Origin: Paramecium tetraurelia | Taxonomy: Eukaryota; Ciliophora; Oligohymenophorea; Peniculida; Parameciidae | Direction: 5' to 3' | Assembly (NCBI RefSeq): GCF_000165425.1 | Contig: NW_001799648.1 | Span: 1-64,000, forward strand | Length of the DNA: 64,000 nucleotides | In this document: piece after piece, positions 1 through 64,000 of the stretch | Layout: every line of letters begins with the position of its first letter | How positions within the stretch are numbered: position 1 is the first letter of the stretch | The notes under the pieces: model-generated | What the model was told of the DNA's origin: nothing | Database searches by the model: none | The model's input: the letters and a program-made list of their open reading frames with translations, nothing else | Made by a program: the position numbers and the translations under genes

Positions 1-412
1 ATTAATTCTATTAATATGCTTGTATTAAGTATCTCTTGTTGAATATTTTAAAACTTTTTATGGTTTGAGTTTAATTAAATCGATGTGAAAGGGAAAATTC
101 TATAATTGCGAAAGTCTAGGTTCTTCTATTTCTATATCAATGTAAATGCTTTTAATATCTTAAAATTCTAAATTGATCTCTATTTTATAGTTGAATATTT
201 TTCAATCGAAAATCTTTTTGATATAAATTTTTATGATCCTCTATTTTCTTAATTTATATGATAATTTTCAAAAAAATTTATCCTATCGTATTTAAGTGAG
301 TGACTTATAATCATATTTTCGCACAAGGCTTTATGTTAAATTTTTGTGGTTTGATTTCTTCATTAACTTCTAAAGTTGAATTATTGGTTACAAAAATGAA
401 CATATATCTCAT
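1..412 (-). CDS. Partial unknown protein, cut by left window edge
   Basis: The minus strand stays open in the ciliate code with protein-like composition. From an ATG at 412 it reads MRYMFIFVTNNSTLEVNEEI..., and after one or two unresolved introns near 200-310 it continues through the acidic stretch IYIDIEIEEPRLSQLQNF to base 1. I do not recognise the family. The C-terminal part lies outside the window. The start is the first ATG in a plausible frame and the exon joins are not settled. The gene is divergent from the membrane protein starting at 1577. Confidence 0.4.
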
Positions 413-1576
413 TTAAAAAGTTATAAAATACTCTATCACTTAAATGGCAAATGGATATTTATATTTAGATATTATTTTGCTCTCATTATATATACACATT
501 GAATTGAGCTAATTTATCTTTATTTTCATACCTTATCAAAAAATAAATTAAATTTATTGGAATTAAAGAAATTTATTTTAGTTGTAATCATTATTTATAT
601 TAGAAGAGAATTATTAATCATTTAATTTAATATAATACAATAATATTTAAATTCTCCAATAAACTTATTTTAAAATTAATTATTAGATGTATTCCATTTA
701 TTTACCAATTCATTCTCAATACTTTATATCTTGTGGAATGAATACTTTTATTTGAATATATTTTTTTTTGGAGCAAAATAAGGAAAAGAACTTTAAAAAA
801 AAAAGATTAATTTGGGAAGAAGTAAATATTTTTGTGATATTATTTATCCAGTATTAACAAATTTTCTGCTTTCATTAAATTTCCTAAAATTTATATAAGT
901 TTATTGTATTAATTTTTGAATAATTATATTCGATAAACTTGCAATCAGTTTTATAAATGCCAGTCTAAGATAGTTTATACTATTCTTGAAATAAGTCTAG
1001 CAATCTTTCTTTAGATGCTCTTTTAAGAAATGTGACTAAAAATTAGATAAATTAAATCTTGTATAAAGTTTTGTTAATCATTCATGTTACTTACAAAATG
1101 CTTACCTAAATATTTAATCTGTATTTCATGATCTACATAGAAGATGGAGAAAAAATCATTTCTTTTTCTTTTGAATTTAAAATCAATTTATAGAAGTCTG
1201 AGACTTGGAGATATATTGGCAACTTTTAGTGAACTCACCATTATATGATTTAAGATTATGTTTATATTAAATTTTTTGAGTCATTTCATTTTTTGTCGTA
1301 ATCCTAATTAATTATAAATTGAGAATAAAAAAAAGATTAAATTGGTTTTGAACTCCTTAATATATAAAAAAAAATAATTTGAAAATCATCAAATCTAAAA
1401 TCTAAATTTTAAGACAATTTTCCAAAATATAGTGTGATATATCAACATCCTTACATTTATATAACCAAAATATTTAAGATTAAAAATAAATTCAAGTTCA
1501 TAGATAAAATTGTGGTTCATAGATAAAATTCTTAATATATAGAAGCAATAAAATTTAAATAATTATTTTCTTCCAA
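413..1576. other. AT-rich intergenic stretch, no gene seen
   Basis: Very AT-rich sequence with homopolymer A and T runs lies between two divergent genes. With only TGA as stop, open frames here are long by chance, but none shows protein-like composition. At about 1.16 kb it is long for a Paramecium intergenic region. It may hold both promoters or an undetected non-coding RNA. Confidence 0.5.
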
Positions 1577-3140
1577 ATGATGATGGAGATATCCAGAAAA
1601 CTTCGAACTTTTGACATTTTTGGCTAATAAATTCGGCTAAAAGCATCTGGCTCATCTGTTTTTTAATCTCAAATTGGAGCCTTTATGACTTTACTACTAT
1701 TTAGCACACTTACTTATTCAGGTAGTTTATTTATTTTGGAAATGAACAAAGGGAAGAATGCGATTTTTAACTCTTAAGAAGCTGTTATTCAAAATAATGA
1801 AGTATTTATCACTACAAACTAATTTTTAGGGATTCAGTTTCAACTCCACTGAACTAATATTTTCAGCTGGATTACTTGGTATTTTGGGTCAACCTATTCC
1901 AAATGAGGATAACAGAATATTTAAGATAGGATTTTATGTTTGCAACAAATCACTTAATGAAACAGAATGTATTGTAATACCAGGAGAAATTTGTGGGAAT
2001 AGAATTAGAGAGGCATCAAAAGTAATAAACAATAATTAATTTAGAAATTGAATATTGCTTAAGCATATGAAAATATAACTTATTGTATGAGCGAATAGTA
2101 TATCCGAGAGAATCCTGAAATAAGAATTTAAGGGTCAAATCGTTATGACAATTTTACTTTATTAGGAGCAGTATAATTAAACCTTCTTGTTCATTATAAT
2201 AGAAAGATGTTCAAATAACACTGAAATATAGAGTACGATATTATTTAATCTAGATTGTGCATCCAATGAAGAAATCGATAATTATATTGCAAATGCCAAT
2301 CTTTATTACTCATACACCTTTCATTAACTTAATAAAGAATTAGATGTTTCCCCATATTAGTAAACTGAAAATATCGACCTTACTTCTCTCTATTATAAAG
2401 TAGGTAAGTATATTAAAATTTATTTACAATATTCTTAAAGTTATCTAGAATATAATCCCTTCTATTTTTTTCCAAGATCAGTGTAGCATGATGGGGTTGA
2501 ATATTAAAAGACAGTAACTGATAGTGTGCTTTATTTCTAGGATGCCAATACCTTAGCTAGAATAGAGGTCCATTTGGATGCTAAGAAAAAGGTTTGCTAC
2601 ATTACATATTAAACTTTAATGGATGTAGCTGCTAAACTAGGAGGGTTATTTACAATCATAAGAGCTTTGTTGGATATTATATTATATCCAATTTAATCTA
2701 TTCTCTATAAGCTTTTTTTGATAAATTTTTTAATCAATCATTAGAATAATGGTACCAATAAGGATATTTAATTATAAAAGTCTAAAAAATAAGAAATATG
2801 CATTCATTAACTGATAACTTCTTCAGTGAAAAGAGAATTTTTTAATTAATAATCTTAATTAATCAATAAGTATTTAGATATTAGACAAATATTAATACAT
2901 CCGCTGTAATTTACATAAAAAATAGAGGGTTTATAGGATTCAATAAAGAAAATTGATATCCTTAGTTCTAGATAAATTAAACTTATTAGCAAACAAGAAA
3001 TGGATGAGCTTGTTGTGCAAAGCAACAATGAAGAGTGCCCAGATTGCAGATGTTTAAGCTATGGTACTATCAATTCGGAAAGCAAGGTAAGAAATTAAGA
3101 TAAGTATGCAATTCCAAGAATGAAAATTTAAATTCATTGA
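1577..3140 (+). CDS. Ciliate-type two-TM membrane protein
   Basis: About 490 residues in the ciliate code. The N-terminus runs KLRTFDIFGQQIRLKASGSS and then a hydrophobic segment, IGAFMTLLLFSTLTYSGSLF. A large extracytoplasmic region with paired cysteines follows (VCNKSLNETEC, ERCSN, LDCASNEE). The C-terminal half has VHLDAKKKVCYITYQTLMDV, a glycine-bearing second TM segment (AAKLGGLFTIIRALLDIILY) and a cytoplasmic tail. This layout matches a large family of uncharacterised two-TM proteins I recall from Paramecium and Tetrahymena; their function is unknown. Introns are visible at 1802-1829 and 2022-2044, with a longer candidate near 2404-2448. One frame change near 2150-2190 has no canonical intron. 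I chose the first of three tandem ATGs. Confidence 0.7.
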
Positions 3141-3519
3141 TGTATTTGATATCTAATTTATAATATTATCAATAAAAAATCACTATGGAATCATTAAAAA
3201 TTAAATGAGTTTATCCAAATTGTGAATTTATCATTCGAAATCATATGAATTATCAATTATTTTTGATTACTTTCAATAACTGCTATGAGACTTCCAAAAA
3301 TGGAACTAAAATTAGCTCAGTATTCAAAAACTAAAGATTTACATTTAATATTTTAAAAGAAAAATAGAATTAAAAATTATTAGTAATGTTAATCACTGAA
3401 TAATTTAATCAAAAGAAAGTGGCAGTAAATATATTCGATTTACATAATTAATTATGATAATATGAATCTTAAAATATTAAAAATTGAAATAACATATAAC
3501 CTCTGTATATTAATAAAAT

Positions 3520-5507
3520 TCAACACATTAGTTGTGGCATTTTTAATTTTCCTTCTTTGATTACTTAATTTAAATCTTTATACTTGAGACTTTTTATAAG
3601 TGCTTCGATTTCAGGTAGATTTGGCTCAATATCAGCTTATCGCAGAACATAAGCAACATCATACATAGCTAATCATAGAATAAATAATTTACTTGGAGAC
3701 TTATTTCCTCCTAATAAAAGTAAAGCGTAAGTAGCAACATAAGATGATCTCACATTATCGTTCTAATCTTTTGGTTGAATGCATATTGGTTGAATGCATT
3801 TTGGTCGAATGCATTTTGGTAAATAATCATATTGATTTACTTCCTAATTATTTTGAGTTAAGGCATCCTAATCAATTCTCTCTACATCAAAATTTCTACA
3901 ATAATTAATTATGCTCATGAATTCAGATTTTATAACAGTAGTTTAAGAACTTAATACTGTTATTCTTCTGAGAAACTCGTTTAACTTACTTAGTATAATT
4001 TGATTCCTTTGTTCCAAATTTTCAAATTTCTGAAACTTAAATATTTTTTCAAGTTGTTCATCAATAATATTTTTGAACTCTATCAATAGGACTTTAATTT
4101 CTTAATTTTATTCCTTTTCTATTAATTAATTTAAGTCATCTAAACTTTGGGTAACAATCTACCAAACAGATTAGACAAGATTTAGAGGTTTTTTGTAATA
4201 GTAGATTTAACATAGCAACCCAGTTTTGCCTTATTTAGTTTATTCTGAAGTTTTTCTTTAACCTTCTCTTTAGTTAGATTTTCCTCTACTTTTTCTTTTG
4301 CAAAACAATCAATAAATTTAGAAATTTCTTCCTTTTATTTCAGATGTTTTTGAAGCATAGTCATTGTAGATTCCGATAAATTTTGGGCTTTTAGACTTCC
4401 ATCTGCAAGTTTATCTAATAGGTCTAAAAGAGGATCCATTAGTTGAAGTGCTTCTTGATCTTTACTATTATTAGTGGTTTCCATATTGTTTAAAACTTCT
4501 TAAACTACTGCTTTCATCTCTTAAAAAATTTATTAGCTATTTTGATGCTTTGTTGCAACAGTCTCTATTATTCTCTCTGATATTGAATTGCATATAAGCT
4601 AAGAAATATGACGTGGATCCATAGTCGGGTCAATCTCTTATCCATCTAACATCATTTTTTTTTTGGTTCCATCTGTTTTTTTAAGATATGGTTCACCAGG
4701 TGGAACCATTGTGGTAGTATTTTTCGAAGCAATTGTTGTATAAACTGGCTAGTTAACTTGAAGGAGCTTTGATGATACACTCAGAAGCTGTTTGATTTCG
4801 TAAAATATTGTTGTAAATTCTTATTATAATTATTATTGAGACCTGCCACCTCTTTAAACTTCGAAAATGGCAGGGCAGCTTGAGTTTTAATTATGGATTG
4901 CCTTTCTTAAGACATTAGATATTGTGTTTGGAAATGAATTTCCAACAGCTACACTTATAAATTAAATCAAGTATTTTTATTTCATTTATTCTATTAAATT
5001 AGTTAATTAGTTAAAGTCAAAAGACTCCTGACCATCACTTATGAATACAATTGTTATATTATTTTGGTAATAATTATTTAAAAGTTTTTAAAAAATTGTC
5101 TTAAAAGTTTCGGTGATATTTCCACTCCCTGCACTTCTAAATGGAAGAAAATCATAAAGTTATCATTCCCATTAATATTTCATCTGCTATGATCCTAGAC
5201 AGGAAAAAGTAGCATTATGAGCATCTACAACGGCTTCATATTCACCAGACATAGAGCCAGTTCCATCAATAAGGGTGATTAGATAAGATTATGTCGTTGT
5301 GCAATTCTTTGCCACATATACTTCATACTAACAGCTCATTTTACCTCCTTAATAATTTTATTTCAAGCTTTCATCTTGATCTTAATAGAAGTCTATTTCT
5401 ATTATTGTGATTTCTACTAAAATTCTTTTGTAGATCTTAATGCTTCTTAGTAATAAATTAGTTTGAAAATAAAAATTTTGGAAGTAATCGAATGGATTAT
5501 GTATCAT
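3520..5507 (-). CDS. von Willebrand factor A domain protein
   Basis: A vWA domain begins about residue 70: LITLIDGTGSMSGEYEAVVD gives the MIDAS motif DxTxS as D-G-T-G-S, and TIVFISDGQESFD is the later conserved strand. This fold normally binds a divalent metal and a protein ligand. The middle is a charged helical region with coiled-coil stretches (EALQLMDPLLDLLDKLADGS). Near the C-terminus a short tandem PxCIQ repeat sits beside a 24 nt intron (about 3684-3707), and the protein ends ...KLKMPQLMC. I use the most upstream in-frame ATG (5507); the ATG at 5339 (MSCQYEVYVAKN) would start nearer the vWA domain and is a good alternative. Length is about 650 residues. Partner and pathway are unknown. 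Confidence 0.8.
3771..3815 (-). repeat. Three tandem 15-nt repeats inside the vWA gene
   Basis: On the plus strand three 15-base units TTGGTTGAATGCATA/T follow one another with one or two changes between copies, and a partial fourth (TTGGT) follows. They encode a five-residue unit, roughly P-K/I-C-I-Q/R, in the reverse-strand protein. The period is a multiple of three, so copy-number change would keep the frame. Confidence 0.85.
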
Positions 5508-6625
5508 GATTCATTAACAGAATCATTAAATTCTCTACTTAAGCAAATACTTGGGAAAATATTACGAATTTCAAGAATCTAGAATCTAAGAAGAATTTAG
5601 AAGTAATTGAGTTAGGGATTATTAATGTTGTGTACTGCTATTATATTCAAGCAAAATATTGGTGCATAAATTCTGGATTTGATTGACTATTTTAAAGAGA
5701 TAAAATAAGCCAATTAAGGGAATAAAATTATATAATAAAGAATATTTTTTAAATTATTATAAAACTTATATTTCTGTTTTAAACTGAAAAATAATTAATT
5801 ATTAAATTTTCGAATTACATCAATATTCATGTATTTTAATGTAAAGATTGGCTATTACCATAATTGTATGATTGTAAAATTCAAATTATTTAATAAAGAA
5901 TTACTACCATAATTAATTAATTTTCTTTGTATTAAAATAAAATGGTTTATCAATATAAAAATTTTAATTTTTAATAATTCTCCTTGCTTATGAAAAAAAT
6001 GGATTCATCTTTGACCTCATTACCATAAATTTATAAGGGTTATTTAATAATTATTAACAATATCATTATGTAAAATTTAAAAAGAAAGTAATAATTCATT
6101 AAGTATTCTGGAATTCAATTATAATTTACATTCATTATAAAAAACAAATATTATTATCAATATTTAATTTTAATTATCGCTAAATAAATTGGAAAATCCA
6201 ATTCAAATCTCCTTTTAAATTATCATATGAATACTGAAAAATAGTTTTAATTCTCTTTCTTAAATATTAAATATTAGACTAAAAATGTCAAAATAATAAA
6301 AAATATTAATATTCTGAAATTAAATTGTGTATTTGTTTTTTTTGTCCGAAGAGCGAAGCTTAATACTATTGGCAACAAAAGTATTTTACATATGTAATTT
6401 AAGTGAATGCTATTGTTAATATATTAAAAATTAAGCCTTTATCTTAATTTATATTAAAAGCATATTCCTATCAAATAACAATAGAAAACTTCACTGAGGC
6501 AGAAATATAATAATTGATGAGTATATTTGCCTTATATAAACAAATAATTTTCAGATTCTCCTTGATTATTCACCTCAAGAATTGATTTTAATATAATTTC
6601 TATACAAAGTAACATTAAATATATA
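5508..6625. other. AT-rich spacer, no convincing gene
   Basis: Mostly A+T with long A and T runs. One open frame on the minus strand around 5830-6060 begins MRSKMNPFFSQARR, but its length is within chance expectation when only TGA stops translation, so it is not called. A short GC-richer patch (TCCGAAGAGCGAAGC) lies near 6343. Confidence 0.4.
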
Positions 6626-6865
6626 TCAGAGCCAAATGAATTAACTTTTCCAATCTTGCTTTTTTTATTGTTTGCCTGTTGGCGGGAGAATAAACTCTTC
6701 CACAATTGTTCTATTTAGACGAGAATGAATGATTGTTAAAGGTGACTGTTAATTTTAAACATTTTCTTCTTCATTCAATTCCTCGAACTATGAATTCATG
6801 TCAAATGGGGATATTTTGGCTAAATTTGACAATGGAGTGGTAAAATAAATTTTTGGATGGTTCAT
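6626..6865 (-). CDS. Small hypothetical protein, 79 aa
   Basis: A complete intronless reading frame from ATG 6865 to TGA 6626 in the ciliate code. It contains four in-frame TAA or TAG codons read as Gln and would be missed with the standard code. The product begins MNHPKIYFTTPLSNLAK, has an acidic stretch (QFEELNEEENVQ), and ends with VEEFILPPTGKQ and a basic tail. The local base composition is richer in G+C than the flanks, like other coding segments here. No family is recognised and no TM segment or signal peptide is seen. An open frame of this length can occur by chance, so the call rests on composition. Confidence 0.45.
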
Positions 6866-7390
6866 TTACTATAATTAAATTTGATTTGATTTGGATATAA
6901 TAACCTAATAATTAATTATATTTTATAACAAGAAAATAATATCATTAACATATCAGGAATAATTTAGGAAAATTCAATTTTTTAATTGCTTATTTAAATT
7001 TGAAAAATACAATAAAGCTGATAAACTTTGGTTGGCTTGTAAGTTGTTTTAAGAGCTCCAATAAATTAATCTAATTGTTAAATTAGAATTATTACTCTAG
7101 ATATTTCTTCCAATGCCCATTTTTCCATTAATTAATTACCACTTCAATATTATTCATAATATGATTCTTAATGAACCTTAATTATTATTATATTACAAAT
7201 GAATTAACGAATAATTTCTTAGATTTATTTTAATCAAGAATATAGAATATAATATTATCATTCTCCTTTAGACTTTTAAATAGCCATTCTTATTCAATAT
7301 AGCTTCTATAATTAAAAATATTTTGAGCAGTATACTTATTAATAATGTATTAGAATAAATTTTTATCTTTATAAAAATTAAAAAAAAGAA
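6866..7390. other. AT-rich spacer
   Basis: No coding-like frame seen on either strand. It separates the small gene at 6626-6865 from the tRNA-like element. Confidence 0.4.
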
Positions 7391-7453
7391 GGGAGAATCA
7401 GGGTTCGCACCAGAGACCTACAGAGATGCAGTCAGGTGCTGAGCTATACTCCC
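7391..7453 (-). tRNA. Degenerate tRNA-Cys(GCA)-like sequence
   Basis: Read on the minus strand, the element starts GGGAGTATAGCTCAG and ends CCCTGATTCTCCC, so six of seven acceptor pairs form. The anticodon region CTGACTGCATC places GCA in the loop (Cys). A T-loop TGCGAAC sits where TTCGAAC is expected. The length is 63 nt, not about 72: after GCTCAG the usual D-loop and the 3' half of the D stem are missing. The 3' side of the anticodon stem also pairs poorly. It looks like an old tRNA-Cys gene that lost about 8 nt of the D arm. A functional shortened tRNA is less likely. Confidence 0.5.
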
Positions 7454-7549
7454 AACTATTAAAAATGATTGAATGAATTCATAATATCAGTGGTTAATTT
7501 TATTTTTAAATTTCTTCTTTATTAAATTTAATTATCTATTTATTTAATC

Positions 7550-8782
7550 ATGATAACGACACCAGCTTAAAATAATACTAGCTCAATACAAGAGAAGTTA
7601 ATGGAGGAACGCAAGAGATGTATGTAATCTCAATTCAAATTTTAGTGATAACTTCTTTTGAATAAAAATTCTTAGGCGATGAATAAGCCCGCTAAGCTTA
7701 ATATGCAGACCAAGCTACATATAATGGTTAGATAAACGAGAAACAAAATAAATAAGGAGTAGGAAAATACTTATTCCCAAATGGAGATGTGTATTATTTA
7801 TTGGTGATTATTTTAGGTACATTGGACAGTGGTCTAACGATCTGTTCAATGGAGAAGGCGTTTATCTTTTCAATAATGGAGAACGATACGAGGGACATTT
7901 ATTGAACGGTAAAAAGCATGGCGTAGGTATCTACTACTATGCAAATGGTAATATGTATAATGGGGAATGGATCAATGATTTGAAACATGGAAAAGGCAAA
8001 TATTCGTATTACTTACAAGGGGAATCTTTTGATGGTGAATGGCAATATGGAGAAAGACATGGAAGAGGAGTCTACTTATACTCGCTTGGAGATAGATATG
8101 ATGGTCTTTGGGAAAGAGGGCTCAAATGGGGTAGAGGAATTGTGGAGTTTGCATCTGGAGCGAGATATGAGGGTTAGTTTGCAAGTGACAAAGCCACAGG
8201 TTAGGGAACTATGATATATGTTAACAATGACAAATACGAAGGACAATGGAATGATGGATTAAAACATGGTTATGGAGTTTATACTATGGCCGATGGATCC
8301 AGATATGAGGGGAATTGGATGAATGATGAAAGAGAAGGGCAAGGTCTTTTTCTTTATGCATCAGGCGATAAATATGAAGGCATGTATAGTAAAAATGTGA
8401 AAAGTGGATATGGAGTGTATGTTGCTTCGAACGGAGATAGATATGAAGGAGAATGGGCAAATGATAAAAGGTAAGGGAATGGTACACTCTATATGGCCAA
8501 TGGGGATAAGTATATTGGAGAATGGAAAGAGGGTGAGAAATCTGGTAAAGGTATTTACTATTTTGCACACGGTGATACTTATGATGGTAATAATTCAAAA
8601 TCTAAATTCTAGGCTATTGGTTGGGTGGTATGAGACATGGGTATGGTAAATATTCTTGGAGCATAGGCGACTATTATGAGGGAGAATGGAGATTTGATAA
8701 AATGAATGGTAAGGGGAAATTTAAAGGAGCTGATGGTTCAGAATATGTGGGGGAGTTTTCAAATGACAATAAAGTAAATTGA
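7550..8782 (+). CDS. MORN-repeat protein
   Basis: About 384 residues. After a roughly 50-residue N-terminus, about 14 MORN repeats fill the protein, each near 20-23 residues with the pattern GxGxYxxxxGxxYxGxW (examples: HGVGIYYYANGNMYNGEW; HGYGVYTMADGSRYEGNW; GNGTLYMANGDKYIGEW). MORN arrays form rigid beta-hairpin stacks and act as scaffolds at membranes, basal bodies or cilia. Three introns of 26 nt are clear, near 7629-7654, 7789-7814 and 8586-8611, each restoring the repeat frame. It ends converging on the coiled-coil gene with only 22 bp between stop codons. No kinase or SET domain is attached, so a structural role is the likeliest inference. Confidence 0.92.
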
Positions 8783-8804
8783 TTTGTCTTATATATTGCT
8801 ATTT

Positions 8805-9428
8805 TCATAATAATTATTATTATTAAATAATTTAGTTTAATTCATCGATAGTTTAATCTTTCAAATTCATTATTTATTGCACTTCCATTTAGTTCTGCAT
8901 TAATTCCTATTGAAATTCTTGCTAAATATTTTGGATTGTGAATAAATTCTATTGAATAACTTAAGATTGATTATAGATTTATTATCTTTATTATTCAATT
9001 ATTTATTATTGTTATTCGCATTTTTGCTTCCATTCATCACACTCTGAACTAACCTAATTTTTTTGAATCATCAACTCGTCAATAAATGATTTATATTTTT
9101 AAACTACAGATTTTAGGTTATGTTTCTACTCTATCAAACATGATTCTAATTAGGATTTCCTAAGAATATTTAATAACAATCTACATTTCAAATTTCAACT
9201 AAAAAACTAGTTTTTTAAGTTCATGATTTTCCTGTCGATAATAATCAACACTATCACAATAAGATTTGCAATCATCATTTGTGCTCAAATTGCTTAGATT
9301 CTAAACTCTGAAATAATAAATGACTTGATATACTTGTTTTCTTTATCTGTTGTTTAGATTCTTTTTTTATTAAATTTGTTCAAATAGGAATTTTTTTTGT
9401 CTGGGGTGTGAGTAGTATTTATATACAT
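8805..9428 (-). CDS. Coiled-coil protein
   Basis: About 190 residues: MYINTTHTPDKKNSYLNKF..., then a charged helix rich in Gln, Lys and Glu (ELKKLVFQLKFE; KYKSFIDELMIQKNQ; KCEQQQQIIEQQRQQ) up to the end ...TIDELNQIIQQQQLL. Many Gln residues are TAA or TAG codons, so the standard code hides the gene. Two introns of 25-26 nt, near 9319-9344 and 9165-9190, join three frames into one continuous helix. No family is recognised; a scaffold or cytoskeletal role is only a guess from the coiled coil. Confidence 0.75.
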
Positions 9429-10046
9429 TTTTTAAATTTTAGATGTCTGTTAATATAAAAATTAGTATTTTATATAAATGATAAAACTTTGACATGACTT
9501 AATCAACTTTAACTTTATTAAGTTTGATCCATTTTATGATACTCCTGCCTGGAATGTAGTTCTGGATTGTATTCATAAATGTATTACATGAATTAAGATT
9601 CTTTTGAGAAAAATCATTTCTATTAAACTATCCTTGTCTCTACAAATAAATGATAAAATTGGATAATAGTAATTAATTATCGTCTTTAATTGCACTTTCA
9701 ATATGTGAGATATACAATTAATTGATATTTTGCAAAAGAAATAAATAACCTTATATCTCACTAGAATGAGTGTTAATTGGAAATTCCTGATATGTTCTTA
9801 AATTCATTGATAGATATCCAATAATCAGACAATAATAATTGACAATTTATTTTAGTATTCACTTTTATAATAAATATAAATTGATTAGCTTAAATGGCCA
9901 ACATCCTTATATCAAATGGATAAACAAAACTGCATGATATCATTTTTAAGATACTTAGGCTAATTATAATCAAGAAGTTCTTGTTAGATTTTGCATTTAT
10001 AATAACCATGGATTTAGATTATGAAAATATAAATAATGAATATTAA
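9429..10046. other. AT-rich spacer between two minus-strand genes
   Basis: No gene supported. A hydrophobic open frame on the minus strand (9573-9761) is within chance length and composition. Confidence 0.4.
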
Positions 10047-10802
10047 TCAATCCATAGAATTAAAATAATGAAAGTATGTGTATTTTATATTTTCATTTAA
10101 TATTATTAATATTCTAAATAAAAGGAATAGCCGTATAATTTTTTTGAAGATTGCTTTTTGGCTATCTAATTTCTTTGGATTATAAATTTGGCAATCTAAT
10201 TGGCCTAATATTTAGTAAATTGAGTACTGAGTTGTTCGAAAAGTCTTCTCTTCTCCACTGCTTTGACTCAGTTGTTGGATTAGGTGATCATAAATCTACT
10301 TTGTCAACACTTTCGGAGCTGCCATTGATGAGTTCAAGGAGGATGGTTGTTATGCAAAACTATCCAACTTATTTTTTAATTCAACACTTAATTCCATTAA
10401 TTTTGAGACATTGGTTTCGAAGTTGTTAACCTGTTTATTCTATAAATCCTTATTTATACGATTAAGTCTGTTATTCTCCTTCTGCAAAACTTATAGTTTC
10501 TATTCGTACTCTGACTTCACACTTTCTATCTCTTGTTTTAAAGTCTGTTCTTTATCCATTGTCGTTGATGATAAACTAATAAGATATAATTGTTCTTATA
10601 GGTTTTGATTGTCCCTTCTAAGCTATATTAATTCTTATTAGACTATTTCCAACCTTTCTTCTAATGATTAAGTTTAGTTTATTTAAACTGCTGCCTTCTC
10701 CAATTATCGTTGAAGACTGTATACAAGCAAGGTTAGTCTTTAATTTTCATCAGTTAGTTTTGAGTTCAGATCAATAAGGTTATCTTTTGTAATATGATTC
10801 AT
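10047..10802 (-). CDS. Coiled-coil protein, single exon
   Basis: About 251 residues with no clear intron. It starts MNHITKDNLIDLNSKLTDEN and forms a long heptad-like helix (ERLEIVQQELIQLRRDNQN; KQEIESVKSEYEQKLQVLQK), followed by a non-coiled segment beginning LNSSMAAPKVLTKQIYDHL. The last 25 residues are hydrophobic and AT-rich and could instead be untranslated if an unseen intron changes the frame. No known domain is recognised. Like its neighbour at 8805 it is probably a structural protein, but nothing in the sequence fixes a location. Confidence 0.75.
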
Positions 10803-11646
10803 AAATATTATTATTCAAGACAATCATTTTATCTTAATTTGATACAAGCTTATAATAGCTTTATAAAATAATGAATAATTGTATTTATAATCTTAGACAT
10901 AATTACTGAAGAGAATCAAAAGGCAGACTTTTATCAAATGTGATATTCATGATTGGAATGAATTAAATATTTATTCGGTAGAAATCTCTTTGAATTTTCT
11001 TAATTGTAGTTCTTAATTAAATACGTAAAAGAATAATGCAAAATAACTTATTTTCGTAACCTTTAGATTATCAAAGAAATCTAATGATATTTCAGTTTCA
11101 TAGTACATACTCACGAAATTTGAATTATCCAGTAGTATTCAATATCATAAAAATATTTGAAGAATTATCATTTTTGCAGATTGCCAAAAAGTAAGAATTC
11201 AGGATGTTACTTTTATAAATAATCATCAGCAATTTTAAAATCCTATCCTTCTGTTGTACAATAATTTCTAAATTAGATACAATATTTTCTTAAAGAATTT
11301 GTGCAATTAATTTTGTATTATAAATTTATACCAAAGACTAATAATAATTTTACAACATGCAATTTCATAGTCCATGCAATTTAAGCAGAAAAATTCAACT
11401 AGTCAGTTGGTTATAGTTATTTTTTTATTCACAAAATTATGTTATTTTTAGATTTTATTAAATAGACAATTCTGGGGAATAAAGAATATTGAGGTAAATG
11501 AAGTTCAGGTAAGGTAGCACAATGATTTTAAATTTTAGTTCAATTGTAAAAGCATTTCTTACAAATTGAAATTGTGAGCATGGATAATTTGATAATTTTA
11601 TTTATTAGATTGAATTAGATTAAAATGAATAATATAATATAATAAT
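10803..11646. other. Intergenic, nothing recognised
   Basis: AT-rich sequence of 0.84 kb with no protein-like frame on either strand. It includes the upstream region of the 10047-10802 gene and the 3' flank of the ANTH gene. Confidence 0.4.
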
Positions 11647-12867
11647 TCATTATTTAATCACATCACCAGTTTAACATTCACTTTCAAACGTGTATTAGGC
11701 TTAAGATGCTGCATTTCCTTAATGTATTCTTTTTCCACAATCCATAGTAGTATTAGATAAATAATGATCTTGTTGTTGTTTTAGATCACCTTTAGGAATT
11801 ATTTGGGATTATGATTATGACTTTTTCATATCTCTGCCAGAGGTTTAGCCATTTTTATTTGGTTGAGGACTTGATTTCTCAATTTTTAACCTTTTTGACC
11901 TACTAGTTAGATAAATTTTGACATTCTAAAAATAAATTTACAATTCTTCTATTTCCTTTTTTGTGGGTTAATACCATTTAGGTTCATTAACAATGCAATT
12001 TTAAAAGAATACCCTCAATTAAGCAAACTTTTTGACTTGGGGTGTTAATTTAATGTATTCATTGAATAATTCATAAACTTAGATCGATTACTATTAATCC
12101 ATTTGTTAATAACAATCTAAGAATTATCGTACAAACCTATTAACTAGAATATTGTATGGAATTACCTTTCCAACATTAAATAGAGTGCAATAACATCATT
12201 CCACAATAACAAATAGATTTCCATCACTATTGTTCTGTTGTGAGTCTAAAAAACCTGTGCGTAGAACTTATTTCAAAAATATTTGTTTACTTCGTGTTAT
12301 CCTAGGATGAGATTGAGAGCGTTAATCATTTTATAAAATTGCATTACGTTAGAATCTATGTCCTTAACTAAAATACAATAATTCAGAGTTAATTACATAC
12401 AACATTAGAGTTGGATTTCATTTTACTCTTCGATATAATTTCACTGATTAAAGCTAATTTTTGTATTATCATTGTTTATACAGAAGAAAACTTACTAAAA
12501 GTGTCCTTTTGTTCCATGTGTTACCAACCAATCCATCCAAGGAATTATTACACAAACAGTCTGCCATGTTTGATATCACCCATTAAGACATGGATTGTTA
12601 ATAACACTTTTAATTTCTTTGGACTTTCCAATTATTAAGGTATGAGTCTTATGAATTCTTTGAATACTTAAACAATCGTCATGCTCTAGACTAATTGATC
12701 CTCCTCTTCTTTGGATGGGTAACCTTTTTAAGTTGTAATATACACCTACCTTACAACATTTTTTTAATGTCTTCCAAATCAACTGTTTCTGAATTATCAT
12801 AGATTGTGCTCTCAAATAGGTACTTCTAGAATCTAGTTTGTTTCTTGAACATATTCTTTAGAAACAT
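11647..12867 (-). CDS. ANTH-domain endocytic adaptor (AP180/CALM-like)
   Basis: About 363 residues after removing four introns (26, 38, 36 and 29 nt). Residues about 65-290 match an ANTH domain: SPKKLKVLLTIHVLMGDIKH is the helix carrying the conserved LK-LxxxHxLxxxG pattern, and IYLLLWNDVIALYLMLERFV and VYELFNEYIKLTPQVKKFA are the later helices. ANTH proteins bind PI(4,5)P2 and clathrin or AP-2 and act in coated-pit assembly, including SNARE recycling. The tail is Ser/Gln-rich (KKSQSQSQIIPKG) with no clear clathrin box. An in-frame TGA near residue 190 lies inside the 36 nt intron, so it is not a break. Convergent with nothing: the calcium channel gene follows on the same strand 104 bp upstream. 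Confidence 0.85.
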
Positions 12868-12970
12868 TTAAGTTTATATTTTAATATAATCAAAATATTT
12901 TATAATTTGATTAGCTCTTTCACAGTTTATTAAATTTACATTTATTCTTAAAATTGTACATTTAAATTAT

Positions 12971-15900
12971 TCATTCTTCAATCTATTATTGTAACAACTA
13001 TGTCTTTAATTACTATGCAAGATCCTCTATCTTTTGTTATAATAATTCAATCTATTTAGTACGATCATCTTCATCTTCAGATCTAATTGGAAACCAATTC
13101 ACACTTTCAGATTGCACCTTATCCATGATCCAATACTCTAGTCCAGTGTATTCCGTTGAATCCTTATTTTACAGACAATAAATATAGAAAACATAATTCC
13201 ATAAGAAATGCTTGCTCTTTATGTGCTCTTCAAAGTCTTCTTGTTGTTTTTCAAGTGTTTGCCTATCAATACCACAAATAAAACATTTGTTCTTTTTATC
13301 ATCCTCGATTTGGTTTCTTTGATCTCTCAATTATGCAAAAGTATCAGTCATTATACCTGAGATGATATTGGTAAATAATAGTGCAAAGAACACGAAGTAA
13401 ACTGTATCATAGATGAATTTCAAGGGATCCCATTGTGCCATTGAACTACCAATCACTCCCGAAGTCATCAAAGTGATCATACAACTTATTAGACTGTGAC
13501 AAGGGTCATCCACTTATTCAGGATATATGTCATCCACATAATTATTGAATCCCACTATACTGAATACAAATTAGAACAACACTCCTAACAAAGCTACTAA
13601 AGATAGCTATTTTGCATTGTGGGATATTGCTTAAAATACGCTTTGCAATAATGATAATTATCCAAATAAATAGAATAAATGCAATGAAAAATAATACGTA
13701 TTTGAAATTAATCCAATAAATGCAATTGCAGTAAATGATATGTGAGACATAAAATCTTCACTTTTGAACACAATTATTAAATTAGATATCTTAGATATTA
13801 CATAGGTGTGAATCTTAGTCAAAGAGAATTACTCTTATTTGAGTTTCTTGAATTCCAATGAAGCCCTGCTTATTACATAAAATGTACATGCACATAAACT
13901 GAAGCCAAATTACAGTATGGATAAAATAAATAATGTTACTTCTTCATAGTCATCTGTTACTAGTGTTGATTGCTTATCTTTTATCATAACTGCATATGCA
14001 AATATCATAAAAATGTTAATGATTAATGACAATAATTATGAAATATTTATTAAGAGTTGAATTGTTTTATGTGTTATTGGTAAAATCCAATTCTATAAAC
14101 TAAAATTATAACTGATTTCACTGAAAATCATCTCCATTTCCTCAAGTAAAGATATCAATTTTTTTCTCTGTGTGTCTCTTGGTATTTTGAACATTATTTT
14201 ATCTCTGGTTTCATCGCTTAAAAATTGAAAAACTGGATGAGCAGGGAAGAATACCATTTGATATTCATTCTCATAGAAAATTTCAATTTTCCTTAAGTTA
14301 TTCAAACACATAGTCTAAATATCTTTTAAAGTTGGATTACTCTCAAATTCCTACTTAAAATGCTTCACCCACTTTTAATCCTTACTGACATACTCTATTT
14401 TCTCCTTAATTATGAACACATTCAACATTTATTGTATCTCATCAGAGAATCTAGCTTCCTTCTTAAAATCAAATATTTTCTCAATGCCAACCTTCTAAAC
14501 AATTAATTTTATGAAATTAACCAAAAATCTACAGTCCAGTTTCTATTATAATTCCTCATAGTTTTTTTGATTATTCCCTTCTAACACCAACATAATTGAT
14601 TGAATAATCTTTGCTTACAGTTCAAATAACTCATCCTGTTCTTCTGGAGTGTGGAGTTCCCTTTGAATTGATTGGCTTTCCTCTTTTTAAAATGTTTCAA
14701 ACGTAAAACATACATCTTCCATATATGTCGACTTACATAATGTGACTTAATTTAAAAAGCAAGGCAATTGAATGACTTCATTTATAAAATCCACTATTTG
14801 CTAAGTTATTGATACTACGTTCTTATTCAGTATCTTCAATAATATTCTTAATTCTTTAGTAGCAAACTCTATAAAGTTAATACTATTGATATGGACTGAA
14901 TCTTCCTTATCAGTTTATTCTCTTAGATAGTTTTTCATATGAACATTGTTGTTCTCACACATCAATTACAACATTCTAAATGCTCTCCACATCACTTTAA
15001 TTGATAATTATCTATTCTTTATAGTGTTTTAACTTTCAACGGCTGATGGTAGTGTTCGTTTCAGAGTTTCAGTCTTTTCACTAAACTATGTTAGATTATC
15101 CACATAAACAATAGAAAGAAATGGGTTTTATTTATCTTTCTAAAATTTAGACTTCTAAATCTTGAAATTAGTATTAACAAATTTGCTAAACTTAAGAATA
15201 GATTATTGCAGATTGCTCATCATCTAATTCGATGAATCTTATTTCAATAATTGAAGCAAAGAGTCTTAGCACTTGGAATTGCCTCCTAATAGAAATGCAT
15301 TTGAAAATATTAATAACTAATTGAATAATTCCCATCTATCATCAAAATTTTCCTTGAACATTTCATAAATCAATTGAGCTGCTCCACATCCAGCCAAAAA
15401 GCATTGTATTTCTTGAATCTATTATCTGGAATCGCTCCAAAATTCAGGTTCCCATTCATCTATTGCCAACTTGGCTTATTCATCTTGGCTGTTGATATTG
15501 GGATTCTTTTCGCTTATCATTCTAGTTAATATTTTCAAAAAGTAGCTTCTTAAATCATCATTCAATTTATGGGTGATATTCATCTAGATTAAGTTCTTTA
15601 AGAATTCTTCCAAAGTTATTGCTGGATCTTAAGTTTAATAGGCAACCAAAGAAAACTCATCGATTTTTGTGAATTCACTGCAAAGTTTATTAAACTCTTA
15701 TTCAATGAATCCTTAAAACTCCTCATTCTCATTGAATATTTTAATTAACTTCATCAACCTAATGTTCAATTCTACATTGTTGTCAGGTTCTTCTATTACT
15801 GAAAGTCTTTTTTTGGATTTCAAATGGAAGATCCTCTTTAGTGTTTGTTAAAGATTTGATTGAATCTTTTCATCTTATGTCAATTTAGTCTCAGTTACAA

Positions 15901-18900
15901 TTAATAATCTATTTATTATGCCATCCTGTTCATTCTATTCATTTTATTCGGTATCCTATTTCTCTTCTTATTTTAGTGTAGTTTGTGATTCAATTGCATT
16001 TTCATTGAATACCTTTTCTAATCTCAACAACACACTATTATCAAAGGTTCTAAACACTATTTTCATTATGTTTATCAGCACTTAACACAGATGAGTTATA
16101 TGACTTGATTTAAACCACATCTTCTAAATCTGAACCAAATGGCCTGCAATCTTGAACAACAATTAATGGATCTTAAGATTATCGATCTCTTTACTTAATT
16201 GACCTTCCAATTCCGATAAGAAATTATCATTTAAAAACAACAAGTTGATGGAGTATAATATCTCCTGCATACATGCAAAGATGTAGGAGAACATAAATTA
16301 AAACCTAACACCATCAACGATCTATACTTGCTTTATGTAATTGCACCCTTTCAACAATAGTATTTAATCTAATTAATGTCGAATTATCTATAATTAATTT
16401 GAATCTTACCTCTAAATCCTCCTAGATGCAAAGCTAACTGATCAATTCCATCTGACTATTATAATAAAGACGATTGATGTAGCTTCGTAAAAAGTGCTAT
16501 AATGGCCAGCAATTACTTTTATACGAATTTTTCATCAAAAACAACAAGGATTGAAAAGGGTGCATGACTCGACATTTCTCCTGATTAATGACATTACTAA
16601 ATATATGTCTAATAATTATACTGATCTTCAACTAATAAACTGAATATTTCAAAATGAATAATCATGTATTATAGTTGTGGTTGCATACGGATTAGCTTTG
16701 TCTCCTCTATCTTCTCATAATTAGCACTGTAATCGTCAATTAATTCATTAAAACTCTCAGCATCCCAAGCTTTCGACTTTTGCAAAGGCGTCTCTGGTTT
16801 ATTTACAGAATCAATTAAAAAATCAGACTGCAATTCATTGAGAACATAAATTAAATTCCTGTTTTATTTCTGCTGCAACAGAGCTAGAATCTATAATTGA
16901 TTAAATTTGATTGTCTTATTATGATCATACAAGAAAACTCTCAGTGAATCAAACAGCTTGACCCTGTACATACTATCTGGCTTTTCCTTATTCATTTATT
17001 GAATGATAGATCCAATAGCCACAGATACTTCATTTTCATTGTATAGCAATTCTTTATTGTTATGGTAGAGTTCTCTTACAAAATCAATGCAACAAGAATT
17101 GTATTGTAAATGACAATAGATTTATTTTAATGGCCATTTTATTTCAATCTTATTGGTTGCATGATTCCAAATAAAAAGAGTCAAGAATTTGTAACAAGAA
17201 TTCAATAGCCCATACAAATATGGATTTATTTCATCTGCTCCAGAAATGTAAGCTACTAATGTTTGATGCATATCCAATGCTTTAAATAGAGTTTAATTTG
17301 TTTTATCATTTTCTTCACACTCGTTAAAAGCCAAAGAAATTTAAACTACTTAACTTGGAAATCTATGCAATTTCAATGAAACACACAATTTATTAAGATC
17401 CTCAATAATCTCATCCACTTAAATGTTAGAAGTACTTTAGTTCTCTTTTGTTATAGTGTAAACATTCTTATCACTCAACTGTTCTAATCGTTATCTGATT
17501 TGAATGCATTTGCTAATCAATTCTTTGACATTCTTTTGACAATTTTTAGAGAGCAATACAATTTAAGAGAAGTGTTTGATTAATTCTCTTCTCTGACCAA
17601 GCATCCTATTAAATAATTATAAAGCTGTCTCGACCATCTTTGGTTCCTGCATCAAGGATATTTCAGCAAATACCAAAATCACATTATTATCGAAATTTTT
17701 GAATAAATTTCTATTATCTAATAAATCTTTAATGACTTATATCCATTAAGGAATGTTATAGGAATCTTACTCAGTTTTGTCTTTAGAACCACTCAAACTT
17801 TTAGCAAAGTCTTTAAAGACTGAACTATTGTTGTCTAATAATTATTATTGTTCTTCAGGAGGCTTATGTGAAAATCTATGCACAAGATCTACCATTCCAC
17901 TGATTAATCCCTTTTTAGGAAGTGTGTTGTTTACTGACTCGTTTGTATCATCACTCTCTCTCTTATTTCTGAAATATGCTACCATTTAATTGATCCTAAT
18001 GTCATTTTCTAAATCCAGAATATTTAAGATGATATTAGATGCTAGCATCTTACATTCCATTATTGGTTTATTCTCTGAAGATACTTTAGTCATTCTATAT
18101 TTTGCTTTTTTGATATTCTCCTCTCCCTTTTAATCCTCTAAGCTTTAGAAATCTTTTTGGCAAGAGCATATTCTCAACAAATCTTATAATAATTGCATAG
18201 TATCTATTTCTAAATTCATAGTCAATAATGTTTTTATTATCATTAATACTCTTTACAGAGTCTAATTGTATTTCTGATCATAAGTAAAATGTGTAAATTT
18301 AGTGATAAATTATTAGACGTACTTTATGATGTTGTTGAGATCACTCACATTTTATTAGGCCAACTGATTGTTTTATCCTCCAAAACTACTAACTTTTCTC
18401 ATGGATGTCCTTTTCTCTATTTAAATTAATTCATTCTCTTCCCAATCTATGACTTTGCTAATCACAAGGGATTGATATCCAGGAGTGTCTACAAAGGCCA
18501 AATGAATGACCTTTAAATATGATTCAAATGTATTTATAGATTGAGAATGATTATCTTCAACCAAGGCCAATAAAATAGAAATTGATATATTTTCTTTAAC
18601 AAAATCCTATGATAATTTATTTCTGTTATAACACACATCTCCTAATAGATTGAAATAGCCTTAAAAGTAATTCCATGTCTATAACCCATCCTATTCTTGA
18701 CTTTCTTAATATATCTAACGTATTCTTCTCCACATAGGTTTTAATTTGTTGATTCTGCAAAGCACTTCAACTTTGTTTTTGGTATTCAATCTAAATTTGA
18801 AATTCAATAACTCATTACTTTGGAATACCAACTTTAAAATTAAATTTTGATTTTTTAATATAGCTCTTCCTTTGCAAACACAAATACTACTCAAAATGGA

Positions 18901-20940
18901 TAAATATTTTTCATTAGGATTTTATTTCATTTTTTCAAATACTTTCTGAATGTGATCATCTGTGACAAACCTTTAAATAGATTCATAATTATCTTCTAAT
19001 AATTCTTTCAAACTATCCTAGGCTCTTGCTTCATCATCCATAGCCTATTCTAAAAAGTCTTTCAAATACTTTCCCATATCTTACTTCAATTATTTGTTAT
19101 TCTATGTTAACTCCTTGATCAATTGGTAGGTTAATTTGAATATTTTTTTCATCTTTTTTTATAAATTCTTAACATCAATACCATACAACTTCTTCTCATA
19201 TATGGGCACTAAGATTTTCATAGCCAAATCAATGATATACGTTTCTTTTATGCATTATTGTCGGTTGGCAACCTCAAACTGCAAGAATTGAATCAATTGT
19301 TATATCACTTCGACTACTTGAGACAATTATTAAACATGAAGCAATTTCCAAATAACATCAACTTGTTTATTCAAAATCAAAACAAATTAAAAGAGCACCT
19401 CTTAAGCTGACAAAACAAACATTAAGTTATTTTTAATGTTTCCTTTGACCTTTTTGATTTAAAAAGCATGTTAATGTTCTTTTTCCTCAAAAGCCAATTG
19501 TTTCTTTATCACAGTTGTCTCCAATTCCTCATCTTCTTTGATGCTATCATTCCATTAGTCCTCAATTTGAACATTTTATAATAATTCCTTATCTATTGAC
19601 ATTTGTATATAGGAATTCTCTACGATTTCCTACTAGCCTTATTTCGCAGCCAAGATTTCCACCACTTAGTTGGATTCCTATATGTATTCATGCAATTAAG
19701 GCAATTAATCCCTAGATGTGAGCACCTTACCTGAGATGTAGTTCCGAAGAATGAATTCTTACTATGGGATTTTCTTGTTGACTTATGATTATGCTTGTTA
19801 TTATTAATCAACAACACTTCTCTATCTTGGTGCCACTCTTGAAAAATCCTTCAAAATATCGCCGCTGTTTTAGAAAACTGAGCCTCTTGAGTATTCTTTA
19901 ATAAGCTGTGGTTATTGATTGCGCTTATAATCAGAGGTTGGTTATATCACTTACAATTCCCAAATGGCTGCCAATGGAATGTGTGTCCCGGCTTGTTACA
20001 ATGAGACAATCTATTATTCTCCATTCAAATACGTGCCATCTTCAGTGTATTATAGATAGATTAATTCATAATTCCTTATAGATTTCTTTTCGATCCTCTG
20101 ATCATTCCGCATAAATAACTTCATTTTCCAACTAGTCTTACTGTTATTGGTGATGATCACCTAATATCTTTGCACATCCTACAATCTCTTAATATAAGCC
20201 AAACAACTTTCATCATCCAACCATTATATGGGTTTTTCGATAAAATCCAAACAAAATTGTTGCTTGGTATTCACCAATAAGAAGGGTTCATCAAAATATA
20301 TTGGTTAACCATCCTTCTGATATGTTTGATATGCTTCTATTCTAAATAATGCCTAACTGGAGGGTTTACTGCTCAGACTGACTTGAAATGCTTCCATTGA
20401 CTATTCCGAACATTTGTAAGATCCGACTAAAAAGTATTCAGAGTCATAATGTTTCAATACTATTTCCTAACCAAACAGAACCTCTTCATCAATTTTGGTT
20501 TCCACAAAGGAGAAATATTGATTCAACTCTGTTTTCAATCGTTAATCCAGGAGATCCTGATTTGCTCTAATTTTGATAACTCTTGCATGCTTACTTTTTG
20601 TGAGACTTCATGAACTCATCATGAATTTCAAAACTCCCCTTGGGAAGCACTTAAAATAAAGACTCCCTAAAATTGCTTATCTTGGACAAATTTGTGTAAG
20701 TCATATAATAAACATTAGTCTGGGTGTATCTATCACAATTATGCGATAACCATACCCTTTCGTTACTATCATCCCAAAATCCCCCTGAATTCTTACAATT
20801 TACCCATATCGAAGATTATTCATAATATTAAATTATAATATCACAGAAATATTTGAGTTTTTTTCTCAATTCAAGTGTTTTGGAATTCAAGAGAAGGATG
20901 TGTTAGTAGTTTAATTTATCGAATGTGGACCGACCGACAT
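12971..20940 (-). CDS. IP3/ryanodine receptor-type Ca2+ release channel
   Basis: Up to about 2,650 residues, close to the family's usual 2,700. The C-terminal channel is clear: LLQSVFQAISHNAKQLSLVA precedes the S5-like FQFVFSIVGFNNYVDD, the pore segment MITLMTSGVIGSSM, the S6-like TVYFVFFALLFTNIISGIM, then TDTFAQLR and the IP3R/RyR zinc motif CFICG...FEEHIKSKH, and a terminal coiled coil (KQIELLQQKIEDLAQQL). The bulk upstream is helical repeat, as expected for the RIH/armadillo region, with a divergent N-terminal part (WQPFGNC; RVWLSHNCDRY). The channel would release Ca2+ from stores such as ER or alveolar sacs; whether IP3 gates it cannot be told. The filter lacks the usual GGGVGD acidic residue. 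The N-terminal start is uncertain: ATG 20940 is 51 bp from the divergent gene and joins the main frame only by an unresolved change. Confidence 0.88.
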
Positions 20941-20990
20941 TTTGTAATGCTTTTACATTATATACATTAATTATAATTTTTAATTCAAAA

Positions 20991-22318
20991 ATGGATGAAG
21001 ATTAAGATGTATTTCTTGTTATTGTAATTCGTAGCATTTTGTAGAAGACGATGGAAGCGATGATGATAAATTTGAAGAGACATGGAAGAGACAATATGAA
21101 GTAAACGAGTTATTAAATACCTAATAATAGACACTTCCAAAAAAGTAGGATAAAAGACCTGAATCCAAACATGGAAGACCTGAAAGTTCCAAATTCACTT
21201 AGAAGAAGTATAGTTTGAATGACAACAACATACCGATTTCTGTTGCTTTACAAAAATTCAATTAGTTAGTTACATTTAACAATATTAAAATTGAACAATT
21301 TTGGAAGTCGGATTCAGTCAATGCCTCTCCAGAAGAGTTTGTATCATTTCTTGGTTAGGCAGGTTTCCATATCTCCTAATTTAATTAGGTTTCACTTTCA
21401 CACAAGAAGAAATCAATCAAGTTTTGAGTGATTTAGAAAATGAATTCGGAAAAATCACTATTGAAAATATCTGTAAAAAGGTTTAAGCTTGGAATTCGAA
21501 TGAAAGTACCTAATTTTTTAGATTAACCTAGACGCTATGCTTGAATTCATTAAAGAAAAAGCCTTGCACATGGCATAAGCAAGCAAAAGAAAATTCTCAG
21601 CTCAAAAGAAAAGCAAACCCTAATCTGCTTCTGCCACAAGGACTGCTCCCAAAGATTTCAGACCTATCAGTGGTATCTCATACAAGAGTAAACAATCAGG
21701 GTTTACTGAATTCAAAATGTAACTCATATTACCCAATATACAAGTGGTGAGGAGAGACCAGTCCAAAATCTCTCCAAGTACTATCTTTAAAAGGCCAAAG
21801 AGAGGGAAAAGGAGATGGATAGGTTACTTCAATTAACCATTTCGAAAGGGAAAAACGAATACGAATATGAGATGCTTATTAAAATGGGAGAGGCCAATGA
21901 GTTGTCATAATTGTTAGAGAGCAAAATAACCTATCGAGCATATAAATCAGCATAAGGCAATCTCAAGGTTCATATGTATGAACTGGATCGATTCAATAAA
22001 GACATGACATTAGAGGAGTTCTAAAGAGAGTACAATATGATAAAGAATAAATATAATGAGAGAAGAAATCTAAAGATTTGGGAAGTGCTGTCAGAAAATA
22101 AAAAGAGTTAAAAGAGCTTGTAGCATTTCGGCACTTAGAAGGACGAGATTCAATAGGATTCCTAGAATTAACATCAATCAAAGGTTATTAACAAAAAGGA
22201 AAGACAATCTGAATTAAAGAAGGTTCTTTTGGAAACGATGATGTTGACAAATGTTCTGAAGGAGTAGTTGTCTGTGCTCTAAAAGAAAGGTATTGTGATT
22301 TAATAACCCTCGATGTGA
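20991..22318 (+). CDS. Coiled-coil protein with EF-hand-like N-terminus
   Basis: About 410 residues. It starts MDEDQDHFVEDDGSDDDKFE after a 26 nt intron. An EF-hand-like helical segment follows (FGKITIENICKKV; FTFTQEEINQVLSDLENEF), then a basic linker and a long coiled coil: YYLQKAKEREKEMDRLLQL, NEYEYEMLIKMGEANELSQL and LKVHMYELDRFNKDMTLEEF. Introns of about 26 nt are seen near 21359-21384 and 21718-21743; one more near 21480-21530 is needed but its ends are ambiguous. I cannot name the family; the well-conserved-looking middle suggests a ciliary or cytoskeletal component, which is inference only. Its start is 51 bp from the start of the calcium channel gene, so the two share a very short divergent promoter. 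Confidence 0.7.
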
Positions 22319-22351
22319 ATTAATATTAATATTATTATAATTTATATATAT

Positions 22352-23053
22352 ATGAAAAGTTTTCAAAAGGGTTATCTGGAGCTCAATTAGATATGGCTAA
22401 GCAGATAGTATTAATCTTCTTTAAATTAGAGAATATGAAGCACATTAAAAACGATTGTTAAAATAACGTAAGTTAACCCCTCCTCGAGATTCAAGGATAT
22501 ATGAATAAGTTAAGAAAACCCAATTTTTGAATAATAGAAAAAGGGAGCTCATGAAATGGCAAACGATTTAGGAATAAAATTCTTAGATTTTGGCCAGGTT
22601 GGTAAAAATTAGCAACCGATCTCCAACAGTAAATAACTATATTTATTTGTTATTTAGCCTCCAAGTTAGAGTGGAACTCCAAGAGGAAGAAGAGCTTTGA
22701 AAGAACAAAAGCTCAGAATAGAAAGTGAGAACAAACGATTACATAATAAATTAAATGGAATGTATGGTTTCTCATTTTAATGATAAAGTTAGTCAGATTT
22801 GAGGTAGGAGAAATTTCAGGAATCATTTATGAAACATAAGAAAATACAAAAAAATATGCAAAGATTTTACTTCGATCCCAATTTACATCAGATAAAGTTA
22901 CGAGTTGATGCATTCTTAGACAATGTGAGTTCGTAAAGAATACATGAACGGTCCAAAAGTCAATATTAGAATTCGAAATCCTCAAGATTTGATCATTCAC
23001 CCTTCATGAAATTTAGAACTGTAAGTTAATCTTTTTCTAAAGCTAGGGTGTGA
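22352..23053 (+). CDS. Basic coiled-coil protein, unknown
   Basis: About 207 residues in four exons (introns of 22, 29 and 27 nt). It begins MKSFQKGYLELNQIWLSR and continues with a basic helix (KRLLKQRKLTPPRDSRIYEQ; LNNRKRELMKWQTIQEQN), a Pro/Gly linker (TPPSQSGTPRGRRALK) and a second helix (EKFQESFMKHKKIQKNMQRF). The C-terminus is Ser/Arg-rich. No family is recognised. It starts 33 bp after the stop of the preceding gene on the same strand. Confidence 0.65.
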
Positions 23054-23304
23054 TGTTGTAAAAGTTCTGATATTACATTACTATTATAAATGAGAGTGAA
23101 AGTGTATTTTATATTTTATTAATTTCTTACATATTTTTAAGATTTTATGCTTGATTTTATTTGGAAATAACATAGATACCAATATTCTCAAAGTAGACAA
23201 AATTAATTTGCTTATGATTTGATTTATATCTTTAATATTAATAATAAATGATAGATTTTTTGATTAAATTAACGATTTTTAAATAAGATAAATTTTAATC
23301 TGCA

Positions 23305-26117
23305 TCAGTGCATAATGGCTTTTTACTTTATTTTCTCACTAATGACAAAGCTTATGGTATAGGGACTCTTCTTATTAAATTTTTAGATCCGATGTACCTT
23401 AACATTGTTGTATCTAATTTAGTTTTAAAGTTCTTACAAGCTGATGATAAATTCAGGATTTTAGTATGGGTAATAAAATAAATAATTTTAGGCTTTGTCT
23501 AATTCATCTTTATCATCCAAACAGAAAAAATGGCTCTAATTTATAGTTTCTTAATTACGGAATTATTTAAGTCTATGAAGTTTGCTGGGTTTTCTTCAAC
23601 CCTTATCTTATTTTATTATGGACTTTTATTTTTCTTGTTTATTGGTGGAGAAGATCTATCTGAAGGATTCAAATCGAAATCGTCTCCATTTTTTTAAATA
23701 CTAGGCAATCTTAAATTCTCATTTTTCTTGCTAATATCAATCTATTGACTATGAAGCTATGTTGAACTTAAGGATTTTCTGCCTTGTCTATAATTCTTAT
23801 TTTCCTGTGTATTTGGAATCATACAACTATTATTCTGCTATTGAAGTAAATTACAAGAATTAACTTTAATTGTATCTTGAACTTTATCCGTATCAGGAAT
23901 GTTTAACATGATATTATTTTACTTTTTATTTTCTGAACTGGATTTAAGCTAAACAAAACAAATTTCATTAGGTATGTTATCTTCAGAATGTGAACTTTAA
24001 TCTTCCCCATCAAGTTCTTAGATAACTTAATTTTTGATTTGAAAGGTGTTATTTTAAGGAAAGAGAGATTTGTCCTTCCTGTGAATCATGGAATCCAAAT
24101 CTTAAAATTGCTCCTTTATATCATCCAATTCACTTATTAGTAAGATGCTATTTTTATCAGATGACTTTATTATCTCCCTGCTAGGAAAGAATGCTTAAGA
24201 TTAATTTTGTTAAATATAGGTAGAGGACTATTGATTATAATTTTGAGTTAACTCTTTTAATATTTCTGATTGATCTCCTAAAAAGTTATTTTCCTAAAAC
24301 TCTTCACCAACCATTCCTATTTGGAATAGATATTATCTAGTATTGTTAGTTCTCTTCTTATTTCTTTTATCTAATGATAAATCAAGTATTATTACATCTA
24401 GTTCTTAATTGATGATGGTCAAACTAATATTTACTAATAATCTTCTCTTTATCAGGCTTATAATGAAGGGCATCGCATTAAAATATCAAATGTTCATTTG
24501 AATTACAGCAAAAACATTACAGTCCAATCAAGCCATATTAATTATTGTGTAGGATTTAGTCCTTCATATACGATGCTAGTTCCTAATTTAATTCTTAAAC
24601 TTACTAAATCTTAACGACTACTTTAAATAGCTTCTAAGAAATCACTCCTACGTATTTTATATGTTTCAACAGGACCTAGACTAACAATTGTACTTGTTCT
24701 AGGGAGTCCAGTGAAAAATGATACTTCCCCGAATGTTTACATTTCTCCTAATGTTTTAATCCCAACCTACTTTGTATTGTTACTCTAATAACACACCTTT
24801 ACCTACCCTCTTTTAATCAGATACATGGAATCATCATCATTACAATTTTGCCTCAAGATAATTTCATTGGGTTGAAAATACTGTAATTACATATTTTCTA
24901 CTAATTTTTCCTAGATATTTTATGAAAATTAGGTCAAGACTAATATTTTCTTAAAATATTTAACGTTAACAGTATTCCAAAGAGCTTTCTAAATTTCTTA
25001 ATCAATGTACTTTATTGACTTGGAATCAATCATGAAGTTCTATTACTAAAAATCCTTTTTCATCTCAAATTTGTAATTACTTAGAGCTTTTTTCATTAGA
25101 TTTTAGTCTACTTAATGATTTAGCAGGTATGCTTTAAAATCAAAGTAGTTTTTTTACAATAGATATTAATGGACATTCTAATTAAAAAAGAACAATATGT
25201 CTAAAATTAAACTTATTCTATTTATTGTAAAAATCAACTAGACCAATAATGCCAATAACAATTCAAAGTTTGTTTCATATTCTAAATTACTAGAAAATGA
25301 AAAATATTGGCTTATGTATGAATTCAAGTAGTTCAAGTAGGAATTAATTTGCAAGCCTAAGGGATCAAACTAAATTTGATATTTATTGGAAATCGAAATT
25401 AAAGAAAATACATGACAGTAAGACACTCCTTTAATAAATTGCAATCCCAACCTAACACAAAGCTGTTACGAGATCAAAGTATTTAATTTAATTAATCTTA
25501 CTATTAACAGATTCAATGTAATCAAAGCCAATACAGAAATTGTAAAATTCGATTCACAAAATTATAAAATAAAGATAAACGATAAATATTATAATAAATC
25601 TTGTAGTCCATATCTTCTAATATAGTTCTATTGTATTTTTCTTAAATGAGTTACTTCTACTCCGTTTTTGTAATAACAAGTATTCAAATTTAAAACTGAA
25701 TTTAAAACAGTTAGCGAAAACAGGATTATTAGTAAAGTTTAAATTTCAATATTGCTGGGATAAATTAGAATAAGTGGTGAAAATATAATAGTTGTTAGAT
25801 AAGTGATTTGCATCAACAGTTTCCAAAGTTGTCTAAATTTACACTGACTAGAAATAGGCACTGCAATATAGTATTTTAACCTTTGGAAAAAGTCTTTGCT
25901 GTTAGTATTTTCTTTGTGAATTGGATTTGAATAGGTTTATAACAGTGTATTGACATAAAGTTATTTTGTGAATAAATTATTACTAATTTTAATTTTCTCT
26001 ACAAATTTTTATATAATTTAAGCCATTCTTAACTTTTGCTTCCTTTTTTTCACTGATGGAGAAGTAATTCTGCTCCTTTCCTATATAATTATTATAATAT
26101 ACTGCCAAAATAATCAT
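23305..26117 (-). CDS. Cyclic-nucleotide-binding ion channel-like protein
   Basis: About 920 residues. The N-terminal half has the layout of an EAG/CNG-type channel: hydrophobic segments LLMQITYLTTIIFSPLILIY, LLIILFSLTVLNSVL, LLQYLSFIFILQF, an S4-like stretch with spaced basic residues (LLIVRLIKL) and LALLVQLIFTINRISLILDI as S6-like. A cyclic nucleotide-binding domain follows: MYLIKRGQVKVCYQS, then FGEVSFFTGLPRTSTIV, the phosphate-binding cassette with the FGE and R-T pattern that contacts cAMP or cGMP. The tail is a long Asn/Gln/Ser-rich region. The pore loop lacks GYG or GFG, so ion selectivity is doubtful. Introns include one of 23 nt near 23541-23563. Start MIILAERSRITSP uses a 22 nt intron five codons in. 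Confidence 0.82.
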
Positions 26118-26621
26118 CTACTATGAATTTTATTATTTACTTCTATTTGAATAGGAATCAAAAACCTAATGTTCTTTAATATCAAGGTCAAATCCATTTA
26201 AATCATAAGTAATTGAATCTTTTGGCTGACAAGGATATTGCATATTAAATTAATTTGAGGGCATCTTTTAATGTGATTTCAAATTTGCATTGATGGGTGA
26301 GCGAGACTAAATTCTTGAAGTGCTTGAACTTTGCAAATTTCCATACTCTCGAAATGAAGATTAATTCATGTTAATTTAAATTTATTTAATATGAATTTGC
26401 AAACATCTTTGTTGAAATATTTAAATTAAAACTGTTTGTATTTGAGAAAAAAAGACATTTCCTTTGAATAAGTAAATCGTATAACAAACTCAAAGATTTC
26501 CATGGTTCCGATAGTATTTTACAATGACAAGTGAACAGCTATTAGAATAAATTGAAGATTCGGCAATTATAAATAATGAGGCATATATTTTAAATAAATT
26601 AAATTCTTAATACTTTATTAA
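26118..26621. other. Spacer upstream of the channel gene
   Basis: AT-rich, no gene supported. It holds the channel's presumed promoter and the 3' flank of the RING gene. Confidence 0.4.
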
Positions 26622-29286
26622 TCATTCTTATACCTTTGTTGCCCATATATCAACTAAATTTATACTAACCTTACAAATAGGACAAGACTCTTTTAATTGA
26701 GCAATTTCTCCACATGATTTGCAAAGCATATGCATACACTTTTGTATGATGACTTCTTTGAGTTATGTTTTACATTCACTACAGCAAGCAGTAGTCTTGA
26801 CTTTTGATAATTATGCCTATTCAAAAATGGTATCATCCTTCTTTAAAATAAGATAGCCTTTCACTTATTCCAATTGAGCAGGATTGTTTAATAGAGTCGA
26901 TTAGGATTCGATATTGGCTTCCAATTCAATTATCTTTTATTTCAACCTATCAATTTCAAGCAAGGATTCATCATTTATTAGCTTAGATTTTTATATTTTT
27001 TATGCATAACAATCTCTCTCAATTTTTGTTGTGCTTTGCTCTGATAATAGCTTTTCATACTATGATTTATATAATTCTAATTGTTTAACTAATTCTCCAT
27101 GATTGTAGTTTATTTATAACTTTTCTTGAGAGTATTTTTAATTCAGTTGTGTTTAATTGGCTCTCTATTATTGTAACTAATTGATTTACTCTTATTACTG
27201 TCTTTCTTTTTCTTTGAATTACATTCTTTCATTTTCAAACTTCGTTTTTTCTGCTTATTTATCTTATATTAAAACAGCCTCATTTTTCTCCTTGATTGAT
27301 AACTATTATTCAATTATCTTAGATTTAGCCATAACTTCTTCATAGATTTTAGAATTGTAATCAGTTTCATCCATCATCATTTGCAAATGTCTCTTTTGGT
27401 CTTGAATTTATTTATCTTTTTTGCTGATCTCCTTCTCGAACTATTCAATCCTTTAATCCCTAGTCTTAATATACCCAATAAGTTCTTAAAATTTCTCCTT
27501 GAATTGTGGTTAATGTCTAATAATAATTTACAAGGCTTCTTGTATGCATTCCTTGTGTTTATTATGTCTAAAAGTCAATTATTCAATATTTAATTCTCCT
27601 GGGATTCGAGCCATTAATCCTACATTTTTCTATGAATATCACAAAATAATAATACCATTTCTATTTCATTTTATTTATTTTAAAGTTCCTAGAATTATTT
27701 AGTTAACTCATCCAAATTATTCCTTAGTTCTTTATTGGCTGATTTCAAAACATTATTTTCACCACTTTGAGCATCTGTAATCTTTTATGATTATTCGTAT
27801 CTTTCTTTCAAATTCTAATTGTATCTCTCATTTTCATTATAAATATTTTTGATTCCAAATTGCTAATCACTTGAAAACTTCCTTAGTTGACAGATTTCTG
27901 ATGTTAACTTTTGGATCTCAATTTCATAATTATTTCTCAATTAATTTATGTCAAATTGTTTTGAATTAGCCATTTCTTAATACTAAGTTTATAAACCCTA
28001 TAATTATTAAGTCAATTAAGAGTTCACATCTATGAGATTCATGTTCTATGTCTGTAAAATACTAAAAGTTTCAGATTCCACAAATTGGTCTTCTCTGTAT
28101 TCATTACTAATTTCTAATTCCTTAATCTTCACTTGCTATTAGGTTACTTATTATTAGTATTTTTTATTCTAGATTTAAAGTATTTAATAATTATTTAAAA
28201 TTTATTCTAAGTCCTTAATTTCAGATTAAGTAAATGTAACATTCAATTAATCATCCTCTATGGTTGCCACCTTTATTTACTTACTTTTTAAAGTCTTTAA
28301 CAATAACTGTTAAATTATATATGTACTGTTATTTTAGGATTAATATTTTTTATCCAATTTGGTTAATTACAACTATCTATCTTCACTATTGTCATACGAT
28401 TATCTAACTATATCTAATTGATTATTGAATCCCATTTATTTTATCTATACACCACCACAAATACATTCATAATTTTCTTCCTCTTCATTCAATTTTTAAT
28501 TAATTGATTTGTCATTATAATTCATCAATATTCTTAATCTTCTACTCAAAGTTTCGTTTTGCTTCTTGCTTTCTGCGTTCAGAGATTACAACTAATAAAT
28601 GGTCTAGAATCCAAGTTGGCCGTCTAAATCACTTAATTTCTTTTCCTTTATTTTTTAGATCTATTTTAAATTTTACTCTATATCCTGATTCTTTTTCACT
28701 AAATCTTTATTTGTGCTTATAAGTTTCTTCACATATTCCATATAATCCTACTCTTCTAAATCTAATAATTAATTTGTTCTCTCCTTAATCATTTCCATAA
28801 ATTCACTGTATTCCAGAGATATTTCAAAGTAAATATTCTCAATTATTCTCAAAAATTGCTCAAATTTATGACTAATTTACTTTTTGAATTGTCCTTCAAT
28901 ATTATTACACAGCAAGTACTGACTATTGAAGATCTAATATAATATATCTATCTTACATCATCCAAATATTAGAATGCATTTAGATATTTGTTTTCCAATA
29001 ATCCTTTTTTCTTTACAACACTTTCTATTCTCAAACTCCTTTAAAGAAACCCTCGCCAAGCTACTTCCAAAAAGCTAAAAAACTTTTAATGTCGTATTTC
29101 TCTCTCCACCAACTCTGTGATTATTGATTTTTGTTCCTTAATAGTTTTTTTTAAATAGTCCATTCTAGTTGCCAATGAAACATTCTAAATTTTCAAGACA
29201 CTATCATCAAAACCTTATTTTGTATATTATTCATTCTCCTAAATTTGAGGCACTGTAGGTAAATGTAATTACTTGAGTTGAAACAT
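26622..29286 (-). CDS. Coiled-coil RING finger protein, Bre1-like E3
   Basis: Up to about 880 residues, nearly all coiled coil rich in Gln, Asn, Leu and Lys, with a C3HC4 RING at the very C-terminus: CCSECKTQLKEVIIQKCMH then MLCKSCGEIAQLKESCPIC, so the ligands are C-x2-C, C-x-H, C-x2-C, C-x2-C. A long coiled coil ending in a C-terminal RING is the architecture of Bre1/RNF20-40, the E3 that with Rad6 mono-ubiquitinates histone H2B. The start MFQLKQLHLPTVPQ and the N-terminal helix (ATRMDYLKKTIKEQKSII) fit that family in outline, but sequence identity outside the RING cannot be judged. Alternative: another coiled-coil RING ligase. It starts a run of RING genes in this region. Confidence 0.7.
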
Positions 29287-29758
29287 TTTATTAAAATATA
29301 ATCTACAAAAATTAATATAAATAATTTAATATAAACTTTATATTGAAGTTTGAATTTCAGCATCTGCTATTTAAATCGTATGCACATTTTATCTATATGC
29401 TTAATCATGATTACTAATTTAAAGATTGCTTAAATATAATTTAATATAAGAGATAGGTACATGGCAAAATTCCCATTAACGAATGTAATCTAAGAACTCA
29501 TTCCTATAAAAAGGCTCTCCCTTTCAAAACATCCAGAGTTCCCCCAATCTTGTTATATATAATAAAATGAATTTGAGGCTGAAAGCCTTGGATAACGATT
29601 TAAAAAATGCTCTGTTTGAAGTCCATTTCTGTAAAATTTCAATTATTATTAATAGAAATTTTAATAATTTATTTATTAATTATAATTTAGATTTAGATTA
29701 TGTATCAATAGAGTAATGAGACTCAAATTGATTTAAATTTAATGAAAATAATAAAAAT
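29287..29758. other. Spacer, no gene seen
   Basis: AT-rich sequence between two minus-strand genes. A short GC-richer patch (CTCCCTTTCAAAACATCCAG) near 29520 is not part of any readable frame. Confidence 0.4.
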
Positions 29759-31852
29759 TCACTTAAGAGCTAGGAGTTTTTTATTAATCGAATCTAACAT
29801 TTATAAATCTTCTTTATCCAGTATATTATTATCTAATGATCCATTCTATAAATTACATTTATAATTACTTAAAGTATTTTATAGGCCTTTTTTTACCTTT
29901 AGTGCTTTAAATAATCAAATGATTTTGGATTTGGCAAAGATGAGACTGATTGTTTTGCTTCATTATCATTTTTCTATAATCGTTTTACTGGAGGAATATT
30001 TTTAATGTTAAAAGTGGCATTTTATTTTAAATAAAAATCACCTACGTCTCTTGGAGATATTTTATTAATTGGCAACTTCTCTAAAGGTATGAGTTTTTGC
30101 TTTTTGACAATCATTTATAATTTCTCTTAACTAACACCATGATACTAGTGTTTAGATTAAATTATCTTTGAGAGAGATTAATATTTTTTATAATCAGATT
30201 AATGTTTGATGTTGTTTTTCATTAGAATTAACTTATCTTAAAGGTCTTCAGATACAGTAGGCTTATGATTTTATTTTACTTCCTATATAAATTATGTAAG
30301 CTTGTTTAATCTTTCCTATTTTTCTTATTGAATTCCATTTTCAATTTTTTTATATTCTTCCTTAGCCTTTTGGTATGAGGCTGAATGATATTAGGCTTTA
30401 AACTTATTCCATTAGGCTTCTCGTTCATCCCATTAGACTCTTCTTTTTTTCTATTTTTCAATATGAATTTAGTTAAATTTATCCTCAAATTATTTAATTT
30501 CTTTAGCATCAAATTCTGGATTCTTATTTTGAGCCAATATTTTCTTTCTTTCTTATTGCAATTAAATCATATATGTAGCGTCCTATTCTGCATACCTTAA
30601 AGCAAGATATTTCTCTTTTTTCTTTTTTTCAAATCTCCTATTTGCCTCTTCTAATTCAACCTTTCGCTTAGCCTATTGTTCTTCTAATAACTTTAAGTTC
30701 TTTTCTATTTCCTCTCTTTTTTTAGCATTTGTTGTTGATTAAAGTTCATTCTTTTTTTATAATATTATTTTTTCTTCTTATTCAACCTTCTTAAATTACT
30801 CATCTATCCTTTTTTTTCTTTATATTTATATGTCATTCCATTCTTGTATTTACTTTGATATGAATTCTTATCTTTATTTTTCTAAATTAGGATCTTATTG
30901 CCATTTTTCAACAAACTATTTTTATAAATTAATCGAGCTAATTTCAATTTCACTATTTACTAAATTAGGATTTGATCCAAATACATGGTGCTTTTATTTT
31001 CTAATTTGTTTCTTTAAATGTTCTATCTTATCTTCAAGATAAAGTAATTTCTAAATCAAATCCTGTCTTAAATTTTATATTTATTATTTTTATTCTATCT
31101 AATCTATTCTCAATTATTAAACCATCTCATCTAATTAAAAAATCTCAGAACTTATTTATTTTCTTTTTTTCTCCAATTTATTACAATCAATCTTCATCAA
31201 TTGCTTTTACAACTTCTCAATATTATTTTTCTCCACTTCATTTTCTACAAATTCATCATCATCTTACAGGTGCACTTCTTTCCCAATCGAGACATTTTAT
31301 AATATTTTATCAAAAGATTCTCTTACAAGTTTTGTGGCTACTTTCTTTGAATTTCCAACTATATCTTCATTTTAAAATTATTAAGAGAAATATTCATCGA
31401 TGGATCCAAAATCTTGATGTGGACTCGGTAGCATTGATAATGAATCATTTAATTTCTACAGGGCTTACGCTTATTTTTCTATTTTTGATAACTAAAATTC
31501 ATTTATTACTTACATTTAATGAGTCTTAGCTTAAAATTTATTGTGTAACTGAGTCCTTCACTTCCTTATACTATACATTTATAAAACCCTATTCCTTATT
31601 ACTTTATTTTATTGTCAATTTTTGTGCACCCTCTACCCTCTAAATAATTGAGTCCCCAATAAATTAGAATTCATCATTAGGTTTTTACCAAACTTCAATT
31701 CTAATTTCTGTTGCTTTTTTATGTTCTAAAACAAATCTGTGATTCCAATTATTTCCCAAAACAGTTTATAACACTGTGGGTCCACATTTTAACTTTACTT
31801 AAAAATTAGTTTGATCTGATTCATAATTTATGGCATCAATAATTATCTTCAT
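29759..31852 (-). CDS. C2-domain protein with Lys-rich coiled coil
   Basis: Up to about 690 residues. The first about 100 residues look like a C2 beta-sandwich: MKIIIDAINYESDQTNFQVK, VLGNNWNHRFVLEHKKATEI and IGDSIIQRVEGAQK. C2 domains dock proteins to phospholipid or to other proteins; the usual calcium-binding aspartates are not obvious, so this may be a Ca-independent C2. The rest is a highly charged Lys/Asn/Glu helix region and a low-complexity C-terminus ending NGSLDNNILDKEDLQM and a short helix. The final 23 nt intron (about 29828-29850) restores the terminal frame. A similar C2 plus coiled-coil layout occurs in ciliary transition-zone and basal-body proteins, but I cannot assign one. 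Confidence 0.6.
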
Positions 31853-32730
31853 TTTTATAATTACTCAATATATTTTTATTGAAAAATTATTATTCGCGAT
31901 AAAATGTGTAAATTGGCTGAATAAACAAAAATAGGATAGTTTGAAGGTTTTAGTTTTAGAATCAATATACATTCACAAAAACAGTTTTAATCAATCAAAA
32001 TGTAATTTTTATAAAAAGAAATGTAAAGGTGAGATATCGAGTAAAGAAGCTCAGCCTTTGTACATAAATATATTTTTTGAACAGCTGAGCAAGTTAATGT
32101 ATATTTTGTGGTTAAATTAACATTAAAGTAAACGAATATATGATTTAATAGAGAAAATAGATAATAAAAATTATTGATATATTATACAATTAACAAATAT
32201 TATAGCGATAATGAAAAATTTAACATAAACACAAAACATATACTAATCATAAATCCTAAAAGATATTAATTACTGACATAAGCATTGTAAATTATCAAGT
32301 ATTCTATTAATAAATTCTCATTCAGTTTTCAAACCGTTCATTTAAACTCAAAGATCAAACTTTATAGTAATATCTAGATTTATTTGTGAAGAAATAATGG
32401 GCAAAGTCTAGTTTATGATTTGAAGTTGAGGCAATGAATAAAATTATTTATATTTATTAGATTGCGAACTCTAAATCAAATTTAAAGTCATACCTTTTAT
32501 TTATAAAGAAAACATTTATTTAGAAAATATTTACCTTTCTCAATATGTAATTATTATTCTTTACACTTGTAATAATATATTTATCTCATTATAAAATCAT
32601 TACTTCTCTGAATAAATAGTGAAAGAAAATGACCTTCATACTTGAATCTAAATTAACTCGATATAAATAGATTATTTTTATATGTCGCTAATATCTTTAA
32701 AACTATTAGTATATAAATTTATAATAAAAT
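31853..32730. other. Intergenic with a hairpin-like inverted repeat
   Basis: AT-rich, 0.88 kb. The only notable structure is the GCTCAGC/GCTGAGC pair listed separately. No protein-like frame was found, although the + frame upstream of the next gene stays open from about 32630. Confidence 0.4.
32049..32090. repeat. Perfect 7-bp inverted repeat (possible hairpin)
   Basis: GCTCAGC at 32049-32055 is the exact reverse complement of GCTGAGC at 32084-32090, with 28 AT-rich bases between. Five of seven bases are G or C in a setting that is otherwise nearly all A+T. It could be the stem of a small RNA or a chance pair. Confidence 0.4.
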
Positions 32731-34566
32731 ATGTGGACTTTGAGAGGAATAATATTTGCATCAATATAATTCCATCCTAACTGCTTAATTTATCTTTTTA
32801 GTTTCATATCTGGACATTGAATTGGCATAAGGAGCTACGAAACAAAAGAGGTTTTTTATATTTTGCCAAAGCTAATATAATATCTTATCCATCTTATATC
32901 TTTTCCAAATCAAGAAAATCAGCAAGAAAATATTAAATATCATGCAATTTTCTATTTCCTAATGGATTTGTATGGATTAATTTTTTTAGAACTTTAAATA
33001 TGGAACTTTTGGATTATTTCATCTTAATTACTTATTGGTTTAATAGTTTTAGGTTGCTATATCATTTACTAAACGTTTTTTACGATTGTATCATATTCAA
33101 AATTTTTTTTCAGCTGTTAAAAAGATTTTTAGCTTGATTCTATACTTGAACATTTTCTAGTTTCATAATTTTGTATTGCATTAATCAGCCTTAATTTGGT
33201 AAGATTTTATGATTATTCTTCGTTGGATTTATGCTATCAGTTTTTAAGGATATGTCAATATTTTTGTACTTACTTATTTTTATAAAAACATGGTAAGGAA
33301 AATGCATTATAACTTCATTATATACTCGACACTTTAATGAATATCTATGGAATCCTATATCTAAATTATGAATCTATTTTTTTTTGGTTTATTTTAGGTT
33401 AGATAGCTTTAGGATGCATTCATTACTGTACATTCATAATGAGCCTTATAATATTTACATTTTCTAATTACTATTTCTCAATATGCGATTACATATATTT
33501 TCTAAACAAAGTCATAGAAAGGGATGATTAAGCTGGATACATGAAAAATTTTATCAGACTTTATTTACTTACTTAATTAGCTCTTGCTATTTAATTTATT
33601 TTTGAGTAGTTTTTATTATCTGAAAATATATGGTCTGAACTTATCAAGACTGATATCATTTATTTTATCTTTAGAATCATATAATATTCATTCCATTTAA
33701 TAATTTAAGAATATTATTAAGATTTTGGGAGTCATTATTATTATCACTTTACTGTTTATTTTTTAATGGATATTTTTGGGTTGTACAGTCTATTTTTAAT
33801 TAGCAATTCGTTTTGGAATATACTGTTTTAAATAATATTGGGATTCATTATATATTAATGGATATTGATTAGGTATGTATATTTGAAAGTTCATAAACGT
33901 CAGTTCTCTGATAATATGATTAAATGTCCTCTTTTTAACACATTTATAATTTTTTTTATGCTTGAAATAATCTTCTCAATAATAGGTATCAAATTTAATT
34001 TTGAAGGAGTTAAATGTTATCTAATACTTCGTATGATTTAATATGGAATGGTTTTGTTAATTATTAAATTCTCCTTTATAATTTCTGACTTTTGGAAAGT
34101 GTTAATTACTATTATTTTGTTATTATTGTCTTTAATAACAGTATTATATCTTTTCATAAAAATGTTTCGATTTCTTTAACAATAAATTTATGTAAACCTA
34201 TTACTTTTTACTTAGTTATTTGTTGATTTAATTATTATTGGATCACTTTTATTTTCATAATATTTAAAAAATAAGAATTTATTTTTGGAAGAGTATCAAA
34301 ATGCTTAAGAAGACGAGTAAATATATAAAATGAAACAAATGTTATGGTGGTTATAAGAAGATGATATTGAAAAAATAAAAGTTGATCAATCATGTATTAT
34401 ATGCTATGAAAAACTATTAAATGATTCAGAAACATGTAAATTGGAATGTCATCCAACTCATGAGTTTCATATTTAATGTTTATAAAGATGGGAAGTTGAA
34501 AATTCTACCTGTCCAATTTGTAGATAGTAAATCAAAAGATAGATTTAAGCTTTAGTAATTAATTGA
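32731..34566 (+). CDS. Multi-TM RING-H2 ubiquitin ligase
   Basis: Up to about 610 residues with roughly nine hydrophobic segments (LLIGLIVLGCYIIYQTFFTI; FWFILGQIALGCIHYCTFIM; TFIIFFMLEIIFSIIGI; LITIILLLLSLITVLYLFI; LFVDLIIIGSLLFSQYL), then a soluble tail with a RING-H2: CIICYEKLLNDSETCKLEC, H-x-x-H-EFH-IQC, and CPICRQQ. This architecture is that of membrane-anchored E3 ligases acting in the secretory pathway or endolysosome. The main exon is continuous from about 32,800 to the stop. The start MWTLRGIIFASIQFHP joins the main frame only through an unresolved one-base change near 32800, so the true N-terminus is uncertain. Confidence 0.75.
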
Positions 34567-34691
34567 TATTTCTAAGGATTTTTCGCTCAAAATGAAATTT
34601 AAATTATGTCAAATTTATTATTCCTAACCATTTTTAAATATAAAATAATATATTATAAATATCTATTTTAAATATATTAATTTTAACGAAT

Positions 34692-35033
34692 ATGATATTT
34701 GAATATACATTATCTTTAAATGATAAAATAAGAAGAGCTGTGACTTAATAACATCTAACAAATTAATTACAAAAAATTAAATTGAGAAAGCCAAAATAGG
34801 AAAGTCCTTTTACGATGCAATCACAATTTCGGAGATTAGAAAATAAAAAATGGACAGAAATTTTTCAAGAGAATCAAAAGATTCATCAAAACTTAACAAA
34901 TGTCAAATCTGTATTAAATATAACTAGTGACCTATCTGACTTTCAAAAAATAGCAAAATTAAATACTTAAAATAAAACAAATAATATATTACCAAAATTA
35001 CAACCTAGATGTAATTCATTGCAGAGAGTATGA
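34692..35033 (+). CDS. Small hypothetical protein, 113 aa
   Basis: Single-exon frame beginning MIFEYTLSLNDKIRRAVTQQ, basic in the middle (KLRKPKQESPFTM; FRRLENKKWTEIFQENQKI) and ending QPRCNSLQRV. Several TAA and TAG codons are read as Gln. It lies 126 bp after the RING-H2 gene and 77 bp before the RING1-like gene, all on the plus strand. No domain, TM segment or signal is visible. The composition is protein-like, but the short length makes the call moderate. Confidence 0.6.
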
Positions 35034-35109
35034 TAATTAAATTAGCACTTTATATTATTTTTACAAAAATCACTCGAAAATTTAAATAAAAATATTCTTT
35101 TTAATATTT

Positions 35110-35962
35110 ATGCTTGGCCCTTTAAAAGAAAACTCTGACTAATCAGATTCTGAAGATATAATCGATGAATAAACCAACAATTTAATTGGAATATTCAAGG
35201 TTCGTAAATTAATAGATTCAGACAAATAACCCACTGATCCTCAATTAGTTAAAATATAGGATTATTTGAAATGTCCTATATGCTTAAGTTTATTTAAATA
35301 GGCAGTCTATAGTATTTATTTAATTGAACTCAGTAAAGGATTGTAGTCATAGATTTTGCAAGGAATGTATAGAGAAGAGTATAAGATCACAAAGAGAGAA
35401 ATCTTGTCCGACATGCAGAAAAAAAATAGCAACAAGAAGAGACTTGCGTGTTGATGAGATTGTGTCTAAAATGCTCAATACTGTAGTTCCTGACATGGAA
35501 TAATATCGCATATAGGAAGACTTACAAATATAATAAGAAATTAAGAACTTTAGTTAATAAAAATAGAAAAATGAGGAAATCTAAAAATTAGTCAGTCAAA
35601 CTGATACCATACTATCGTGCAACGTTCAGCTCTATGCTCAAAATTAATTGATTCATCAAATCGATAAAAACTATATCAGAGCTCCTTTTAATACAACAGT
35701 GTCAGACATTATTTAATTGATTGGACTCAAATTAAATTTGCCTGAAGAATTCACCCAATATATTGACATTTACATCAATAATGAAATTCAAACACAAATG
35801 GACAAAACTTTGGCTGAACTAAATTCTGAATATTGGGGGAGGAAGGAAGATTTTTAAATTTATAATCCGAACGATTTTCATAAATGGAGCAGTTCAGAAA
35901 TGAATATTGCTAATAGATAAATACACTATTCTATAGATAGATTTTATCAAGGGTATCTTTGA
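35110..35962 (+). CDS. RING1/PRC1-type E3 with RAWUL-like C-terminus
   Basis: About 272 residues. Residues 50-105 form a C3HC4 RING: LKCPICLSLF, DCSHRFCKECIEKS, EKSCPTCRKKI, followed by the RRDLRVDEIVSKML helix typical of RING1/BMI1 RINGs. A linker coiled coil (IQQEIKNFSQQKQKN) leads to a C-terminal ubiquitin-like segment with TVSDIIQLIGLKLNLPEEF and DKTLAELNSEYWGRKEDF, the pattern of the RAWUL domain. RING1 proteins mono-ubiquitinate histone H2A in PRC1-type complexes. The 34 nt intron (GTCTATAG...AAAG, about 35303-35336) is needed to restore the RING; its GTC start is unusual. The gene ends 3 bp from the stop codon of the convergent EF-hand-like gene. Confidence 0.8.
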
Positions 35963-35965
35963 GTA

Positions 35966-37624
35966 TCAGTTAATAAAAAATAATTCAAATTCCTTATAAT
36001 TAATCTCCTTATTAAGTTTTCCCAATCGTTTATACAACAATTTAATATCGTCTTTAACATTATAAAGTTCAAAAAAACGTTGAAGCTAATTTTATACTAA
36101 ATTTTACATCTTATCGATTGAAGGTGCCCTTTTTGAAAGGATCAAGTTTGTTAAATATTTAAAAAAGATTTTACTCATTCAAGAATTATTTTTTTTTTAG
36201 CCTAATTACTATTTCATTTTCATTCCATTAATTAAACAACAACTGAATGAATCCAATCGTTGTTTTAGAGAATAATTATGAGAGTGAATAAGAGAGAAGA
36301 CTGTTTTTAGCTGGTTTCTTACAAATGTAGGTTGAGCTCATATTTGAAGGAGAGATAAATTCAGAGACATCTGAATATCTAATAAATCCATCTTAATCTT
36401 TATCTAAGAAATTAAATAACTCAATCACGTCTAAGTTTTAGAGTTATAATAATTCCAAAAAATAAGCAAATTCATGTTGATTTACTTTGCCTTTGTTTTT
36501 CAAATCCATAAAATGAAAGAAATCCATAGAATTGAAGTCTTTTTATTACTATAACTTCAACTTTATTTCTTCTAAATACATTTCCAATTTCAAGACTTCC
36601 AACCCTAAATCAATAAATCTTTATTCATCATTTAAGAAATTCTCCGTTAATTTTGTTGTTTATAGACTCTCTGTAATGGACGAGGCTCTTCTATTAGACT
36701 AAAATTTCTTTTTGTTGCTAGCTGAAAGGTTTCTGGATTAAACAATTTGACCAGCTTTATTGCTACTACCTAATTCATCAATAAAGATGTTCGAACTCTT
36801 AGGTTAGGAGATAACGGTCTATTTAGGAGTTTATAGAGCATTATTGGAATTAGGCTGCTATTCTGCTTTTTGTAGAGGTTCTAACATTCGACGGAAGTCA
36901 TTCAAAGTAATCTATCCTGTTCTTTATTTATCTACTCGATAAAAAAATGCTATCTATGAATATATTATTGTGATGTACTAATTCTTCTTCGTATAACAAT
37001 AATCCATTTCTTCTAAAAAATCGATCAAAATCCTTAAAATTAAGGATATTGTTATTTAGTGAATCCATACTCTAAAACATTTAATCTGGATTGTAGTAAT
37101 TACCAAGTCTGGTTTTCAATCTCTCTAGGTTTATTGCTTCATTATATTCTCTAAGATTAATGCTGCAATTACAAATTGAATAATTAAGCTAATGTGTAAT
37201 CGATCGATTTTTCTAATACTGCTTTTGTTGGCTGTTTCATAGCTGTGATCTCTCTCAATTCGCCATCAGTTTTTGGTAATATTATGTTTAGAAAGCTGAA
37301 AAATTAGGAACTATGAATCATACCCTTGATAATTAAGAAACTCCTTCAAAAATGTTTTATTAAACAATGTATTGAGCTCCTATACGAAAAAATCATTTTC
37401 TTTCAAAAGTTGTACTACTTATTCAGGCTTAATCTAATTTGTATTCATTGAATCTAATCTAGGCTTTGCAATATGAATTACCTTTTGAAACAAGCGTATG
37501 GATTAAAACTAGTTTTTCTGCATAATTATATTCTTATTTGTTCTGCTCTCCTCTCAGTTAGGCTTATTTGATTAATGATCTCACATAATAGTTATTGTGC
37601 ATCTTTTGAAATGCTATAGGCCAT
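35966..37624 (-). CDS. EF-hand-related protein
   Basis: About 540 residues. The N-terminus MAYSISKDAQQLLCEIINQI and the following helix-loop pattern CFKRLDSMNTNQIKPEQVVQ, then LLKEND, fit a degenerate EF-hand: the loop D-S-M-N-T-N-Q-I has the geometry but lacks some oxygen ligands. A 23 nt intron lies inside it. Further helical segments suggest additional EF-hand-like motifs in the first 250 residues. A low-complexity linker with serine and asparagine and a C-terminal helix follow, ending LNKEINYKEFELFFIN. Proteins of this plan are abundant in Paramecium. Calcium binding cannot be claimed from the visible loops. Confidence 0.6.
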
Positions 37625-37677
37625 CTTACTGTTAAATATAATTATAATTTAATAATTTTGAATAATAATATAACAAG

Positions 37678-38592
37678 ATGATTATGATTCATTTATTTAC
37701 GAGAATGTTTATATTAATCTTGGGAGAGAGGGTCTAAATTTAATATTCTTTAATATCATTAATCTTTTGAAATCAGTGAGGGAGTAAATAATTTATTAAG
37801 CTTTGAGAATATAGTAGACAGTGATTAAATTGAAAAATAAAATAAATATTATAATGAGATTAAATAAGATGATAAATTTTTATTTAAGAAAATACAGATT
37901 TTAAATAGCATAAGAATTTTTTAAAAAATATTGTGCCATTGTTTTTTTCAAGTTATACAATATGGATATTTTACTAATATTAAGGAAATGATGAAAAATT
38001 AAGGTTTGATAAGAGACTTTGAACAGATTTTAATTGAAAATTCTCCTCATCTAATAATAAAATCTGATTTGCAAATTCAATCAAATAAAAATATAAAATT
38101 TACCAACATGGATGACTCTAAAAAATAATATAGCAAAATCAAAAACGACTTAAGAGAATAAATTATACACAAGATCCTTAAGGAAAAAAAACCCATAATG
38201 GATGTAATCTAACATTATTATTTAGGTGGCCTAAGAGCATAATCTCTTACAATCCACTTGCAAATCTATCATAAACACGTATATGAGAGAAGGTAGGGTG
38301 GGAAAAAAAGAGAGCAGAGTCAGAAAACTAAAAAAAGTGATGAGGACTTACGAAGTTATACTAAATCCATTATATCCTCAAATGTCTACAATTGTTCAAT
38401 CCTAAAAAATTGAAAATTGCGTAGAAAAATCAAAGAAAGGGTTAAAAGAGGAAAGTAATTAAAATGAAAAATTCAGTGAAGAATAAGAGCTCAACAATTT
38501 CTCCATAGTTTAATAATGGTGCGATCAGATTCAACAATAACTAATTTTACTATCTCATTCGAATTAGTTCTTTTAGAACACCGCGAACTTGA
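37678..38592 (+). CDS. Hypothetical basic protein
   Basis: The main exon (about 37780-38360) reads EISEGVNNLLSFENIVDSDQ, IRIFQKILCHCFFQVIQYGY, YLGGLRAQSLTIHLQIYHKH and a Lys/Arg-rich stretch (YERRQGGKKREQSQKTKKSD). A further exon ends NNNQFYYLIRISSFRTPRT. The start is uncertain: ATG 37678 needs a 45-base intron that does not join cleanly, and the join near 38380-38420 is also tentative. No family is recognised. It is divergent from the EF-hand-like gene, with 53 bp between start codons. Confidence 0.45.
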
Positions 38593-38687
38593 TACAGAAA
38601 TGATAGAGGAAAATAAAATTTAAATATATCATTCGACAATTATAATATATATAATATTCAATAATATATTTTATGTAAAAATGAATT

Positions 38688-41600
38688 TCATTTAAGCTTG
38701 TGTCGTTTTGTAAACTCATCGATTTGTTCTTCAAATGTAATATCTGATTTAGAGATATCCTTCAAGATAGGTTCATTGATTTAAGCATTTTTGCTAAGTC
38801 TGAGTTTTTAATTTAAGTTATGTAGCACTGTAGATAAATCTTTTTGCTGTTATCGATGTTATCCGTGCCAAGTCAAATCACTCGATATCAATGATGACCC
38901 AATAGACTTAATTTATCTATTGGTGCTGATTTGAATGGGTCTCAAACTACTCTATGATGCAAAAGTATCAATAGTATTTTGATCGTTATTAAATAAGTTC
39001 TTTTCAACAGCATATTGGTAAAAGTCAGATACAGATTTCTTTTTAGTGATAGATTTATGATGTCGATTGGTTATTGGAAGAGATAAGTTTTACTTATTAT
39101 TGTTGACTTCCTTGTTTGTGTGTTAGGAATAATCCTATCTTTCTGTATTTTCTAGTCTTTAATTTAGATTAGTAAGATATTAATTATTTTAAAAGAATTT
39201 AGTATTTAATAAAGATTTGTCTCTAAATTCAGGATCTAAAAAGTTTAAATTGCTAGCCCTATCAATAGCTTTTTATCTTTCCCTCTCTTTCTATTTGAGC
39301 ATAAAGTCTAATTTTGGATCTTTTGAATCCTCTCTAAACATATTCTAAACTTCCAATAATCTTCTTTGAGCCTCAAGTTATTTAAGAGTGGGACCTTGTA
39401 TTTCAGCTTAGTAGAGATGTCTAATTTTAGTAAACTTGAGATCTCTAGGACTGAATTCGTCTCTCATGACAGTAGCCTTATATTACTTTGGCGATTTTAA
39501 TTGAATTTTGCCAGTGACTGCCAGAGATTCAACTAGACTGTATTATTCAGCTTCCTTCTCTGATTTGGATTACTTTCTCAAAATATCAATGACTTTGAAA
39601 CCATATATGATTCTTTTCCTCAATTCTCCTTGTTTTGAATATTATATGTTCCATTTGATTGGCAAAGGATGATTAATATTATACAAAGCAATGAGACTTC
39701 CAATTAGATCGAAGATTGATATTTATCCATCACTAGTAGAAATCAGAATGTATCTATTATCTAATTCTAAGAAACTAATAGAAATGATCTGTTTTTTGGA
39801 AACCTTAAACATGTGTAAGTTTTTGATGCTTGTAAAATTTTGAGGTATGACGATCTTTTAGGTTTCGCCTAAAGATAGTTATTCTCTGGCCTTCCTGAGA
39901 GGATTGTAATTGATTCTCTCATGGATTGGTTCTGTTGTTTCTAGGTTATCCAAATTCAAAGAAATTCTAATAACATTGCTTTCTGAAGTTGCAAGTAATA
40001 ACTCCAGTTCTTTTAAATTAAATAGCATCTTGGTAACAAATTCTTATTCAGTCTCTTCAGTGATATAATTGTTTGACCCAACATCGTAGAGATCAAATAT
40101 TTCTGATTCAACTTAAATGTGCTCTTTGATGTTGAACTTAACAAATATTACTTTCCCTTATATTGTGGAGACTGCTAATAATGGATAATTAGCTATGATA
40201 ATTATGTTAGTGATTTCAGCATCAAATTCAAGGACTCCCAGACATTTGACAAATTCATAATCGATATAAAATAGTTTAGAGCCCTATGATAATAAAATGA
40301 GAGAATGATGAACTGATAATTCTAATTGGGAAGCTTCGAAGTGAGTAATTTCTCTAAGGATTTCCCCAGTCATTTTTTGAATTAAAATACTATCTTAACA
40401 AGCTGTAATAACTAATTTATTTAAAATATCTAACTTTAGGACATTAATATCTGAATGTCCTTTTAATGAAGAGATGTACTCACCATTATGATGGTAGATT
40501 TTAGCATTACCTTTTGAATCAGCCAATATGAATTTATTAAAATAATTAAGAGGCCTAAATTAAGTAATATCATCCTCAGATTCTGACAATAATCCATTTA
40601 AAATTGTTTTAATTTTTCCAGTATAAATATCAAGGAATATAATTTATTTTTTGGTGGCAACAATTAACTCATCTCTTTATTGATCAAATTCCACTTTAAC
40701 AGCATAATTTTCAATTTCCTCATTATGTCTGATATCCAATTTAAGAATATTAACCCTTGACCCAAGAAAACATAACATATTAATATCTGACATATCCAAA
40801 ATTTTAGTAATTTGAGTTTTCTTTCCAAAATTAAGAGATTATAGACATGAAAAAGTTCTAATATCCCACAGCCTTAAGGATCCGCTGTCATCACCTGAAA
40901 CCAATACAGGTAACTTACCAACCATGAGAATAGATGTTAACATAGAAGTGTGTCCTGTCATTTTACCAATCTGAGTTACATCGTGATATTTAGGATTGAT
41001 GTCATAAACATTTATGTATGTTGAATATCCACATGTAATGAATACTTAATAGTAGTAAGAATAGACTAAACTATGAATACCCCCATTGTCCTTGAGTGAT
41101 AATGTGATTTTGATTTCTCCATTCTGGATATCCCATAAGGCCACTTATTTATCTAAGGAGGCAGTTGCAATCATTTTCATATGGACAACTTCAACACATT
41201 CAATAATATTTCCTTAGATGCATTTATTCTAAAAGATTAGACTAGCCGACTCATTTAATAGATCCCAAAAGTATAATCTAAAAGTGCTATCTGTGGTAAT
41301 CCATTGATTCTGGTTCTCTAAAAACCAAATATTTGTTTGATATTCTTATGAGGCCAAAACAGTAGAGAATATTCTATATTTTTTGAAGTCACCCTCATAC
41401 ATACAGATGGAATGTGATTTTAGAGTCAAACCAATCTAATTATATAATATTTAAGAATACTCTCTGTTATCTATCAGACCAAGCAAAACTCAAAATGATG
41501 GTTTCTTTGTCTTCATGTTATGATATCTTAACCATTTGTTTCAATGAACCATCCACATGATAGATATTAATCTTTGAATCCAAACTATCAAGTGTTATAA

Positions 41601-42125
41601 TTTGTTTGTTGCAATATACTCCTGTATGAACAATACCATTATGATGTCTGATTGAGTCATTTTACAATGAATTTGGAACTATATGAAATATCTCATTATC
41701 ATTGCTACCGATAATTTTGGCTGATTCCTAGAATTGTCAAATTTATAACTTACCACATCTATTTCTCTGATCCTTGTTTTGTTCAAGTTGAATTTCTTCG
41801 GATCCGATATCAAACGTTATGGCACCATAGTATTTTCACTTGTATCTACTTAACAGACGTAACTTGTAACATCTTACAAGCTGAGTTCATTCTATTAACT
41901 TATTGCTACAACGTCTTTATATAATTCAATCAATCCCATCACTAAATATAGAAGTTCACTCTATTTATGATGCACTATCGGAATCATCAATTTTATGAAC
42001 TCCACCATATTTAATCGTTTTGCAGGCCATTGTCTTTCCATCACCAATAATTCATCTCTCTCAATCAATTCCAGTATCTGAGACTTCTTCGATAACTTGA
42101 AGTCTGTGTTCTCAAAATCCAACAT
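38688..42125 (-). CDS. Large WD40-repeat protein
   Basis: Up to about 1,140 residues. After an N-terminal helical region of about 140 residues (MLDFENTDFKLSKKSQILEL; DELLVMERQWPAKRL) comes a long run of WD40 repeats; clear blade ends include KMIATASLDKQVALWDIQNG and GDDSGSLRLWDIRTFSC. Two propellers or more would fit the length. A helical, Arg/Lys-rich tail ends FEEQIDEFTKRHKLK. An EF-hand-like N-terminus followed by double propellers is the layout of WDR49/WDR64-type proteins, which are linked to cilia; that match is an inference from architecture only. WD40 arrays serve as protein-binding platforms. Gene end is 96 bp from the convergent hypothetical gene. Confidence 0.82.
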
Positions 42126-42175
42126 ACTTACAAGTACTTATTCGATTATCTAGTTTACAGACATTCAATCAAATA

Positions 42176-42210
42176 TTTATATATATATATAATAATATAT
42201 CAACATAATA
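42176..42210. repeat. Short (TA)n-rich tract
   Basis: A run of alternating T and A lies between the start of the WD40 gene and the 3' end of the NudC-like gene. It is low-complexity spacer, probably part of the WD40 gene's upstream region. Confidence 0.6.
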
Positions 42211-42226
42211 TAATATCTATAATATC

Positions 42227-43057
42227 TCAGAACTATATTTAACCATTGCTAGGATTTAATTTACTCGGATCAAAAGGATAACCCTTGAATGGACTACCCT
42301 CAGCATCCCAAGCTTCCTTTAAAACTGCTAATTGTCACTTCTCCTCTGTCGTTGGCTATCCTTACTATTTCCTTTGTTGATCATACATATTTCTAATTGC
42401 TCTTTGAGTCTCAGGACTAAAAACTTCCAATGGTTTTGTGTTCTCAATTTTCGTTGCATCAATTTCTTAATCTCCTTGAATAACAGTCTTCCAAATATTC
42501 TAAGGTAATCGTCAATAGATTTTCCTCTATCGACAATACAGACTCGTCACTTTTTACTTTATCATACAAATTTCCATCAATACCTACTTTATCATTAACT
42601 TTCACTGATAATGTGTTCGTTGTAATAAGCACCTTGACCTAATAAATACTCTTAACTATATAATACATTCTTCTTGTTCGATCCTTCTGGAACTTTCATT
42701 GTCACCACAACATCATTTCCAAATTAGTTTCAACAATATTTTTCTGTTTCTCCTCCATTAACAGTATTGATGTATGGATCTATTTTTTGCTTGTGAGAAA
42801 GACTTTCGTACTTTTATGGATTCTTCTTTTATTTTATCTTCACATCCTATTAAACCTAACCCTCGTTCCATTAAACATATATCATTTACTATTGTTAACT
42901 CTAAGCTTCTTTTTGTTATACTTCTTATTCCTTTTGTTTCTCTTATAATTCCTTCTACTTTTTTAGTATAAACTAGTTTCTCTTTATATTCTTAAGCAGA
43001 CTTCTTTTTATGCACTTTATAATTTTCATCCTAATATTTTTTAAATTTATTAGCCAT
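42227..43057 (-). pseudogene. NudC-like gene, probably broken
   Basis: The minus strand encodes a recognisable NudC (CS-domain) protein: DPYINTVNGGETEKY, NQFGNDVVVTMKVPEGSNKK, VKVLITTNTLSVKVNDKV, GIDGNLYDKVKSDESVLSIE, then the diagnostic tail PETQRAIRNMYDQQRKQQGQ. NudC is a dynein- and HSP90-associated co-chaperone. A 28 nt intron (GTATTATATAG...) is correctly placed. But TGA replaces the CS-domain tryptophan at 42730-42732, a second TGA interrupts the tail at 42335-42337, and one-base frame changes occur before DPYINTV at a run of A and after LLTITLE. Coding-like sequence continues past every break. It is either a decaying paralogue or a locus with assembly errors; the two TGA changes favour decay. 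Confidence 0.65.
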
Positions 43058-43486
43058 TTTTAAGGCAACTCCGAGGTAAATCCCATTATATCTCCAGGAT
43101 CACCTTAAAATGATAATCATAATAGTAATCGGTTCAAAACTGAATAATGAAATTAGCAGTCCTTCAATTCCTCATGTTTCTTTTGCTATTAAAGAGAAAT
43201 GTTCATTAAATCTATCAAACATTGCAAATCAGAATTTATTTATTATTCAAATTTTCTCATAATATTTTATATATATTATGTGATTGAGTTCTGAAGATTT
43301 GTCAAACATCATAATTGTCATATTCACCAACACACCAACACTATAGAATAATCAAGATTTCTTTTGATTTCAATTGAAATACCTAAAATAATTTCATATT
43401 TTGTTTCTTAGTTTTCATTTATTTTTCTATTTTTTTAATAAAGTACTGTGTTTCATCCTAATCAAAATAAAATTTAAATAATTGAA
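43058..43486. other. Divergent promoter region
   Basis: AT-rich spacer of 0.43 kb between the NudC-like gene and the Tul1-like gene. No gene or defined motif seen. Confidence 0.4.
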
Positions 43487-45338
43487 ATGATCATTCATTT
43501 GTTCAATCCAATGGATTTAGTTGTATTCCAGATGCACGGGTTACTGTTTATGAGATTCTTTCGAAATATCGAACTATGAAGCCATAAGCTATAATCAAGG
43601 GTATTTAAGAATTATACTAATCATAATTGTGTTTGGAAGAATAAAAAATAAATTATAAAAATATTTAATTAGATAATGTTTTACATATTCTATATGATGA
43701 TATAATAGATGGCTGCTATGGACTATAACATCTCTAAAATTACTCCGTTATTGTTGATATATAGATATCATGGGGAGTGGGAATCATTAACAAATAATGT
43801 TTAAAATTACCTTTCTATAATAGCCATTTAATATTTAGAATAGACAAAAGGGGAAACATTTATATAATTTAATCCTCAACAAGATTTGACACAGAACGAG
43901 CTGTCCCTTGCTAAAATAGGTTCCTTTAATATCATTTTTCTTGATCCTATTTACTTTGATGAAAAATTAGTTGTAGGCTTATCCAATATCACTGATATGA
44001 ATGAGACGACCTTGTAATGACTTATAATAATATTTAGGTCGTGGCATGGGAAAACAGATTTTGTATACTATAAATATTATAAAGAAAAAGGAGGATACCC
44101 CAATGTCTCATGCGAAATCGAATACGACATATAATTAAACTATAACGAAGGTATGATAGCGTTTAAATTTAACACTAGACGAAGTAGATTCCAAGAAAAT
44201 CGATATTACCATCTAATTAAGAAATGAAGTCAGCGATAATAAAGAATGCAACATCCAATTGATTTCTCAATACCAGCTTTACTAATCAAACCACTATAAA
44301 TAAATATTGTTTTACAGTGTGATGCTAAATATACTATGTGCAATACAATACTTTTGCGTAACTAAAATAATAGATAGTGTTGTAAGGGATGACGAGAATT
44401 CAATAGTCTAAAGAGTAACCATAATTATATTATTAAGATCTCTATTTTCTGCGTGGGCTTCGTGACGATTTATGATACATTCCTAGCAATTAAAAACTTG
44501 AGCTTTGCTTTTGGGGAAGCTGTAAAATTATCCACATATCACAATAGTATTTCCCATACTTCATTTTTCCTTCCTTTTTCTTCTTTATGCTTACTATGAA
44601 TTGTGATCTCAAGCTATTATGGATCATTTGCAGAATACGATTCTAAGATTAATTCTTGGATTAGTAAAGTTAAAGACAATTTCTAACGAAATTCTTCATT
44701 ATTTATTGTATGAAATTGATTTATTAATTTTAATTAGATGTTTCAGTCCTAACATTGTTTTTGTTGTTGCAAGAATATGAATTGTATAACTCATTCTTAC
44801 TGGTAATTGGATTCTTCATGACTCCTCAAATAATCCATAACATTAGATAAGGAATTAATCCAAAATTCATACCAGAGTATATTTTTGGATTTTTATCTAT
44901 AAATATTGCTGTTCCTGTATATTAATTTAATAATTTAAGTTATACTTCAGAGGATATCCCAATAACTTTAGAAGATTAAAGCCATCACCTGAATTTTGTG
45001 TTTGCTTGGTTTTGATTTATTTGATCTAAATTTTGATCCTATATTTGCAATACAAAAAGGGTCCTCGCAAGATTATACCAAAGTGTTTATTACCAAAATA
45101 ATACAACTACTATTAGGATTATAAAACCTAGGAACTTGAGGATTGTGCAATATGTTTGTTACATCTAATGATTGAGCCTGATTAATAAGAATAAGATTTA
45201 GACAGAATGTTGGTTAGTAAATTGTTGATGATTACACCCTGTGGACATAAATTCCATCCTTCATGCCTAAAAAGTTGGATGGAAGTAAAATTATCTTGTC
45301 CTACTTGCAGAAATACTATTCCTCCAATGTGTGAATGA
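43487..45338 (+). CDS. Tul1/Dsc1/FLY-type membrane RING E3 ligase
   Basis: About 590 residues after several introns. The luminal N-terminal part (ITDMNETT and neighbouring beta segments) precedes a membrane region: KISIFCVGFVTIYDTFLAIK corresponds to the first TM of the Tul1/Dsc1 and plant FLY families, with further TM segments about 44,740-45,060. The juxtamembrane motif PRKIIPKCLLPKQYNYY is characteristic, and a C-terminal RING-H2 follows: CAICLLHLM, TPCGHKFHPSCLKSWMEV, KLSCPTCRNTIPP. These ligases work in Golgi or endosomal membrane protein quality control with Dsc-complex partners. The start MIIHLFNPMDL needs a 35 nt intron with a weak donor, so it is tentative. Confidence 0.8.
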
Positions 45339-45389
45339 ATTGATATACATTATTGTTTTTTCAATAATCTGAAACATTTTAAATGCCTT

Positions 45390-46492
45390 TTATTTATGAT
45401 TCATACATTTCCTACACATTACTTAGATATCAACTCATAAGTATCTTTAAATTGAAAAATTATATTAATCTTTAATAATCTCTGCAATAATTTAATTCAC
45501 TCCATAACTGTATAACCCTTTAGCTATTAAACTGTTATAAATTATTAATATTTTTATATTTGCCTATTGAATTTGATGTTATAAATTTAGGATTAGTTGA
45601 TTCTTTTGATACTTTCTTTGCAATTATTATTAGAATGTATGGATTTCTTATAATTTTATTAACTACTAGCATCAATTTCTGGGTTCGTTTGTTCCTTTTA
45701 TTAAATTTTTTATTAACCTTTTTAAGTTTTCAAATATAAAACTCTTCTTATTAAGGCAATTAAGGAGGATTATAAAAAAGTTAAATTAATTAACTTCAAA
45801 ACTCTGATTCCTATTACCATTAAGGTAAGGATAATAATGGGGTCCAAAGTTGCGAATATTTGGAATTAAATTAATTAGCTATTGGGCATTCACCTAGATG
45901 AACTTATGAAAATGTTGAAAAATGAAAAAAATTGTTTTCTATGATCAGGTGGAATCCAATATTTATGAGAAAATACATCGTATAGTTTTTTGAAGTCCTT
46001 TAGCTAGCTATGATTGATAAAAAAATTGAACAGAATATAAAGACAAAATAATATGTAGAGAAATCCTACTTAAGTTAAGTTTTTTTCAGAAAATAATAGA
46101 TTATTTTCTTAGTTTAGGAGCATTTGCAAAAATCATCTACTACAGTTTAAAATTCACAACAAGACAGAGATAAGATTCTTGTCTCAGAACGTAACAACAA
46201 AAATAGATCTAATAAAGGAAGTGACTAAAATATTAATAAGAAGTTAATATAGGGTTCTTCTTCAGGATCGTAAGATAGTGAAACAATAGATGAAATCTAT
46301 AGAATGATATTTTTCAGATTTATTTAGCCAAAAAACCTCTTATTAAAAATAATTTGGATTTTGATCACTAACCAAATGGCATTTTATATATATTTTGAAT
46401 GTATGTTTTTAATTGATCTTCATGTATATAATAGATCATTATTCTACTTCAATCCAGCCTCCTTCGATATGTCCACTCATTTGAATCAATGA
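45390..46492 (+). CDS. Membrane protein, unknown family
   Basis: Hydrophobic N-terminal segments (about 45,540-45,720) precede a soluble region beginning FKYKTLLIKAIKEDYKKVKL, then MGSKVANIWNQINQLLGIHL and DELMKMLKNEKN. After a frame change at a run of seven A (near 45940) it continues MIRWNPIFMRKYIVQFFEVL and a low-complexity Asn/Ser/Lys region ending near SQDSETIDEIYRM. I do not recognise it. The N-terminus is not defined. The last part overlaps the 3' end of the convergent secreted-repeat gene by about 55 bp, so the real stop may be earlier if an intron near 46390-46440 is used. Confidence 0.5.
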
Positions 46493-48521
46493 AAACTAAT
46501 TTATTAATAAAATAATTACATCGAAGTTTTGGATACAGGTTTGATCTGTTGTATAAGTGACCTTCTTTCCATTGTAATCGGTATTCTCATATAAAGTGAC
46601 TCTTCCTTATGGTGGAATCTTGATGGATCTAATTTGTGGAGGAATGTTGTCTGACTAGAAGTTTGGTGATTTTGAACAAAATTCAAATGAAGCTCCCTTA
46701 AAATCACATTCACTGTAGAAGATTGCACAGGCCTCCTTTGGTTCATACCATAATTTGAAGTCTCTGAAACCCCATGATTCTAATTTTGTTAATAATAGTA
46801 TTACCATCTATGGCATCTTGATCCAAAGTGGATGTATATATGATTTCAGCCTTTGGAGCTTGATGATTGAAGATTTCATCAATACTAGTGAAACCATCCC
46901 ACCAAACACCTTATCCACAGATGTTGGCACCTCCAGTTTAAAGATTCCAAGATGTCTTCCATACTTCAGTGCCATCGACCTTAACAATCATGAATTCTCC
47001 ATCCCAAGAGTCAATCTTATAGATTGTTGATTACAATCTAAGTCTCTTGTGTGGTGGAATATCAAATGTTTTGGTAGCCTTAGCACCAATACCCATAATA
47101 TCAAATCCTCCAACCATTGATTTACCATTGCATTCACTAACTGTTTTTCCTGCCTTGTTGCCTGTTAGAACCCAACCGTTGATTCCTGTGAATTTATCTT
47201 CCAAGAAAGATTGTTCCAAAAGAACAAAGTTTGGTAAGGCTTGACATTTGCCTCCAACCAAAGCCCAATTGTTGGCACATTCTATTTTGAATATATAATG
47301 ATATAATACTTTTGCAATCAGAATCCTTTGGTCCTGTACACTCAGCACAGTTATCAGCACAAGCAGCATAGAAGATGTACAAATCTCTCATACCAACAGA
47401 TTCATTTCCTACTTCATCAAGAGTTGAAGTGAATTCAAACTTAGCTTGTTCACCAGTATGATCAACATCAACTTCTGTTCTAGCGAACATTGTTTTCCAT
47501 TCAAATACTGGGCAACCACATATCTTACCAAAATAACCCTCAAACCATTAGAATCTTCTCTCCCATACTAACTTTCCATCAATTTTGATTTAAGCAGCCT
47601 CGTTGTCCCAAGAATCTAACTTAGCCCAAAGAACCTTGATCTTGAGCTTGTAATGTGGCTTGAACTTTAGAAGTTTACTGACAACTGCTCCCCTCATCAT
47701 TTTCTCAAGACCTCCAAAAATGCCGACAGCTAAATTTATAATTTAAGAATAATTACGTCCACATTATGTAGAATGAGCCAATCCACCAGTTACTTCCCAG
47801 CCATCAGCTCCTAATTTATTAGAATCTAATTCTGTCCAACTGGAAGCGAAAGATTACCAGAAATTACAGTTCTCTGACTTATCATCAACCCTAGCAAGCA
47901 GCACATCCATTTGGGCATTTTTCAACTGATAAAATAAAGTCTCTGATAGCCCATGATTCCTAAGTAAAATAATAATTGTATCTTACATTGTCGGCAGCCT
48001 CATTCAAGTTGGATGTGATGACAATGACGGCTGTTGGACCAGTGTGCTTAATGTTCAAGTTATGATTAACGACCATTTCCTTCCAGTCACCTCCTTGGCC
48101 ACACTTTTGTCCCTCCCCTTCGTTGTATTAGAACTTTCTTGACCATGCTAATTGGTCATCAACAAAGACATAAGCTTCTTTATGTCCCATGAATCAATCC
48201 TAAAATGATATAGTATGTATATCATACTTCCAAAATTAAAGTTTAATGTTTATATATGAATGAGGTGGAAGTTCAAAGGCTTTGCTTGCAACCGCCCTAG
48301 CACCGAATTTTCCAAAGCCTCCAAACATCTTAGTGCCACTGCACTCTGTTACATGAGCTGGGGCTCCAGCAACTGTCCAACCTATATTATTAATAAATTT
48401 TGTCACCATCTGCATCTGAAAAGTCATTAGCTGTGAACGATTAGGAAACTGCAACCGGTTCTCCAAACACTTAGACTGCAGTGAATGCCAATACTACTAA
48501 GACTAGAGTCTTGCAATTCAT
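46436..48521 (-). CDS. Secreted multi-repeat protein with crystallin-like end
   Basis: About 650 residues, starting with a signal peptide (MNCKTLVLVVLAFTAVQVFG). Two to three copies of a roughly 180-residue module follow: GWTVAGAPAHVTECSGTKMF, FELPPHSYINIKL, IDSWD, KCGQGGDWKEMVVN and ESWAIRDF in copy 1; GWVLTGNKAGKTVSECNGKS, FDIPPHKRLRL and SVGMRDLYIF in the later copy. A cysteine-rich C-N-x-C-T-G-P segment separates modules. The C-terminus resembles a beta/gamma-crystallin fold (RVTLYENTDYNGKKVTY). Module spacing and cysteines point to an extracellular or granule protein; trichocyst-matrix or surface roles are inference. Introns of about 24-40 nt lie at module joins, for example 46486-46509. 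Confidence 0.72.
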
Positions 48522-49139
48522 AAAAATAATTATGCTGTTTTTTTTGTAGATTATTTGCTTAAAAACGATGATTATCCAGTTTATGTTTAAATTTAAATTA
48601 AATCATTAATTCTTAAAACATTATTATCGCAACCTACAATGTTTTCAACTAAATAAAGCTTTTTTTCTGCAACTATAAAATTGGGTACTTTTCCTAAAGT
48701 AATATCTTAGAAGATATTAAGTACAGAAAAATTCTTGAATAAAAATATTTTTCATTGAGCTAATTGGATGATGAAGATATTTAAATAAACCATCTGCCCT
48801 TCCTATAATCTATTAATTGGAGTATGTGTCTTTTAAATAGGATTGATAAAAAAGGGGGATATTTACATTTTTTTTTTAATTTATAACCTTTAGGAAGTTT
48901 TATTCATGAAGCAGAGGCAGATTGGTTTTGGACTATATAAATTAGAGTCAAATTGAAGAAATTCATAATTGGGCATGATGATTGATTCTATAAATAGATT
49001 TTATTTAATATTATTAATTATTATAATTTTATATATATATATATAGTTGTTACTCATACATATTTTATAATATATATATAAATTGCTAATAATAAGAAAC
49101 ACAGATAGTGAAACTTGGGAATAATTCAATCACGATCCA
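48522..49139. other. AT-rich spacer with (TA)n tracts
   Basis: Contains alternating TA runs near 49030-49080. No gene is supported on either strand. Confidence 0.45.
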
Positions 49140-49432
49140 AATAGAAGGATTAATTCTTTAAATATCTTGAGAATAAAGATGCTCTCCGTATCATGTATTT
49201 GGACTCAGAAATTTTACTTTAGAACTTTGAGTAAATATTATCGAATTATCTGCACCATTGAAGTTGGATCCTTATAAATTCCATAGATATGCTGAGATCT
49301 CTGAATGAGTTTTACTTAAAAAGATTAATTGATTTATTCCCAGATTTGGGTTGGGTTGTTCATTTGGAAAGAAGCAATATTTAAATGAGAATAAACAAAA
49401 TTTATTTCAAATGAAAATGTGATCGTCTTTTA
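49140..49432 (+). other. Probable exons of an unresolved gene
   Basis: Three short stretches have protein-like composition in the ciliate code but lie in different frames. They read DQFFKYLENKDALRIMYLDS, then LSAPLKLDPYKFHRYAEISE, then MLRSLNEFYLKRLIDLFPDL ending at a TGA near 49428. No canonical intron joins all three. It could be a small gene with unusual splicing or a decayed one. I could not extend it into the TFIIB-like gene downstream. Confidence 0.35.
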
Positions 49433-49511
49433 AAGTAAGTTCTGTTATTTTCTGGCCAGGCCAGCGCAGTTTCAATAAAATTTCTTCTATAAAATTAATT
49501 AGCAATTTTTT

Positions 49512-50261
49512 ATGAATCCCTAAGTCAGATATAGGCCTCCTCTTCCTAAATTCGACTAAAAATTAGTAGATATTAAAAATATCGAAGAAACTAAATAGAA
49601 GTCTGTGTTATAGAAGTCAGACAAGAGAAGGTTTAAATAAGTGAACCTTTTGATTGATGAGATGCTCAAAAAGCTCACACAAGTTAATTTTTAATTCCTG
49701 TAAAATTTAAACCAAGAAAACATCAAAGTTCAATGTCTAGAGATATTGGGGGATGAATTAATAGAAAAAGTAAAATCGAGAAAATATTCCTCGATAGCTT
49801 GTGCTTTGATTATCCACTCCCTAAGAATATTGCTTATCCCATTGAGAATCAAAGAAATTACTTAAATTATTGATGTGGACGAGAAGCAAGTTCGCAAGAT
49901 CTTAATTCAACTGAATTTAATTAAACCATTCAACGAAGACGCCTTTACAATAGCTTTCATGATTAGAATTTGTACTTGCATAGGATTTAATCAGAAATTT
50001 TAAACTTTATGCAAATTCTTCTATTCACATCTGAAGAATTTGCATCTCGTTTAAGGAGAACACGAGCATGTCATAGCTTCAGTCTTGGTTAAACTAACAG
50101 GAGATTTCATATTCAAAGAGAAGGGAGGAATCAATATACACACAGTATCTGAAATCGCTGGATGTTGTGAGATCTCCCTTAAAACTCTCTTATCAAAATT
50201 AACACCTTATAATTAAACTATGTATGAATCAGCTTTTGAATTTTATCAGAGAACTAAATGA
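49512..50261 (+). CDS. TFIIB-like cyclin-fold protein
   Basis: About 249 residues, intronless. It starts MNPQVRYRPPLPKFDQK. The core has two cyclin-like helical repeats: VKSRKYSSIACALIIHSLRI (the conserved K-S-x-x-x-I-A-x-A-x-I-x-x-x-x-R pattern of TFIIB and Brf) then LRIKEITQIIDVDEKQVRKI, and in the second repeat EHEHVIASVLVKLTGDF with VSEIAGCCEISLKTLLSKL. These repeats bind TBP-DNA in general transcription factors. The N-terminal zinc ribbon of TFIIB is missing, so it may be a ribbon-less paralogue, or the ribbon may be in an exon I did not find upstream. It converges on the Tlde1-like gene with 57 bp between stops. Confidence 0.72.
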
Positions 50262-50318
50262 AAGAATGGGCTTCTATTTAAATTTTATAGTTAATAATTA
50301 TGATGGCAAATTAATAAT

Positions 50319-50932
50319 TCATTCATACAGAATTTCTTAATCCATGATGATGTCATCTGCCCTTATATTTTCACCCAATGGATCCTCATCCTAAACAATG
50401 AGAGTGTCTCCTACTCTAAGTTTTTTTCTATTCTCCTCATTTATGATGATACATCTCAATTAATAATTAATTATTACCCTGCAGAACATCCATCAACGGG
50501 AGGTACACTCCAATCACTTGGTGTGCAACAAGCGCATCCGTGAATCATAATTTCTGTTCTTCCACACATTCTATCTTAGTCGTTGCCGTCTATCCAAAAA
50601 GAACAAGGTCTATCCACTGGAGGATTATGCATAGTATTTTAGCATGTTTTTATTGTATATGTATTTGATGGGGCAGGTCCTTGATTTTTTATACATTAAG
50701 CTTTTGGGTCATTTCTATACTAATTATGAATTCATATAATAAATACCTTTCCGGCCCCAGAATACCCAAAAGTATTAATTTATGACTCTCCACTTCCTCC
50801 ATAGAATCTTCCAGTATTGGTAAAGTAATAGAATGTCATTGGAGCTCTTGTTTTTAAATCTTGGCAACATGTTTGACCACAATTTCCAGCCTATGCTATG
50901 GCAACAAATAATAGAGCAAGAATATATTTCAT
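50319..50932 (-). CDS. Secreted Tlde1-like (L,D-transpeptidase fold) protein
   Basis: About 187 residues with a signal peptide (MKYILALLFVAIAQAG). The mature part matches the Tlde1/DUF2778 plan: a glycine-rich lead with TFGYSGAGKYRNDPKAQ, the NQGPAPSNTYTI strand, GRTEIMIHG with the conserved histidine, and CSAGCIIINEENRKKL with the catalytic-type cysteine in S-x-G-C. In bacteria this fold cuts or exchanges peptidoglycan stem peptides as a type VI effector. Two Paramecium-type introns (27 nt near 50727-50753 and 23 nt near 50461-50483) split the motifs, and joining them restores both, so it is a spliced eukaryotic gene and not contamination. A bacterial origin and a role against ingested bacteria are inferred. 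It shows no break. Confidence 0.82.
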
Positions 50933-51586
50933 AAAAATTGATAATTTTTATAACTAACATTTTGTTTGCGTAAAAATATCGGTAATCTTCAAACAATTGT
51001 TCATGGATATAGTAATTTTTCAATAATTGGAGTTAAATCCAATCTTAATTTCTAATTGGCTTCATTTAAGATGGTATATACACATTTAGATGATGTAATA
51101 AGAATAAGATTTACCCTTCAGAATTTGATCTTTTGATGGCTTAATCTAATCTCATTTGTATAAATTCACATCCATAATTAAATATTTACATCTATAATTC
51201 ATCTAATAATAGGTAAATTCTGTCTTGAATTACTAAATATCCAAATGTATTTAAATATAGAATAATATTCTAAGGAGCAATTAATAAAAGTCCCCTCATT
51301 TTAATGCATCGAAATATTTTATACTATCTTTCCTAATTCAACATATTGTAGACTAATATCCTTTGACTCAGTTGCACAGTCTCCTCTTCCCCCAAATAAA
51401 TCTCCTTAATTATATATCGTTTTTATTCTAAACTTTAGATCCAATAACAATAACATCATTATCCATTAATGAATGTGTAATTAATCAATAATATTACATA
51501 ATTGAATTATAATTCTATTGATACTTATCTATTAATATGAAATTTTTTATATGAATTATAAAATATAGTGGGTAAAATATTTAATT
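50933..51586. other. Spacer, nothing recognised
   Basis: AT-rich, 0.65 kb between two minus-strand genes. It includes the upstream region of the Tlde1-like gene. Confidence 0.4.
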
Positions 51587-52953
51587 TCATTTTTTAGTAT
51601 ATTTGAGTTTCACAATTTATGATCCCAACTTAGGCTAATTAAGAGTAGACAAGTTTTTGTATGATTAAGGTCTTATAGACTTAATGGCAGGTTCTATAGT
51701 ACGATCTTCCCCAACAATATCAGATTAGTAAATAGAAATTTCATCTTCTGGTGCTGATTCTTAGATTGATTCCCTATTCTAATTGGAATGGTAGGAGTTC
51801 TTGAATCTGGTAGGCTAGGTGTTGTGTCGTTGTGACTATTAAGGATGGCATTCTTGGAATGAAATATGAAATAAAGGATATGATAAATCTTTTTCAACGT
51901 ATCCACTTGCTTGAATAACTCTGCGAAATAATTATTTAAACTTCTCATATTCTTGGGGGAAATCGGAGGCATTGCTGGTTTTGACTAAGTTTAGGAAGTG
52001 AATAAACTCAATGGGAGCTGATTTAAAGGTGATTTCTGGAATGATGGATAATTTAATATTCTCCAGTTTTTTGAGTTTCAACGCTTTGTTGTCAGCTTTA
52101 ACCTTGAAGACGGTAGAGTTCGTTGCATAAACTAACAAGATGTAGGCAAGTGATTCTAAGTCGTCCTTCGGTGTGGGAACTAACAGTATAATGGCCATTC
52201 TTACATTGATTCAAATGTTGATTAATACTCGAGTATTTATTGAGAAAATGCTTGTTTGAAGTGGATTTATAGTTTTCCAAACAGTAGATTGACCCATGTT
52301 GCAACTTGAATTTGGTAGCAAATTTGAAGTCACTAAGTAAGATTTCATTACCATTAGTTGTAAGTAATAGTTTTTTAGGTCTGATGTTCCTGTGGACAAT
52401 TTGGTGTTTATGGATGGTTTCCAAACAAGTTAACTAGAATATCAAAGGGTGAATACAGTTTATATTGCTATGAGACACAATATAGGCAGAGGTATGGATT
52501 TGGACAGATAATTGTATATGAGCTTAATGGAGGGTCCATGTCTTTACAGGATTTGATAGTGATACATTTGACCACTGATGATCTATTCTCCGCAATTGAC
52601 TAAGATTGGGACACAGTTGGCTAAGAATATGAGATACGTTTATACCATCCTTCAATCTTAATAAAAATTACAGTTCTGGGATTATCTCATTTTGTTGGGT
52701 TTATCTTGAATAGTTAGGGGATAAGTACCTTTTCATCTTAATTAAGTAAAACTTATCTTTGTTATCTGTTTAGTTGATATCATCAGACTCTTTCTGGTTG
52801 ATGGCTAGCTATCTTTTAACTTCATCAAATATTACCTAAATACATGTTGTATTATTTCCCTCTGTAAATATTTTTGATTATGCTGTATTTCTAGTCAATA
52901 ATTATGGAATTGGTTGTCTCAGTAGTGCTTTTGGTTTAAGATGTATTCAGCAT
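51587..52953 (-). CDS. CK1-fold pseudokinase
   Basis: About 435 residues with the CK1 family layout: beta3 lysine in FYLIKMKR, helix region NEIIPELQFLLRLKDGINVS, catalytic-loop region IHKHQIVHRNIRPKKLLLT, ILLSDFKFATKF in place of DFG, and the CK1 signature PTPKDDLESLAYILLVY with KLKKLENIKLS and APIEFIHFLNL. The catalytic Asp of HRD is Asn, the DFG glycine is Lys and the glycine-rich loop reads IYRGKQYNMYLA. So phosphotransfer is unlikely and a scaffold or regulatory role is inferred. The C-terminal tail is Ser/Gln-rich (EDEISIYQSDIVGEDRTIE). Introns of 31 and 24 nt in the N-lobe and one or more in the middle are needed; the linkage between lobes near 52,440-52,640 is partly uncertain. Confidence 0.72.
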
Positions 52954-53190
52954 TTAAATAAAAATTATATAATGTGAAGTTTCAAAGAAATTGCACCTTT
53001 AAAACATTGGCCAAGATGGATATCCAGTATTTAAGGTGTAGGTACGAATTGGGACTGATATGAAGGGAGTGTGAATTCCAAATACGATACTTTAATAAAA
53101 AGATGTTAGGGATTTAGATAAATATGAAACATTATGAGATAATATTTTTATTGTATATTTTTTAATAAAAATATAATTTCTTTTATAAAA

Positions 53191-54163
53191 ATGGATTTTT
53201 AGCATCATACTAATAGCACTAGGTATTTGAGTGTGATTTATTGAACAAGCATAAGCGGATCATCATCTCCTAGTTCCAAAAGAGGAGTTCAAGAGTGTTA
53301 TCATGATATATTTCTGGAGAAGAGATAGAAAAGGAGTAAGCAAAATTGTTATAGAAGTGGTTCTATAGTTCTGGGATCAGTGAAGGAAGTATCGGAAGAT
53401 ATCGAGGATTATCTTGTAATTTTGAATCATATTAGAGATTTCAAGGATACCTCACATCTAGATTTAAAATGACAAGTTTGAGTTCAGATAAAATATTAGT
53501 CAGAGAGATAGATCATCGCCTCTGCTCATCAGATAAAAGGAATACAGGAAGAGGAGGGCTTCTTTGAGTCCTCATGGAACCAATGCGTTACAGAGAGTTG
53601 AGGAAGTCAATGGAGATGACGATGAACTCAAGAATAAATGCATCTTTAAACTAGGATTGATATTGGATAAGAATGAATTTAATGATAAATAGAAAAGATC
53701 CTCAATCCTTAAGGAAAGAACTAATCATGATGTAATCCAAATTTATCGAGATGTAGCCAAATTTGTCCATTCTTGAAGATGTTTAAGAAAATGTTAAAGA
53801 TTAACCCACATTTGCTAACACCACACTGAAATTGAAGGTGGATGAAGTGGATTTTGGATAAGATAAAAAACAATGGGCTCCCGAAGAAATTATTGAAATA
53901 ATTGAAGAGGAAAAACCAGATACTATAATTAATGTCAAGGAGAAGGAAATGTTTTAGAAGGGTATTACTATTAATATAAGATAGTTAAAAAAATATTACA
54001 TGAGGAACGAGATTTTTTGAAGAAAATATTAAAAGGTGAAATGATAGAATAGGACGATATCAAAAAGAAGTAAGAATTTTAGATGCAAATTGGAGAAATC
54101 TATTGGAAACAATTGATATAAGAAGCAGAGGAGTAAGTCAATAGCGATGAAGAGCATCAATGA
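53191..54163 (+). CDS. Hypothetical acidic coiled-coil protein
   Basis: About 290 residues spread over five or six exons. It starts MDFQHHTNSTSISGSSSPSS, then SVKEVSEDIEDYL, FKMTSLSSDKILVREIDHRL, RKRRASLSPHGTNALQRVEE, an acidic region (VDEVDFGQDKKQWAPEEIIE) and a C-terminal coiled coil (HEERDFLKKILKGEMIEQDD) ending QVNSDEEHQ. Introns of 20-30 nt explain most frame changes; two joins (near 53545 and 53770) are tentative. No domain is recognised. RKRRASLSP has the look of a basophilic-kinase phosphosite, which is only a suggestion. Confidence 0.55.
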
Positions 54164-54416
54164 TTATTCTATATTATTAATTATTTTACAAGCACCACAT
54201 TAATTATTTCAAATCTATAACGTAGTTTAGAGAACAAATTCCGATGTGAAGGAATAGGAACATATTATGGAATTTGAGTGCAAAGATAAACGGTGTCACA
54301 TTTTAAACTTGAATTATGTGCAATTAAATTATAAACCATCAAGAGTATATAATAAATTTTAAGTATTTATATAACAATTATGTGATTATTTCTAAACATG
54401 CTACTACGATACTAAA

Positions 54417-55340
<924 letters not shown>

Positions 55341-55928
55341 TATGACATTATCTTACATCATTGGGATCCCTCTAATACACAATCTCCTTGGTTTTAAATA
55401 TTTTACATTGCATATTCATTTAATTAAATAAATTAATCAAACTAAGATGCATATCATATTGATTAAATTAAATTCTAAATTTGAATCCCATATTTCAAGA
55501 GAATCAAATTATATAATCCATCTCATCATTTAGATTATTTCATATTATGAAAATATAGAAATCTATATTAAATAGAAAATATATATTTTTGATCTATTTA
55601 TTTCAGTCATTGAAATACATAAGAATATTCAATAAGAATGAGCATCTCAATTTGTCATTAAATTACCTAAAGAAATTAATGGTGATTATATTTCACAATA
55701 ATATTATTGAAAAATTAAATTTATTAAAAATAACTCTATGGTTTTAAATTAATCGATAATGACAATCAAATATTCAAATATTTGAAAGAATTTAATCAAC
55801 ATTTTAAGAAACATGGGGATTTATTGTTTAAAATTTAGACTCAGAAAATTTTGAGTCGTGTAATTTTAAAAATCGAGAAATTGTATGTCGATATTTTTAT
55901 TTAATGAAAACAAAATTGAGTTATGAAT
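55341..55928. other. AT-rich spacer
   Basis: No gene supported. It is the upstream flank of the CaMKK-like kinase gene and the 3' flank of the coiled-coil gene. Confidence 0.4.
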
Positions 55929-56600
55929 TCATTCCTTGGTGGTATTTTCTAACTTTTATTTACATTAATAAAGTTCATTTTCTAAAATATTGTTCTGCTC
56001 AAGTAATTGAGTTCTTTCGATATTCAATAATTCGCATTTAGACTTTTAAAGGGAAATTTATTCTAAAAATGTAATCATTAATACTCACCTTCTAATTGAG
56101 AAAGCCTTAATTCAAAAACATCCACAATATCATGTTGGGGCACTGTGATATAATGGTTAATAATTTATTTCAATGGATTTATTGAGATTTAGAAATCTAT
56201 TTTTAATTGAAATAGACTTTGTTTTAATGAGAGGTTTTCTATTTTCAATTGTTGCAATTACTCCAACAGCCTACTATAGTTGTTCATCTGTTGGTATTTG
56301 ATTTGAATATTCTAGCATTAGAACTTTAATAAATACATCTAAAGAATTGACTCGATTTTGTTTGAGTGTTTTATTTTCCTGAGTGAGATAATCCACTTTT
56401 TTTGTAAGTTCAATGATTTATTGCTGCAAATTGTGAATAAGACTTCTCTCTGATTACAAACAAGGAACTGATTTTTAGTGTTTTTCTCGTTTTTAGTTAT
56501 TACAAAATTACGAGAGCACCAACTAGTAACTTGTTGGAGAATGTTCAATCTTTTTAGATGATTATTGTGATGATTGCTTTGAAGAGGCAGCTAAAAACAT
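55929..56600 (-). CDS. Coiled-coil protein
   Basis: About 200 residues. It starts MFLAASSKQSSQQSSKKIEH, a Ser/Gln-rich segment, then a coiled coil (HNLQQQIIELTKKVDYLTQE), the segment SLDVFIKVLMLEYSNQIPTD and a second coiled coil (CELLNIERTQLLEQNNILEN) ending NTTKE. A 26 nt intron lies near 56047-56072. A frame change near 56190 between the two halves has no clean intron; if it is real, the first half alone ends at the TGA at 56130-56132. No family is recognised. Confidence 0.55.
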
Positions 56601-57225
56601 GAAAATAATAACTACTTGATGGAATGTTTCGTATTCTGTTATCGGACATTTATATTTATATTGATGTAAAATTAATAATTTTTGTCATCACAGTTTTGGA
56701 TACTCTATATATGTTCAAAAGGTAATATAATATTCTAAGTATTTAACTAAATAATTACAGTAGCAATGATATATTGTAATATTCCCTGTAAAGAGCATAA
56801 TAATTAAATTATGACTACTCATAAATTGATGTATTAAAATAACTAAAGATCGTATATTTCTTATTGATTTAAGTCTCACTTTAAAAATTATTACAAATAT
56901 TTATGAATCCAGAAAACATTAAGGAAAGTAAATTTTGATAATATTTGACACTTTGGAGTCTTGTTATTTTGAATATCAAATCATATACTAAGACATTATT
57001 TATTATTTTTGTTTATAATAAAATGCAATGGAGTTATTAAGTACAAGTTTACATCAAATAGAAAAAGAAAAACTGCATTCCAATTTAGTATGAATTTTAT
57101 TATTTCACTTATGTAACTAAGAATTATAGATTCCGAAAAAAAATAAATCTTGAATCATTTTTAAAGAATTTTGCTAGGAGTCATTTTTCAAAAAAGACTA
57201 AACTCAAATAAGTATTAGCAATTAA
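56601..57225. other. AT-rich spacer between divergent genes
   Basis: No protein-like frame seen. It holds the 5' flanks of both neighbouring genes. Confidence 0.4.
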
Positions 57226-57780
57226 ATGTTTACAGCTAACTCATTGTGGAAGAGATTAATCTTACAATCTGATGAAAATGAAGAATAAATGGAAGAGCAG
57301 TAAAGTTATAAAAGCACAAAAGTAAATAATATATTATTTACTAAAATCTGTATTGAATTAATTGTTTATCCCTTAAGAAAATAATAGAATAAACAAAATC
57401 ATTCAATTCTTAGTTTACCATTTAGATTAGAATTCGTGAACAATAAGTATATGCAATATTCAGAAGTATTAAAATTCAATTATCATTCTATTTTAGATAT
57501 TCCTCAGCAATCCTTTTTAACCTCTAAAGATTTCATCGAAATTTAAGTTAATTTTAGTCAATTCTATTTGATTTTAATATAAGTTTATAAATAGTATGAA
57601 AAGGAGTCTCTGAATCACAATTGCTACAATTTCGAAAGTCATTCATACAAAAATTTATAATTGTTTCTTTTGCTACTTATATTTAGGGTTTTGACTAAAT
57701 AAAACAGAGATTGCAATTCTATGAATTAACTCTCAAATATAATGTTATCTGATTATTAACTAAAATATGGAGAGATTTGA
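57226..57780 (+). CDS. Hypothetical protein, 184 aa
   Basis: A single open frame in the ciliate code from MFTANSLWKRLILQSDENEE through an acidic/Gln region (QMEEQQSYKSTK), PFRLEFVNNKYMQYSEVLKF and a hydrophobic stretch (LQLFLLLLIFRVL) to LSDYQLKYGEI. The hydrophobic stretch could be a TM segment or could be an AT-rich chance extension. No family is recognised. No intron is needed, which is unusual here and lowers confidence slightly. Confidence 0.5.
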
Positions 57781-58053
57781 TTGGTTAAATGAGTCTAGGA
57801 TGAAGGAATCTAAATGAAAAGTTTATGATAAAATTGATTAAAGACTATCCACACATAAAATCAAAGTATATTTTGAATTTTTGAATATATTTCACTATGA
57901 CTATAATAATCAATCAATTCAGATAGTTTGAGATCGTCCTACGTACGGGGACTTCTTTCTATCTACTTTATTGATAGATAGTAATTACAATAAGTCATCA
58001 TCATCGTTCTGCTCTTCGATTTGTAAGAATTCAGTTCGCAACTATGATAAATT

Positions 58054-59345
58054 ATGGATCAACAATTTGTGATTATTGAGTATTGTTGCCATTGGTAGAA
58101 AGGTCAATTGTCTTGTCATTTGCTTCATTATCACAGGTTGTCTTATGAAATGGGATGCTATTCTCAGAAACATTATTAATATTAATGGATTAATTTCTTA
58201 ACGAATTTGAACAATATTGCAGAAATATAGGGATTTTGGAGTAGGAATCAAATTTTGAAGAAAAAGCCGATGAATTAGGCTAAATCTTATTCAAGCACAT
58301 ACTGAAACTAAATAAGGAATCATTAATGTAATTGTCCAATCGAATTGCAAAACAATGGTTGGATCAGCAGACTACAAAGACTGCTTAACCAAATAGCGCA
58401 AAATAAAATACTAAGAGAAGCAAACATAGTTAATCAACACCCTAAGAATCTATGAAAAGTATTATAAATAGCAATATTTAATCAACAAATTATTTATATG
58501 ATCAATATATATAAAAAGAGGAAAACAAAATTCTAAAATCTCAAAAGATTATTGAAGAATAATTGAAAGAATGTACATTTTAACCTTAAATCCTAAAAAA
58601 GAGTCAGCAACTTGATACCAACGTTCCAGTGCATGATAGATTAGCCAAATTTGGAACTGATTAAAAACTAAAATAATAAATTAGCTCAGAAATTAAAGAT
58701 AAAAATGATCTAAAATAATGTACATTTAGACCCCAAGTTAATCAAAAAGCCAATAAGGTTTTGGAAGGTGATCCATTCTCGAGGCTCTATTTAAATGCAT
58801 TATCATAACGATTATCCAAACCTCAGAGTCAAGAAAAGGTCTATTCACATAAACCCTAACTAATCAGTTAGCCACCCCAATAATAATTAGGCTACTTGAG
58901 TGTACCTGTAGAATAACGTTTATATAATAACTTCTTTGATCAATAGCAAACCCTTGTATAGCAATAAGAAGTGGAGAAATTGGCTGAACTTGAAGAATGC
59001 ACATTTACACCGATGATTAACTAGTATGCTTCAATCTCAAATGGAGTTGAAAATAAATCGAAGGTATTTGAAAGACTTTACAACAAATCTGCAACTCTAA
59101 AATCAAATTCAGAAATGAAAGATCAGACTCAAACTCTAAATCGATTTTCCAGTAGTAAATAATCCGAATAGATCATAAGAAATGCTAGTTTTGATAAATC
59201 TAAATATGTATCTTAGTTTTAGATTGAATAATCTCCATATGATAGATTGCATGAAGAATATAAAAGAATTTAGAAGAAGAAAAAGATAATTGAAAATTAA
59301 GTTTTCTCTAGTATTCCATTTAAACCTAAAATTAATAAAAAATGA
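58054..59345 (+). CDS. ECTFxP-repeat protein, Gln/Ser-rich
   Basis: About 400 residues. From ELGQILFKHILKLNKESLMQ onward a single exon carries at least three copies of a short motif: LKECTFQPQI, LKQCTFRPQVN and LEECTFTPMIN, spaced by about 50-140 residues and paired with segments such as VHDRLAKFGTD, FSRLYLNALSQRL, VFERLYNKSATL and SPYDRLHEEYKRI. This E-x-C-T-F-x-P plus RLY pairing recurs in large uncharacterised proteins of ciliates and kinetoplastids, from memory. The protein ends FSSIPFKPKINKK. The N-terminal 60 codons (MDQQFVIIEYC...) need an intron before they join the main frame, so the start is tentative. Confidence 0.68.
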
Positions 59346-59884
59346 AATTGAGTTATTCAAATTTCCTATAAATAATTTCATGTCAATTTGATTTCAGGAG
59401 AAAGACATTCTTAACTTTTGATTTTGATATTCAATTTCTTAAATGAAAAATTTAGGTGAAACTCAACTGTATGACCTTAAATTTTATTAAGTAATCATAT
59501 TTGGACAATTCTTCAGAAGACTTAAACTAAAAAAATTAAATATACTTTTACAATTCAATAATTTTAGTTATAACTTCTTATTCACAGAATTTGTTAAGTA
59601 AATTCTTTGTTCTTTCTAGATTTTACAGTATTTAATCATTTTATTCTATTGAATTTACTTCATAAAATAATAAATAAATTTTCTCCTTATTATCTCTTGT
59701 TAATTCTTTTGATTTGATTTTGAAACAAAGACTTGGTTGATAAATCTTCTTATGATTTAATATTGTAATTTTGAAAAATATATATAATATGTTCTTGTGT
59801 CCTCTTGGTAAATATGGCTTGCATTTACTGAAGTTAAAATAATTATTATAATTAATTAATAGGAATTTAATTGGAAATACAAAA
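59346..59884. other. AT-rich spacer
   Basis: About 0.54 kb with no protein-like frame on either strand. Confidence 0.4.
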
Positions 59885-60932
59885 ATGATTTAATCTATTC
59901 CACTTACTCTTGATTAGATTTATGGAGTTAATTTTAAGAGAGTTCCCATTTTTTTCGGGGAAATGGAAGGAACCAATCCCTTGCCAATTAATGAGACGGA
60001 TGAAGATTTGTATTCAGAAAAAAATTCAAGTGAACAATTAAAAAGATCGTTGCCGCCATTACAGAAAGTGGATATAAGGGTCTTTGGAGAGAAATAGAGG
60101 AGACGATAGAATGTCCACAAGTCTCCCATAGTTTCAACTCAATTGGAATAGCATATAGGGTTTAGAAATTCATTTTATAGGAATAACAAAATCAATTTGG
60201 CATCTAGACAGAGGATAGAGGAGATTAAAAATAGAGAGATGGGTTTATACACGAAATATGCTCAACGATTCAATGTGCCAAAATCTTAGATATGGAATTG
60301 ATTATAATGAGTTTCTCGTAATTAGTTTAGAAATTTTAATAATATTAATAATAATATTTATCATAATCATGAAAATTTGAGTAATTCTAGTAGTGCCCCT
60401 TGCAGTATCGTTAGAGAGAGTAATGAATTCAATATATAAATTAAGAATCTTATAATATAAAATATAAATTATAAAATGGATGAGGGGATCTATATTAAAT
60501 AGGTGATTGTAAACGATTTGTTTGAAATTTCTGATTAGTAATGAAATAATTACGCTAATTAGGATATTAGCATCGAATGTAAAAGATGAGTCCATAGAGC
60601 ACTTGTATAATTCCATTATCCAGCATCAATCGAAAGATGAATAGGAGGAATATGATGAAAGGGAGTCTTCAAAGAGGAAACTCAACGATCCCAAGTAGTA
60701 TTATTGATGTTTTGAGGATGTTATTAGATTTTCCTACTCTGAGGACAAACGGATCTTAGAATTGGTCTAATAAGTGGGTCCAAATTTTAATAGCATTGTA
60801 AAATATTTTCCAGGGAAGACAATGAATATGATAAAGAATAGATACTACAAAAAGTTAAGGTACATGAAGGAAGACGATTTGAATGAGAAGGAGAAGGTGA
60901 GAGGGGTTCGGAAACAGAGAAAGGCAAACTGA
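59885..60932 (+). CDS. Myb/SANT-domain protein
   Basis: About 320 residues. The first exon reads MIQSIPLTLDQIYGVNFKRV, acidic then basic segments (LPPLQKVDIRVFGEKQRRRQ) to FNVPKSQ. After an unresolved splice over two TGA codons (60299-60310) it continues with an Asn-rich stretch and VKDESIEHLYNSIIQHQSKD. The C-terminal Myb/SANT repeat is FSYSEDKRILELVQQVGPNF, SIVKYFPGKTMNMIKNRYYK, with the aromatic-acidic start, G-x-N-F-x-x-I and N-R-Y-Y-K recognition helix of Myb DNA-binding domains, then a basic tail. The first tryptophan position is Phe. A 30 nt intron near 60698-60727 joins directly onto the Myb repeat. A single Myb repeat suggests a chromatin or transcription protein. It could be two genes if the first TGA is real. 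Confidence 0.7.
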
Positions 60933-61121
60933 GAACCAAAATCTAACATTTTTGATATATATGTAATTACATATATTTAATTTAACTCTTTAAATTTGGG
61001 GCGGGGGATTAGAGGGAAGGAGGGAGATTGTGAAAGGGATCTTGGTAATGAATAAATTAGTTAATTATACTATTTAATTATAAATTTAGGAATATGTATA
61101 ATAATTAAAATAGAAATATTA

Positions 61122-63869
61122 ATGAGTGAAGCTCAAGTAAATCCGGAAGTAGATAACTAATCTGTAATATCAGAAGACAGCAACAATGAAGATGTTGACG
61201 TGTTTGGTCAAGATTAAGAGATGTAATGAAAAATTATGAATTCAGTGATAAGTTTCCTCTCTTAACGAGTATTTTGGATAGTAGTTGGTCTCAAATATTA
61301 GTAAATCTCTTAACTATATATGCTCTATTTGGCGATGATATTAGAATTATTGCCTTTGATAAGAGGGCTGATGATGGATTTGATGTGATCACCATAATAT
61401 GCATGGTAAATTCATCAAATATAGTAGATAATATTTTCAATAGAAATCATCATTGCCAGTTTGGTTAGAACTGACTATTTTAATTCATTCTTTTTTTGGC
61501 TTGATATAATATCAACAGTTTCTTAGATTTTGGATATAACCTCGTTCAATATTGCAGTTGGTTTATAGTAACTAATTTTAAGCTTAAATATATTTTAGAG
61601 GTTCTGTGGCTGCAAAATCCGCCTCTTAATTGTCCCAAGCAAATAAAGCATCTAAAACAAGTTCGAAAGCAATTCGAGTGGTTCGACTTGTTAGATTAAT
61701 TAGAATAGTTAAGTTGTATAAGGCTGCAAGCTATTCATAAGAATAAGCCTTTAAAAGACAGCCCATCCGAACTTAGACTACGAAAAAAAGCAAAGCAACA
61801 ATTTATCCCTCGGTGTACGAAAATATTAACAATGGGCCAGTTGAACAGGAGAATCTAAATAAAAAGGAGAATAATACTGAATAAAGGGGTAGTATTGAGA
61901 GTCATAAATTAGAAGGAGAAGATAATGCGAATAGTTAAGAAAATCGAGAAAATTAAAATATGGTTGCAAAATAACAATAAATTGACAATTCTATTCCAAA
62001 GGTCTAATAAATTCGTAGACAATCCATGAAAGAGCCATCGTAAGTCAAAGCCAAAGAAAAAAAAGAATCCAGAGTGAGCAAAAGGTTGTCGGATTCCACA
62101 ACGAAGAAAGTCATCATCCTTGTCATTTTATTACTCTTAATAATGCCTTTATTTAGTTCTGATTACTATTTTGAACCATCCTATAGTTTAGCATATGCAG
62201 CTGAGTATGTAAGAGTAGTGGCTGAGATTCCAAATACAAAACTAACTGAGATCAATTAGACAATATATTTCGTGATTGATTAGCATAAATCATTTGACAC
62301 GCCAGTAGGATACATTACCAACCCATTTACTGAGATAGAGAATTATGAAACCCCTTCATATTAGTATTTAAGAGAAAGTTCGAAAAGCTATTATTTTGAA
62401 TTAGTAGATCCTGTATTGGTGGGTTTGGAATACATTGGTGATCCTGTCATTCTTTTTGTCTCAGATAATTCTGATGTTGAGTCTAAGAATTCAATCATCA
62501 ATATTGTTAATACTTTATTTGTGAGTGCCGTATTGTTATTTGGAGCAATTGCCTTTTCTAATGATGCTAATAATGTTGCCTTGAAACCAATAGATAGGAT
62601 GATAGTGAAAGTCAATTTAATAGCTAAGAATCCCTAATTGGCCAAGGAGATGAAATTAGAATCTGATGGAACTCAAAAGGAAACCACTTAGATAGAAAAT
62701 GCTATCATCAAAATAGGGGCCTTGTTGGCATTGGGATTTGGTGATGCAGGTTCTGCTATTATAGGAACTAATATGGCATCATCAGGAGATGTGGATCCTA
62801 TGTTACCAGGTAAACGTAAATGGGCAATTTATGGATTTTGTGATATTCGTAATTTCACTGATGCCACTGAAGTCTTGCAAAAAGATGTGATGTTGTTTGT
62901 AAATAATATAGCTGAGATTGTTCATTCAATGGTGGATCGATATCAAGGATCAGCCAATAAAAACATAGGAGATGCATTCCTATTAGTTTGGAAAATCAAT
63001 GATTCTTAATGGTATGAAGATGGAAATGAAATCAAATGGTAAATATCATATTATTATTTAAGGTCCAACTTGACATTCATAAACTAATTAGCTGATTGTG
63101 CTCTAATTGCTTTCATGAAGATATATGCTAAGATCAATAGAGAACCTAAAATATTAGAATATAGAAATGATGAGAGATTAAGTCAACGTTTGCCAGGATA
63201 TAAAGTAAAGATGGGATTCGGATTGCATATAGGATGGGGCATAGAAGGTGCCATTGGATCAGAATTCAAAATTGATGCCTCTTATCTGAGTCCAAATGTT
63301 AATATGGCTTCTCGTTTAGAAGCTGCTACTAAACAATATGGTGTGGCTGTCTTAATCTCAAGCGAATTGCACCAATATTTCTCCAATGAAGTCAAGAAAT
63401 ACACCAGATAGATTGATAAAGTCACTGTTAAGGGAAGTGTCAAACCTATTGGGTTGTTCACTGTGGAGATGGAGGCTGATGATCTGCCTCCTAGCAAATA
63501 GGATTATCCTTAAGAAGAGAAGTAATAAGTGATGTATGAGAAAAAGCAAATCTTTCTTTAATAACTAGAATCTGGGGATTTCAATGCAGAATTGTATATA
63601 AAAAGAAACAAGGATCTTGGACTTATAACGAAGAATGTTAATCAAGAATTCTTGGTAATCGTATCGTTTAATTATCCTAGCATCAATTTGGCTAAGGGTT
63701 TTAAGGTTATCTCTTGGGAAATTGGAAAGAGGCCCACATGTTGTTTGAAAAAGCGAAGTAAATCAGACCTAATGATGGTCCCATAAGTACTCTATTTAAT
63801 GTAATGGGGGAAACAAATTTCAAAGCTCCTTCAGATTGGAAAGGCTATAGAGAGTTAACAGAAAAATGA
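61122..63869 (+). CDS. Voltage-sensor/class III nucleotide cyclase fusion
   Basis: About 880 residues. An acidic N-terminus (MSEAQVNPEVDNQSVISED) leads to membrane segments SQILVNLLTIYALFGDD, FFWLDIISTVSQILDI and an S4-like helix with spaced arginines (AIRVVRLVRLIRIVKLYK). After a cytosolic linker come a TM segment (KVIILVILLLLIMPLF), an extracytosolic domain (YYFEPSYSLAYAAEYV), another TM (FVSAVLLFGAIAF) and a cyclase domain: AIYGFCDIRNFTDATEVLQ with the first metal Asp, NKNIGDAFLLVWK with the second, LHIGWGIEGAIGSEFKIDA and LSPNVNMASRLEAATKQYG with the transition-state Arg. Ciliate adenylyl and guanylyl cyclases fused to channel-like modules are known; the K-I-D motif leaves ATP versus GTP open. 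A 24 nt intron near 63040-63063 and others are clear. One N-terminal frame change near 61200 is unresolved. Confidence 0.85.
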
Positions 63870-63950
63870 ATATTTTAAGTCTATAATGTTCGGCATTTCT
63901 TTTGTTTCGAAATTATATATTATAAGAAAATACAATTTATAATAAGAATT

Positions 63951-64000
63951 ATGAAAGTGGAACCTCAAAGTTTGAATGAAGAGTTATTGCAATATAAATC
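63951..64000 (+). CDS. Start of a further gene, cut by window edge
   Basis: ATG at 63951 opens MKVEPQSLNEELLQYK in the ciliate code with protein-like composition, 81 bp after the cyclase stop. Too short to identify. Confidence 0.4.
   Translation, partial: MKVEPQSLNEELLQYK

Follow-up and report, generated by a model that had tools for sequence, protein, structure and literature searches.

The genome of the ciliate Paramecium tetraurelia carries a spliced gene for a Tlde1-domain protein that is probably a horizontally acquired, secreted peptidoglycan LD-carboxypeptidase/transpeptidase of the L,D-transpeptidase fold, acting on ingested bacteria. We infer the secretion, catalysis, substrate and site of action of the protein. 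The gene occupies positions 50932-50319 on the minus strand of the window, by which we mean the whole stretch of 64,000 nucleotides that was analysed, and which belongs to an assembly totalling 69.07 Mb in 231 contigs. The coordinates are exact, the ATG starting at 50932 and the TGA ending at 50319, and the features are as follows.

50747..50932, minus strand: exon 1, with the start codon, a hydrophobic, signal-like N-terminus (MKYILALLFVAIAQAG) and the start of the domain, to GYSGAGK
50720..50746, minus strand: intron 1, 27 nt, GT-AG, with an in-frame TGA; copy A has a 28-nt intron at the equivalent place
50478..50719, minus strand: exon 2, with YRND, GPAPSNTYTI, GRTEIMIHG, the cysteine-rich loop and CSA-G
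50540..50542, minus strand: His122 codon CAC, predicted catalytic His; invariant in 22/22 A3 rows, and H in 95% of 99 bacterial/viral rows
50455..50477, minus strand: intron 2, 23 nt, GT-AG, splitting the Gly143 codon; copy A has a 29-nt intron at the equivalent place
50451..50453, minus strand: Cys144 codon TGT, predicted nucleophile; invariant in 22/22 A3 rows, and C in 95% of the 99 rows
50319..50454, minus strand: exon 3, with the domain end, the C-terminal tail and the TGA stop

The spliced gene and its domain

The three exons encode a product of 187 amino acids, and the gene is open throughout only if TAA and TAG are read as glutamine; this code and the size of the introns point to Paramecium. 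Both introns are supported by a paralogue on a second contig (copy A, described below), where GT-AG introns, of 28 and 29 nt, interrupt the gene at the same two places. Intron 2 interrupts the Gly143 codon directly ahead of the predicted catalytic Cys144 codon; unspliced RNA would therefore be without that cysteine in frame, and the active site around Cys144 would form only upon splicing. An earlier note on this DNA had quoted four motifs (GYSGAGKYRND, GPAPSNTYTI, GRTEIMIHG and CSAGCIII) and placed two introns inside the domain; all four motifs are present in the spliced protein, and the introns, of 27 and 23 nt, are matched in position by those of copy A. Its signal peptide, read here as probable secretion, likewise finds a counterpart in an N-terminus that is signal-like by eye and by hydropathy (11-aa peak of 2.86 at residue 3).

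Searched against Pfam-A, the spliced protein matches PF10908 (Tlde1_dom) at E 1e-27 and 97.4 bits, well above the cut-off of 30.1, and this is the single family returned at E <= 1; the unspliced DNA reaches 65.6 bits, and copy A scores 92.9 bits (E 2.4e-26, same cut-off). The membership of the Tlde1 (DUF2778) family that the earlier note had proposed is thereby upheld. A match to the YkuD profile (PF03734), which the note had named as a further check, is absent: Pfam at E <= 1 gave Tlde1_dom alone for the window protein, in a search where the HMMER filters drop most matches above ~0.1. In A3, a 22-row alignment with both ciliate copies included, YkuD is matched by 14 of the rows at E <= 0.01 (best 7e-5). 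NCBIfam has no match for either ciliate protein, and PHROGs returned a function-unknown family at E 3e-12 and a weak second match. The PDB sequence search with the single protein found no L,D-transpeptidase and one unrelated match (E 0.29), while profiles A2 and A3 gave three and one weak matches, respectively, with the L,D-transpeptidase 4lpq in each (E 0.97 and 0.69).

The 13 invariant columns of A3 include GP.P, GR, IHG and S.GC, and His122, Ser141, Gly143 and Cys144 are invariant across all 22 rows, both intact ciliate copies among them, so that the His/Cys pair singled out in the earlier note aligns with family-conserved residues. Both ciliate copies deviate at four positions where a single residue otherwise reaches at least 91%, namely G81 (N/T), G95 (P/P), L105 (I/I) and F119 (I/I). 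Residue 142 of the ciliate protein is Ala, which is not rare, as it is found there in 11 of 101 rows, counting the two ciliate ones.

Paralogous copies in a duplicated block

The second locus lies on contig C10. Ten matches in antiparallel order, at 67-88% nucleotide identity, connect 34.7-62.5 kb of the window with 220.6-248.4 kb of C10, a pattern such as would be expected had a block or the whole genome been duplicated; the window gene and copy A account for one of the ten by matching each other. The block (window 34656-62528, C10 220602-247939) is possibly longer, C10 having been compared over ~28 kb only. On C10, two tandem copies, A and B, stand between the counterparts of the two genes that flank the window gene. 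Copy A is intact, encodes 186 amino acids and has its introns at the same positions as the window gene; copy B is broken by an in-frame TGA and by more stops once the reading frame is lost. The features around the window gene that bear on this history are listed here.

51016..51123, minus strand: remains of a further tandem copy, since lost, that correspond to the last part of exon 2, to intron 2 and to exon 3 of copy A; gap-rich and considered non-coding
51372..51417, minus strand: possible exon 1 relic of the lost copy, collinear with 51016..51123; the match, of 47 nt at 79% (E 0.004), is weak by itself
51574..52971, minus strand: protein-kinase-like flanking gene, matching C10 along 1410 nt at 74.6%; its Pkinase score of 25.5 bits falls short of the 31.7 cut-off
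49512..50261, plus strand: flanking open frame from its first ATG, matching C10; TFIIB/cyclin-like by eye, with no Pfam match

The relic at 51016..51123 has a local score of 55, against at most 37 in 200 dinucleotide shuffles and at most 36 among 204 pieces taken from elsewhere in the window. Exon 1 of the window gene is nearer to copy B (79% of nucleotides) than to copy A (70%), and a single alignment of 1540 nt, at 77%, spans copy B and the neighbouring gene. Judged from these similarities, it is most likely that the A-B tandem pair predates the duplication, and that A then disappeared from the window block and B from the C10 block. Each block would thus retain one intact gene of a former tandem pair, and the gene would therefore predate the duplication.

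The window gene and copy A are under purifying selection. With a custom script of the Nei-Gojobori type, dS between them is 1.28 and dN 0.235, giving a dN/dS of 0.183 (bootstrap 0.092-0.303), and none of the 993 usable resamples, of 1000, reached 1 or more. Constraint is concentrated in residues 16-155, where the ratio is 0.108 (~0.11); it is weaker in the C-terminal tail (residues 156-187; 29 codons, 0.70), and across the 15 codons of the signal region the ratio is 0.63.

Relatives in bacteria and viruses

Relatives of the ciliate protein were met on plasmids and in phages, with 20 plasmid records (14 from Pantoea) and 59 phage records (48 from Erwinia phages) in tblastn at E <= 1. Motif scans added 42 loci in GTDB genomes and 39 in viral contigs; the GTDB scan relied on a single degenerate motif, derived from an alignment with the ciliate protein as its first row, and its bacterial sample is biased accordingly. 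In viral contigs, the single protein gave three candidate stretches and no relatives, and A2 gave the 39 loci. In even samples the Tlde1 domain is rare: it is above cut-off in 7 of 289 genomes in the class of G001, the genome with the Sphingobium locus, in 8 of 369 in the class of G006 (Tatumella) and in 1 of 246 in the phylum of G003 (a planctomycete), each count including the centre genome, which was already known to match. In loci L100 (G008) and L056, the Tlde1 domain ends a long protein that by eye is of the RHS kind (Stenotrophomonas genome).

The 127 domain hits reduced to 101 distinct aligned rows, two of them ciliate, and after seven poorly aligned rows had been dropped, among them the long-type T6SS rows L096 and L104, which are unaligned at the motif, 94 rows entered the tree. 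Here the ciliate pair joins 12 enterobacterial rows, mostly Erwiniaceae, with support of 97/83, within a starred set of 40 rows; under the midpoint root used, the ciliate stem is long, at 4.19 changes per column. With the two common Cys columns removed and 23 of the 101 rows left out, a 78-row tree recovers the same grouping at 96/72, not starred, and the row nearest to the ciliate pair by path is then the viral contig L057. The ciliate pair is therefore placed among bacterial and viral rows, and the bacterial origin claimed in the earlier note, for which it had called for a phylogeny, is borne out in the wider form of bacterial or phage. Nested among bacterial sequences, the gene stands in a eukaryotic context, this genome being the sole eukaryotic one searched. 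A donor group near Erwiniaceae is suggested; as judged from these sequences, there is more support for a source in bacteria or phages than for any particular donor.

Tlde1 matches (L109, L110, L114 and L115) were also seen in two genomes from the alphaproteobacterial class; at 0.9 and 1.1 Mb these are small, perhaps incomplete, and may be those of endosymbionts. In L109, L110 and L115 the spacing between His and Cys is short, at 10. An alphaproteobacterial endosymbiont was considered as donor and set aside, as the three copies retained for the tree belong to a starred clade far from the ciliate pair.

The nearest bacterial proteins differ from the ciliate one in their architecture. The short Tlde1 proteins of Pantoea, Erwinia, Tatumella and Siccibacter share with it the domain, the catalytic motif and the Cys71-Cys114 pair, and are joined to it in the tree; they are of ~120 aa, with the domain from the very start, whereas the ciliate protein adds a signal-like N-terminus, two introns and a C-terminal tail. 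The member of this clade on the Pantoea plasmid pVag1 has tssD on one side and, on the other, a gene of unknown function that may encode its immunity protein; a search with the protein of that neighbour found none, and included no positive control. The pVag1 protein is the one annotated member of the nearest clade that follows a T6SS tube gene, a second Pantoea protein being without the Cys pair, and two other short Tlde1 proteins are also directly downstream of a T6SS tube (tssD/Hcp) gene. A T6SS effector was rejected as a description of the ciliate protein itself, the locus of which lies between two ciliate genes duplicated along with it, and which has a signal-like N-terminus instead. A DUF2778 protein encoded by Erwinia phage vB_EamM_Y3, and two viral contigs like it, have the same domain (tblastn E 2e-7), and this group branches just outside a set made up of the ciliate-Erwiniaceae group and the long viral row L066 (89/84). 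Unlike the ciliate protein it is found in a phage context, without the Cys pair and without a cysteine-rich loop.

The domain slice of the ciliate protein has nine cysteines, compared with 0-4 in the 99 bacterial/viral rows, and all 12 cysteines of the whole protein are common to copy A, which has one extra in the signal region. Cys71 and Cys114 are both present in 13 of the 99 rows and one occurs without the other in 4, so that the pair is both-or-neither in 95, a test inflated by near-copies; the two residues may form a disulfide common with the Erwiniaceae group. At the columns of Cys88, 101, 124, 126, 127 and 140, none of the 99 rows has a cysteine. Four of these six cysteines (C124/C126/C127/C140) fall in the loop between the predicted catalytic His and Cys, where no cysteine occurs in the 99 bacterial/viral rows; among the 101 aligned rows, the cysteine-rich active-site loop is thus seen in the ciliate copies only. 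The spacing from His to Cys, measurable in 96 of the 101 rows including the two ciliate ones, is 22 residues in both ciliate copies versus 10-17 in the 94 bacterial/viral rows where the two residues align. Two apparent exceptions from the pattern search were rejected: a spacing of 21 in L106 arose from the wrong His, alignment with L107 and L108 giving ~13, and the single loop Cys among 111 pattern matches (L116) looks like the same artefact.

For the fold, an AlphaFold model (pLDDT 93.4) was made of a Tatumella relative from the nearest clade with 28 other rows. Compared with the PDB by Foldseek, ranks 1-24 consist of L,D-transpeptidases together with two cell-shape enzymes, Bd1075 and Pgp2, which we take to be LD-carboxypeptidases. 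The best E is 1.1e-3, with none below 0.001 and TMq ~0.5-0.6, and the probability falls to 0.01 at rank 25; Tlde1a is not among the 50 of 117 matches listed. By its model, the Tatumella relative, a bacterial protein and not the spliced ciliate one, is predicted to fold as an L,D-transpeptidase.

Proposed function and alternatives

Enzymes of this family use a Cys and a His to cleave or exchange D-Ala4 of tetrapeptide stems. In the ciliate, the signal peptide would route the protein into the secretory pathway, where disulfides would stabilise it, and it would act in the food vacuole or outside the cell. His122 would activate Cys144 for attack on the meso-DAP3/D-Ala4 bond of bacterial tetrapeptide stems, and the bond would be either hydrolysed (LD-carboxypeptidase activity) or resealed with another D-amino acid in place of D-Ala, so that the wall of ingested bacteria would be damaged or trimmed. 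The ciliate is presumed to lack peptidoglycan, and therefore would need no immunity protein. Use in food vacuoles or in defence, as put forward in the earlier note, is likewise a proposal. Counting against this reading, five peptidoglycan-related domains, YkuD included, gave no match in its own genome, in searches run exon by exon that may miss intron-split genes; each was matched in 3-10 of 14 control genomes. The four changed conserved positions, Ala142 and the weak PDB matches also speak against it.

The domain shares its name with Salmonella Tlde1a, a T6SS LD-carboxypeptidase/LD-transpeptidase with a His/Cys active site and disulfides (PMC9638812), as are predicted for the ciliate protein. 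It differs from the ciliate protein in being delivered by the T6SS and in having His129, within an (S/T)HGC motif, where the ciliate has Ala142 (PMC9638812); this correspondence is by motif only, none of the searches having yielded an alignment of the ciliate protein to Tlde1a. According to the same report, the H129A variant exchanges at wild-type level, has little crosslinking left and a reduced carboxypeptidase activity, and is no longer toxic to E. coli (PMC9638812). By analogy, exchange may be the favoured reaction of the ciliate enzyme, or its activity may be weak. A fuller history, which we put forward tentatively, is that an interbacterial or phage wall-editing weapon became a secreted ciliate enzyme, represented by two ancient paralogues each kept once after the genome duplication, and that a new cysteine-clamped active-site loop tuned it to D-amino acid exchange in, or trimming of, the peptidoglycan of food bacteria in phagosomes.

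The protein might instead be exported from the cell or stored in secretory organelles, and serve as a weapon on bacteria or to guard against endosymbionts and not for digestion in the food vacuole. The nearest-clade member and the two other short Tlde1 proteins directly after tssD/Hcp, the place of antibacterial cargo, lend this some credit, as does the report that Trichomonas vaginalis is aided against bacteria by NlpC/P60 enzymes gained through lateral transfer (PMC6299479). Paramecium is, however, a bacterivore that would meet bacteria most commonly in its food vacuole, and we regard this alternative as unlikely. It is unlikely, too, that the fold has been kept for a new use, with the secreted protein working as a cysteine transferase or carboxypeptidase on substrates other than peptidoglycan, for instance the cell's own surface proteins. 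The cysteine-rich loop beside the active site, the four changed conserved residues, the long stem and the variable C-terminal tail are all compatible with such a change, but the catalytic motif has been retained under purifying selection and we know of no non-peptidoglycan substrate for the Tlde1 family. The same retention weighs on the suggestion that the protein is catalytically dead and recognises muropeptides as a binding protein: G81 and G95 are lost in both copies, yet His122, Ser141, Gly143 and Cys144 are kept in both despite a dS of 1.28, and we regard a dead binder as improbable. Bacterial contamination or a chance resemblance, for which the bacterial look of the domain and nothing more speaks, has a negligible probability, contamination being excluded by the ciliate introns, code and duplicated neighbours and countered by eukaryotic-type genes in the same window (for example with IP3-receptor/ryanodine domains), and chance by the Pfam E of 1e-27.

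If the preferred reading, a secreted enzyme acting on ingested bacteria, is true, the gene is a further example of weapons passing from bacteria to their predators and offers a handle on peptidoglycan digestion by ciliates. Bacterial wall-degrading genes are known in other eukaryotes, also in bivalves and ladybird beetles. The laterally acquired NlpC/P60 peptidoglycan hydrolases of Trichomonas vaginalis are likewise a protist's use of a bacterial gene against peptidoglycan, with a different enzyme family (PMC6299479). In Tetrahymena feeding on bacteria, lysozyme and chitinase genes are reported to be regulated, and the word transpeptidase is absent from that report (PMC7232342). A literature search by title or beginning of the abstract, with wider searches of partial coverage and subscription papers mostly outside them, found no report of the Tlde1 domain in ciliates; automatic database annotation may already name it there.

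Elsewhere in the window, two long open frames on the minus strand at 12971-20607 carry RIH, Ins145_P3_rec, RIH_assoc and Ion_trans domains, as in an IP3/ryanodine-receptor-like channel, and an open frame on the plus strand at 61384-63954 has an adenylate/guanylate cyclase catalytic domain. Near the Tlde1 gene, at 48602-48273 on the minus strand, a small open frame with no Pfam match has a signal-like start (MNCKTLVLVVLAFTAVQVFG...).
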